Both the position numbers and the translations under genes were made by a program. The notes below the pieces were generated by a model. The model saw only the letters and a list, made by a program, of their open reading frames with translations. It had not been told where the DNA came from and did no database searches. From NCBI GenBank assembly GCA_014526335.1, contig JACTAT010000027.1, positions 1,741,685 to 1,805,684 on the forward strand: a stretch of 64,000 nucleotides of DNA. Direction: 5' to 3'. Shown here one piece after another: positions 1 to 64,000 of the stretch. Within the stretch, counting starts at the first letter, position 1; each line of letters opens with the position of its first letter. Origin of the DNA: Chrysaora quinquecirrha (taxonomy: Eukaryota > Cnidaria > Scyphozoa > Semaeostomeae > Pelagiidae).

Positions 1-1190
1 GACTGAGGGGTAAATTTTCACCCCCAGCGATTTTTCACGGTCAAATCCTTTATAGAATTTCCAACTTTCAACACCTATAAAATCAATATCTTAAGGACTA
101 GAAGCATAAAACTTTGCCTCAACACTTAAAAGAGGGTGCTTAATTCGAATCTGAAGTCGAAATTTCTCTATAACCTAATTTTCAATTATCTTGAAAACGA
201 GGCCCTTAGTTGAAATGGTCTATTTTTAAAGGAATTGTTTCCGTCTGTCAGTCATGCAAAGAATTAGACCACTTTCATGCAAAACCAATAATACGCTCAA
301 ACCCTTCAAGAAATTTGTATCCCCCAAACAAGAAATTAAAGGAAGGTGTGAGAGGAAACTGCTTTTACATAAATTAAGAAGCGTACATTTATGAAAATTC
401 AAGATCGTTTCCATTGCAATTTCCCATGAAACTTCCCACTCACGCACCCACGTTGAATTCCACCCCTCTTTCAATGCTTCTGAATTTTTACTTTTTACCT
501 TTTAATGTAATTTAACGTTAATAATTCCTCACTCTACTTCTAGGAAATACTTAATTATCAATTTAGCTGCTTTAATTGCTATATGAATTACAGTTACACA
601 AACTAGATTGCTTAATACAAGTTGCAGCTCGTTAAAAAAAACTCTGACACCTTTTGTAATTATACATCCGACCTATAAAATAAATTGGTGTTATTTTTGG
701 AATGTTGTGCAAATTAAAATTCTGTCTTTGAATTGTTGCAAACCTTTTCATGATTTATGCTTATTTCTTTTTAGATGACTTGTTATGCAATTCTCTTGAA
801 TTGCTCATAAATTCAAGAGCTTAAATCAATCGATTGAATGGGCCTAAGTAAAAGGTAATTCATTGCTTCTCTAAAATATTTTGATTGACCCAATTTTATA
901 AGCTTGATCGCAGACTTGGATTTGATAAATCCTCCCCAGTTTAGGCCCCAATGTCTGCGCGCTGCGCGCTTTCATTCATAAAATTGAAATGAATGAAAGG
1001 TCGCGTGAAAGGTTACAGTTATACAAGAACTTTTTGGTCTGTAAAGCTGCGATTGTAAGCTGGGGTCCAGACCCCTTGAAAAATCACTCTTCTGCGGGTC
1101 TGGCGCTTCTCTGGAGCACACGCTACAGTCTTAAGCTTGGGCTTATTACATGAGTCGTATTTATCGCTACTGACTTGATAAGTTGAATTG
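1..1190. other. AT-rich non-coding stretch
   Basis: I see no gene here. Open frames are short, rich in non-polar codons and unsupported by splice sites. The sequence is AT-rich and unique-looking up to about 1000. From about 1130 it enters a dispersed repeat containing the words TTACATGAGTCG and TTGAATTG that recur elsewhere in the window. Confidence 0.5.
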
Positions 1191-1244
1191 GTGGACTCGT
1201 GGACTCTCAAAGTACTCAAAACAAACAGCTGTATGGTTGTTGTT

Positions 1245-1277
<33 letters not shown>

Positions 1278-1290
1278 GCTATTTACGCAG
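1130..1290. repeat. Dispersed repeat with (TTG)n microsatellite
   Basis: A TTACATGAGTCG word followed by AACAGCTGT and a (TTG)n run at about 1236-1277. The same combination of a GCTGT word plus TTG repeats, or the ATGTAATAAGTC/TTGAATTG words, recurs near 1555-1665, 12740-12790, 15535-15625, 16575-16700, 54880-54925 and 57925-57955. It looks like a SINE-like family ending in TTG repeats. Confidence 0.55.
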
Positions 1291-1549
1291 ACCACTGATC
1301 TTTAAAAAGACTTTTTTTGAGATCGGTGACGCAGACGCAGATTGGGACTTATGTAATAGGTCTACCCGGTGCATTGTGGGATTCACTTTCGTTTTACACC
1401 GTACTGTGTTTTATATGATTTCGGATGGCGCCTGATATCGGTCATAAAAATTTGCCAAGATTTTCGCAAATTGGCCTAAATCAGAAACGCAAAGCGTGAA
1501 TGGATAATTGCTAGGAAAGACATTACCGCTGTGACATAACCACTCTAAG

Positions 1550-1665
1550 CAAACAGCTGTAGGGTTGTTGTTGCTGTTGTTGCTGTTGTTGTTGTTGTTG
1601 TCGTTGCAGTTGTTTGTGAAGAGTGGGTTTCATGTAATAGATAAGTCTGGCTGAAACTAGGCCTC
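1550..1665. repeat. Second copy of the TTG-tailed dispersed repeat
   Basis: AACAGCTGTAGGGTTGTTG followed by interrupted TTG/CTG repeats to about 1612 and then a CATGTAATAG word. It parallels the copy at 1130-1290 about 350 bp upstream in the same order. Confidence 0.55.
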
Positions 1666-1679
1666 AATAGACCTTGTCA

Positions 1680-2100
1680 TGAAGGTCTGGGTCTGTGGGA
1701 CATGTTTCTGGAAGATGGTAGACACACAGTGACCTGGATGGTTACAAAGTTTTAGTGAACAAGCTTGTGGGATCTGCGAGAAACCTCAGGAATATTGAAA
1801 CGGCTGTGAGAATAGCGCGTGTTCGTTGTTATTAGAATTATGTGCGGGATCTGCAAGATTGTATGTTCGTTCACCACTGTTTCAAACAAAACACGTCGTT
1901 GACTTGTTTGAATGCAAAATCGCAGGAATATGTGTCAAATGCGAGAGAAACGCGTCTCATTCACGACTTGTGCGAGATACGCGCATTCTGTTTGCTACTC
2001 CAACTTTTCAGGGCACAAGAACAAAACTGATTCTGCGAGGTCTGTTGGAACCCGCAGAACTGTTGAAAAACCCGCGAGACAAGCACGTGTTGTTTACTAT
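1680..2100. repeat. Degenerate tandem repeat region
   Basis: Loosely repeated phrases such as TGTGGGATCTGCGAGAAAC, GTGCGGGATCTGCAAGA and CTGCGAGGTCTG recur at irregular spacing. Several overlapping short open frames here are by-products of the repeat. No domain is recognisable. Confidence 0.35.
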
Positions 2101-4440
2101 TCAATATAGTCATGGCTTTTTGACCTCCAAGATTAGCACGTTGCAGAGAAGTAAATGTGCACCTGCTTGTTATCAAAATTACCCATTTTAGGAACAGGTT
2201 TGGTGTCTCCTTTTTGCAATGACCTAAAAGAGGGCGTTGAGGCAATTTCAGAATTCTACAAACATCTGTTCTCGCTTCTTTTTGGAATTGAAGAAAATTT
2301 TGCTTTGCTATTGCATGGTCGGAGTGTGATCTTGGTTTTGGTTTGGTTCGAGAAGAGCCGTTTGGAAAATTATCATCACAAAAGAAAAGTTGAAAAGGTA
2401 ACTTTTGTTATTGTTTTATTTCAAAGTTTATGTAGCTATGCATGCTGAATCGGAGTCCACTTCAAAATATAGTACAATGTAATAATATGTAAGAAACTCT
2501 ATCTATCTATCTATCTATCTATAGCCCCATTTCTTCACCCAATGTGACTCGACAAAATCTCTGCAAATCTTCATTTTTAAACTGCGAAGAAAGAAGAACG
2601 GACCTCAGTCTACATTTCTCTAAACAAAATTTTGATTTTCAGGAATGCAAATGATAGAATATATTTAATTTACAAATGTAATTAAGTATTCTATTTTCTT
2701 TTGTAGCTAGTAGGGTCTAGATAGACGTTTTTCTTGAAAATTTCAGGCCTCTGTGTAGATATTTAGATAGCAGGTTTCTTACAAGATGGTTTCTTACAGA
2801 AAAAACTCCAAAAAACAAGAAAATTGCCCGTAGAAAATAAACTGCAATTTATGCAAAAACCAGAACGACTTCTATTTTTTGAGACTGAGCTTTCTAAGGA
2901 AGGTTAAAAATATAGTATAAAGAAAAGATGTCAGAAAGATTACAGTAATCGTCTACACAAACTTTTACAGAAACTTTTCCATAAAAATTGTCTCGCTTAG
3001 AGTGTACGAAAATATTGACGCCAAAATAAAAGGATTTTGGGGGATTTCCATAGATTTCCAGTTTAACTTTTCATGAGATCCCTAAGAAATGATATGCCCA
3101 TATAAATTACTGCACGAGAAAACTCAGTCAAAAGTCCCTATGGGCAGAATATTGCTCCGCAAGCGCGCGTCCTTTTTTCCGAGGGGCAATTCACTCTCTT
3201 GATATATCGTACATCTATGCTTGAAATCCTGCTGTTTTATTTGAAATCCCTCAGAACTCCTTTTGTGTTTTGACATAATTCGAACAGGGGACTGAACGAA
3301 TTTTTTCAAGTTCAACGAAATCTCGGGCCTTTCAGTTAAAGTACTGACCTCTCCCCTCAAAGTATGGAAATAGTTTGTTGGTTTGTTATCAAAAAAGTTT
3401 GAAATGATGTGTATCGAAATTTACGTAGCTATCGAAAGTTTTGATATGTTATCAGATCTTCGTCATATTTAGATATTTCTTACGAAAACATGAATTTTGT
3501 GTTATATGCTTGCTGTCTGAGAAAAGTACTGAAGTTTTTCAAGTTATACTGTGAGGACAAGTCAAGGACATCAACTTAAAAAACTTTTTAAAGTAGGAAA
3601 TTGAAAGGTCAAGAAAACTGCCAGTTCTAAAGCATTCTATAGGTTTCTTCTAAGACTTTCTACAGTTCGATTTCTTAAACTGCTCATTTCCGAAACTTTG
3701 GAAAGCATATTACAAAGAAGACATCGCAAATTTATTTGGAATTTTATCTCATTTCTTTCCAAGATTTTTCCAAAATGTCCTATAATCCTGATTATATGGG
3801 AGTTGGTAGGATTTGTTTGGACGCACCCCTCCCTCGGGCTAACCTGGAGGCAAAATTTTTTTTCCCATAGATAGGCCGAAATGGCCCTTTATCTAATTTT
3901 AGATCAAGTTGATACTTTTAAAACTAACAACAATACAAACAAAAGCAAGAACTTATTACAATTAAACAAAATTACTATATCTAATCAGAAATAACTCATA
4001 CTTAAAAAACTATACTATACTAAAAACTATACTTAGTAAAAATAGACTTACTACATGAGTCGTGGCCCTGTGGAGCGAAGCTAGACTTAGAGCGAAGCAT
4101 GAAGCATCTCACGGATCATAATATGAAAGAGAGATTAACTCAAAATGTCCCCTAGGTCTCCGTTGTGAGCACGTGGTACTTTAGGAAAATCCGCTTGATC
4201 GCCACCAGGCTATCCCCAGGCAATCTGCAAATAACATGGTTGCACGTGGAACAGAAATCTCTCATCCGCTTACAATCGTTGTTGCAGTAATACGAGACTT
4301 AAAGCCTTACGGACTTAGGCCAAGTAATCTTTTTTAGAAAAGGCATGTTGGTGCAAACTCCACGTGTCCACGGGACTAATCGCGGAGCACATCATTGATT
4401 GAAAGAGCGTATTTTTTGGATTGATTATAAATAATCAAAG
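2100..4440. other. No gene recognised
   Basis: AT-rich sequence without convincing exons. A (CTAT)n run lies at about 2501-2522. At about 3179-3197 is a CGAGGGGCAATTCACTC word identical in type to the terminal repeat of the small hAT-like element at 53678-53811. The 4046-4075 stretch carries the TTACTACATGAGTCG word of the dispersed repeat. Confidence 0.45.
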
Positions 4441-4449
4441 CAATCAATA

Positions 4450-5330
4450 GTTCAAATATATTGTCATTATAATCATCGGCACCATCACAATCAGCGTCGT
4501 TTTCACCAAATAAACTGTATCATCAACACATCATGATGGTCATGATCATCCATCATCATCATCCTCGTCATCATTATGGTCATCGGCATCATCATCACCA
4601 GTATCACCATTATTAGCATGATCACATTATCATAATCATCACCATCATCATGATCATGATCATCCATCATCATCATCATCACCCTCACCATCATTATCGG
4701 CATCATCATCATCACCAGTATCACCATTATTAGCATTATCACATTATCATGATCATCACCATCATCATGATCATGATCATCCATCATCATCACCCTTATC
4801 ATCATTATCGGCATCATCATCACCAGTATCACCATTATTAGCATCATCACATTATCATGATCATCACCATCATCATGATCATGATCATCCATCATCATCA
4901 TCCTCATCATCATGATGGTCATCGGCATCATCATCACCAGTATCACCACTATTAGCATGATCACATTATCATGATCATCACCATCATCATGATCATGATC
5001 ATCCACCGTCATCATCGTCATCACCATCATCATCATCATCATCATCAGCATCATTATGATCAGCATTATGATCATCAGTATCACAAGCATTATCACGTTT
5101 CTCATGATCATCAGTATCATCGTGATCATTATGATCAGGTTCATCTGTAATCATCACAGCCTGGTGATGACCTTGCTGGTTTTCCCGAAGTACCACGTGC
5201 ACGAGTCGCCTGCCTCGCAATTGAGGCCTGGGGAACTTTTGAATCATCATCATCATCATCATCATTATCATCATCATCATTATCATCATCATCATCATCA
5301 TCATCATCATTACATCATCATCATCCCATT
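4450..5330. repeat. Compound (ATC)n array with higher-order repeats
   Basis: Nearly 900 bp of ATC/GATCATGATC-type simple sequence. It is not a plain microsatellite: the phrase AGTATCACCA followed by TTAGCAT recurs at about 4600, 4718, 4827 and 4936, giving a higher-order unit of about 110-118 bp. A stretch of unique sequence at about 5150-5245 interrupts it before a purer ATC run. Long Asp/His/Met open frames across it are artefacts of the repeat. Confidence 0.85.
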
Positions 5331-5334
5331 GTCA

Positions 5335-8290
5335 TCAAACGGTTTCAGTTAAAAAATTTTCCCCTTGGGCGATGCAATCTGTTATACCATACCAGCGTTA
5401 GTTTCCTTTTCAGTCCGTCCATTTGGGCAGTTGCCAAAATTTCCGTTGTTTACGGAGTCATCAAACGGTTTTATGTCGCCCAAGATAATGATCCTGCTTC
5501 CAGCAAGGCTGGGCAGTTTCTTTCTGAATGTTCTCATTCATTCAGGAATGGAAATGAAAAGTTGAGAATTATGAGGCCCATATACATTAACTCTGTAAAA
5601 TTAGGGGAATTTGTGATTTCACCCGAAAATAAAGAAGTGGTCAGGTTTCCTGGATGGTCGAAAGCTCGGTCAAAGTAAGGTCAAAAGAACACAAGTAAAA
5701 TGAAAGAAAACTTTAGTTTCAGATTTTTCGTGACAAGATTGTGGTTGATTTTTTGAGAAAAATGGTAACAGAATTTATCTCTAAGAGATATTCCTACGGT
5801 AAATGAAAAATCGAAACAAAGTCGTTTGTTCTGTAACCAGTTTATAAGAAACAAGAAACCTAAAAATAATTAAGATCTGTTTCAAAATTTTTCAAAGTTT
5901 TCTGTTTCTAACTAGAGAAAAATGGCAAAACAATCTTTTTTACATACACTGTATTATCCTACATTTTGGCTTTTTCTGTCTCTTGGCCCCTTAACTATTT
6001 TCTGGCTAAGAAAAATTTTAAGGAAAACCCTTACAGTAATTTTGGGTACATCAATCGGGTCTAAAGTTAAGAAACTTTTAAAACTAACTAAACCCAATTT
6101 TCCATGGAATTCTTTCTAGATTAATTTTTTGTGGTGAATTGGTGGAATAAATTGTAAATCTGGATTACAACATAAAAAAATCTCTATTAGTCGTTTTGTT
6201 TGTTGCTGTGATTTGTGAATCAATCCTGGGTCATTGGTTTTTAAAAGCACAGAGATAATTTTGGATAAACAGCCATTCATTCTGGAAACATTAGATTTTG
6301 TGTGAAACAAACTGTTATGTGTTTAGAATAGGAAACAAAAGAAATCGGAAAGGAGTGATTTTCATACGAATTTCGTGACTCAAATCTGCACGTTTTGATT
6401 TGGTTTTATTTTATTGATGACAAATCTATTACGCAGAGACACAGATCATACAGGGAGGAAAACAAAAATAACTAAGCTTGATAGTTCTTTAGTTCTCTCC
6501 GTTATACGTGGCCAAAAAATAATTGTTTTCGTTCCCAAGAGAAATATTTTGTGTGTGGCTTTGTGACGTCGTCGTTTTTCTCGCGTGTCCGAAAACTTTC
6601 GTGCTCTTTTCAAAATTACACACTTAAAGATTTTCACACCTATCCCTTATTCCAATCAATAATTCTAATAAAAGAATATCGACCGCTATTGTTTTGGATA
6701 AATCTTTGCACCTTTACCGACACATTCAGTAATGAATTTAATTCTTGGATTCCGTTATTTCCTAATCGCCCAATCGTCTTATATTCGTTGAGCCCCTTGG
6801 CCTCCGAGAAAATTTTTGGCCTAAATTTTTCTCATATCCTTGCTTGTGGTACGTACAGGTGGAAATAGCGAGGTGAAAACCCGATGGAAGCGTGCTCAGC
6901 AGACCTCATTGAGCCTTCTAGTGAGTTCATGGAGATGAGTCAAAAAATTGTAAGACCTGTCGGGCCGCTTTGAGTTTACCCGTTGGCCGCTTTGGTTCAA
7001 CGCCTCTGTCGGCCGTTAGCCCCTTTTTGGAAACAAAAGAATCCATTTCGATTCATTGTGCAAAAGAAAAAATGTTTATTTTTGATTTATAACTATTCAC
7101 TAAGATACTTTTTCTTTCGTCGAAATTTAATAGTTTTTACAATAAATTTTAGAAAGTAAAAGAATAAATTTTTGTTTCTAAATGAAGGATTTTTTAAAGG
7201 ATTTTTTAAATTTGCCTACACCATTCCTCTGAAACAGTGCTGCAGTAGGTTTTGGCTCAGCTCGGAAACACAATAGGCATTAAAATGTGATACTTTATAT
7301 ATATATATACATTGTCTAAAAGTATCTACTTTTGACGATGAAAGGAAAAGTTTGACGTATATAAAATTTTACTTTCATAAGCTTTTCTTACACCCAGTTA
7401 TTACGTCAGAAAAAATAGGATACTTTGATAAGGTGATAAGAAGAATGATTATGATTGTAAAAATGTTTATTCATTTTTTCTTCATTACTTTTATTTTTGA
7501 TTATATTTTTGTCATCGTAGTAATCATCATTATTGTTTAAGTATTTCTATTATTGATTGATATATTTATTATTTTGTTTATTTTCATTAAATTTCAATTG
7601 ATATAAATTCTAAAATTACGTTACTGTGTACTCATACATTTTGTTCTTTTTTTTTATTTTACTGATTTAACAAATCAATGCTCGATAAAGATTATGAGGA
7701 GTTCTTCTTTATTTTCATCATTAGTAACAATTTTGACTTTCAGTTTCTTTGAATAAGGAAGAGTTTTGAGTAATTTGAAACCTTTGATTTCTAGGCAAGA
7801 TTATGAAACTAAAATACAGTTAAATCTTTTAAAGTCTGAGTAAAGTTACATTTTCGTGACTTTTAGGTGGGTTTTAGTTACTTTTCTTCTATACTATTTC
7901 TCTAGTTTTTTCGATTTTGGCTATGATTTTTCTTTTTTCTGATTTAGAAAGTCGTTTGAGGTGGCCGGCCGAGGTCGAAAACCGCTTTGGAGCAAAGAGC
8001 CGTCGAATTCAGCTCATGCCGAGCCCATGTGTTACGTATTAATCACGTGACCAATTGTGAAAAACAAAAATAAAAATGGTTTCAATCGTCATTTCAAAAT
8101 TCATTCAAGCAAAATAAGCGAAGAAGAAAGATGATTTCTCTTGGGAGCTGAATATCTAAACACAGGAAAACATAAGGAAAGATAGGTAATTAGATCATTT
8201 AAACGCCTTTGATTTAATGTGAGAAGATTGTCGAGTTAGCTTTGTAAAGGAAAACGATTATTGCCCACCGATTCTTTGATTGAAACCACG
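5335..8290. other. No gene recognised
   Basis: AT-rich DNA with short unsupported open frames. A short (TA)n run lies at about 7296-7308. The last few hundred bases lead into the SPSB promoter. A TCACGTGA E-box-type palindrome is present at about 8043. Confidence 0.45.
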
Positions 8291-8301
8291 ATCAAGAAGT
8301 G

Positions 8302-8345
8302 TATAAATAAAGGTGAACAAGCAAGCAGCTACCAGTCAACTCAGT
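8302..8345 (+). promoter_or_regulatory. TATA-type core promoter of the SPSB gene
   Basis: TATAAATA at 8302-8309 is followed about 30 bases on by an initiator-like TCAACTCAGTG near 8336. That spacing is typical for a TATA-driven start. It lies 258 bases upstream of the first ATG of the SPSB reading frame, with no intervening ATG in that frame. The start point is inferred, not observed. Confidence 0.55.
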
Positions 8346-8566
8346 GAGTTCATCAAGATCGAGTCATAAAAGAAATAGTCAAAGAACTTCATGATTTATT
8401 GCCAAGTGAAGTAGCCAAGATTGAGCCGTTAAAGGGAACGATTGTCTACCAATTGATATTACATACACTGAGGTGTGTTTTCATTTTAACTACTGAAAGT
8501 TTGTCGGATTTGGCTGCCAAAATCACTCGTTTAACTTCGTATCAACCCCTACGGGATTATTTGAGA

Positions 8567-11374
8567 ATGGGGTCTCGTATCTCTTCGACAAAACGGACCA
8601 TAGATCAGCAAAACGACAGAAAAGAAGCCACGAAGTATCGCAGGAGACACAGAGGGAAGAAAGACGCGAGTCAAAACAGCGATCATTCAACGCCAAGGCC
8701 AAGGAAGTTGGAAATATTACTCGATAGGCCGATGCCTTCTCGACAAACACAGATCGAACACTCATGGAATCAAGACGATAGAAGTATGAACATTTATGTA
8801 AAAGAGGACGATCCTTTAACATTACACAGGCATCCAGTCGCTCAAAGTACAGACGCTATTCGTGGAAAAGTTGGAATCACAAAAGGCCTTCATGTCTGGG
8901 ATATGTGTTGGGCAACACGCCAAAGAGGAACACACGCTGTTATCGGCGTTGCAACGAAAAAAGCAGCTTTACATTGTGCTGGTTATCACTCACTCGTCGG
9001 CAGCAATCCGGATAGTTGGGGTTGGGACCTTGGAAGAAATAAACTGTTTCATAACGAAAGAACTGTCTCAGGAAAAAGTTACCCAAGAAATCTAGGCCCC
9101 GACGAGACGTATGTTGTCCCTGATTGTGTTAGAATGATATTGGACATGGATGAAGGTACTCTATCCTTCGAGGTTGATGGACATTATCTTGGGCCAGCTT
9201 TTACGAATCTGAAAGGTCATTGTGTTTACCCCATGGTTTCAGCTGTCTGGGGACATTGTGAAGTCACTATGAAATACATTGGATGTCTAGATCGTAAGTT
9301 GAAGTTTTATTTCCTTGAAAACTTCCTTATTTGTTTTGTTTTCGAGTTTTAATATCAAGCTTTTCAACAGCGTTTAGAGAACTTTTGTTTTCCTATCTTT
9401 TACCCAATGTGAAGCCCTTCTATTCAAACACGGATGCTCTGAAGCCTCAGTTTCCTAATTCAGTTTTTTCTTTCCATTGTTAACATCATGCTCTCCTCAC
9501 TTCAAATCAGGAAATATTATATTTCTATTATCTTATTTCCTTAGTATTTCCTTTTTCTTTTGGTATTAAACAAGGGTCTACCCATGGGGCGGGTTTTCAT
9601 GGGTAGTGATTTTTTAGTGACGTATTCTCATAGTCATATCTGAGTCATTTATATTGTTAATAATAACCATTATTATTAATAACTGAAAATATAAGTATTT
9701 CCTGGTCGTAACTCCTGTAGATCTTATGTGGTTTAATTCTACGTAATTTAATTCGTTATTTCTTTGATTTAAAATCTAATTGGAAAACTTTGATTAAATT
9801 CAGGGAGGATAATGTCGGATAATTTAAGTAGTAAAAGTTTCATTCATTTTGGGAAATAGGTCATTTTAGGCTGATATAAGATATAATTTTTGCCCCAGAA
9901 TTCGATCCCTTTTAGTTAAAAACAGCGAAATATTTTTTCAAGCGAAATATCTGTTTCAAACGTTTTCCCAAATATTTAGGACCAAAAAGATGCTTCTTGC
10001 TGTTGTTTATTAGTAAAAGTCATGACGTTAACGTTATGAATCATTGTTGTTTTGGCTTTTCTAGTTTTGTTTATCCAGCAACGCAAAAAATCTTCTGACG
10101 TCAGTTCAAAACAGGCCTATTGATTTCATGACTTAGCGGGTTATTTGCGGATTTTGCTCAATATATTCAAGGTCATCTTGCCTCCAAGTCAAAACTGCCT
10201 CTTAAATCTTTAAAACTTCACCAAGTTTGTTAGCTTTTAACAAATCAAAGCCTTCAATGTGTCTGGGAATTGTTTATTGTGACAGTAATTAGAGGAAATC
10301 CGTTTAGGGCACATGCCTTTTACCCCAACTGGCCATGTGGACTTGTAATATTCATTTGAATCGACCCAGCAGGTCCTTTGAAACAAGCACATGGCACGGC
10401 CATCAATATATTTGAAAAGAAACATGTTGTATGTTGATCTCTTTAGGGTTATGGTTGCCCAGGGTTGCAGGTGGAATAAGGCCCGCATTTGTTCTTTATT
10501 ATTCAATTACGTGTCTGAATTTTGTCTCGTTATTCTAGACCATGCCTCTATTTGCTTTGTCTTTTGTTAAGGAAGTTGGCTTTAGGCCATGAGCTATTGT
10601 CGTAATATTGTCCTTCATTATTCTAAGGATCCCATCCCACACCAAAATGTTGTTATTTGCTTTTTGAAAGGTTGAAAAGATATTTCGCTTGTACACTTAG
10701 TCAAAATTGATTGCCAAATATGGGAGTAGAAACTGAAAGACATCCTCTCCTAACATTTGAGGAATTTCCCTGTAATCGAAAGAGTTATTTTTAGGAATTA
10801 CGAACCCTAAAGCCTTTGAATCGTAAAATTTGAGAAATGTTAATTTTAAGTGTGTTCATGGCTATAGACTAATTTAATGAATTTCCGTAGAACTTAAGAG
10901 CTTATTTTTAGCAATTTTAAGCTTCTAAGCCGATCTTCTATCTCCTTGACTTTGTGAAGAGACCAGAACATCGATCAACACAAATAGTCATAAAATTTGA
11001 GAAATGTTACTTTTTAGGCCCTTCATTGCTTCAAATAGGCTGATTTCAAGGTCCTATATGAACCATATAATCAATAAACTATATTTTCAAATAATTGGTC
11101 ATTTGTTAATTTTATTAGTCATATCTTAGTTCATGTCATGGCAATGATATTGCTCAGCGACTTTGAATATGTTTTGTTGTAACCTTTTTTTTGCGTTATT
11201 GCGTAGTTATTCAAATAATGTCCTCTTTTCTTTATAGCTGAACCCTTGGCTTTGAAAGATCTTTGCAGATTTCAGATGAGAAAGGCCATTGGCAAGGAAA
11301 ACATTTCTAGAGAACTACTGGATGCAACATGCATGCCAAATGAGCTGAAAAGATACCTTGTATACGAGGCTTAA
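8567..11374 (+). CDS. SPSB: SPRY domain-containing SOCS box protein, SPSB1/4-like (two exons)
   Basis: This is a substrate receptor of Cullin-5 Elongin-B/C ubiquitin ligases. Coding exons are 8567-9293 and 11238-11374, joined by a GT-AG intron (donor CGTAAGT, acceptor TTTATAG) that splits a Pro codon, giving 287 residues. The start is the first in-frame ATG, with A at -3 and G at +4. Residues 1-45 are basic and low in complexity. B30.2/SPRY spans about 62-242 and includes the family phrases [39 protein letters not shown] and SAVWGHCE. The RxPxA, Tyr and Val-Trp residues that form the Asn-peptide pocket in known SPSB proteins are kept. Exon 2 is exactly the SOCS box: BC-box ALKDLC, then a weakened Cul5 box (MPNE in place of LPxP). 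The MGSRIS start could be N-myristoylated; that is inference. Family assignment is very secure; the exact paralogue is not. Confidence 0.95.
9294..11237 (+). other. Intron of the SPSB gene
   Basis: A 1944-bp GT-AG intron, AT-rich, with no recognisable repeat family and no exon-like open frame. The boundary between the SPRY exon and the SOCS-box exon matches the usual two-exon coding structure of this family. Confidence 0.85.
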
Positions 11375-12930
11375 ACATAATGGCGTCAAATGTCATGCAT
11401 TGAATGAAGTTGCATTCTGCCAAGTGTATGGTTTCCTAAACCCAACCTAAGCTTTGGAAGAGCTGACAAGCCTTTGGGGTATCTACAAATGAAGATTCAA
11501 AATCTGGGTACAATGAGAAGATCCATACCATGGAGCCCCCAAGTTCCCCCAAAAGGCTAATTTACAGCAAAGTAGCTGAAGACAGGAACAATTAGATATG
11601 TTTTCTATATCAAGAATTTTGAAATTTAGTTATGTTAAATGACAACAAATTAGCTTTAAGAATCTATAGAGTTATAGAGATTATATTAAATTCATTGTAG
11701 TTAAAAATCAAACTTTGTTAATTTTATCGTTATTGTTATTATTACATTGAAGATTAAATTTAATATTATCATGATTTATATCATAGTTAAATGCAATTTA
11801 AATTTATTTATTATTCCATTTTCAATTCATTATTTTATGACTAAAATCCCAACTATAGATTTATTCATCATTCAAAGTGGTCAAAATAATTTTTGATTGC
11901 TTCTTTTGTTCATGTTTCTTGTAAAAATAAGCCAATCCCAAGAAAACTAAATTAAAACATTACTGTTGGGAACCCCAACACCAAATACCCCATTGATGAG
12001 TCACATTGTCTTCAATTCTAATATCAAAACATTTGGCGTTCCTGTAAATAATTTTCCTACGCCCCCATGTTGTTTTTTCGTTGCTTTTCCCCCATTTTGA
12101 CATAAACACGTCACTATGTGGGTTTCAAGCCTTTCTTTACAAAACGTTTTTAACCTACACATTTTGGAATCACGCAAAGAGAAGAAATATAGAATTTTTA
12201 TGTCTCTATATTATTTTGTTTTTAATTTCTTCAAAAAGTTTGCGTTGATTTAATTTATTTTCTTTGTGAACAAACTTTGAGAATCAGTATTTAATATCAA
12301 ATTGTTTGTAAATTTTCGCAAGAAATAGTTGTTGTATTTGAAGTTTTCAAAATTGTTGCTTTTTTCGCCCTCGTTACTCGCAATGATGCAAAGCTTCTGG
12401 CCAATGTATTCCATGTGAAAACATGCGAGTGACAAGCGAAGGGACCCGCAAAAATTGAAATTCTCTAAATGCCTCCCCTCAATATCCACGACACAAGTTT
12501 CTAGTTTACGCTCCCCTCATTTTGAATTGTCACTCCTCACTGAATGATTCTAGAAAACAGCAACAACAACATCGAGCGAAATAGTGGGACATTTGATCCC
12601 TTTAATGAGTCTAAGTCAACAACGAACGGCCTGGTCTTGGGGACTGGGCCTGAGTGACGAAAACGATTCATACTAATCTATAGCGCTGCATTTAAACTTG
12701 CTGTACTACCCGTGAGTTCTTTGCTAAGAAAGCTTTGGTTTGAACAGTTTTGAGGTTGCTTGTTGTTGTTGTTGCTGTTGTTGTTGTTTGGACATTTCCA
12801 ACTCTTTAAAACCGATCAATCTGTTTTGAGAAAGATTTGCAAATTGTTCAATAGAGATTCACGTAGCGACTTCGGAGTTTATTTATTTGTGCTCAAGTGC
12901 TCATACAGTCACTGTTACCACTTGCAGTCA
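11375..12930. other. SPSB 3' flank, no further gene seen
   Basis: AT-rich sequence. No canonical AATAAA close to the SPSB stop was found. A minus-strand open frame at 12250-12489 has no recognisable similarity. (TTG)n repeats at about 12757-12790 belong to the dispersed TTG-tailed family. Confidence 0.4.
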
Positions 12931-12934
12931 TGTA

Positions 12935-13308
12935 CACTCTTTTTTTATAAGAAACCCATTTATAAGAAACTCAGTACTGAGATCAATATTGGTTAAGAAA
13001 CTTTTAGTACTCGACCAAAAATGGTAAGAAACTCGCAGGGGTCAAGAATCTTTAGAATTAGAAATAAAGCATCGAAAAACGAACTTCTGTTGCACCATTA
13101 AGTGTCTATTTTTACAGAAAAAACAGCTGATGTAAACGTGAATTGTATTTCTTCTTCTATTTTGTAGAATTTAAGTGTCAATTACCTGTTTTGGCACTTA
13201 AACATACAGTATTGAAACTGCTAAGAAACTTTCAGTACCAAATTTGTCCCAAAACTAAGAAGCTTTGAGTACTGACCAAAAATCTTAGTTTCTTATAAAA
13301 AAAGAGTG
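12935..13308. mobile_element. Foldback MITE, AAGAAAC type, copy 1
   Basis: 374 bp flanked by TA on both sides. Terminal inverted repeats begin CACTCTTTTTTTATAAG and end in the reverse complement GAGTG. The word AAGAAAC recurs in one half and its mirrored GTTTC words in the other. TA flanks and the terminal sequence suit a non-autonomous Tc1/mariner-type element. No transposase is present. Copies 2 and 3 lie at 21855-22233 and 51101-51651. Confidence 0.85.
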
Positions 13309-13699
13309 TAATATAGCATTCTAACACTTTGATATTAAATTTTCTATATTTAGTTTTTTGCCTCTATATTTGTTTCAATGTGGTTTCTAATCTTTGATTC
13401 ACGCAATTAAATATTTATTTTTCGCTTTTCGTTTTTCCAGGCAGTGCAAACACTGTTTTGTATAAATTATCTTGGGTCAGTAGAATCAATTTTACAAGTA
13501 AGGTAAGCAGTTTATTTTTTTCGGGTTGATCGATATGATTGTTTCATTAATCAACTGATTGAATGATTAGTGATAGGTGATTAATGATTAGTCCATTTTA
13601 CCAAAATTTTCATTTTGTCTCAACAATTTTGTCCATGATCGTAGTCTACATAATTATTAATAACGTTGCACTTTGAGTGTGGGTCTGATGAAGCTTATA

Positions 13700-14042
13700 C
13701 ACGTTTTTTTATAAGAACAAAGTATATAAGAACATAAGGCTTCAGAGGCTAAAAAGTTAAGAGCATGCTAAGAACATGCTAAGGCTTTGTGAAGCTAGAA
13801 ACAAATTAGAATTCACTTTCTTTAGTTGCGCTGTCCTGTTCTCAACTCTTGAAAACAGGTGCACTATCAATCATTGCACTATCCCTTTTTGTAGCAATTA
13901 CCCTCTAATTTGAAGAAGAACAGCTTTTTAAAAAGCAAGAAAATTAAGAACATGTTAAGAACATTTTGAGCCTTCAAATCGGAAAAATTAAGAACATTGC
14001 ATGGCTTTCTTCGATTTCAGTGTTCTTATAAAAAAAAACGTG
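13700..14042. mobile_element. Foldback MITE, AAGAAC type
   Basis: 343 bp, TA-flanked, ends CACGTTTTTTTATAAGAAC and its reverse complement. Internally AAGAACATGC words replace the AAGAAAC words of the first family, although the outer terminus is shared. Confidence 0.8.
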
Positions 14043-14059
14043 TACGCTCCAAAACTACT

Positions 14060-14610
14060 TGAATCTATCGAAAAGTAAAGAGCTCTTTGCTGTTATTGTA
14101 CAATCTTGTCCGGCAAATTATTATTTAATTCAATAAAAGTACCAGAATATGCTCAAACCGTTCTGTAATCAGGAGCCTGAGCCCCAGATCTTTTTGACAA
14201 AGGCTTGCTATGCAGCCCCTTGCCCCAGACACATGGGAGCAAAAGCCCTGTTCTTGACCCTGATGACCTCTTTTCTCTCTGGAAACCGTAATTTCAATTA
14301 ATTCAAAACATTACCATTATCCTATTATTACTTAAACTGTGGTATTTGCATCCGCTTTGCATTAGCAAAGTTTCACCCTCTGGATTTAAATTGTAAAATC
14401 CTTAAATTTTTGTTTGAATTCGGCCGAAAGGTCAGATTGTTTTGAAACCTGTTCTTTGCGCTGATTGGTCGATATTTCCGTGACTAAGATTATACAGTTG
14501 CAACGGTCATAGGTCATTTCTACGAGGACACGATGCGGATTATAATGATAACAAGAACAATATAACTGGGAATGCTAGACATAGAGGATCTCGTATTAGA
14601 ACTTTGTCTA
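14060..14610. other. No gene recognised
   Basis: Unique-looking AT-rich sequence between a foldback MITE and a tRNA-derived SINE. I see no exon, RNA gene or repeat family member. Confidence 0.4.
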
Positions 14611-14623
14611 TAAGTAGTTGAGG

Positions 14624-14715
14624 GTTAGTGTGACCGAGTGGGCAAGGCGGTCTGCCGCTTTCGTTCAAAAGCGAAAGGTCATGGGTTCGAATCGTTACGG
14701 GTCTGCTCCAGCTTC
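14624..14715 (+). repeat. tRNA-derived SINE head or tRNA pseudogene
   Basis: A class II tRNA-like sequence: box A-like TGACCGAGTGGGCAAGGCGG and box B-like GGTTCGAATCG, with a possible long variable arm between. The acceptor and T stems do not pair properly (the 3' T-stem half reads CGTTA where a match to ATGGG is needed), so it should not be a working tRNA. Similarity is closest to Ser/Leu-type tRNAs. The sequence then continues into non-tRNA sequence, as in tRNA-derived SINEs. Confidence 0.6.
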
Positions 14716-14719
14716 ATCC

Positions 14720-15630
14720 TCCACTAGCCTAGCCTGCACGCTCGTCTTGCGTCAGTACCTTAGTTTGTGCCAGCTTCGTTCCAAAATCAATCTATTTTTG
14801 CAATCAGGGAAACGACGACGGGTTAGATTTTTCCCTTTATCAAGGATGGCGCTACTAGGGGAGGGGGCACAGGGGACAGGAGACCCCTCGGAATTTCAGC
14901 TAGCCCTCCCCTTCGAAACTTGAATTTCCAGATATTTTGATGAACTGTCGGCACTTTAACACAACCAACATGGCATTTTGTCATTCTGCAAACAGCTTTG
15001 AAACCTTTTAGTCGCTCTACACTTGAAAACTGCTGTTTAGGTTCACAGAGCTTGTGGCACGGGGCTACGGTGTGAGGATTTTACAGAGTGCTGTATTGAC
15101 AAAAATGACTAGATTGCAAGGCCACCCCTGTCGGCACTTGAGAACTTTTGGACCCCCCTAGCATTTATTGTCTGGCAGCATCTCTGCTATGTCCTTCCAC
15201 AAGCTTCCTCGCTCTCTCCTACCAAGTGGCTACTACGACTTTTGCACCCACGACAGCCTTCACCAAATAAAAACAGAAATTAACTTAATGGATAAGAACA
15301 TACCAAGAAAACAGTTGATTATGGAGATATATAACATGGAGACATGCATTGAGCCTTGATAATACCGTCCGATTAGTCATCGCATATTATCTTATCTTTT
15401 CGATATCTCCTAATTATAATTACAATCTGATTTGTTCTAGACTCACTACAAAAGTCGTAGATTCGCTCCCAGCCCCCCACGCAACACAGCCCGCTCATAA
15501 TATGACTATTGTAGTTTGAGCTGCCGCCATTAACAACAGCAACAACTATTTTTTTGATTTTACATTTTTCTCAATGAATTGAATTGAGGTGAAGGCAGCG
15601 AAAACTACGACTCATGTAGTAAGTGTATCC
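14720..15630. other. No gene recognised; dispersed repeat at the end
   Basis: No convincing exon. At about 15535-15625 the words AACAGCAACAAC, TTGAATTGAGG and CGACTCATGTAGTAAGT mark another copy of the TTG-tailed dispersed repeat, here in the opposite orientation to the copy at 1130. Confidence 0.4.
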
Positions 15631-15634
15631 ATGG

Positions 15635-16350
15635 TGTATCTAACTGCAAAATTTGTATTGTGTATCTAAGTACTGTCTGCATAAGCGTGTGAGACGAAAC
15701 GTAAAGGTTATCTGTTTTCGAATGGCGGGAAACAGACACTTGTTATTGTTGCTATAAGTTGGCACCAAACAATCTTTACCCTACTCCAGGCTATTGTATC
15801 TACGGTGTTCCTAGCATTTTCTGCATAACACATTGATTGAGCTATGGCATTACATGGTGAGGGAAAACTTTTGGGGTAGTCTTTCAAATGTAATCTATTT
15901 TGAGAATGGCGGGAAAAGCGTGATGCGTTTGGCATAGACTTAGGCCAGACAATCTGTTTCTGAAGCTGTGAAGACGGTGCTCTTAAATGTATAATGTACC
16001 TAAAACTGTCTGCATTAAGTTGCAAGACAAAACTTTTCTTTGTGAGGGTTATCTTAATTTCGAGGTAATCTGTTTATATCTGTTTTGAGGAGCTGTATTC
16101 TGTTTCTAAAATGGCGGGAAAAGGCAGACGACGCATAACTTTTTATTGTAATGTTTCGTTTGATTTTAATTACTATCAGATTTGGAGCAATCTGTGTAAT
16201 ACTGCAATTAATTAATAAGTGCCTGGATTGACGTCATTTCTTGTCTTCCCAGAGAGGTATCCAGGGTGTATCTAAGCACCGTCTGCATTGCAGGGTAATC
16301 TGTTTCAAAGGGTACTGCATTCTGTTTTGAAAATGGCGGGAATTGTGCAC
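15635..16350. repeat. Degenerate tandem array with recurrent AATGGCGGGA motif
   Basis: Four diverged units. Each carries a version of GTGTATCTAAGTACTGTCTG followed by an AATGGCGGGA motif at about 15722, 15904, 16110 and 16333. Spacing is about 180-225 bp. The motif resembles overlapping E2F (TTTCCCGCC on the other strand) and YY1 sites. It could be a regulatory array or just an old satellite. Confidence 0.5.
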
Positions 16351-17275
16351 GCGATGCAATCGCGGATGCAATTATCAGACAGGTCCAGACGATTAACAGT
16401 ATCATATCCAAGACATGTGAATCGTCTTTCTTCACTGGATGGTCGAGACAAAGGCCTATTGGATCAGCCCTTTTGAAAATGGTGCGACTCGGTTTAACGA
16501 ACTCTTGCTGTAACGAATTTTTTTATGGCTCCGAACGTCGAATCAAGATAAAACTGTATTTGAGTTTACACCGAAAAGCTGTTGGGTTGTTGTTTTGTTT
16601 GTCGCTGTTTGTGAGGAACGTTGGTCGAAAATAAGTCTGTACTTGGACTTACTTATGATCTATGTACCCTACTTTCGCTCACATTGAATTGAATTGATGT
16701 TGCTGTTGTTCGCTTCAGTCAAAAAGTATTTTGAGGGTTCAGCAATTCAGTTCAATAGCGATAACTACAACTTTGGGAATAAGTCTAGTTCATTCTAGCC
16801 TAATACCACGAATTCTACACGTGTGTGTCTCAAAAGACCCGATTCAAACTGGTGCTGGTCATATTGTTTGCTGCCAGTGCCAATTCAGAGAAATTTAGAC
16901 TTATTAGCGGCAACAAACAGGCGGCCTTGCTTATAAAACTTGTCAAATGTTTTCAGGTTTCTCATTCAACCATTTGATACGCACATTGATTTACCAGTAT
17001 AGACTCAACGCACTCTGGTTTCGCTTGCTTGAATTCATTTTACGAAGAATATTCAACCTGTTCAAGTTCATTGAATTAAAGCTCATTGATTCCTTGTGCT
17101 ACCGGTCCTTGTTTCTTTGACTTGCCACAAGTCTATTGTTCCGACTAGACTTAGGCCAATCTCAACATTGGTGTTTTGATCGGCGACTCGCCTTGACCGT
17201 GGCTAAGCGTTCGCACGCCGTTAGAGAAGAAAGCAAATTCCAGTCTTCAGAAATCTGGAGGAATCTCCGGTTCTG
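16350..17275. other. No gene recognised
   Basis: Contains a further copy of the dispersed repeat (GTTGGGTTGTTG near 16580 and TTGAATTGAATTGATG near 16685). Open frames at 16208-16476 and 17136-17342 have no recognisable domain. Confidence 0.4.
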
Positions 17276-17279
17276 CCCC

Positions 17280-20200
17280 TTCTTTTTCATTTCATTTTTT
17301 CATTTATTATTATTTATACACAAATTAACCCTTTCAGCATAAAATTACTAACAATACCTGATAAATCTAATTACAATATATAATTCCTAAAAATATGGCT
17401 TAAAAAAAAAAGGAAAAATTTGCGCCTATTAAACTAATCTGTATTGCTGATCTTCCAAGGAGTTGTGTTTGCATGGTCTAGCTCCTTAGATGCGTTTTTA
17501 GTTGCTTTTTGAAACGATCTAGTGTAGGTAGCTCACGAATTTCAACAGGTGTATCATTCCACGTTTTGAGAGCTGTGTAATGAAAGCCTTTCTTCGCAAA
17601 TTCAGTTTTGTATCTAGGGATCTGGAGATCTTTACAATGCCTCGTTCTGTAGGTCGAGTGTAAAGATCTCGGTTGGTATTTGTCCCATAGGCTCTCGGGG
17701 CATAGTTTGTTGATGATCTTGTAGGTCATGACATTCCTATCATAACGGAATAGGTTTTCTACGTTAATCCAGGAAGTCGACCACTTATCTTTTATTCTTG
17801 CACTATTTATTATTGAATAAGCCCTATCCTGAAGTTTTTGAAGAGTAGCTATTTTCGTTTTTGATAAACTACCCCAAATAACATCAGCGTAACGCAGGTG
17901 ACTCTCGACCAATGAGTAGTATACATTACACATTTGAGATTGTGGAATGATATTTTTCAATTTTTTTAGGGCTGCAAGACCTCCGCTCACTTTGCCTTTG
18001 GTGCGCTGAAACTGTTCGTCCCAGTTTAGTTTCTCATCTACTATCACTCCAAGGGATTTTACTTTATCGACTCTTTTTATATTGGAGTTGTCGAGTTTCA
18101 GAACCTCTGGCAGGTCAAGATTTCTGGTTTTAAGCGGATGCCCTATAACCATGAATTCTGTCTTTTCCGGATTGGGGCTTAGTTTATTTACCTCATCCAC
18201 TCAGACAGATTGGAAAGCTCTTGATGTGCGTCTTCAATAAGTTTCGCTACATCATTAGATGCAATCGTTATACTGGTATCGTCAGCATAGATATTAGCCC
18301 TAGAAAGTTTAAGACACTTTTCTAGATCATTTAAGTAAACGATAAAAGAAGAGGCCCTAAACAAGAACCTTGTGGAATGCCGCAGGTTATGCTTCTGGCT
18401 TTTGTTTGCTGACCGTTAAGAGAGCAGAATTGTTTTCTTTCATTTAAGTAAGAATTGAACCAATCCCCAGCTTTCCTCTAATTCCGTATGAATACATTTT
18501 CCTGATCAGTATATCATGATCGACTGTATCGAAGGCTTTCTTAAGATCGAGAAAAATAGTTAGATTTACGTTGCTGCTATCAATATTTTCATACCAGTAG
18601 TCAGTGCTGCTTATAAGAGATGTTACCGTAGAGTATAACTTGCGGAATGCTGCTTGGTTGCAAGAAATACTATCATTTGCTTTGAGAAACTCGAACAGCT
18701 GATCGTGAGCAAGCCGTTCTAGCATTTTCGAAAAAACTGAGATTACCGAAATAGGTCTGTAATTATTTAGGTCAGTTTTGGGGCCTGACTTATAAATTGG
18801 AGTGACTCTTGCTAATTTCCAAATGTCAGGGAAGATGCCGTTTTCGAGTGATGAGTTATAAATCAGCAAAAGTGGTTCAGCGATAAATTCGCACGCGTCT
18901 TTTACCAAAGTTACGGTGATTTTGTCGGGACCAGACGCTTTTCCGTTCTTGAGCTGATTTATAGCATTCACCACATATTGCTTGTCTATTGTTCTAAGTA
19001 GGAATTCATTGTTTACTGGTGTGATATGTTGCAAGCAGTTATCACCTGGTCTCGTTTTTATGCTACTTGCGAGCTTTGGTCCAACCGAGACAAAGTGATA
19101 ATTTATCGCTTCAAGTACGTCATTTTCTTTTGTCAATGTTTTACCATCAACCTCTAGACTCGGAATCGTCGTCGACTTTGTATTTTTATCCAAGACTCGA
19201 TTGATCGTTTTCCACATTTTCTTTGAATCCCCTTTATTTTTCTCTATTAACCCTTTGTAATAATCCTGGATGGAACACTTAATTTCTTTAGTTACTTGAT
19301 TCCGCTGCTTGGTATAGGCAGGCCATAGTTCCGGAGATATTTTCGCTAATTTTTTTAGTTTGTCCCTAGTTTCCATCGATTTCCTGAGATTTGGGGTTAA
19401 CCAAGGAGCAAACTCTGATCGTACTCTCCTTTTTCTAATGGGAGCATGTGTACTCAAAATCGATTCGAAAATCTCCTGAAATGTAGCAGCCATAGCAGAT
19501 GGATTATTCGCAAAAGGGTAAGAATGGTTTCCCAATCTACTTGCTGTAGGTCCTGCTGGAAAAGTGCCCTGTCGTACTTTTTCATTGTACGCGATTCGAC
19601 TATTTTTGGCTTCGTGCCTTTTTTATTTAGTCGCCATGCATTTATTTTTCTTATGCCATACACCAAGTAGTGGTCCACCATTCCAGTTTCTAGAACATTG
19701 GTCTCTAATATATATTTGGGGCTCGAGGTAGAGAAATGGTCTATAAGTGATTTGCTTATTCTTTGTTCACCTTGTTCGGTTGTTGTTATAGCGACTCTTG
19801 TGTATTGTTTAATCAATTGTTCTAATTGGAATTCAGAATAGACATGTTTCAATTGTTTTGTATTAGCATTTGCACTATTCTTAAAATCACAGTTAGTGTC
19901 GCCAACTAGAATAATTTCTTTTCCTGCTTTATCGAGTTCCCTAATTGTTCCTCTAAGGCCCTCAAATGCTACGTCATCAACCCCAGCAGTTGGGGGCCGA
20001 TACCAGCAGATAAGAAAGAAAGGCCTCGCATTTTTTTGTTTGATCTCAAGAGAAAGGAGCTCTAACTTGTCGCTTTTTTCTACTATTTTGGGTAGAGGTA
20101 ATGAGTCCTTAACATAGATTGCGACCCCTCCCCCATTTACATTTCGATCTTTACGAAATATTGTGAAACCCTCTATCGATACTTCAGCATCTGTAATGCT

Positions 20201-20410
20201 GTTATCTAGACGAGTTTCACTTAGTCCAATGATATCAATATCATTGTCATGCAAAATGCTGCCCCCGCTCCTTCTCTTGGAGGATTCAATATGTTCTGTT
20301 TGATATCTCCCGCTCTTAATTTTAAATCCTTTGTACATATCCTCACATCTCGGCCAACCATTTTAGTTACTAACCATTTGTGTGGCACACAAATTTGAAT
20401 TGACTTCAAC
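17280..20410 (-). mobile_element. CR1/L2-like non-LTR retrotransposon, damaged
   Basis: Reads on the minus strand. An apurinic-type endonuclease (about 20338-19530) carries IGLSETRLD, WYRPP, VGDTNCDF and a final IDHFSTS-type motif. A reverse transcriptase (about 19535-18200) carries [38 protein letters not shown] and YADDTS. The C-terminal region (18200-17478) ends the protein, and there is no RNase H domain. The reading frame is broken at about 19530, near 18440, near 18345 and near 18200, so no single protein can be made. The 3' end is the TTCATTTATT-rich stretch at about 17280-17310. The motifs are intact despite the breaks, so the copy is fairly young. The clade call is from domain layout only; the 5' end is approximate. 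Confidence 0.9.
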
Positions 20411-21850
20411 TTCCAAAGCTATATTCATGGTCTGTGTGACTGAAAATTGAACATGCGCAATGGACACATGCTTTGTTCGCCAAACAAAACTAAATGAAAC
20501 AGAGGCAAGCCTTTGCTATTAAATATGACATGGTTCTAAAATTCTTGTCTCGTTCTTTGCAAACAGCAACAGCAACCTCCTCACATCCACAATAACCCGA
20601 TCGCGTTATCAGAGGCGGGATGCTAGTACGCGATCGTACCCCGGCCCACCCTCTTTGTTGCACATGCTGGCCCCTTTCTGTATTTTATAAGTTTAAAACG
20701 GAGTTTAAATTGTGCTTGAAAAGGAATTTCCAGCTTTTGCTAGAAAGTCTATTGAAAATATGAACCGCTTTTCAGGCGTTCAGTCAGAGGACAAACATTT
20801 ATCTGGGAACACGGTAGGGTAAGGAATTGGAAGAAACTTTTTACCACACCCTACGGGCCCCTTTATCTAATCAGCATCCCTGGAAGAATGTTGGTTTTTA
20901 ATGAGAACGTCCAGCTGAAACTAGAGCTCGTGAGCTAACGACACAAAATATCGTCTAATTTTGCTCCAAAACATTGAACTCAGCAAGGATTCGTGTTTGG
21001 CAAAGATTCAATACCAGGAAACCCTGATGATAAAATCTTCAAATCCTAGTAATTGCAAATTAATTTCATTAAATCTGAAAAATGAAAGGCCTATCAAGCA
21101 AAGTTAATGAAAACTCTGACAAGAATGCGATGGCAAGATTGTTTTGGAATTTCAATCTCCATTTGTTTACGAAGAATTGGGTTTCCTTTCAGCCCATGCG
21201 CATTGCAACGGTTTTGTGTTGCAAAACACAATGTGTGTTGCAAAGCTTTGTGCAGTGTAAGTGTATCCAAAATATTGAACCAAAGTGGACCTAAGCTGAA
21301 ACCCCCCAGGCAGGGGGGAGGGGGTTACTTCATTGTTCGACATACCAGATATGCCGCAAAATTTGTTAACCCATGTATAGAAAAACCATGAAATTTTTTA
21401 CCCATTTATAGCAATGTGCGGGCCCAATTTATATGCCGTTTAGCACCTGAGGTAACCTTAAATATTGTAAAAAAGCTTTTGCGCTAATAATGAAATGCAT
21501 TTAACCGATTTCCACCATTTAATTGACTCTAAACTCAAAACCTATAGTCAGGTCTTCAAAAGTAACCCACATCTCAAAAGTATTCTTAGATGAGACTACC
21601 CATACGTAGAGATTCTTCACGAAAAACAGATCCATATGCAGGGAAATTGTCGCTGAAAAAGTAGCCCATTTGGGTGGCACGTCTTATATTGAACAATTGA
21701 CTTGCCCAAAGTCTTAGCTTTTGGGAAATTTCCGACCGCAGCGAAGCGAGTAACCCCTCCTTAAAAAGTTTCCGCTCCACTCGCTCCTCTGGAGCTGAAA
21801 CTTTCTAAAAACCTCAGAAACTACGTGAATTTTATTGCTCAAAGTGTACC
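20410..21850. other. No gene recognised
   Basis: Flank of the LINE. It contains CGCGATCG-type palindromic words near 20598-20635 and no supported exon. Short open frames near 21082-21391 have no domain. Confidence 0.4.
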
Positions 21851-21854
21851 AATA

Positions 21855-22233
21855 CACTCTTTTTTTTTATAAGAAACTAAGATTTTTTTCAGTACTCAAA
21901 GTCTCTTAGCTTTTGGACAATTTTGCTACTGAAAGTTTCTTAGCAGTTTCTTACGATCAAAATTTTTTTAGTGCCAGAACAGGTAATTGACACTAAAATG
22001 TTAAAAATAGAAGAAGTAATACAATTCACGTATACATCAGCTGTTCTTTTGTAAAAAAAGACACTTATGGTGCAACAGAAGTTCGTTTTTTGATGCTATA
22101 TTTCTAATTCTAAAGATTGTAAAGACCTACGAGTTTCTTATCATTTTGTGTCGAGTACTGAAAGTTTCTCAACCAATATTGATCTCAGTACTGAGTTTCT
22201 TATAAACGGGTTTCTTATAAAAAAAAATGAGTG
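21855..22233. mobile_element. Foldback MITE, AAGAAAC type, copy 2 (inverted)
   Basis: 379 bp, TA-flanked, the same family as 12935-13308 but in the opposite orientation. It starts CACTCTTTTTTTTTATAAG, and its interior matches the reverse complement of copy 1, including the ACTTCTGTTGCACCAT block. Confidence 0.85.
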
Positions 22234-22239
22234 TACTAT

Positions 22240-23830
22240 TCTTGCTATGCTTTCAGAAATGTTCCCATACTAGGTTTAGAAATCATGCATGACCCATCAT
22301 GCATCGTCTAGACTAACAAAAGAAAGCGCTGAGTAGTCTAGCCGAAAATTTCAGAGTGCTTAGCATACTAAAGCTGCGCTGTTAGAGTTGCGTGCGCGGG
22401 AATTTTACCTGGTGCTCCTGATAATGCCTTGACTCACCGAGTGAATCCAGACAGACAGAGATCCGACGGAGATAAGACAAGGATTTGAATTCTTATGCAG
22501 ATCAACAGATACAGTACGAGTAAGCAAGTAAACAACAATATAAACAACATGATGTGCTGTCTGAGCAAAGAAGTGTTAAAGGAAACCCTGATACACTCCG
22601 TATTCAGTCCGAAAACCCCCCCCCCCCCGAAAAATCTCCTTCTGACGTTGAGTGATGTGGTGTGTAAATCTTTCCTGGGGGCACGGAGTATCAAACGTTT
22701 TGAATGGGGTTTGCAGAGTCAGGAAAAGGTTACGGTCACACGGTCATTGACTAGAGGAAGGTCAGTTAGAACAAAGGAAACTCTTTTGCCCCACCTAAAA
22801 CACGCCTGTTTTTCATTGTTTAGTGAGGCAGGTTTCCAGCTAGGGGTATTTTTGTCTGGAGGAAGGTTGAACACTTTTCTGGACTCTGGGGGTTTGCTTA
22901 TTTGTGCATGCCGTATATTCTCGAATAAGTATCCGGAGCACTTATTTAAAAATCCTTCTCAAAGAGGACCGGTATAATCTAATGTTCTGACGAAAAGTAA
23001 CCGGCAAATGGTGCCTCTTGATTCACGATTCATCCTATCAGGAGCCGGAATTTGGTTTATACCCGGATGCGGATCGAACTGCACCAATCAGAAAAGTGAA
23101 GCTAGATTGGTATTGTGTTTCAAACAGCAATCAGCTTGCCAGATACAGCGAGAAGACCAATAGAATAAATTGAGAAAGTGAACTCTTTAACAGTGGCAAT
23201 TTCAAATAATTCAACCCTCTTCGAGTTAACTGTTCCATTAAGCGCCGAGCTGCTTGCTGTTGTTGTTGTTAATTTTTTTGAGAAGGCTGTTATTTCTAGC
23301 TTTTTCAGCTAATTTACACCTACTATGCATGCCGCATCCAGACATGAGACCCCTAGTTTAACGTCTCTACCGAGGGACGGCAGAGTGAGTTGTTTAGTCA
23401 TTCATCTAGAAAGTCACCCATCCAGATGCTGACCTCACACGACCAAGCTTAACTTCAGATGTCTAACGAGAGCTGACTGAGAAGCTTGGCCACCCTCTCC
23501 ACTGTTTAGGATTACGGTGCTACTGCAGAAGAGCAGGAAAAATGGAAGGAAAAGCTGCGTGCATATTTTTGGCAAAAAATTAGTCTGTCTGGCAGACAAA
23601 GAACGCTGATGCGTCCCTGCAACAGAAAAGAATACAGCATGACACATGGATAACATAAAGAGAATTGCAAAAGTCTAACGAAGGGATTAGTAGCATCATG
23701 GAGCATTGCCATGATAGAATTTTCAGTCATTGTCTAATTGGCTAGAAATTGTCTAAAGTGTCTAGAAAATATTGTCTGGGTTGGAAATTAAAATATCATC
23801 AACATACATACAAAAAATAGTTTAATCATC
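22240..23830. other. No gene recognised
   Basis: A C10 homopolymer lies at about 22619-22628. The open frame at 22495-22977 has no recognisable domain and spans that homopolymer. A (TTG)n word occurs near 23255. Confidence 0.4.
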
Positions 23831-23836
23831 CCGGGC

Positions 23837-24155
23837 AATGTATGTGCTGTATAGTGGAGGGTGTGCAGTACAGTGGAGGATATTCAGGACAGTGGAGGGA
23901 TATCATCAGTACAGTGGAGGATATTCAGGACAGTGGAGGGATATCATCAGTACTGTGGAGGGATATCATCAGCACAGTGGAGGATATTCAGTGCAGTCGA
24001 GGGATATCATCAGTATCGTGGAGGGATATTATCAGTACAGTACAGTCAGTATTGAAAACCCTACTGATGATATCCTTCCACTGTACTGATGATATCCCTC
24101 GACTGCACTGAATATCCTCCACTGCTCACATCCTCCACTGTACTGCACATACATT
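23837..24155. repeat. Hairpin minisatellite with terminal inverted repeats
   Basis: Termini AATGTATGTGC and GCACATACATT bracket an array of CAGTGGAGGATATTCAG and CAGTGGAGGGATATCATCAG units. After about 24050 the array turns into its own reverse complement (CTGATGATATCC, CCTCCACTG). The whole can fold into one hairpin. Open frames in all three frames are a by-product of the repeat. Confidence 0.8.
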
Positions 24156-24287
24156 TGTCAGTAATATTGTGATCGAAACGCTTTGAAGTTCTCAGCTCTC
24201 ATTTCATTGACATCTGCCGTTCAGATCTTATTTGTCAGCATCTTCCTTTTATACCGTTATTCGATATCATTTTAATTTCACACTGTA

Positions 24288-24651
24288 CACGTTTTTTTAT
24301 GAGGAACCTTTGGTCTAAGTTGAGACTCGAGTTCCTTATTTTTTCGACAAAATGAGGCTGAAGTTCCTTATATTGTTCCTTGTCATGACATGTGTTTGAA
24401 TACTAATTTTTACAGCAAATTCATATAAATTTGCTTCATTTTCTAACTTTAAATATTAATGGAGTCTTTTTTGGCAGAACGATGGGAAGTATATTGTAAT
24501 TCTGTTATTTTTCTGTACAAATAGGCTTGTTCTTGAAAAAATGTATTCCTAGGTTTAATCCGAGCCTCGACAGTTCCTTAAAGTTCCTTAATTTTTTGGG
24601 AATTGTCAGCCTCGAGTTCCTTATAAAGGTGTTCCTTATTAAAAAAAAGTG
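24288..24651. mobile_element. Foldback MITE, AAGGAAC type, copy 1
   Basis: 364 bp with TA on both sides. Ends CACGTTTTTTTATGAGGAAC and a TTCCTTATT...AAGTG terminus. Internal GTTCCTTA words repeat. Related copies lie at 33152, 45274, 48311 and 53069. Confidence 0.8.
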
Positions 24652-24659
24652 TAGCCATC

Positions 24660-25640
24660 TATATTTCATAACGTGTTCCTTAGCATATTGTTTCATACCG
24701 TACTCATCTAGAATCTTCATTTTATAACTTATTCATTATCATCTTCACTTTCTACCGTATTCACCTACATCTACACTAGCTTATTTTGATTCAAAAGGAA
24801 GGCTGTTTTTGCTCGAAGTGAATTCTCGTGTATTGAATTAAACATGTGTCCAATTACTGCAGCTGTTGCGGTTACATGGAGTACAATAATTATTCAAATT
24901 AAAAACACTAAACATCTGACACCCTGAGTTGTTTTCCGTCTCTTTGGGTGAATTAAAACGTGAATTTTCAAAATGATATTCTTAAAATCGGTTTTTTTTA
25001 TCAAGTTTGGTGCCAAAACAGTTGTTTGCTATGGCAATGTTACAAGCTGTCATTTTGATTCTCGTTGCTCAGCAACATTGTCAAACACGTGAGGAAACAG
25101 TTAAACATTAACCTCAAAAAAGGTGCTGAGGCCGGATTTAGATTTAAGATTTTTCTTACTTGTTTTGCCGAATGGAAAGGCTGTTATCTTAAAACGAGTG
25201 TAAAGATGTAAACAAAACAGTACTGTTCAACCTTTGATGAGTGGCGTAGCAAGACCCAGACCTCAAACATATGAAGAACAAAAGGGTGTGGCCGAGGAAA
25301 GTAGTGAACACCTTTCATATCAGATTTGGACTATATACAAAACTAATCTTGGTGATGATTGGGGCAGTGCCTCCTGTGCCCCACCTACCCCCCTTGGTCA
25401 CCTCACTGCCTTTGATTTAGTTCTGCAAGAATTAAGGATGGCTCACTTTGTAGTTGGGACGTATGCGTTTAGGATCATTCGGATTTGGGGTTCTTTTTTC
25501 TAAGGATGGAAATTTGCGGATTAGAAATTATGCATGAATGCGGATTTATCGCGTTCGAGTTGCGGATTATATAAACGTTGTAATCGTACTTCTGTTTATA
25601 TTTGTGAGGATTCAGACGGATTTAAAGATTTCTTGAGAGT
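24660..25640. other. No gene recognised
   Basis: No supported exon. The open frame 25234-25503 has no recognisable domain. Confidence 0.4.
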
Positions 25641-25646
25641 GGATTA

Positions 25647-26019
25647 CACGTTTTTTTTATAAGAAAGTTTTTTTTGGGCCAGTATTGAAACTTTCTTAGA
25701 TATTTCGTGTTTTCAGTACCAAAACTTTCTTGTGACTTTCTTAGCAAAAATTTTGGAATGCAGTATTTCTAAGCATGCACAGTTTAAGGCACTGTATACA
25801 TCGCACAAATACCACGTTTTTCAAAGAAAATAATCATTAGACTCGTTTGATAGCAAGATGAGCGACTGAACAGAAGGGCAAAAATAACACACAGAACATT
25901 AGGAGTGAAATTATGAAACAGAACTTTCTTAAGTTTCAAGAATCCAGCATTGAACTTTCTTAAACTTTTAAGATGTTGAGCACTACTTTCTTATAAACCA
26001 CTTTCTTATAAAAAACGTC
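25647..26019. mobile_element. Foldback MITE, AAGAAAGTT type
   Basis: 373 bp, TA-flanked. Left end CACGTTTTTTTTATAAG, right end CTTATAAAAAACGTC. The repeated internal word is ACTTTCTT, a fourth variant of the keyword. It ends about 320 bp before the HACD start codon, so it sits in or beside that gene's promoter. Confidence 0.8.
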
Positions 26020-26342
26020 TAGCGTATACTAAAATCTGGTTGCAAATTTTTGGATCCAATTGTACCCCATCTATCGTAAACGAAAATAATGAATACAGCT
26101 CATTTACCCTTGAAATATAAGACCATGGCGAAAGATTCTCAAGCAACAGAAAAAGGATTCAATTTTCGCGCCTTTCTGTCCCATCTTGGTACGCATGCGT
26201 GCAGTATCGAACGTGAACTTCGAACTTTCTGCCGCCAAAATTCTCTTTTCTTTTCTTCAAGCAGAAAAGCAGCCACAAAATTTCATTGGAGAAGGGCGCT
26301 GACTTGCATGCAAATTTTGAGAAGAATTACCTATGAATAAGT

Positions 26343-27035
26343 ATGTCTGATTCAAGTAATTTATCTGCAAGTAGCAAATACTTAGTATTATACAATGCCG
26401 TGCTTTTTGCTGGATGGAGTGCTGTGCTTGTCAGCTTGTGCATGGGTGGCCTAGGCACTTCCGCAGCAAGCCAAGACAGCATTTTCGAGAAGACCTATTC
26501 CAAAGCCGAGCTGCTGCTGAAAATCTCACAGACTGCGGCCTTGTTAGAGATTCTACACTGCATTATAAAGTTTGTACCTTCATCCCCAGTTTTAACCGGC
26601 TTCCAAGTCTGCTCAAGATTATTTGTATTGTGGATGGTCACTGACAAAGTTCCCTCCACCCAAAAAAGCCCTGGTGTGTTACTTTACCTTACTTGCTGGA
26701 GCATAACAGAAATCATAAGATATCCATATTATGTATTCAATATTCTTTGGGACGTCCCATATGTCCTGTTGTGGTGCCGATATTCCTTTTTCTTCATTTT
26801 GTACCCGCTTGGTGTCCTTGGAGAGTTGATGACAATTTACAGTGCATTAAACGTTGTCAAGGAACAAGGGATTTTTAGCATCGAGATGCCGAATGCTGTG
26901 AATTTCAGCTTCAGTTACTACTATTTCCTCCTATTTGTGATGCTATGTTACATACCAATATTCCCCCAGCTCTACTGCCACATGATTCGTCAGCGCAGGA
27001 AATTCATTGGTTCAAAGGCAAAGAAAAACAAGTAG
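26343..27035 (+). CDS. HACD: 3-hydroxyacyl-CoA dehydratase (HACD1/2-like), single exon
   Basis: This enzyme removes water from 3-hydroxyacyl-CoA in the third step of very-long-chain fatty acid elongation, in the ER membrane. The 230-residue frame is full length for the family, starting with YLVLYN and AGW near residues 13-25. The conserved core CWSITEIIRYPYY (about 118-130) is followed by RYSFFFILYPLGVLGE (146-161). Tyr154 and Glu161 have the seven-residue spacing of the catalytic pair known in yeast Phs1 and animal HACDs. There are about six hydrophobic segments, and a C-terminal KAKKNK resembles a dilysine-type ER retrieval signal. The whole coding region is uninterrupted, whereas animal HACD genes usually have introns, so this may be a retrocopy that stayed intact. 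It faces the phosphatidyltransferase tail to tail. Confidence 0.93.
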   Translation: MSDSSNLSASSKYLVLYNAVLFAGWSAVLVSLCMGGLGTSAASQDSIFEKTYSKAELLLKISQTAALLEILHCIIKFVPSSPVLTGFQVCSRLFVLWMVTDKVPSTQKSPGVLLYLTCWSITEIIRYPYYVFNILWDVPYVLLWCRYSFFFILYPLGVLGELMTIYSALNVVKEQGIFSIEMPNAVNFSFSYYYFLLFVMLCYIPIFPQLYCHMIRQRRKFIGSKAKKNK

Positions 27036-27720
27036 AGTGCAGCGAAAAGCAAAAAAAGCCAAAGAGTGATTGAAAATACCCCAAAGTTGATAAAGATTTG
27101 ATTTCTATATACTAAGAAGACAAGACTCAAAAGACTAGATTTGATTTCACAATATGAAGGATTGCATTGTCTACGTTAGCTTCTATGGCTGTATTAGCTA
27201 CATTATAGATTCCCAAGTTCACTTTAGTCCCATTGCCTAGAAGACATATATTTTCCCATTAACCCCGAATTAAACCCAATATTTAGTAAATTTAGCAAAA
27301 ATTTTACGATAAAATTTCTTTAACCTGATTTAAAGTCCTTCTTAATCACTAGACGGAATTGATTTAGATGGACAGAGAAAGTCATAATCATGAAACAAAA
27401 GTAGTCTAGGAACCCTATCATTCAAAAACATTAAGTCAACAAGCAACAGCTTTCTTTCCAGGCATCTGTTCTTTTGAAATCTTGTTGATTGTACACATGA
27501 ATGAATTATGCTTGCATGTATTGCTACATCCAGAGTGATGAAAGCCCCAATGATTTGTATGTCAGTTGTACATCTTCAACTTCACGTCATGCATTGAGGA
27601 GAAGTTGTATTCAATTTGTTGCATTCATACTTTGCTTGATCGAGTTCATTGTCCCAAGAGGAAGACAGCCTCCAGCCTGAATTGTTACCAAATGAAATCA
27701 AGTTTCAAAGAATAGTAGAT
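27036..27720. other. HACD 3' flank / intergenic
   Basis: AT-rich sequence between two convergent genes. It presumably contains the HACD 3' untranslated region. No other feature is recognised. Confidence 0.4.
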
Positions 27721-27723
27721 TGT

Positions 27724-27729
27724 TTTATT
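27724..27729 (-). terminator. Poly(A) signal of the phosphatidyltransferase gene
   Basis: AATAAA on the minus strand, 62 bases beyond the stop codon at 27792. It is a normal distance for a short 3' untranslated region. Confidence 0.55.
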
Positions 27730-27791
27730 CAACTTTAATACTGGGTTTTACAAAGAAAAGAACTTATGATGCAATAGCCAATAAATCAACT

Positions 27792-28376
27792 TCAATTTTC
27801 ATCCAACAATCCAATAATATGTTGTGTTATAAACCATGCTTCAACAAAGAAAGCTAGAAGTCTTCCACCCACTAATACGATTGAAGCTATGATTGTCAAG
27901 AAATGGAAATCTAACAGAGAAAACTTCATGCAGTACAGCAACAGTGGCAATAACCATACACTCAGAATAGCCCAAAGACCAAAGAACCCATCAAAGTTAT
28001 CTGCCATCACAAGAGAAACCAGCTTTGGTGGGTCATTTTTTGGTTGTTTCCAGTTTCTGCCAAGCTGATGTGTGCATACAAAAGTTAGCCATTCCAAAGC
28101 TGGGACAACAAAGCTCCATTTTTGGTACAGCCTACTCCATATCATACCACGTGTCAAATTGTCTATGACAACATCAAGCCAGGTGCCAAATGCTGATGTC
28201 TGATTCAGAGATCTCGCTGCTATTCCATCAATGAAATCAAGTGCACAAGATGTTAGAAAAAGTGGGAGGAAAACCTTTGGCTCTTCCCAATTTATCCATG
28301 CAATAACAGCTAATATTAGTCTGAAATAGCCTATAAGGTTTGGTACGTTAAACAAGATTCTTCTATAGCTCTTCAT
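27792..28376 (-). CDS. CDP-alcohol phosphatidyltransferase family protein (CDIPT-like), single exon
   Basis: Enzymes of this family join a CDP-activated lipid to an alcohol head group in the ER membrane. From the first true ATG (28376-28374) the protein has 194 residues; the open frame extends further up but has no ATG there. The full CDP-OH-P signature is present at residues 47-72: D47xxDG51xxAR55x8G64xxxD68xxxD72, so catalysis is plausible. The N-terminal NVPNLIGYFRL and the ARSLNQTSAFG block resemble phosphatidylinositol synthase (CDIPT), which is about 213 residues. The remainder is divergent, so the head group is unknown. Four to six hydrophobic segments follow. It is divergently paired with the SDR gene. 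Confidence 0.85.
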   Translation of the reverse strand: MKSYRRILFNVPNLIGYFRLILAVIAWINWEEPKVFLPLFLTSCALDFIDGIAARSLNQTSAFGTWLDVVIDNLTRGMIWSRLYQKWSFVVPALEWLTFVCTHQLGRNWKQPKNDPPKLVSLVMADNFDGFFGLWAILSVWLLPLLLYCMKFSLLDFHFLTIIASIVLVGGRLLAFFVEAWFITQHIIGLLDEN

Positions 28377-28623
28377 ATTGGAGTTGAGCACGAAAACCAG
28401 ATCAGTCAGAAATATTTCATGATTCACAGCACCAAGTAAACCTCATTCGTCAAGTATATCAGCTGATTTTCATTAACATTTTGAACTAGTCTCGCTTTGA
28501 TGAATGACGAAACAACCTCGTATTGAAAAAACTCAGCCCTTGATGAATAACATGCCTTGTTGTTAGCATAGGGACATTTTGTTTGTGTTGGTGAGAATCG
28601 GAGAAAAGAGGAGTGCAGTGAAA
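28377..28623. promoter_or_regulatory. Divergent (bidirectional) promoter interval
   Basis: Only 247 bp separate the start codons of the minus-strand phosphatidyltransferase and the plus-strand SDR. Both must be driven from here unless upstream non-coding exons exist. No TATA box stands out. Confidence 0.55.
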
Positions 28624-30269
28624 ATGGCCCTTGCAAGATCAGTTTTTGTGACGGGTTGCAACCGTGGAATAGGACTGGAAATAATCAAGCAACTCACAAG
28701 ACCAGGAAAATCTCCAGAATTTGTTTTTGCAGCTTGTCGGTCACCTGAAAAAGCCGAGGTAAGCATGTGCGTGCTTTATGTCAACACAAGACGCTCAGCT
28801 TGAGGCCCCCTGATCTGATTCGTTAGGGACTGAGGCCACGTGGAGTTTGAATTTGAGGCAGGAGGGGAGATTAGTTGAAGACCTGCATTCCTTTTTTTGT
28901 TGATGCTTCTCACAAGTCAGTAGAGTATGCTACCTAAGTGTGACGTCATCAAAAATCTATTTATAGAATTTCGAAAGTTGCTCTTCATTTTGTGAAAGAG
29001 CATCAAATCGTAAACTTGCAAAATCAGTCAAATATATCAAACATTGGCTGAGATATGACCACCTGAAGAAATACATTTCAATAGATCATTTCAGTAGAAA
29101 AAAAGATTTTCGAAATTGCAAGATATCAATTTTTTATGCCAAAATCGTATAAAGCATCCAAAAGTCAGTCTAGGTGCAAAGTTTTTACTATCTCAGAGCT
29201 TGTATAATTGATTTTACGAGTGTTCAAAGTTCACGATTTATAAGGACTTTGACTGTGTTGGGTAAACAGTTTCACCAAGTTCATTTTTTGCGGTTAAAGC
29301 CTTTATGAAATCGGGAACTTTGAATGCTCATAAAATTAAGAACACAATAGCCAGGACAGTGAAACTTTGTACCTAAACTAAGTTTTGGCTGCTTTATAAG
29401 ATTTTCATATCGACAACTCAATATCGTGTGAGTTTGAAAATTTTTAATGCTGTCTGACATCATGTCAGAGTGATTTATAGGAAATCACTGAACAAGGCGC
29501 CGCAAAATTGGGATTTCCTATTGAAATTTTTTTCTTCGGATGGCCATATCTCAGCTAATTTCAAAATTCTAAAAATAGATCTTTGTAATGTCTTGACTTA
29601 GGTACTCTATTATTGTACTTTTTACTGATATTTGGATTTTTCAATTTTCAGGATTTGAAGAAAATTGCAGAAGAGCACAAGAATGTGCACATTGTGAAGC
29701 TTGATATTTGCAGCGAAGAAGACATAAAGTCAGCAAAAGAAATAGTTGCAAAAAATGTTGGGGATTTTGGTCTTAATGTCTTGATAAGCAATGCTGGAAT
29801 GCTAATGAGAGAAAGATTCATCAATAATGTCACTGCTAAGCAAATGATGGAGCATTTCTCAGTTAATGTGATTGGACCAACAATGCTTATTCAGGAGTTT
29901 CTCCCACTTTTGAAGCAAGCATCAAGGCATGAGTCTGCTAGAGAGATGAGCTGTGCAAGGGCAGCAATTCTCAACATGTCTACCAAAGTAGCATCTATTG
30001 ATGACAATGGAAAGGGAGGAATCTACTCTTACAGATCTTCCAAAATCGCTCTGAATATGGTGAACAAGAATCTTAGTATTGAGCTCAAAGATGACAAAAT
30101 CCTAGCTGTGTTGTTGCATCCAGGCTGGGTGCAAACAGATATGGGGGGTCCTAATGCCCTCACATCAACTGAGGAAAGTGTAGCAGGTCTGTTGACAGTG
30201 GCTGAGGGCCTCACTGAAAAGAATAATGGCCTGTTTTATGATTTCAGAGGAAAGCTTATTCCTTGGTGA
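28624..30269 (+). CDS. Short-chain dehydrogenase/reductase, C-factor/sniffer-like (two exons)
   Basis: An NAD(P)(H)-dependent oxidoreductase of the classical SDR type, probably cytosolic. Exons are 28624-28758 and 29652-30269 (donor GAGGTAAGC, acceptor TTTTCAG, phase 0), 250 residues in all. The Rossmann motif TGCNRGIG is at 10-17 and SNAG at 91-94. The catalytic Ser155 (in LNMSTKVA) and the YRSSK motif with Tyr172 and Lys176 are present, as is HPGWVQTDMGG at 201-211. The closest recognisable group is the C-factor-like/sniffer carbonyl reductases, judged from the MMEHFSVNVIGP block. The substrate is unknown. The intron holds a 689-bp palindromic element. ATTAAA words at about 30393 and 30412 are candidate poly(A) signals. 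Confidence 0.93.
28921..29609. mobile_element. 689-bp full-length palindromic MITE in the SDR intron
   Basis: TA-flanked element whose two halves are imperfect reverse complements over nearly the whole length. The pairs are TAGAGTATGCTACCTAAGT with ACTTAGGTACTCTA, GGCTGAGATATGACCACC with GGATGGCCATATCTCAGC, and the GTTCAAAGTTCACGATTTAT region with its mirror near 29300. No coding capacity. A partial copy lies at 31185-31520. Confidence 0.8.
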
Positions 30270-30874
30270 CAAATGTCCCTAAAAAGAACAATCTCTAAAT
30301 TAGTTGACAGAGCCTTTTTTCTACTTACAATGAAAGAAAATTTCTTAGAAAATAGAAAATATAGAGATTATTGGACTATGAAATAGTGTAGAGATTAAAA
30401 TGTTGAAAATAATTAAACAGTATGTAGTTAGTTTTTTATGGTAGCTGCAGTGGCTGAAGTTTTAGGAAGATTTTTAATTTCTTAATAGATAAGATGCAAT
30501 TTATTAGATGAGTGTGCTTTTGTGAAAAATTTTAGTAGTAAAAATTGCAAGTTCATCCCAAAATGGGTGTGACTTCATTTGGGAGTCCCAAGTTGGCCCA
30601 ATCTGTGAAATGTGTACTTTTCTTTCCAGCAAGACCTGGGCTGTTGAAAATTGACAATTTGGGTGTGCAAGAACGATTTGAACTAAGGATTCTCAGTAAA
30701 AAAAAGTTGGTGTGGCTGTCTTATGACACCTCACCTTGACGCATGTTATCTTATCTGTAGTGTTTGCTTGCTTATCAATTGATCAATTTGCTCTTTCAAA
30801 AATGGCTGCCAAGTTTTGATTGAAAATTCTATTTGCTTGTAGAAAGTCGGTACTAACTGAAGAAATTGTAAATA
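30270..30874. other. SDR 3' flank and CPLANE2 upstream region
   Basis: Contains the SDR 3' untranslated region and the likely CPLANE2 promoter. No TATA box is obvious before the CPLANE2 ATG at 30875. There is no other gene. Confidence 0.4.
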
Positions 30875-33800
30875 ATGGCGCGTCTTGGATCGCTCCTTCA
30901 GCAAGACTGGCAAGATACTCGAGAGGGAAAAGAATTTACGAGTGGTATTCTCCGAAGAAACCGCAGACGAATGTTTGGTAAGACACAAAAAGCTTTCTCT
31001 TAACAGCAATCTTTCGACTAGAGAAAATAATAAGGATAAATTACCAAGAGAAAATAAGAGAAAGGATGAGCTTTGGTCTTTGGTAAAACTAAAGGAAAGT
31101 TGTGAAAATTGAGGTTGGGTGCAAGCACGGTCAGGCCCCCAGTATTCCTAAGGCCACGTAATGGTAGGGACCCCTAAGCTGTTGAAAATCGTATAAAGCA
31201 CCCAAAAATTAGTCTAGGGGCAAAGTTTTACTATCTCAGAGCTTGTATAATCGATTTTATGAGCGTTCAAATTTCACGATTTTATAAGGGCTTTGACTGT
31301 GTGGGGTAAAAAATTTCACCAAGTTCATTTTTTGCGGTCAAAGCCTTTATGAAATCAGGAACTTTGAATGCTCATAAAATTAAGAACACAATAGCCAGGA
31401 CAGTGAAACTTTGTACCTAAACTACGTTTTGGCTGCTTTATAAGATTTTCATATAAAAAACTCTATATCATTTGATTTCAAAAAAATTTTAATGTGCTCT
31501 GACGTCATGCCGAAGTCAAATCTATATAACAATAGGATAGAACAATAGAAACTGGCTCTTGCACACCTGAGATCTCATTGAAAACTGCCATGCTCTGCAG
31601 ACTGGTAAACTACGCCCCAAAAATGATCTTCAGAAACAAATAAATTGCACTTAATATTTGTTTTTGTGCACTTTTTGCTTATAGTCTTAATCACTAAAAT
31701 TTTGCACTTGAAATTGGCCTTGTGCTCCCAGAGTTCTCTTTCTCGCTCCAAACTTACAGTCGAACCTCGCTATCTCGAACTCGGTTATCTCGAACAACTC
31801 GCTATCTCGAACAGATTCCCATTTCTCCTCGTTTTCCTATAAGGCTAAGTATAGAGATTAAACCCGTTATTTCGAACTCGGTTATCTCGAACTATTCGCT
31901 ATCTCGAACGAAATGATTTTCCCGTGAAAGAAAAAACCTGGTTATCTCGAACAAAACGTCACAAAATTTCAATTGTTAATTATTATAGCAATGAAAATTC
32001 ATTTTTTAAGATTACAGTGAACTTAGGTTGTCCGACAATTATTATCTTGCAAGGGACTTTCAATCATCTGCCATCTCCAAAGTTTACACGCTTGCCATTC
32101 ACCACAGGCACGCAGGAACAAAATTTATCTGCCTTGAGAAAAAAGAAAATTGTCTTTGCAAATCTGCCTGTGTTTCCTTTTGGTAGATGTCCTACAATGT
32201 TGTCGTTTTTCTGTACACAGACTGCATATTGGTCCGCTATGTTGTCACGCTAGCGAATCTATACGCACTACTGTATTGGATACGCACTACTATGGTGGTA
32301 TATTTTGTGTACTGTGGTCGCGTTTTTTGCGTACTGTTGTTGATACGCACTACGGTGGTGGGTTATTATGCTTTATGTGGTGGTGTTTTTTGCGTACTGT
32401 GGTGGATAAGCACTACTGTGGTGGGTTATTATGTTTGATGCTATCGTTGCTAATAGATGAAGAAGTACTCTAAAATATTAAGCAAGCTTCAATAATGTAC
32501 TATTTTAGTTAAATTGGATGTTTAACACAGCTTCTTGAGACAAATGAGGTCTTTTCCTTCGTTTATATTCTACTTTTACACACAGATGACCGCTTTTTGA
32601 TCGAAAAAATTCTTGATCCCGCTATGTCGAACAAATTTTCATTTCCTGTGAGAGTTCGAGATAGCGGGACTCGACTGTATATAGATAGAAAGATAAACCA
32701 GGTTAGCCAAGCAGCTAATCTTCCCCTGGGTCCTCTCTACTAGCTACAAAATGAGAATATGATACAATTTGACGATTCTTAAAAAGAAAGTGTCCTTTAA
32801 GTTTCTAAAAAGCCTTAGTAACATTCTTCATTTTAAAGCAAAATTTAAGTATTTAAATCTGAGGGTCAAGATAGTGGCCATACAGTTTTCTCTTGAAAAT
32901 TCCCAATGACGTTGACTGTCGAATGTCAAATGGAAGCTCGTTCCATATTTTACTTTCGTTTATTGCTACTGACTGATCAGCCTTTTTCAGTTTTGATTTG
33001 GGTACATATACATCATTGTTAGCAGCAAATCAAACCTTTTGTTCATTTCAGCGATGTTAAGATTTCTTGCTGGTGCATATATTAAGAGAAAAACCTAAGG
33101 GGATTAAATTTTTTCGTAAATTCCAGACACAATTCTTCTGATGATAAGCTACACGCTTTTTTTATAAGGAACCTACCTCAAGGCCTAGTTCGTAAAGTTC
33201 CTTATTTTTGGGCCTTTTTTGAGGCAATTGTAGTTCCAGAAGTTCCTTAATAGTTCCTTAATTTTAACTGCACATACAGTGGTCTTAACAATAAAAGAGA
33301 GACGTTTTCATGTGGGCAAAGCTCGAGACTACTCAAAGAAACATTGGATACATGCTTAATGTACAATTTATGTGATTTTCGACTGCAAATGAATGGAACC
33401 CGCTTTATAATTCTTGATTATTTGCATTGATAAAAGTGCTCAACATTCAAAAAGTTCCTTTCCATTAAGTTAATGATTTTCTCTTTAGTACTATAAGTTC
33501 TTTAAATTTTCGGGCCTTCTACATGTAGGTTCCTTATAAAGTGGTTCTTTATTAAAAAGCGTGTATTCCAGTAGCTGTAGTAATTTGTCTGATTATATTG
33601 CTACTAATTGTTATTTCAGAGGTTCCTACTTCTCATACTGAAACTCCTGGGATCCAGATGTCCATCGTTTATTGGCCAGGAAAGGTTTGTGAAGAACAAC
33701 ATATTAATTTTATGAAGGTAGTCTTCTTGGAGAACGGTTACCCCTTTTGACATTTTAGGCTTTGTGAAAACAACATGGGGCATACCAAGAAATTAACACT

Positions 33801-36800
33801 CTGTATTTTTCATCATTCTTCAGCTCATCCAAACGCAACAAATCGTCATGTTCAAGCTGGTTTTTTGGGACGCTGGTGAACAGTGCATGAAGAAATTCGA
33901 TCACATTCTTCCCGTAAGATATTGATTTGATTAATTGTTGGAAAAACTTTAGCATCTTTTCTGTTTACAGATCCATACGTGTGCTCGTAAGTTGTGGTTC
34001 ATGTCAAGCCATAGTCATTCATGGTCAAACTAATTGCTGACTAAAACAACCGTCAAAGCTCATCAGTTCTTTAAAGCCAGGCGGCGCCAACTGTAGGAAC
34101 TAGTTGCTACACCAGTCATGTCGGCCAGTCAGATCAGCAATCGGCAGCTAGCGCTGGCTGTGCGCGATGTTGACATTAGAAAATCAACAACTCAAATGAC
34201 TTTGAACCTAAACCACTTTCTACTTAATTCGATTCCGATCACGAGAGGAAACTCTTTAAATAACTCTGAGTTATTAACTCAATTAACATTCAACCGGTCA
34301 AACAGCCTTATTTCCTTCAATAAGCTCCCGAGGCACCTAATTAGAATTCTGATTGTTCAGATAGCGCTTAAGGGAGGTGCTTATTCCAAGGGGCGGCTAT
34401 TTGATAATCGATACCAAAGGCACTATGCACATACTATATAAATAGTCAGAAACCAACACAGAAACAAAAAATCTGTGTATACCATGCCAGTTATGCTGGC
34501 CTTGGCGAGGAGGGACTGATCTCAATGGTGAAGGCCTGTTGTAACTTTCAAGTAGACCACTGACTTCCTTTTTTTAGTAAGCAATTACTTCTTTTTTTAG
34601 GCATGCCAAGAAGATGCTGATGCCGTAATTTTTGTTTTTAACATGGCAAACAAGTATGAATTTACGCATTATCTTCCGAATATACTACTTTTTCATGAAA
34701 GCTACAACTTTGCCTATTCGATTTTTTTGTGCTTGTGGATAAAGTTATCATCAGATCGAGATTCCGTAGTGTAGCGGTTATCACGTGCGCCTAACACGCG
34801 CAAGGTCCCCGGTTCGAGCCCGGGCGGAATCACTATTCCTATTTTTGTAGAAATTTCAAAGATTGTGACGTCATAAAAATCTTTTTTCAGAATTTTTTAA
34901 TTGACTTTAATTTTATAAAATAACATAAAAAATATTGAAGCGAGGTAGAGCATGAGTTCTTGCTGAGAAAAGGCTATCCAAATTATGATTTTCATATATA
35001 TACACGTTAAGGGCTGAAGTACTACCAGCATTTTTTGCCAAGATGGTAAATTTTTAACCCTACAATGTTTTGAAGTTCAATAACAAATCCTTATACAAGA
35101 AATAATTTTTTCTTTTTGTTTCCGTTTTATAAAGCTCAACTTGGGAAGATTTACCTGCACTTGTGAGTATCAGTTAAAGTTAAATGTTTTCAATATTGTA
35201 TCACAAGCATAGTCGCAATCTACTTTAGAGACTGTAAACTTTCTGACAACTGCTACTTAAGTTGCTAAAGTATAAGCCTTGAAGGTGCTGTGGCGTCGTG
35301 GTGTAATCCAGCTGACCCGTGGTGCCAGAAGCTCAGTGTGGTCAGGGTTCGAGCCCAGCCACGGTAGCGTCACGGCCAGGGTCGAGGTCTCGATTAGTTA
35401 ACCTACTACTGAGATCCTAGCGACTGGCGCTAAAACATCATTTCATCTTCACTAAGGTCGTGGCCAAACTATCAAAAATCTTCGGTAAAACTTCTGAAAT
35501 CATTGCTTGTTCATCAAAATTTTGACCGTTTGGCCACATCACATAATTAACATCTAACAGAAAATGTTATTGAAGTTTTCAAGATTGTTGCCAATTAATT
35601 CTGATTGTCGAACAATGTTTTGTGACGTGGCAAAACCTTCAAACATTGCTTGTAAAGAAAATCTCAAATGTTTGACGAACAATTTTTGATCGTTTGGTCA
35701 CACAGGTAAAATGCTCATGTAATATACTCTGAAATATGAGGTAGAATGAGCTGTGTAATATGACATTTGTGTGTAACTTTTACAACATGTAATATGCCGG
35801 AATGTTGGGCAATACTGGAAATATGCTGTGTAATATTATGCCCTGTGTAACAATACGTAGTGGGTAACAGTGCGTGTAATATGACATGAGTATTGAGCTG
35901 TGTAATATTACACTTTGGAGTAACAGGCTAGTAACTTCACAGTCTGAGTAATATTGCTTGTAAGATCACACCACTTGTAATATGCCATGTAATAATACAG
36001 TACTAGTAATATGATTTGTAACACGGGAGGAAGAGTAATTGCCAAGAAATATTTTGCTGCAAGTAATATTTCTCTTTTTATTTAATTTCCATAAATAATA
36101 AATACATCACAGTAAAGGAGTAAATTATAACAAATATCAAAGTGATCAATATATAAAAAAGGTCAAACTGAGTACCTACTAAAGACAATATTTCTACACA
36201 AAAAGTATCACAAATGAAAATGTCCACTCATGCTTCAGTTTATTGCCATACAAATGGAGCTGTATGCCATCTGTATAATCTTCTGTGATGCAATCTGCTA
36301 AAACAGTTGAGCACCAACAGTCACATATCATCAATTTCAACCTGGAAATAAAGTTAATGAATCTTAAGAACTTGAAATAAGAACCGAGAATAGGCCCAAT
36401 AGATAACTAGAAACACATTGGCAGATTCAAATTATCTAAAGAAATAAAACTTAAAGTTTACAAATATCTTCCTTATTTTACTTACTTTATCTTTTATTAA
36501 TTCCAAATTCTTTTCTTCATTAGACTTGAAATGTCACCAGTCAAATGATTTTTGCAATTTGTTCATGCGTCCATAATCTAAAATGTTATTAGAAAATAAA
36601 TAAATCATCAATAAATCATCAGGATATCCTTGAATAAACTTTGATGAAAACAATAGATAAAATGAATTAAATGTTTTTGAAGAATATAAGAAAATATTTA
36701 CCACTAATTATCATCCTGCAGCATGACAAACAAGTGACTTGATCTTGACTTCACCAAACTTGAAGTCTGACAAATTCTTGAAAATGTTCATGTCTGACAA

Positions 36801-39800
36801 AATTCAATCACCAACAGGCAGGCAGGCAGACAAAAACCAAAACGAATTTCTAACAGAAAGCACCCAGATTTCAAATAAAATAAATCACTATGATTGGTTG
36901 AAATGTGTCCCTTTGTTTTCCTGCTTCTCTCTTCCATTGTCATGCAAAGTGTAAACACAATAATAAAATGTCTTTCTTTGTTCAATCAGTCATTGTCTTA
37001 TTCATGTGCAATATGTAACATGTGTAATATAATAATGAGATGTAATAAGCTCTGTAATAAGACATGTCATATTACAAAAGGAGATTGATAGTGTGTCATG
37101 TTTCACATAATGTTTCATGTCCATGTGTAATATGATGTTAGATTACACAGAGTTATATACAGCGATTTCGTAGTGTAATTTGTTTCTTTGGATGACCATA
37201 TCTAAGCCAATAGCTTACATATTGGACTGGTTTTCAACACATCAGCATTTTTTTACGCTCCTTCAGAAAATTCAACTCCAAATAGTTAATCTGATAACGT
37301 CCCATTAGAGCCTCCATAATTTAAGATAAGATCAAGTAACATCCATGACATATTTGTAGCGTTTCTTTTGAACCTCATTCCTCTCAGACTTGTTTTTGGT
37401 GCAGAACATCAGCAAATTATACTGCTTCAAATACCTCTCACTTTACCCTCTCTCAGCACTGATGAGGGTAAGGCTCTAGAAAAAGTCTCCAACTTTCTCC
37501 CAGACAAAAAAGCGCCTGGCTTCAAACCTTCCTCACTTAACGATAAAAGCAGGCGTGTCTTGAATGTGGCATGAGATTATCTTTTATTTCAACCGACCCT
37601 CCTCCGGTCGATGACGGTGTGACGGTAAATTTTCCCTCTCTCTGGGCTGCATATTTAATAATTACACGTTTAGGGCTGGAATGTACCAGCATTTTTTGCC
37701 AAGATGGTGAATTTTTAACGCTACAAATTAATGAAGTTCAATTAAAAATCCTTATGCGAGAAATAATTTTTTCTTTTTGTTTTCGTTTTATAAAGCTCAA
37801 CATGGGAAGATTTACCTGCACTTGTGAGTATCGGTTAAATTTAAATGTTTCCAATTTTGTTTTGCTGTCGTTAGCATAGTTGCAATCTACTTTAGGGACT
37901 ATAAAATTTGATACTAAGAAAGCGGAGGCAAAAAAACTCAGAATTTGGCACACTTAGGCCTTTCAAACCTATGACTAACAATTTGAAAATAAGCGCATGT
38001 TAAGGTAAATATATAGCATAATATAAGAGCGTGCTATATATTTACCTTAACATGCTCTTATTTTCAAATTGTTAGTCATACGTTTGAAAGGCCTAAGTGT
38101 GCCAAATTCTGAGTTTTTTTGCGATGTCTAATATGATTGACCAACAATGTTTGATTGTTTGGCAAGAGCCTTCCCCTGTTATTATAATTTTCTGTTTTAT
38201 ACTCATAGATAACGAGAAGTAATGTAAATGATGCTGTTCTGAAGATTGCTGTTGGAACAAGATATCCTTTCGTTATAAATTTCTCTTAGAAATTTGTAAC
38301 TGTTGTGACTTAATATTGTCTTAGCTACTGTTAGTAATAGTGGCTAACGGGACGTTGTAAGAAAATCCATTTTGAGGTCCATTTTCTGAAAACAGGTAAA
38401 AAAATGTTGAAATGGAAATGTCGACGATCTGCTGAATATTTCGAATATTGGTTGCGCTATGGTCAATCGAGGAACTAGATTTGACTGCAAAATCGAATCG
38501 CTGTATTTTGCGCCAATTTTTTTTATTTTTTAAATATGAATTTTTTATTTCTATGGCCTTATTTCAACAGTAACTGATTTTCTACCTCGCTTGTTTATTT
38601 TTATGCTCTTACAAGAAATAAAAAGTAAATTTAAAAATTCTGAAAACAGATTTTTATGAAGTCAATGTGCTCTCTGAAAAACAGAAGAGAAAAAATAATG
38701 ATTCCGCCCGGGCTCGAACCGGGGACCTTGCGCGTGTTAGGCGCACGTGATAACCGCTACACTACGGAATCTTGACATTATGACAAATTTTACTAAAATC
38801 ATCAAAAGCCCAAGTCACCAGCAAGTCCACAGAATCTCAGATGCCATAGTTTTGGTGACAGATATCGATTTTCGCAGAAATCACCTCAAAAATTCAGGTC
38901 CACTCCTTCCTCAAACTTTAAATTCAGGTTAAAAATACATCCACTTCTAACCTTCTTCTAAGTTTAAGTACAGGGTAACAGTAGATCTACTTTTAACCTT
39001 CATCTAACTTTCAGTACAGGTTAAAAGTAGATCTACTTTTAACCTTCATGCAACTTTAAGTGAAGGTCAAAAGTAGATCTACTTTTAACCTTCATGTAAC
39101 TTTAAGTGAAGGTCAAAAGTAGATCTACTTTTAACCTTCATGCAACTTTAAGTGAAGGTCAAAAGTAGATCTACTTTTGACCTTCATGTAACTTTAAGTG
39201 AAGGTCAAAAGTAGATCTACTTTTAACCTTCATGCAACTTTAAGTGAAGGTCAAAAGTAGATCTACTTTTGACCTTCATGTAACTTTAAGTGAAGGTCAA
39301 AAGTAGATCTACTTTTAACCTTCATGCAACTTTAAGTGAAGGTCAAAAGTAGATCTACTTTTGACCTTCATGTAACTTTAAGTGAAGGTCAAAAGTAGAT
39401 CTACTTTTAACCTTCATGCAACTTTAAGTGAAGGTCAAAAGTAGATCTACTTTTAACCTTCATGTAACTTTAAGTGAAGGTCAAAAGTAGATCTACTTTT
39501 AATCTTCATGTAACTTTAAGTGAAGGTCAAAAGTAGATCTACTTTTAATCTTCATGTAACTTTAAGTGAAGGTTAAAAGTAGATCTAGGTGTAACTTTAA
39601 ATCCCAATCTTCGCCTTACATTAAAAGTAGGTGAAAGTTTGAAGTAGATCTGCTTTTAACCTTCCCTTATAGTTAAGCGAGAATGTTATATTTTTACCTT
39701 ACCTAGCCCCTCGAGGAAGCATCTGATACATGCGTAAAAAACAATTTCCGATTGTTTGAATGACACGCTAGCGAAGCTATAATCACTACTGTGGTGGTAT

Positions 39801-40809
39801 TTTTGCGTGCTGTGGTGGTAGTTTCTGCGCACTGTGGTGGATAATCACTATTTGTGGTGGGTTACTATGCTTGCGGTGGTAGCATCCACCACAGTAGTGA
39901 TTATAGATTCGCTAGCGTGGAAAGATAAAAATATTCAAAACTGAGAAGACCAGGGGATTTTATCTTTAGTAATTTAAATTTTATGGCCCTCTACATGTAG
40001 GTTATTTGTAAAATGGTTCTTTATAAAAATGCCTGTAGCCTTTACAGCATTCTACATTACTTCACAACGTTAACCAGATTTTGGAAAATTCCTTAACAGT
40101 TTTTACAGATGACCTGAAAGAATCGAAAGGGATATCCAGAAAAGCCATTCGAGATTTTGAAAAAGTTTGGAAAATTCCAATTTTGAAAATAGCTAATGTG
40201 GATGGGGCGGTACTGCCTGATGGAAACTTAGATGGCAGAGCAAGTATCAAGGTAGAATATTTTATTTATTTTGACTCTTTTTCTTAGGAACCGGTGCCGT
40301 TGTGACTCAGGTTTCCGTCTTGTATTTCTGAGGCGGAAATAATGGGGGTTCCAATTTTGGCGGAAATTTTGCGATTTTCCTTTGAAAATAGCACAAAATA
40401 GAACATTTTTCATTGACTGTCAGAAATTTAGGCCTATTGGGGCCCATTGGCTTCACCAGTCGGAGTTTTGAATTACCGTAACTGTTGTATCTACTGGATG
40501 GCTTTCTTGTTCTCCGATGAAATTGTACAATAAAATCCTCTCAAATCTTAGGATATCTCACCGTTTCTAAACCGCTTGGTGGAACTGCTTTGGGCACACG
40601 ATCAAATGTCGACTGGTTTTCCTGGAGTGTCTCGGCCGATACCGAGAGAGATCAGAGAACCCGAGAGGGAAGAAGCAGCCGTCCTACCGGAGAAGGTCCT
40701 GCCCGGGAGCAGAAAGTCCGGTAGCATGAACGGGTCTGATGATGGTGAAGATAGAAAGAGCACACATAGCAGACAGTCTGTTGAGAAGCTTACAATCACG
40801 TATTGCTGA
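30875..40809 (+). CDS. CPLANE2: CPLANE2/RSG1 ciliary small GTPase, multi-exon, P-loop exon not found
   Basis: RSG1 is a Rab-like GTPase working with the CPLANE (Fuzzy-Inturned-Wdpcp) proteins in ciliogenesis and planar polarity. Exons I can join in frame: 30875-30977, 33620-33684, 33824-33913, 34601-34653, 35135-35162 (or its duplicate 37796-37823), 38209-38261, 40107-40251 and 40552-40809, giving about 264 residues. Matches to the family are the N-terminal EGKEFTSGILRRNRRRMFG, the switch I region HTETPGIQ, WDAGEQCMKKFDHIL (G3), ACQEDADAVIFVF, WEDLPAL, VGTRDD (G4) and DGNLDGRASI with LLWAHDQMSTG at the C end. A roughly 40-residue exon carrying the GxxxxGKT P-loop should lie in intron 1 but I cannot see one. 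Intron 6 is AT-AC. The C-terminus has an acidic/Ser-rich extension beyond the human end. Identity is very secure; completeness is not. Confidence 0.9.
31185..31520. mobile_element. Partial copy of the palindromic MITE
   Basis: Closely matches 29140-29460, for example AAAATTAAGAACACAATAGC and TTTCACCAAGTTCATTTTTT. It is in the same orientation and truncated at both ends relative to the copy in the SDR intron. Confidence 0.75.
31757..32677. mobile_element. Non-autonomous pogo/Tigger-like element
   Basis: Terminal inverted repeats CAGTCGAACCTCGCTATCTC and its reverse complement at 32650-32677 are flanked by TA duplications (31755-31756 and 32678-32679). The TATCTCGAAC word is repeated internally near both ends, a habit of Tigger-type elements. 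No transposase frame is present. A minisatellite element is nested at about 32246-32440. Confidence 0.85.
32246..32440. repeat. Minisatellite element with CACGCTAGCGAA end, nested
   Basis: Begins CACGCTAGCGAATCTATACG and continues as repeats of TACGCACTACTGTGGTGG type. It shares terminus and unit with the hairpin at 39764-39919. The matching right terminus is not visible here. Confidence 0.65.
32853..33020 (-). pseudogene. LINE reverse transcriptase C-terminal relic
   Basis: On the minus strand this reads SKLKKADQSVAINESKIWNE followed by LPFDIRQSTSLGIFKRKL and a stop at 32855-32853. This is the typical C-terminal 'WNxLPxxIR...FKxxL' tail of non-LTR reverse transcriptases. Upstream sequence is degenerate. 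It is a different element from the one at 17.3-20.4 kb. Confidence 0.75.
33152..33563. mobile_element. Foldback MITE, AAGGAAC type, copy 2
   Basis: 412 bp, TA-flanked. Ends CACGCTTTTTTTATAAGGAA and its mirror with GCGTG. It sits 56 bp upstream of a CPLANE2 exon. Confidence 0.85.
34760..34832 (+). tRNA. tRNA-Val (AAC)
   Basis: 73 nt. Acceptor stem GATTCCG pairs with CGGAATC, discriminator A. The anticodon loop CTAACAC gives anticodon AAC, closed by TGCGC/GCGCA. The T arm CCCGGTTCGAGCCCGGG is perfect. Internal box A TAGTGTAGCGG and box B GGTTCGAGCC are consensus. No intron. It lies in a CPLANE2 intron, in the same sense. The 3' flank has no clear T run within the first few bases; a TTTTT occurs at about 34844. 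Confidence 0.95.
35005..35250 (+). repeat. Duplicated intron-exon-intron block of CPLANE2, copy 1
   Basis: About 245 bp that recurs in direct orientation at 37660-37905, sharing CCAGCATTTTTTGCCAAGAT and ATAAAGCTCAAC. It encloses the 28-nt exon 35135-35162 with both splice sites. Confidence 0.85.
35285..35365 (+). repeat. tRNA-derived SINE candidate
   Basis: Box A-like TCGTGGTGTAATCCAG and a consensus box B GGTTCGAGCCC about 45 bp apart, in a sequence that cannot fold as a complete tRNA. It is followed by unrelated sequence. This is the usual head of a tRNA-derived SINE. Confidence 0.55.
35450..35705. mobile_element. Foldback element, GGCCAAAC...CAAACATT family
   Basis: Inverted ends GTCGTGGCCAAACTATCAAA and TTTTTGATCGTTTGGTCACA. 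An internal GACCGTTTGGCCAC and GACGTGGCAAAAC suggest two abutting copies. Related sequences lie at 50346-50830, 54444-54540 and 55340-55560. Confidence 0.6.
35710..36020. repeat. Degenerate TGTAATATG repeat tract
   Basis: The word GTAATAT (often TGTGTAATATGAC) recurs more than ten times at irregular 15-40 bp spacing. A second, smaller tract with the same word lies at 37010-37155. Confidence 0.6.
36020..37655. other. CPLANE2 intron sequence, no exon recognised
   Basis: AT-rich. Includes the second TGTAATAT tract at 37010-37155. No extra exon, RNA gene or transposase was found. Confidence 0.4.
37660..37905 (+). repeat. Duplicated intron-exon-intron block of CPLANE2, copy 2
   Basis: Direct copy of 35005-35250. 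Its exon, 37796-37823, keeps the acceptor TATAAAG, the donor CTTGTGAGT and the same ten-residue coding content, differing by one silent change (ACA for ACT). Confidence 0.85.
37928..38122. repeat. 195-bp near-perfect hairpin
   Basis: Arms of about 90 nt pair almost perfectly: GGCACACTTAGGCCTTTCAA near 37949 with TTGAAAGGCCTAAGTGTGCC near 38084, and TGTTAAGGTAAATATATAGC with its mirror at about 38030-38050. The spacer is only about 12 nt. It lies in a CPLANE2 intron, 87 bp before an exon. Confidence 0.9.
38699..38771 (-). tRNA. tRNA-Val (AAC), second identical copy, inverted
   Basis: Base-for-base identical over 73 nt to 34760-34832 but on the opposite strand, within the U12 intron of CPLANE2. 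Its 3' flanking 150 bp is also related to that of the first copy (GACGTCATAAAAATCT versus GACTTCATAAAAATCT, then GCGAGGTAGA), so gene and flank were copied together. Confidence 0.95.
38935..39665. repeat. 46-bp palindromic satellite, about 14 units
   Basis: Each 46-bp unit contains the perfect palindrome AAAAGTAGATCTACTTTT, extended in alternate units to include AGGTC/GACCT, followed by TTCATGTAACTTTAAGTGA. Units in the middle are nearly identical; those at both ends are diverged, as expected for unequal exchange. Confidence 0.9.
39764..39919. mobile_element. 156-bp hairpin element with CACGCTAGCG ends
   Basis: Inverted ends CACGCTAGCGAAGCTATAAT and ATAGATTCGCTAGCGTG enclose TGTGGTGG-type minisatellite units, with TCCACCACAGTAGTGATTAT as the mirrored arm. 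It shares ends and units with 32246-32440. Confidence 0.8.
39955..40035. mobile_element. AAGGAAC-type MITE fragment
   Basis: CTTTAGTA..., GGCCCTCTACATGTAGGTTA and TTCTTTATAAAAATGCCTGTA match the right half of the AAGGAAC-type elements. The left half is missing. Confidence 0.6.
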
Positions 40810-40922
40810 TATATCAAAGATGTTGCTCCCCGTCTTTATCGCGACCACGGTTGGAGGACATTAAAAGGTGCAGCTTACGTAAGGGGGTAATGTATGTTTT
40901 TTTCAAAATTTCATCGTGGCAG

Positions 40923-41059
40923 GAAACTCAGGAAGCTTGGTTGGTACTAACAGCAAGAGCCCATCACCAAAGGCTTGCTATCATAAGCCAATGGTTTCCA
41001 GTACCCGTCAAAAAGGCTATTGTTGCATTTTTAGAAGAGAGTGAACATTTTTGCGAAAG
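40923..41059 (+). CDS. Putative internal exon, unidentified gene
   Basis: A 137-bp open segment between GTGGCAG and GGTATAT reads TARAHHQRLAIISQWFPVPV and continues to a FLEESEHFCER end. Only one frame is open. Codon use and splice sites look exon-like, but I recognise no family and cannot join it in phase to the next candidate at 45033. Confidence 0.3.
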
Positions 41060-41070
41060 GTATATTTTTA

Positions 41071-41314
41071 AGCTCTGTTTACACTACGAAATTTTAACCC
41101 GGGTTCGACCCGGGTTGAAGTTAACCGGGTTAGATTTTTGTAGTGTAAACGCGACTAACCCGGGTTGAACCCGGGTTAAAGTACCCACATCTGATGGTGG
41201 GTTACTTCAACCCGGGTTCAACCCGGGTTAGTAGCGTTTACACTACAAAAATCTAACCCGGGTTCGACCCGTTGAAGTTAACCTGGGTTAGATTTTTGTA
41301 GTGTAAACAGGGCT
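41071..41314. mobile_element. Harbinger-type MITE
   Basis: 244 bp with ends AGCTCTGTTTACACTAC and GTAGTGTAAACAGGGCT, flanked by TTA on both sides. The 3-bp TTA duplication fits PIF/Harbinger. The interior has repeated AACCCGGGTT palindromes, so each half can fold as well as the whole. Confidence 0.8.
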
Positions 41315-41319
41315 TTAGT

Positions 41320-42990
41320 GGCACCTTTTTCTATGTAAATTGTCAATGATGTAAGTAATGGATTGTTGCTTTATATTTTTATCATGTTAAATAATCTCCC
41401 ATTTCAAAGAATCATTACACATTTTGTGAGAAACTGGCAATAAGAAACTCACTACTAGGACTGTTTTAGAAGCTCACTTCCTAGCAAACCATTGTCGTAT
41501 TTGAAGATTTTTTGTCGAATCTGGTAGAAAGGCCTCAAGCATTAATCACCCTTGTGAAACCCGGTGAAACCAAACTGTGATATTTGCTTAGTTCTCATGA
41601 ACATCCCCCATCCCCTTAGTCTGTTTTTCTCCATTAATCGTATGAATTCTGGCAGGAGATATAGTGATGTAATGGTCTGAATTCTCACTAGCTAGCAAAC
41701 CTAGGCTGTTTTTGAAACTTTGTCATCGAATCTGGTAGTAAGGCCTCGAGAATTGATCCTTGCAGCACTCCAATGTTTTACTCATAGCTCAATTTTCTTG
41801 TACCTCTCTTCCTTTATTCTGCTTTTTCGTCCATGAATAGACAAAATCGGCTAACGTTGTTTACACCCATTTCAGATCACATGGTCATACCCTTAAGGCA
41901 ATAGTGCTTTGTTGTCAAATTCAGAGCTCGACGCTTTTCATGGCACAAAATTTAGAATTCAATTAAAAGGAAAAGCTCCTCAAGGGTATGGGCATGTGAC
42001 CTCAAATGGGTATAAACAACGTTAGCCGATTTGGTCTATCATATAATCTCTGTTAGGAGAGACGGCAGTTTAATGGCCTTGAACCTCAGTGGCTAGCAAC
42101 CTTAGCTGTTTTTGAAGCTTTTTCATCGAATTTGATATTAAAGCCTCCAGTGTTGATTATTAGGGCACCCCAATGTTTTAGTCGCAGCTCTATTCTCACG
42201 AATATCTCTGAATTTAGTCCAAATTGTCTCCTGGTTGCAGAAGTTCTGCCAGGAGAGAAAGCGATCTAATGGTCTGGTCTGGTAGCTCACTTCTGATAGT
42301 AAATCCTTAGCATTGGTCCTTAAGGCACCACGCTGTGTTTCATTCACAGATTAGCTGTCATGAACACCCCCCTCCCTCATCGTTTGCTCGATTCTTATGA
42401 TTCATGGCAAGAGAAATAGTGATTTGCTGGTTCAGAGCTTTTTCATAGAATGTAATGGAAGCGCCTTAGCTGTGATCCTTATTGCACATCACTTTGCTTT
42501 TCCCTCGTATCTCATAGTGCAGGTCTTAGCGTTGGTCCTTGTGGCGTCCCACTTTGCTGTTTTGAAGTCGGATCTGTTAGTAGGGCCTCAGCATTGATCC
42601 TTATTACACATCGTTTTGCTTTTTCCTCGAATCTTATAGTACAGGTCTTGGCGTTGGTCCTTGTGGCGCCCCACTTTGCTGTTTTGAAGTCGGATCTGTT
42701 AGTAGGGCCTCAGCATTGATCCTTATTACACATCGTTTTGCTTTTTCCTCGAATCTTATAGTACAGGTCTTGGCGTTGGTCCTTGTGGCGTCCCACTTTG
42801 CTGTTTTGAAGTCGGATCTGTTAGTAGGGCCTCAGCATTGATCCTTATTACACATCGTTTTGCTTTTTCCTCGAATCTTATAGTACAGGTCTTGGCGTTG
42901 GTCCTTGTGGCGCCCCACTTTGCTGTTTTGAAGTCGAATCTGATAGTAAAGCCTTAGCATCGATCCTTGTGGCACCCCGTTGTGTTATTC
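41320..42990. repeat. Degenerate tandem array ending in a 122-bp homogeneous array
   Basis: Phrases of the type AAGGCCTCAGCATTGATCCTT recur from about 41530. From about 42470 to 42965 they become four near-identical 122-bp units (GCATTGATCC at 42591, 42713 and 42835, then GCATCGATCC at 42957). Read on the minus strand, some units contain a VPQGS-like codon string, hinting at derivation from a reverse transcriptase fragment; that link is weak. Confidence 0.65.
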
Positions 42991-45030
42991 ATGGCTTAAT
43001 TTTCGGCTTAATTATATCGATCACTGGAATTCATCTCACACAGCTGCCGCTAATCAAGCTAATTAAACAACTCATTTAATTTTGAAGCCTTTCTCGTTGA
43101 TTCTTTTACCTTCTCCGTGTTTTTTCAGTTTTTTCTTTGACAAATACTGGTGCCACAACCAAGCGATAACTCTAATCACATCAACTTGTTTTTACAAGAA
43201 ATATTCAAGTCTCAGTCGGAAGTTTTACTGCTTAATAACTCAGTATTTTCAATTGCGTACTGATTTCTTGTTTTCCATTGTACTTTAAGCACTGCCTGTT
43301 TTCCAAGTAAAAATTTGCCCTTTTGCACAGGCCGCTGCGTCTCAACCGCCATACTGCTTTTCGAGGGACTAGGAAGAAGGAAAATTAGGGGGGGTGCATA
43401 AGTGCTTTTAAAACAATAGGAACAATGGAAGAACAAAGGACTCCAACGGAAGCCCAATAAAGAACTTCACAGTGCCCCCTATCCTATAGACTGCTAAAGC
43501 CCTGTTTTTCTGACTGATGAAATGACCGGTTCAGATTTTAGTCTAACGGAGTGGTCTTTATTATTTGGTGGTCGTTTGTTATTGGTACCTCGAAGTTTCA
43601 ATGGCACTTGAAAGATATCTTGGGAATCTAGAAAATACCGCACCATCAGTGGATATAACCGGTCGGTCACTATATACCGACCAGTCATCTCTATATACCT
43701 ATCCATAAATACCATCATTTCTTTTGGTCTGCAGCCAATGCCTCGATACAACACAGAGCTAAACCCTAAAAGCGTGTATTGCTTTAAGGGACGAATGAGT
43801 CAGTGCTTTGACATCGTTGTTCAGTGGTTAGCACTATTCAATCTCCTCTCAAGATGTAAACCAATTACTGTAACTTATGGATAGGGAACCAATATTGGTT
43901 GTTTAACGATTACTTATTCTCCTCACCTTTTGGTTGGCTTGACTCTATAGCTGATGTTTTGAAGACTGCTCAATATATAAGCCACGCATAATTGAGCCAT
44001 TTTTAGACCTCTACCAAGAGCTTGAGGAAGTCATAGTAGAGCTTGCCACAATACTAAGAGCAGCGCCAAGTGACCAATCGCTTTTACGAAAGCTTTCGTG
44101 TCCGCTCAGTCAATACCAGATGTTGAGAAAATGGCCCAGTGATGAGCGAGTCGGACTGGCAATCTATGACTGCGGGATCAGTTCCTATCAAGGTTAAACT
44201 TCCGTCGAAGAGTGAGGAGAGTCGCTAGCTGTCTGTAGTTCCAGACAAAAGGCAAAAGGAATCACAAGGCGTGATCACGAGGAGAGGAAGGACCGGGGTC
44301 ACACTGCAAAGGAAAGCCCTGGGCTATTCAGTGGACCCCATGTGCTTAGCACAGATACCATTACCTTGCGCAGACAGCAACCTTGATACCAAAGTGGGCG
44401 GGGGGTGACAGCTATGATCAATGTACCGGTTTAGCGGCCTTTTTTGAAAGCGTACCGGTCAGTATTCGTGACAAGGTATTGGTGTACCCGTTTTCACGCA
44501 CGGCATGTTATGGCTATGACTTTTCTAGTGTACCGTGTGCCGGATTGCATTTGTATAGCTTGTCGATTGTTAGCCTCTCGTACCGTGTACCGGGTGCCCT
44601 TTACCGGCTTACCTTTATGGGCCTTTACTTGGTGGGCATTCCATTGTTGTTTTTAAAAAGGGAACAAAGGGCTATTGATCAAAACAATAGAAGAGGAGGG
44701 GGACTGGGTGACTGGGTTGGCAAGCGCCCCCAGTTAGTTTATTAAAAGAGGCCTTGAACAAGCGTACATGCCTGACCAACTAACTAACAGTTTTTTTCGG
44801 CGGCTTGAGTCATGCGGCTGGTTTTCTCGGAGCAATACACAACATGAACGTCTTAATAACAAGATAAGTAATAATAATCGGCAGTTTTTCTTTGCCTTCA
44901 AATTGTACAAATAAAGGTAATTTTTCATTGTACTTTCATTGTCAAATAAGCAAGGTCAGCGAATGAATTTGAAGACTTCGTTCTTTTTTGTCCGCGTCGA
45001 AATTCAATCCTGAAATTAATCTTGTTTTGC
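42990..45030. other. No gene recognised
   Basis: Short open frames only. TACCGGT/TACCGTGTACCGG words repeat around 44420-44620. The open frame at 44383-44745 follows those repeats and has no domain. Confidence 0.4.
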
Positions 45031-45032
45031 AG

Positions 45033-45156
45033 ATCTTGAAAATAGAAATACGACCGCTGATCAAGTTTGGTTTGGAGAAGATCTCAAAGACGGCGTTTCC
45101 TTTGCTTTGTGGAGAACTACATGTTTTTACGATACATGGTTACGTTACAACATGAA
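45033..45156 (+). CDS. Putative exon, unidentified gene
   Basis: Acceptor TTGTTTTGCAG, donor GTGAGT. The frame reads NRNTTADQVWFGEDLKDGVS and on to DTWLRYNMK. It can be joined in phase to 48188, where FVGKMEEHIQ and a stop follow. No family is recognised. It may be the 3' end of an unknown gene on the plus strand. Confidence 0.35.
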
Positions 45157-45273
45157 GTGAGTTTTTTGTTTGTTTGTTGTTTTACCTTTCAATTGTATTT
45201 TCATGCCTCTCAAACATAACGAATAAGTACAAATGCGGTCCTTGACAAGATTCAGTAAATAATGAAAGTTTTT

Positions 45274-45672
45274 CACGCTTTTTTCAGTTAAGAATCACTT
45301 TTTAAAGTACCTACATGTAGAAGGCCTAGCAGTTTGAAGAACGTATACTACTTAAGATAAAATCGCTAAGAAATATTTCACTTCTGAATATTTTTATCAC
45401 TGCAAACAATCAAGAGCTAGGAACCCGGCTCCATTGCAGTCAAAATTCGCATGAATGGTATGTTACGCATGTATGAAATGCTTCCCTGTGTAGTTTCCAT
45501 TTTTGCTCACATGCAAGTACCTCTGTATAATAGTCATGCCACTTAATGGGCAGTTAAAATTAAGGAACTATTAAGGAACTTTTGGTTTACAAGCCAATCA
45601 AAAAAGATCTAGAAAATAGGAACTTTAAGAACTGACCTTGAGCTAAAGGTTCTTTATAAAATAAAAAACGTG
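45274..45672. mobile_element. Foldback MITE, AAGGAAC type, copy 3
   Basis: Left end CACGCTTTTTT, right end AACGTG followed by TA. Contains CTACATGTAGAAGGCC and TTAAGGAACTATTAAGGAAC as in the other copies. The left flank is TT rather than TA, so the left end is decayed. Confidence 0.75.
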
Positions 45673-45679
45673 TATTCTT

Positions 45680-47320
45680 GGGAACCTAAGAAGCTCTGCA
45701 AGAAACGTTCGGCATGTCAAAAGGGCCAAAACCTGGGACCCTACTACAATTGGCTGGCAAACGTTTCTTACGAAAAGAACTTTTAAGAACTTGTGCAGAT
45801 ATTTAATGATGATGGTGATGATGACGATGACGACGATGAGTTTTGAATGATCTTAGCAAAACGTTTATTGCTGAGTTTCTGTGTCACAATCAGAATTGCC
45901 TAATAAAGACGGTTTCTACGAGACGATTTTCAAGACGGTCGTTAGTAGAGTTTGTGACCACGCATGCGCAGTTGCGATTTTTTTATCTCTGCATCGAAAA
46001 ATATCGCTGGACGGAAAGTAGTTTCAACTTTTCATCAAACGATTTTGTTCGCCAAGCATCTCATTTCAAGTTTCATTTAACTTCTCACTCTTCTATTGTC
46101 TTTTTCGGCCGTGGAACTACAGTAAGCGGAGATTGACAGAACTTTTTCGCAGCGAAATTTTGACTTTTGTTGTGAAAATCGTCTAGTGGAGATCGTCCTT
46201 AATTGAAACACCAGTACCATGACAGATATATTGTTTCAATGTTTAGCTTTTTATGAGTTGAAAAAAGTCAAGATGATATAAATTTGGCAGTTTGTTTTTT
46301 GAATCCCTTCGTTATGTGAGGTAACTGGCACATGTAATAAGTCTGACTGTCAACTCCGTATACTTTGCATCGCCTAAGGCGTCGTTTAATTAGAATGTTA
46401 AAAAATAAGTTTATTAAAATCTGGATATAATCCTGTTAAAGTATTTGAAAACCACAGATAATATTAATTGATAGCCTGAAAACATGAAAATCGAAACTGT
46501 TTTAGGGAGATTCACAAATGGGACAATGCCATACACAGCTAGGATGACGTAATCGCCAGAATTTCGAATATCAAAAGAAGCGGGAAAATAACTAGTGCCC
46601 AACCTCCTTTTCTGTTCGTGACGTCAACTTAACATGTCAAGTCCTGTTGCTGCTCTGAACTTTGCGCTTGACTGTTTATACTTGAATACTGCATACATTA
46701 TGCATGAATTACCAAAGCGTTAATTATAACTACATAATTAGTCGTTTTAATAGAAGTAGACATGTTATGTAAATTTGGTTTTCTTAGGCAGGTGGCTGTT
46801 GATGACTGTTTGAAAAATTTTCCTTTATCACGAAGTTGAAATATTACCTGGGGGCCTAAAAGCAAAGTAGTCAATGAAAGTAGTCACAAGCGGCAAAGCG
46901 TGCGATTTTTCACCTGTTCTGTCGACGCGATACACCTAAATCTCTTGTGCTCTGAGAAACCCTGAGGTGGCTACACGCTCCGACAAAAATGCCGCCACAG
47001 AAGTTCTGCGACAATCAACTTGCGCGATAAGAAGAATGGGTCCTAGAAAACTTCCAGGAAAGGGCGGGAAAACAATCAGTGTTTTGCGTTGTCAATGCAT
47101 GCGCAAACAGCTACACGCTTATTAGCGACAAGTCAAAACATGCCGCAAAAAGTCCTACCAAATCAATGTTCTGCGACCGTGTTTCCTCAGGTCACGGAAC
47201 ATTTTGTTCGAAAATCGATCTCTTGCTGCACGTCCGACTATTAGTTTTCACGGTCGCAGCGACAATTTTTTATCATGTCCTGTCGCAAGAAATTCTTGAG
47301 CTGAAGAAGAATCCATAATA
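45680..47320. other. No gene recognised
   Basis: A short (GATGAC)n run at about 45808-45840. The stretch 46900-47280 is richer in CG and contains repeated GTCGC/GCGAC words, possibly a decayed transposon. No exon is supported. Confidence 0.35.
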
Positions 47321-47324
47321 AAAT

Positions 47325-47807
47325 GCGCGCAGTTTTTTATATAAGCAACCGCTTTTAAGCAACCAAGATGTGGAAGGCCTAAAACTTTAAGCAACGTATA
47401 GTAAGTACCACAGCAAAAAACCTAAGCAACTTTTCAATGTTTTGATAATTTATATCACTGCAAACAATCGAGGATTGATCAGCGTAGAAGCTATTTCCAT
47501 TCATTTGTCGTCAAAACTCGCATATCAACGGAGTGTTTCTTGTAAAGTGAGGGATTTTTATTGGGGGGTTTCTGTTTAACTTTCAATACAAGGTCTCTAA
47601 TGGTAACAATATCAGCAGGAGAAATGATTCAAGTCATTTTAAATGTGCAATGTTAAATTTGGCTGTTTTTTGTTTTCTAGCCTCTATGCAGTTAAAATTA
47701 AGCAACAACTGAGCATTTTTTGCTACTAAAAGGTGGCCATAAAAGGTCCAAAAATAAGCAACTTTTTAAGTAGGGCCGAGGGAAGTTGCTTATCCAAAAA
47801 CTGCGTG
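47325..47807. mobile_element. Foldback MITE, AAGCAAC type
   Basis: Ends GCGCAGTTTTTTATATAAGC and CCAAAAACTGCGTG followed by TA. The repeated internal word is TAAGCAAC, a fifth keyword variant on the same plan. The left boundary is approximate. Confidence 0.7.
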
Positions 47808-48187
47808 TACTTTTTTAGGCTTCACTAGGTTTGATCTTGACTTTTGAGGAGCCCAGCATTATTTTCTGATAAACCATTTTCTTACAATAAATAATACCTG
47901 TATCTGCGACATGTGTGGGAATCGAATCCAACAACCACTAGCAACGACAACTTTTCATTATTACAATTCTATTTTTTTATTCATTTAGTTTCTGTATTAC
48001 AGTCACTCCAGCTGTTCTATTAAAAAGGACGGTTTTCCAGCTCACAAAGTGCGATAGAATTCATTTGTCCAACCAAGTCAACACTACATTGCTTTTTTAA
48101 CTACTGTTTTATATTTTATGTGATTCATATAAAAACAAACCGGTGTTCCTATTACCTTGCAAATTTTCATCGTCATGTTTGTTCTAG

Positions 48188-48221
48188 GTTTGTTGGCAAA
48201 ATGGAGGAACATATTCAATGA
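48188..48221 (+). CDS. Putative terminal coding exon, unidentified gene
   Basis: After acceptor TGTTCTAG the sequence continues the frame of 45033-45156 as FVGKMEEHIQ and a TGA. A GTAAGAC donor at 48285 would place a further intron in the 3' untranslated region. Weak by itself. Confidence 0.25.
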
Positions 48222-48310
48222 AGGACTAAGTTCAATTTGTCAGAGATAAAGTGCTGTGGGCTGGCCGATAGATTTAACCACTAGGTAAGACGTTTTACTC
48301 TTTTTTATAG

Positions 48311-48661
48311 CACGTTTTTTATCAGGACCTTTGGTCTGAGTTGAGGCTTGAGTTCCTTCATTTCTCAACAAAATGAGGCTGAAAGTTTCTAATACTGTTC
48401 CTTGTTGTGAGATGTTTTGAATGCTAAGTTTTCAAGCACGCTCATTTAAACTTTCTTACTCTCGTTTTCTTACTTTACATATAAACGGAGTCTTTGGGAA
48501 GTACGATGGGAAATGTTATTTTGATGCACAAACTGGCTTGTTCTTGAAAACGTTTTTCTTACTTTTTCACCCGAGCCTCGATAGGTCCTTAAAGTTCTTT
48601 TTTGCATGTTTTCAGCCTCCCCAGTTCCTTATAAATAAAGGTTTTCCTTATAAAATACGTG
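48311..48661. mobile_element. Foldback MITE, AAGGAAC type, copy 4
   Basis: Left end CACGTTTTTTATCAGGACC, right end CCTTATAAAATACGTG followed by TA. Most similar to the copy at 24288-24651 (both carry TTGAGGCTTGAGTTCCTT-type words). Confidence 0.75.
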
Positions 48662-48749
48662 TAGTGTACACTCTTTTTTAAGGGACGTCACTCAGACCAA
48701 ACCGTAAAATTGCTTTTATTCCTGCCCTGAGAGCTGAATCTATGAGGAA

Positions 48750-48755
48750 TCTATG

Positions 48756-48805
<50 letters not shown>

Positions 48806-49035
48806 GATCGTGATGATCATGATAATTATGATGATGATGATAATGTTGTTGGTGATGATGATGATGATGATGATGATGTTGATGATCATGAAGATGATGA
48901 TGATAATGATGATCATGATCATGATGGTGATGATCATGATAATTATGATGATGATGATAATTTTGTTGGTGATGATGATGATGATGATGATGTTGATCAT
49001 CATGATCATTAGGATGATAATGTCGGTGATGATGG

Positions 49036-49095
<60 letters not shown>

Positions 49096-49343
49096 CGGCG
49101 ATGATGATGATGATTTCAATGATGATGATAATTATGATGATGATGATAATGTTGTTGGTGATGATGATAATGATGATGATGATGTTGATGATCATGAAGA
49201 TGATGATGAAAATGATGATCATGATGATGATCGTGATGATCATGATAATTATGATGATGATGATAATGTTGTTGGTGATGATGATGATGATGATGATGTT
49301 GATCATCATGATCATTAGGATGATGATGTCGGTGATGATGGTG

Positions 49344-49401
<58 letters not shown>

Positions 49402-49480
49402 CGGCGATGATGATGATGATGATGATGACGGCGATGATGATGATGATTTCAATGATGATGATGATTATGATGATAATAAT
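48750..49480. repeat. Compound (GAT)n array with higher-order repeats
   Basis: 730 bp of GAT-rich simple sequence. The phrase AATTATGATGATGATGATAA recurs at about 48823, 48941, 49131 and 49248, and a GTCGGTGATGATGG phrase twice, so whole blocks were duplicated. A CACTCTTTTTT end at about 48670 and a CTTATAAAAAAAATG at about 49498 suggest it expanded inside an AAGAAAC-type MITE. Open frames in it are artefacts. Confidence 0.85.
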
Positions 49481-49559
49481 GATCGCTCGTCTCTTTCTTA
49501 TAAAAAAAATGATGATTAATGAGAAGAAAGAAACGAGTTTGTACGCAGGCTAGTGCTGC

Positions 49560-50340
49560 AAGTTTTCGGTAACAGGAGCATTTGGTAGCAAACACTTTAC
49601 ATTTACTGTACCTGGTTCACCAAAATTTTTTGACACTTAATGCACTGGCAAAGTGAGGCAGATTTGTTTTCATTTTAGCAGGTCTTAAAATCGCGTTTGA
49701 ATACTTATAAAATGCTTTAAAAGCCATCTCCTAAACACGTATTAATAAGCACAGTTAGAAAAGCGATTTAAAGAGAAAACGGGCTATTCAAGTTTGAAAA
49801 CCAAATTACAAAAAGAAATCAAACATCTGGTGCTTGGACGTCTTTCTTTTCCAACGTTTTAATTAATAAAGCATTTTACAGTGGCTTATACCATTTTTAA
49901 TTATTCATTGGGTCATGTGAATTTTGTAGCCGGGGGCTCTAAGGGCCGGCTTTCACTTCGGTAGTTTCAATCGGCGACTTTCGCGACTTAAGCCGAGTAC
50001 TGCAATATGTTTGCCTAAACCCCCCTTCATTATCGATTTCTAGATCTACCTTTCGTACTTTGCAGTTTGCCGGCTGAAGCCGAGTTTCAGTTTGGTTAAA
50101 CGTCCTCGACTGTTATGTAACTGGTTGCTGATGTAGTGAAATTATTTGAACCCTGGAAGTTAAAACATTTCGCACAAAATTCCGGAGAATATCACCAACT
50201 GGAGCGTAAGTTTATTTACTGTTTTCAATACTTTTTTATTTTTGCTCTTTTATAATGTTTTAAAGCTTGTATCTTCTTCACGGAGAGACCTTAATAAGAG
50301 CCGAGTAGAAGCTATGCAGAAGCGACAATAAACTGCCGAC
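49560..50340. other. No gene recognised
   Basis: AT-rich; no supported exon. A TCGCGACTTAAGCCGAG block at about 49985 and GCCGGCTGAAGCCGAG at about 50069 look like pieces of an old repeat. Confidence 0.35.
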
Positions 50341-50345
50341 CCTTA

Positions 50346-50830
50346 AGACTTAAGGCCCTGGCTAAACGATCAAACATTGTTTGCCAACAAACATTTGAAA
50401 TTTGCATGTCAGAGTGTTTCACCGTTTTGGCTAGATCGCATAAGCTGCGCTGCATTTGATGATGCTGGAGGTGATGAACAGCATAATTCTTTGAGCAAAG
50501 CTGTGAAAGAAGAAGTGTGGTTTTGGCTAGATTTGGCGAGAAGAAGGTTTTGGCTAGATCAAAGAACACTGCTTATCAAAGACTTTTTGCTTGTTTCGAG
50601 GAAAAAATGTTTTTTGGGTCAAGTTTTTGTTTTCAAGCGAGAATGTCTTTGATGTCAAGCAAAAAATGTTTTTGGTGTCTAGCAAAAATCGTTTTGAAGT
50701 TGCGTAGCAAATTCTACTTGTTAAGTGAAATTTTGTGGCGAACTTTATGCCCAAACGGTCAAACATTGCTTGACAAGCAAATCTCAAATGCTGAGCAAAC
50801 AATGTTTGATCGTTTGGCTGGAGCGTAAGA
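50346..50830. mobile_element. Foldback element, GGCTAAACGATCAAACATT family
   Basis: Inverted ends TGGCTAAACGATCAAACATT and AATGTTTGATCGTTTGGCTG. The interior repeats TTTTGGCTAGAT and AAAATGTTTTTGG-type words. No coding capacity; open frames across it are by-products. Confidence 0.7.
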
Positions 50831-51100
50831 CTATTTAGGTTAAGACCCAAACTGAATCAAAGTTATTAAGAAACGCGAGTTATTTGAAGGAGTCATCAAA
50901 ATTTTCTTACCCCAGAAATTACGAGACTATAACTCTCTGCAATTTCAGAAAATTCAGAAACCACGATGCAAGAAACTATTTTTTCAAGAAGCAACTGAAT
51001 TTTTCAGGCTAAGTGCTTTAGTCCCAAAATATTTTTGGTTCCTGGAGTCTCTTAATCTTAATGTTATCTTAAAGATTTTCTGCCAGTGTTTCTGAAATAC

Positions 51101-51651
51101 ACTCTTTTTTTATAAGAAACTAAGATTTTTGGTCAGTACTCAAAGTTTCTTAGTTTTGGGACAAATTTGGTATTGAAAGTTTGTTAGCAGTTTTTAGAAT
51201 CAAAATTTTTAAGTGCCAAAACAGGTAATTGACACTTAAATTCTACAAATAGAAGAAGCAATACAATTCACGTTTACATCAGCTGTTTTTTCTGTAAAAA
51301 TAGACACTTATGGTGCAACAGAAGTTTGTTTTTCGATGCTTTATTTCTAATTCTAAAGATTCTTGAGACCTGCGAGTTTCTTATCATTTTTGGTCGAGTA
51401 CTATCAATCAATCAATCAAAATATAACTTGCTACACAATACAGGAGCGTCGTTATGTATACAATTTAAAATAGTTTTCACTACCTTAGTTACAAAAAACA
51501 AAACAAGCCCAAGTAGAGTAAAATGGGTAAATTGAATATAAAACTAAACTAAAATAGTAATGAGAAATAGAATAGTACTGAAAGTTTCTTAACCAATATT
51601 GATCTCAGTACTGAGTTTCTTATAAATGGGCTTCTTATAAGAAAAAGATTG
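51101..51651. mobile_element. Foldback MITE, AAGAAAC type, copy 3, with nested insertion
   Basis: Begins CACTCTTTTTTTATAAG after TA at 51099-51100, ends GATTG before TA. Same orientation as copy 2. It is longer than its relatives because 171 bp (51403-51573) is inserted. Confidence 0.8.
51403..51573 (-). mobile_element. 5'-truncated LINE 3' end inserted into the MITE
   Basis: The 171-bp insertion begins (ATCA)n on the plus strand, that is a (TGAT)n tail on the minus strand. It is flanked by AGTACT on both sides (51397-51402 and 51574-51579), a target-site duplication. This is typical of a truncated non-LTR element. The clade cannot be told. Confidence 0.7.
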
Positions 51652-51659
51652 TAAAATTT

Positions 51660-52430
51660 CGTTTTGCAAGAAAATCTCAGATTCTTGTCAGATAATACCT
51701 GTTGGTTATGCACGGCCGGCCTATAAGTCTTCCATAGAGCGACTTTCAGCGAGGAAAAAGGAAGTATGGCTTAAGGTTTTCATAAGTATACAAGCGATAG
51801 AGTTTTCCCACGGGTGTTTTAAACGTTGGAGTGTCTAATTGGAAAGAAAAGAGTAAGAGGACGAGACGGGATGGTAATTTCAGGTTTGGAAATTTAGTCG
51901 AGTCGCAACGAGGATTGCCAAAGAGGCAAGGATGCCGGGCAGAATTTGGATGCTTCTGTTGTGAGGCAGTAAGGATCATTGCTCTTCCTTACCCCTATTG
52001 CAGCATCCCCGGGGCTTCGTCCTGTTCTTTTCGTCTAGCATTTCGTAGAGTTGTCGAGCGCTTTTTATTGCCAGGCTCTGCAAACTTCGATTGGAAGTTT
52101 TCTTTCATGTTTGCTGATAATCAGAAAATTCAAAATCTATGATACATTGTGAATAGTCTTTGAGCAGGACAAAATTTTAGAACTTGCTAGAAACAGTGGA
52201 AACATTTTAGGACATACTTAAGAGCTTTCCTCGTCCGACATTAGAGTATGAGCGCCAAATAGGGATAAGAACTTTATAGCTACAATACAACTGAATACAA
52301 CTTTCTACGTCATTTGTGGCTGTATGCTATGTAGAAAATCTTACTAGCTTAAGTAACGGCTAGAAAATCGGGATTTCTGTTAATGTAGCAGGGAATATAT
52401 TACCGAAACTGCTTTTCTGCAGTCATAATG
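51660..52430. other. No gene recognised
   Basis: The open frame 51831-52142 is basic and has no recognisable domain or splice context. Confidence 0.35.
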
Positions 52431-52439
52431 AGTCATAGC

Positions 52440-52885
52440 TCGCCTTTCATCAGATACCCCCTTTGCAACTTATTTTTCATGTTCTATATCAGTAGGCTAA
52501 GGAGATGTTCCAGGGGGGGTGAATCATAAGAGATAAATATTGTATTTGGTGAAACGACTTACATCACATACCCTCTTGCAATTTATTTTCTCATTTTCTA
52601 TATAAGTAGGCTAAGGAGATGTTCCAGGGGGTGTATCGTTAGAGATAAATACCGTATTTTGTTGACTCGCCTTACATCACATACCCCCTAGCAAAGTATC
52701 CTTTCATGTTCTTTACCTGCAGGCTAAGGAGATGTTCCAGGGGGTGTATCGTGAAAGATGAATACAGTATTTTGATGACTCGCCTTACATCACATACCCC
52801 CTAGCAAAGTATCCTTTCATGTTCTTTACCCATAGGCTAAGTAGATGTTCCAGGGGGTGAATCTTGAGAGATAAATACAGTATTT
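52440..52885. repeat. 113-bp tandem repeat, four units
   Basis: GGCTAAGGAGATGTTCCAGG recurs at 52495, 52609 and 52722, and as GGCTAAGTAGATGTTCCAGG at 52835, each preceded by CATCACATACCCCCT or a variant. Units 3 and 4 are most alike. Confidence 0.85.
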
Positions 52886-53068
52886 TGGTGACATATGGTG
52901 GAAACAAGCTGTTCTAATAGTGAATAAAATCGAGCTAAGCATTTTGAAAACAAGATTATTGTTTTGAATCTTATTAAAATATGATCACGCAATATGAAAC
53001 ATCTGTACCTTAATGAAACGATGGGAGAATTTCACCTTTACTACATGCTTTTTGGGGTTTTTTGTATA

Positions 53069-53468
53069 CACGCTTTTTTTTATAAGGAACCACTTTATAA
53101 GGAACCTACATGTAGAAGGCCCGAAAATTTAAAGAACTTATACTACTAAAGAGAAAATCATTAAGGAACTTTGAATGTTGAATACTTTTATCACTGCAAA
53201 TAATCAAGAATTTGAAAGCCGTTTCCATTCATTTACAGTCGAAAATCACATAAATTGTACGTTAAGCATGTATCCAATGTGTCTTTGAGTAGTCTCGAGC
53301 TTTGCTTACATGCAAATGTCTTTGTACGGTAGTCATTAAACTGTATGTGCAGTTAAAATTAAGGAAATATTAAGGAATTTTTGGAACTACGATCGTCTCA
53401 AAAGAGGTAAAAAAAATAAGGAGCTTTAAGAACTAGGCCTTGAGGTAGGTTCCTTATAAAAAAGCGTG
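53069..53468. mobile_element. Foldback MITE, AAGGAAC type, copy 5
   Basis: 400 bp, TA on both sides, ends CACGCTTTTTTTTATAAGG and CCTTATAAAAAAGCGTG. This is the best-preserved member. A second, right-truncated member starts immediately after it (53473-53880). Confidence 0.85.
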
Positions 53469-53472
53469 TATT

Positions 53473-53880
53473 ATAAAGAACCTACCGCAACTCAAGGTCT
53501 GGTTCTAAAGTTCCTTATTTTTGGACATCTTTTGATTAAAATTTAGTACCAAAAGTTGCTTCATAGTTCCTTAATTTCAAGTACATATTTAGTGCAGAAC
53601 ACTTTTATAAAGATACACTTGTATTTAAGCAAAGCTGGAAACTACAAAAGGAAACATTTGATGCATGCAATTTATGTCGAGGGGCATTTCACTCTGCAAA
53701 AAGGCGTACGAGATTCCCATTAAAACAAAAGGACTTTCAAGGGACTTCCGAGAAAACAATAGGACTTCCAGCAAAGGTGTACGAGATTTTCACTGAGTGA
53801 ATTGCCCCTCGATTTATGTGAATTTTGACTAGAAATGAATGGAATTGGCTTCCTAATAGACCGTTTCAATGATCCTGGTC
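53473..53880. mobile_element. Truncated AAGGAAC-type MITE interrupted by an hAT-like MITE
   Basis: Carries AAGAACCTACCGCAACTCAA, AGTTCCTTATTTTTGG and GAATGGAATTGGCTTCC as in the left-to-middle part of the AAGGAAC type. It lacks the right terminus and is split by the element at 53678-53811. Confidence 0.65.
53678..53811. mobile_element. 134-bp hAT-like MITE
   Basis: Terminal inverted repeats CGAGGGGCATTTCACTC and GAGTGAATTGCCCCTCG with an exact 8-bp duplication ATTTATGT on both sides (53670-53677, 53812-53819). An 8-bp duplication points to the hAT superfamily. The interior repeats GGACTTCC-type words. Confidence 0.85.
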
Positions 53881-54089
53881 TTTAAAGGTGGAGGGGATTC
53901 CCTTATTCAGCATGTCTACATTTGCTAGAAAAACGCACCGACCCAGACCTCTTTGAAAAGGCCTATTCTTGTAGACTGATTGCCTGGGTCGTAGTTTCGC
54001 TATTGAATTGAATTGCTGGACGCTCAAGCCAGTTTGAGCGATCTCCTTTTAGTGCTAAGTCGATCACCAGACATCACACGTGCGACAAA

Positions 54090-54450
54090 AAGCGCTGTAT
54101 GGAAATCCGTTTTATGCGAAACGAAATTGCTCCTAAGAACCTTTGTGGCTCATATACGATTCCATTATTTGCGAAGGAGACGTTTTTAACAATTCGAGAA
54201 CTATTGACAAGTTTATGTTTATTGAAAACAAGCATAAAACAAGCTCCTCTCATCAAAACATCGCGGCTCTTTCTATAGAATCATATACATTATTATGCAT
54301 CTAACACAGCTGCCCTGTTTTATTTCTATTTCATTTATTAATCAAATTTACGTCATAGCGAAGTCGTTAAATGTTATCTTTGTACCTTGATCCTGACATA
54401 TGGTATGACTCAAGTCAGATTTGTCCCAAGTCGGTTTCTCGGGCCCTGGC
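54090..54450. repeat. Segmental duplication, copy 1
   Basis: Matches 54955-55294 in direct orientation over about 350 bp (shared GACGTTTTTAACAATTCGAG, AAGTTTATGTTTATTGAAAA and TTTACGTCATAGCGAAGTCG). Both copies are followed by remnants of the GGCCAAACGATCAAACATT foldback. Confidence 0.85.
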
Positions 54451-54954
54451 CAAACGATCAAACATTGTTGGTCCAACATTTCAAATTTGCTTTACAACAA
54501 ATGTTTGACCATTTGGCCACGTCCAAAAACATTGGTGTCCAACACTTTGGAACAACGAAGTTATTGCTAATGCGCAAGCACAAACGCCTTGTTGCTAAGA
54601 AATGTTGCTAGATGCTGAAATGTCGCAAGTTGTTGCAGTTTGTTCAATAAAATAATGTTTTGACAAGCAATGTTGGAATGGCGGCAAAACGATGAAAATA
54701 AGGCAAAATTTGTGCCGTGATGTTTTTGAAAAAATTCAAACATTTTTTGCTTGACGCAAACAAAATATGTTGGACGATTGGTTCCGCCAACTTTTTGGCG
54801 GAGAGGGTCTAGCGTGGCCGCTTTTTTGCCTGAAAACACAATGAGTCCTCGTTTGAGCAGCTTTCTGAAAACAACAACAACTAAAGATGGTAGCTGCGAT
54901 AGTGGGACTCATGTAATGAGTCTAATCGCAAGATGTTACGCGCTAGGAAAAATG

Positions 54955-55294
54955 CACGGAACGGAAATCCGTTTTTATGGGCGAAGCGGAATCGCTCCTA
55001 AAAATCATGCAAATCCCATTATTTTCGTAGGAGACGTTTTTAACAATTCGAGTTCTATTCACAAGTTTATGTTTATTGAAAACAAGCATAAATCAAGCTC
55101 GTCTCATCAAAACATCGTGGCTCTTTCTATAGAACCATATACATTATTATGCATCTATCACAGCTGCCATTGCTTATTTCTATTTCGTTTATTAATCAAA
55201 TTTACGTCATAGCGAAGTCGTTAAACGTTATCTTTGTACCTCATCCCTAACATATGGTATGACTCAAGTTAGATTTGTCCCAAGTCTGTTTCTC
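54955..55294. repeat. Segmental duplication, copy 2
   Basis: Direct copy of 54090-54450, offset about 850 bp. Small differences are scattered evenly. No coding content is recognised in either copy. Confidence 0.85.
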
Positions 55295-55299
55295 GATCT

Positions 55300-56150
55300 C
55301 CTTCTAGGTCATTCATGTCCTCAACCAAAACTGCCAATTATTTGGGATTTGAGATTTGCTTTACAATCAATGTTTGACCGTTCGGACACGTTGAAAACAC
55401 CGCTTGACAAGCAAAACTGTTTAGAAATGTTTTTGAACAACGTAAAAAGCACTTGCTGCTTCTCTCGAGCAGAGAATGTTTGACAAGTTATGTTTTGCGA
55501 GTTACCATACGTTTGGACAGTTTTTTAACAACCAAATTTCAGATGTTTTACGAACAATGTAACAAATTGCTACCAGGGGGGGATTGCTGGGCATAACGGT
55601 CGTCGGGTTTCTGGCATTTTGAGAGCAGTTATTTTTTGCCTTCAAAAAATACGGTTTTACGGTTTTCAATTTTCGATTTCGCTACAGTTTTACGGTTTAA
55701 AGGAAAAAATGTTCGCTTTTACGGTTTTTTGGGTCAAAAATTGGCGGTTTTACGGATTTTTGATCCCTCTCTTGAGCACCTCCCCCCACTACTAAAAAGG
55801 GTTTTCCACAGTGGGGACTTAGTCTGATTTCATCATTGAGACTCAGAATCCAGTAAGTCTTGTTTTGGCGAGTGGAGCAAAGTTTGAATTATAGTCATCA
55901 AAAACTGTTAAGTTAATAAACCAACAATGGTCATTTCAATACTTATCGTAGTCTTATATCAAATTGAGAGTTTTACGTCACTCACTGTCACTGCAGTACT
56001 GTTGCATGTTTTTGTCTTGTGCTAATTCAGTGTGAGCCCAGATAAGCTCCTGGTCATGCTGACGTTATTCGGCCACATTATAGACTTTATCGGAGATCAA
56101 TTATCATGATGAAGACTTTTCAGCTAGAGAATGACCGAGGCTTTATGAAA
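55300..56150. other. No gene recognised; TTTTACGG-rich stretch
   Basis: At 55645-55760 the word TTTTACGG recurs about six times. The remainder has no supported exon. Confidence 0.4.
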
Positions 56151-56154
56151 ATTT

Positions 56155-56910
56155 GATGAAGATCATCGTCATCATCTTCATCGCCATCATCCTCATTATC
56201 ACCATCATCGTCATTATCATGACTGTCGTTTTTGTCGTTGTTTTAATGAAAGATTAGTCATATTCATCATTATCATCGCCATCATCTTTATCAGCTTCAT
56301 CATCATCATCTACAACATCGTCATTATCGTGGTTGTCGCTTTCATCGTCGTTATAAATCAATAAAATCATCTTCATCATTATCATCTTAATCATGATTAG
56401 CATTGTCATTGTCATCATCATTATTATAATCATTACCATCATAATCATCACCATCATCATGAATCATAATCATTATCAGTGTGATCATTACCATCGCTAA
56501 AATCATGATTCAGCATCATCATCATCTTCATCGTCATCAATCTTTATCATCATCATCATGATCGTTGCCATCATTATGATCATTATTGTCGTCAACAACA
56601 TGATCATCATCATGATCGTCATCACCTTAATCACCATTATCATCATGATCATTATTTTCGTCATCATAATGATGATCATTATCCTTATAATCATCATCAT
56701 AATCATCATCATAATCATCGTCAACGTCATCATCATCATCATCATCATTTTTGTCATCTTGATTGTCATCATCTTCATAATCATCATCTAATCGACAGCA
56801 TCACCATCATCATCATGATCATAATCATAATCATCATAATCATAATCATCTATCATAATCATTATGCTCTTCGGGGTGGTTATCATCGTCGTCATAATCA
56901 TTATCATAAA
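56155..56910. repeat. Interrupted (ATC)n simple-sequence tract
   Basis: Third large ATC/GAT tract of the window, more degenerate than those at 4.45 and 48.75 kb. Open frames on both strands are artefacts of the repeat. Confidence 0.85.
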
Positions 56911-56914
56911 ATCC

Positions 56915-57870
56915 AGTCCAAATGTAGGGTGATTTTGGAAAGAGTGCCACTGTTAAATTCCTGGTCCAAATTCCTTGAGATAAATTATGTTGAAAAAGTA
57001 GTACATACAGTAGTATATACAGTACATACAGTCTAAAGGTGATTTCTACGGATAATTTGCCGTTCGAACCCAAACGAATGACTCAGTGCACTGACAGCCG
57101 TTTTTTTTCATGAAAATTACCATAATATGCCTGTAAGATCATGCTTAGAAAATCTTTCGTTAGTTTTTCTATATAAAATCCCTTACAACATTACTAATTC
57201 ATAAGACGTTTTCCTCGCCTAGTTTTGGTTTGTAAATTGTGATCAATAATGTATGAAAGCATATGTTTTTACAATGAGAAAACTCACTCCACTCTGTGTG
57301 GCTAAAATCGCCCACGTTTGATAACTTCTATTCCTGTGTTGATATTTTTAAATATTTCAATTCTGGAAGTGGCATTAGTACCTGCTTTTCAAAATCTCTT
57401 CGCTTGGCAAGAATTTTTGGTTCTTGAAATATGGTTGATTTGGCTAAGTCTCTGAATGACCAAGGTAGTTTTTTTTGCTGTATATAGCATATAACAATCT
57501 CGTAGATTTTTCTACGAAACTTAAATCCAGGTCTTGTGGCGATTTCCTTAGTAGCTATGTTTCGCTGGCGAAAGCTACCGGTGATGTACCGATAATTTTT
57601 CCTGTGAAGTTTTGAGCCCCTAATATCGTTGTAGGGTGTCGGTTTCTTATAAAACGGAAGCTTTTATAAGGAACTTTTGCCTCTTTGCTAATTGTAATTT
57701 AACTTGGGCCCCATTGAAGTTGGCAGGTCGCTTATTAAAAGGACCTTTTCCGTATAGTTTTCCATTGAAACGAGAAAGAGAAACGGAGCAGTGAAGAAAG
57801 CTTGCCTTGTATAATCTGTTATGCTTTAAACCGATAACACCAACGGAAAAGTGTGACCAACTATTTCTCA
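56915..57870. other. No gene recognised
   Basis: A small ACAGTA/CATACAG repeat at about 57000-57030. At about 57638-57690 GTTTCTTATAAAACGG and TTTATAAGGAAC may be a decayed MITE. Confidence 0.35.
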
Positions 57871-57874
57871 ATTA

Positions 57875-58970
57875 AAGCCCTGGCTACATGAGCCACAATT
57901 TTGCCAGTTATTGTCCTAGACTTATTAGTTATCGCTATTGAATTGAATTGTTGGGGCCAAAACATGGTTGGCTCACCCAACAACCGTGGCTAAACAACGT
58001 TTCTTCTTACATGAATATTCCGTAAACGTTGGCTATGTTTTGCCGGGATTTACGCCCTGCAGAACGTAACCAACCTTTCACCCAACATTCTCGAAATGTT
58101 GGCAGCGTTTGGCCACCTTGTTTGGTAAAGGCAGGTGCAAACCGTACCAACATTGTTGGCCAACATGTTTGCTGAAAATAGGCCAACATGTTGGTACGGT
58201 TTGCCATACAATCACAACATCTGAGATGTTTTGGGATGCTGATGCCATCTACAAATGATCTTTTGCAAACATTGCTGAAATGAAAGCGGCTGTTTGTTTA
58301 TCGCTCGCTCTTTTGGTTGACGACGAAGATAAAAAAACTCCTGCTCCAACTCACACCGTTCTCATTTAAAGGTCTCCGAAAAAACAACCGACGCGAATAG
58401 GTTGAACCAACATGTCGGCGAGACACAGCAAACCATACCAACACATCAATTTTGCTCGAATCGACGAAAAGTTGGCCAACATTTTCAAACATGTTTCAAA
58501 ATGCTGACTAACTTTTTTTGCCATCAATAGTTGTTTGTTTGAGAACATCTAAACCAAACCGTGACAACATGTTGGCCAACAGGCCAACAATTGTTGGCAG
58601 CGATGTTGGCTAAAATGTTGGCACGGTTTGCGCCCGGCTTTAGCCAACATGTTGTGTGATGTAAGCTGAGGTTTCATCAGGGTCAAAATGTTGGCTGTAA
58701 TGTTGACTACGTTTAGCCATCCCGACATGCAAATAAGAAGTTCGGTGTTGTTGGGTGTAATGTTGGCGCATTTGGCCAAAGCTTTAGCTAGGAGAACATC
58801 TGCTGATGTATAAGCTGACTGAATGAGCTGACTGTATTAGCTGAAGTTTGGTCAGGATCAGAAACGCAGTATTTCAGAATGTTGTCTTCGTTTGTTTGGC
58901 AACCAGAGTCAAATATGTTGGCTCTACAAATTAGCTAAAGCCCTGGCCAAATAAGGCCAAAATTTCACCG
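57875..58970. repeat. Foldback-rich region with GTTGGCCAACATGTTGG words
   Basis: AAAGCCCTGGCTAC near 57875 and AAAGCCCTGGCCAA near 58936 bracket a region dense in CCAACATGTTGG-type palindromes and ACCGTACCAACA/TGTTGGTACGGT pairs (58138-58203, 58556-58628). It appears to be several nested foldback elements. Minus-strand open frames are by-products. Confidence 0.6.
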
Positions 58971-59241
58971 AACATACTTTATTTTGGAACGAAAATTGAA
59001 GTGTGAAAACTATTAAATATGTATTAGATAGATAAGTACGAACAATAGAATTGTGTTTAACTACCCAAAAGCTGGGAACTAAGCTGTAATCATTTCTGCC
59101 GAAATGATTCCATATTTTTTATATTTGAAGATTTTCTTATAACTTTTCAGCATTATACAGCTTTCTCCCAAAGCTTCGCAAGCCACCTCAAGCAAAGGAA
59201 AACCAACCTTTTGATTTAAGATCTCTTTCATTTTCAGGAAA

Positions 59242-62200
59242 ATGAATCTTCGTTTCGTCATCTGCCTCCTACTGACTTGCCATTGCTACAAGAGTCATGC
59301 GTTTCCAGTTGATAAATGCCCTAGATCCTTGTGCATCTGCTCCAGTGAAATACCTCACTGCATCGTAAGGAATACCTCCGAGATGCTTCAAATAAAGAAT
59401 GCCAACTTTCGGCAACTGTAAGTTTGGCCCTTTTTTCTTTTGTTTATTGTTTATTATCCATTTTTGTATTGTCCTTTGTTCATTTATTGTTCATTTTCTA
59501 TGGTCTATTGTCTATGGTATATTGTTTGTTGTTTTTGCTATTGTTTATTTTTATATTTTTTATTATCTATTGTTTATTTTCTTTTGTTTATTGTTCATTG
59601 TTTATTGTCTTTGGTCTATGGTATATTGTCTGCTATTTTTTGCTATTGTTTATTGTTTTAATTGTTTATTTTTTTAATTGTTTATTGTTTTTATTGTAAA
59701 TTGTCTATTGTTTATTGTCTTTTGTTCATTTTCTATGGTCTATTGTCTATGGTATATTGTTTATTGTATTCTGCTATTTTTTACTGTTTTTATTTTCTTT
59801 TGTCTTTTGTTTATTGTTCATTGTTCATTGTCCATTTTTTGTTTATTGTTCATTGTTTATGTTCTATGGTTTATTGTCTGTTGTCTATTATTAATGGTTG
59901 ATTCTTTATTGTTAATTTTTGATGGTCTATTGTGAATTGTTGATTAGTTAATGGTTCATAGTAATTTGCTACTTGTTTACAATTTTTTTTGTTTATTGCT
60001 TGTTGTTTGGTGGTTATCATTTATCTTTTGTTCAGTAGCTTCATTTATCGCGGAGATTCATAACAGTGTATAGATAGTACAAATGACTGCTTTATTTGTC
60101 TACGAAATTAACTTGAAATTTTTTCGCAGAAACCTTTCCTTGGATGCTTCGACAATAAACCTGAATTTAGGCCTAACAAAATGGCTGCCACACCTTAGAA
60201 AACTGTAAGTGTATAGCTTCTCATTAATATTTTACAGAATTCGCTAATAATTTAAAAGATTAACATATCTATAATCAACTTTTTGTTGCCTTTATACTGC
60301 TAAACGTTCTTAATCCCTAACATTACTATTTAATAAAAGAATATGTAAATAAAAAATGTCATATGGGGCATTTTCGATTTCCATTAGTCGATAATTTATG
60401 GTTTCGACCATTTATACTGAGTACAGGTGCTTCGGAGTAATCATGTTTCGAATATGAGTCATACGAGCCCGAATTAGATTACGATAAAAACTTACGACAG
60501 GCTTAGTGGAATTACGGCGTTACTCCAAATTACGTCTCGCCGTAAACTGAATAACAGTTCATATACCCATGCACTAACTTTATTTGCTAAAAGTTTGAAT
60601 AATCATGTTTCGAATATAAGTCATCGAAGCCCGAATAAGGTTCTCTATGGAATTATGGCGTTACTGCAAATTACGCCTCGTCGTAAATCGAATAATAGTG
60701 ATAAGATTTTTACTTCCCTTGGACTAACTTTATTTATGAAAATTATTCATCCATACATAAAGACTAAGTTCTTCTGTTTGGTTACCGTAGATTTCTTAAC
60801 CCTTTGCACCGAAAGCTTCAGGGATAGTTATACACATTATTATAATAAGCATTCCGTTAACAAACAGCCGGGGCTGGGATAAACAATGATAAGGAATTCG
60901 AGCGACTTTGTAAACGATGGTAAGTCGTTGTAAACCATTGTAAACTCTTGTAAACCGTAGTAAACCTCTGGTAACCGTAGTAAACCCTGACTATTTATCA
61001 AAGAATAATTCTCAAGCCATTGATAACCATTGTAAACTCTTGTAAACCTTAGTAAACCTCTGATAACTGTAGTAAACCCTGACTATTTATTAACGGATAA
61101 CTTTTTATTTAATTTCTTTTTACCTTTCACAGGTACATTTCTTCAACAATTGGAGAAGGTCTACTATTAAAATTAATCGAAGCTGCTCCGAGGTTAGAAG
61201 TCCTTATGCTGAATGAAAACTGCAGTGATCAGGAAGTTCCCGCTCGTATCTTCCGTCGATCGAATATAACATACCTGGAATTTAGTGGAGAAGAGAAATG
61301 CTCGTATCAGCGAATCAAAAACAATAACATCACGTGTAACGAAGCCTGTTTTCTGATTGGCCAACTGGATGCTAGCAGTAAAAAGGATGGGATTTGTATC
61401 TGCAGATCTGTTTCAACGACAGCTAATACCCGGACCACTGTAATTGCGTGGAATACAACGACAGTGAATGGAACGATTTGGAATTCAAGTTTCGCGGGTT
61501 TAACTAACGTGACAAAGGGTACGTGGCCTAAATTTGAAAAGCCTCGTCGATATCACGATAGTTTCAGGTTCAGTATAATTCTCGGCTCCCTTAGTGCGCT
61601 AGCATTGGTACTCAACTTTGTAATACTTGCCAAAATGTGTAAATGCCAACAACAATCGGTATCAAAAATTTTTGGCATGAGTATGATGCTGTTTAATATA
61701 TTCCTTGCCGAATACGGCATCGCGTTATCAGTATACCTGACGCAAGAGGACGGAACTTGGAATAGATCATTCTGTCAGGTTATCACCGCGGTGAAAATGT
61801 TTTCAATGGCGGCGGTTATATTCGCGTTGCTGTGCCTGACTTTCCAATGGTCAATTAACCCCCCGGATGAGAATTTTAACAAGCAGGACATTCGATTCAA
61901 GGCCATTGTTTACATTTTAGAAGGCTTCGTTCTCGCTGGAATGATATGCGTCCTCGCGTGGACGAAATTCGATAACTGGGGATACCTCTGCGTTATCTAC
62001 CGTCCGGTCAAAGTAGCTGAAAAATAATCGTCGCCGTCGAGTACTGCTACCACTGTTTTCTATTTCTCCTAGCCTTGCGGTTCCCATATAAAACGCTTCG
62101 ACGTAAAGAACCGACGCAGAGTTACATCAAAATGAAATACGTCGTTGAAAGAGAGCATCCAATATTCATCATGGCCTTTACGACGTTTCTCTGTTGGAGC

Positions 62201-63561
62201 GTGCCGTTCTTCGTTACCATCCCCGCAACAGGCCTTGGCAATGCATTTCTCACGCCGCTGATACAAAATTGCGCGTTGATGGCAGGTGCGGTTGTGTTGC
62301 CCTTACTATTTGTCATTCGCAATTCAAGAATTTGCTGCTCTAAGCATACCGCATGCGGAGTTAACGATCCGCGCGTTTGTCAGTGTAAAGGCCGCAGCTC
62401 TGAGATGTGTTACGCGTGTGAAGTTCAGCACAAAGACATGATATCGAATTGCGAGTTTCACAGTTTCGCCGATCGACGAAAATCTCTTTCGCTGGATGAT
62501 CTAAAATATGTTCTCGGTGTTTATCAAAAACACACACACTGCAGTATGAAAATCAAGAAAAAGAAGTTAATCTCGAGAAGTTTTCCTGTCATGAATATGG
62601 ATACAATTGAAGAAGCCGATTTTGAAGATATCACCGACATCGATCGTCTGTTTATCGGAAACACGAAGAACTACGAGTTCTCAATTGGATCACCAGCTAA
62701 GCATAAAGCTTTGCTTTCACGAGAAAATACGACAAGCATGCCGAATCTTTCATCGCCGAAAAAATTACCGAAACCTGGAAAGAAAAAGTTGTTGCAGGCG
62801 AAGCTTTCGCTTTCACCAAATAAATCGGCAATGCTTTCGCCAGTCAAGCGATCGCTGTCAAAAAAGCGAGCAGCGAGCCTCGATAATCGCCTGCTGGATA
62901 GAAACACCGATAGTTCTGCATCAGACAGAAGCACGACATCTTCGCCGATTAAAAGCGATAATGAGACAAACTCGCTCCTGAAGGGCGAGAAATGTTCATC
63001 CAAAAGACCGAAAAAGAAAATAAAGAATCTGTCTAAATCTAAAGAATCGGTCAAGTCTAAAGAATCAATTAAATCAAAAACAGTTCGAAAAGGTCGAAAA
63101 ATCAACTCGAAGTCGAGGCTGCGAACACTGATTCATCAGGGCCAACAAGTCCAAATAGAGTCTCGCGGATTCCCTCGTTTATACCCTTAGCTGACGCGGG
63201 ATCCGGTGACAGCTTACAGCGAAAGAAGAGTACTTCATCAAATAAGAACTCGCCGGCGAAAAGTAAAGTCCCGAAAAGTAAGTGCTCTCCTTCAAAGCGG
63301 TTGAAAAGTAAGGAGGAAGAGATAGAGGAGTTACTCGGTGAAGATCCAAACCGTGTCCCTAGTCGAGGGCCTACTTTCATTCTGGTTGGAGAGGAGGACG
63401 AATTTGATGAGGAAACTGGTGAACGACCTCTCCTTACGATCACGAAAGAGAAAAAATCGAAACGTGGAAGTAAAAAGCGTCGAAAGGCAGGTTCCAGCAA
63501 GGAAGGAACGCCTCTTCATGAAGTAGACGGCACCCACGGCTCCCGCAGAAGTCTCGAGTGG
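59242..63561 (+). CDS. Leucine-rich-repeat 7TM receptor (LGR-like, class A-like), partial, two frameshifts
   Basis: Probable orphan cell-surface receptor. Exons: 59242-59417 (after a 5' acceptor TTTTCAG at 59231-59237), 60130-60204 and 61133 onward. Residues 1-20 form a signal peptide. A Cys cluster (KCPRSLCIC, an N-terminal LRR cap) is followed by a 25-codon LRR exon, then a Cys-rich, heavily N-glycosylatable linker. TM1 is near 229-250, TM2 264-287, TM3 298-320 and TM4 340-360. Cys298 and the Cys in GYLC (370) fit the class A disulfide. TM5-TM7 continue in the next frame, with FLCWSVPFF in TM6 resembling LGR TM6. DRY and NPxxY motifs are absent. A very long basic Ser/Lys-rich tail follows. 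The frame shifts at 62021-62024 and near 63096, each repaired by one extra A in an A5 run, then enters the N gap. Identity as LRR-7TM is good; subfamily is uncertain. Confidence 0.72.
59420..59990. repeat. Degenerate TTTATTG heptamer tract in receptor intron 1
   Basis: About 570 bp built of TTTATTG, TTCATTG and TCTATGG words on a roughly 7-bp beat. Open frames in three frames are a result of the repeat. Confidence 0.8.
60425..60745. repeat. Tandem duplication of about 165 bp in receptor intron 2
   Basis: AATCATGTTTCGAATATGAG at 60440 recurs as AATCATGTTTCGAATATAAG at 60600, followed by matching GGCGTTACT and CAAATTACG blocks. Two diverged units. Confidence 0.75.
60905..61090. repeat. GTAAACC-rich tandem repeat just before a receptor exon
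   Basis: Two units of about 100 bp, each with CATTGTAAACTCTTGTAAAC and AGTAAACCCTGACTATTTAT. The repeated GTAAAC strings resemble 5' splice sites. Confidence 0.7.
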
Positions 63562-64000
63562 NNNNNNNNNNNNNNNNNNNNNNNNNNNNNNNNNNNNNNN
63601 NNNNNNNNNNNNNNNNNNNNNNNNNNNNNNNNNNNNNNNNNNNNNNNNNNNNNNNNNNNNNNNNNNNNNNNNNNNNNNNNNNNNNNNNNNNNNNNNNNNN
63701 NNNNNNNNNNNNNNNNNNNNNNNNNNNNNNNNNNNNNNNNNNNNNNNNNNNNNNNNNNNNNNNNNNNNNNNNNNNNNNNNNNNNNNNNNNNNNNNNNNNN
63801 NNNNNNNNNNNNNNNNNNNNNNNNNNNNNNNNNNNNNNNNNNNNNNNNNNNNNNNNNNNNNNNNNNNNNNNNNNNNNNNNNNNNNNNNNNNNNNNNNNNN
63901 NNNNNNNNNNNNNNNNNNNNNNNNNNNNNNNNNNNNNNNNNNNNNNNNNNNNNNNNNNNNNNNNNNNNNNNNNNNNNNNNNNNNNNNNNNNNNNNNNNNN
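63562..64000. other. Assembly gap (Ns)
   Basis: 439 unknown bases to the end of the window. The receptor gene's coding sequence runs into it, so its 3' end is missing. Confidence 1.

Follow-up and report, generated by a model that had tools for sequence, protein, structure and literature searches.

How is the reading frame of a CPLANE2 (RSG1) gene carried across positions 38262-40106 of this Chrysaora quinquecirrha DNA? The window, by which we mean the whole 64,000-nt stretch analyzed, corresponds to C213:1741685-1805684 of a 328-Mb assembly in 740 contigs. A sequence-only reading had proposed a U12-type AT-AC intron at this point, and a motif search, chance estimates and an enumeration of splice pairs lead to the same answer. 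With a probability of about 0.95, the 1845-nt segment at 38262..40106 (+ strand) is predicted to be a U12-dependent (minor-spliceosome) AT-AC intron of phase 2, located inside TRDD, which we take to be the G4-like motif of CPLANE2. The class assignment follows from the presence of both consensus elements, a C rather than a G at +5, the phase, the enumeration of the alternatives and the ungapped alignment of relatives. That the segment is spliced, and by the minor spliceosome, we infer from the sequence elements, the frame that they rebuild and the matching length of the relatives.

The CPLANE2 gene

All exons of the gene lie on the + strand. Exon 1 begins with an ATG (MARLGSLLQQDW...RRRMF; 30875..30977), ends in phase 1 and is followed by GTAAGA; a match from 30875 to 30985 covered residues 1-37 of the database relative P0001 with 86% identity. 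Alignment with relatives placed further exons at 33620..33684 (EVPTSHTETPGIQMSIVYWPGK), which starts in phase 1, at 33824..33913, which carries the G3-like motif WDAGE, and at 34601..34653 (ACQEDADAVIFVFNMAN-). A 28-nt exon encoding STWEDLPAL was recognized by a direct repeat and the reading frame in two copies, copy a at 35135..35162 and copy b at 37796..37823. The exon 5′ of the putative U12 intron (ITRSNVNDAVLKIAVGTR; 38209..38261) ends in phase 2, and the exon 3′ of it (DDLKESKGISRK...ASIK; 40107..40251) is 79% identical to P0001. The last exon, which includes the stop codon, was placed at 40552..40809 by its match to P0001 and its reading frame. When eight exons were joined, the result was a frame of 264 codons with zero stops, drawn from a gene that spans 9.9 kb.

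Six database relatives (P0001-P0006) matched the joined frame, whose aligned identity to P0001 is 77%. The frame also matched PDB chain 7q3e_D (Ciliogenesis and planar polarity effector 2; E 1.2e-49), presumably a mouse chain, and the amphioxus protein P0004 bears the name RSG1 in its source. Both matches agree with the CPLANE2 identity that the sequence-only reading had assigned. The Pfam family Ras matched weakly, with 23.8 bits against a cut-off of 21.6. Taken together, these comparisons support the window gene as a CPLANE2 ortholog by descent, with a GTPase status that is only putative. P0001 has an uninterrupted frame of 302 amino acids and its source contigs are no longer than 1154 nt; since the window gene spans several times that length, P0001 is probably derived from spliced RNA. 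In P0002, a gene model of a close relative (gene15324-16901_t), the four exons that precede the junction are missing and an extra C-T stands at the entry into the exon that follows it; the junction at 38261/40107 is thus skipped. This gap may have arisen because the AT-AC intron misled the gene finder.

No second, intact CPLANE2 copy was found in the assembly with P0001 and P0002 as queries, and the window locus was the only one recovered. P0001 gave eight matches, six of them exons in the window and two elsewhere (contigs C399 and C152); P0002 gave five, four in the window and one elsewhere (C152). The matches on C399 and C152 were rejected as additional CPLANE2 sequences upon inspection of their alignments, which look Rab-like. 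An HACD-like gene with a single open frame lies near CPLANE2 at 26337-27032, and its best and second matches were gene15322-16899_t (77%) and Seg3552.2 'GoldUCD' (67%), respectively. The numbers of the relative's genes, 15322 for the HACD-like gene and 15324 for CPLANE2, suggest that the gene order is conserved. The final 439 bases of the window (63562-64000) are N.

The P-loop exon and the duplicated 28-nt exon

Neither the window nor the assembly yielded the exon that encodes the P-loop (G1, GKxGVGKT) of CPLANE2. Specifically, the motif GxxxxGK[ST] was absent from both strands of the window, sliding the P-loop exons of P0001 and P0002 along the window produced only weak, scattered scores, and searches of the assembly with these two proteins as queries returned no separate P-loop exon match at E <= 1. 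The exon is present in P0001, P0002 and P0004-P0006, P0003 begins within the P-loop, and the position expected for it in the window is 30978-33619. The chain 7q3e_D aligned with the window gene in two stretches, with no gap at the intron junction; its residues 41-77, which fall between the two stretches and presumably contain the P-loop, are matched by nothing in the window gene. Because the exons that flank the gap are both phase 1, the frame survives the loss of the P-loop exon, and the absence may be a real loss or a loss from the assembly. As for the 28-nt exon, its two copies lie within a 177-nt direct repeat of 91% identity and each is followed by a GTGAGTATC donor. Each mRNA would require one copy, as the frame is broken when both or neither are included.

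One explanation of these features is that the CPLANE2 locus is a decaying copy and the intron an unneeded relic, which would be compatible with the U12 AT-AC class. The P-loop exon missing from the window and, as a separate match, from the assembly is what decay would produce, as is the duplication of the 28-nt exon; however, a decaying copy is hard to reconcile with an assembly in which no other CPLANE2 locus was found, and with remaining exons that are open over all 264 codons and retain 77% identity to P0001. We therefore consider decay unlikely. If the P-loop exon has truly been lost, the product could be a pseudo-GTPase scaffold that still depends on the AT-AC intron, with the two 28-nt exon copies mutually exclusive and the whole under minor-spliceosome control, a scenario that we regard as doubtful. 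Rsg1 is described as binding Fuzzy when GTP-bound (PMC12383261), and a CPLANE2 protein without a P-loop would, if this scenario were true, need another mode of action. Should the P-loop exon really be gone, that would be of greater biological interest than the AT-AC intron.

Sequence elements of the predicted intron

The intron at 38262-40106 begins with ATATCCTTTC and ends with TTCCTTAACAGTTTTTAC. At the donor boundary (...GTTGGAACAAG/ATATCCTTTCGTT), the U12-type 5′ splice site ATATCCTTT occupies 38262..38270 and agrees with the consensus given in PMC6259924 at 9/9 positions; the pattern ATATCCTT(T) thus occurs flush with the exon end, as the sequence-only reading had stated. Its further remark that this exon ends without a GT holds for the boundary itself, where there is none, but not for the body of the exon, which contains GT at 38219, 38224, 38236 and 38251. 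Near the 3′ end, the U12-type branch-site sequence TTCCTTAAC at 40089..40097 fits TTCCTTRAC, the consensus of the same report. Its branch A, at 40096, lies 10 nt from the last intron base, the spacing that had been claimed, and the 3′ splice site AC occupies 40105..40106 (acceptor boundary, AATTCCTTAACAGTTTTTAC/AGATGACCTG). The base at +5 is C, not G.

Joining 38261 to 40107 yields DAVLKIAVGTRDDLKESKGISRK, which places the intron in phase 2 and splits the Arg codon of TRDD. The exons 38209-38261 and 40107-40251 then read ITRSNVNDAVLKIAVGTR-DDLKESKGISRKAIRDFEKVWKIPILK, and the predicted product of the AT-AC splice is GGAACAAG-AGATGACC. The proposal that this join rebuilds the conserved G4 region was confirmed, in that the frame and the residues VLKIAVGTR are intact. 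Five of the six relatives (P0001, P0003, P0004, P0005 and P0006) and 7q3e_D are ungapped across the junction. An equal spacing to the next conserved block had been claimed for human RSG1; it holds for 7q3e_D, which is the comparison chain here and not human RSG1 itself.

The 9-mer ATATCCTTT occurs once in the window when both strands are counted, with 0.58 occurrences expected from dinucleotide shuffles and 1.25 from base composition, and at least one was present in 38 of 100 dinucleotide shuffles. By itself it is unremarkable in the window. TTCCTTRAC followed by 6-12 nt and AC was found twice versus 0.21 expected, one of the two being the acceptor at 40106. For both motifs to fall at one given exon boundary, the probability from base composition is ~7e-10, and it rises to ~2e-5 once 121 donors x 201 acceptors are allowed. 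It is the placement of the motifs, rather than their presence, that exceeds chance.

Several other elements were observed in and around the intron. A tRNA gene search identified a tRNA-Val (AAC) at 38699..38771 (- strand), antisense within the intron, and a second tRNA-Val (AAC) at 34760..34833 (+ strand); the two share 73 identical nt, have diverged flanks and are inverted with respect to one another. A 46-bp tandem repeat (+ strand; 14.7 copies, 94% matches) extends from 38914 to 39587 within the intron, and parts of the array form inverted repeats with one another. Just 5′ of the exon at 38209, a near-perfect hairpin (37928-38122) has 91-nt arms that are 98% complementary and a 13-nt spacer.

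Alternative splice pairs

A scripted enumeration of in-frame, stop-free splice pairs around the junction returned 86 pairs (the 60 closest in length were listed singly), consisting of 41 AT-AG, 20 AT-AC, 19 GT-AG and 6 GC-AG pairs. The length of 66 residues was kept by only three: one AT-AC, one AT-AG and one GC-AG. The earlier assertion that GT-AG alternatives fail was borne out, with 0/19 GT-AG pairs retaining that length. Among the 20 AT-AC pairs, 38262/40106 is the sole one that preserves frame and length, and the conserved residues are preserved as well. It is also the only length-keeping pair of any type with VLKIAVGTR and a donor in the U12 register.

The alternatives of the AT-AG, GC-AG and GT-AG types were rejected after this enumeration, each for the loss of length, VLKIAVGTR or U12 register. 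The best of them is a minor AT-AG intron displaced by 2 nt (38264-40108), which would preserve the frame and the 66-residue length and whose product, VGTRYDL, contains a TRYD similar to the TKYD, TKFD or SKFD of other CPLANE2 proteins. Its donor, however, would be ATCCTTTCGT, which is 2 nt off the U12 register, while the in-register ATATCCTTT sits at 38262, and we judge this placement very improbable. A standard U2-type intron has the 19 GT-AG and 6 GC-AG pairs to draw upon, including GT 38236/AG 40077 (one additional residue) and GC 38233/AG 40077 (equal length), but is virtually dismissed because both of these pairs turn the conserved VLKIAVGTR into ILENSLTVFT and have donors (GTTCTGAAGA and GCTGTTCTGA, respectively) judged poor on inspection, and because it would make the perfect, well-placed U12 signals a coincidence (~2e-5, corrected).

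Minor spliceosome components in the same genome

The CENATAC family (PF14968) gave six matches in two places on contig C324, all above the cut-off of 25.3 bits and the best at 42.7 bits; three of the six contain one internal stop. The two copies, at C324:4044021-4046532 and 4164562-4167089, are ~120 kb apart. On the same contig, two full-length U4atac loci ~154 kb apart (C324:5084020-5084140 and 5237992-5238112) scored 59.4 and 58.6 bits against a cut-off of 53, with 49 of 18809 candidates scored. The paired CENATAC and U4atac copies represent either a segmental duplication or retained haplotypes. The Sm site of U4atac (AATTTTTGG) is intact, and its GTCCTTATC is fully complementary to GATAAGGAC in both U6atac-like loci.

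These two loci, both incomplete, came from a search for the U6atac family (46 of 13269 candidates scored); a DNA search of the assembly returned only the same two, and no intact U6atac was found there. The first, L016 (C213:718193-718324), scored 76.4 bits over the full model and is without the 3′ stem seen in the second, L017 (C380:377431-377521; 63.6 bits), which is missing its 5′ part; an identical 56-nt core is common to both. The 5′-splice-site guide of L016 is GAGCCGAGAG, unlike that of human U6atac, which we take to be GAAAGGAGAG at the same position. A pattern for the U6atac 5′ end, at up to 3 mismatches, matched L016 only, and the reversed-pattern control also gave one match. Neither a family search, in which 43 of 24875 candidates were scored, nor a 28-nt pattern at up to 3 mismatches (0 matches) detected U12 snRNA in the assembly. 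The searches for CENATAC, U4atac, U6atac and U12 matched 0 of 14 control genomes and hence had no positive control. The zf-U11-48K domain was detected in four places in the genome and in one control genome; this domain occurs in other proteins too and is not specific to U11-48K. Rfam gave no matches on the window at the gathering threshold. As judged by sequence similarity, the minor-spliceosome machinery of this genome appears to be supported in part, and a complete set was not recovered. By the mechanism of the minor spliceosome, U11 and U12 would recognize ATATCC and TTCCTTAAC, U11 would then give way to U6atac at the 5′ splice site, and the AT and AC ends would be joined with the aid of the CENATAC-containing tri-snRNP.

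Comparison with known introns

In human cells, CENATAC is reported to promote AT-AN minor introns (PMC8280824). In the 17 animals that have any U12-type introns, the AT-AC kind accounts for 8-47% of them (PMC7367187), with shares of 26% in human, 47% in fly and 8.6% in honeybee (Table 2 of that report), so that the sequence-only reading somewhat overstated the rarity of AT-AC introns within the U12 class. Their conversion to U2-type introns is described as rarer than that of the GT-AG ones (PMC2831892). Among the literature matches listed, a set that excluded supplementary tables, none linked CPLANE2, RSG1 or C1orf89 to minor introns; an entry for a CPLANE2 minor intron may exist in such a table or in a database. 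What the present case contributes is a single AT-AC minor intron, in a gene for ciliogenesis and in an animal lineage that branched early. Introns of this type may defeat gene finders, as P0002 with its four missing exons would illustrate if we have read the cause of that gap correctly. If the intron is common to other animals, CPLANE2 would have to be counted among the ciliary genes that defects of the minor spliceosome can affect.

U2-type AT-AC introns, of which SCN4A intron 21 is the type, share their AT-AC ends with the window intron. They differ from it at +5, where the sodium-channel introns have a G (PMC2831892) and the window intron has a C, together with a perfect U12 branch site. 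A closer likeness is the D1S1 intron of Nav/Cav channels, described as a conserved U12 AT-AC intron in an alignment that includes a hydrozoan jellyfish (PMC6259924). Its donor consensus ATATCCTTT and branch consensus TTCCTTRAC are the same as those of the CPLANE2 intron, whereas its host genes encode channels and the window intron lies in the gene of a small GTPase that belongs to the CPLANE complex of ciliogenesis. The window intron is very likely real, and the kind to which it belongs has long been known: because U12 AT-AC introns have been tabulated in 17 animals and described in a jellyfish sodium channel, the CPLANE2 intron would be a further case of a known kind.
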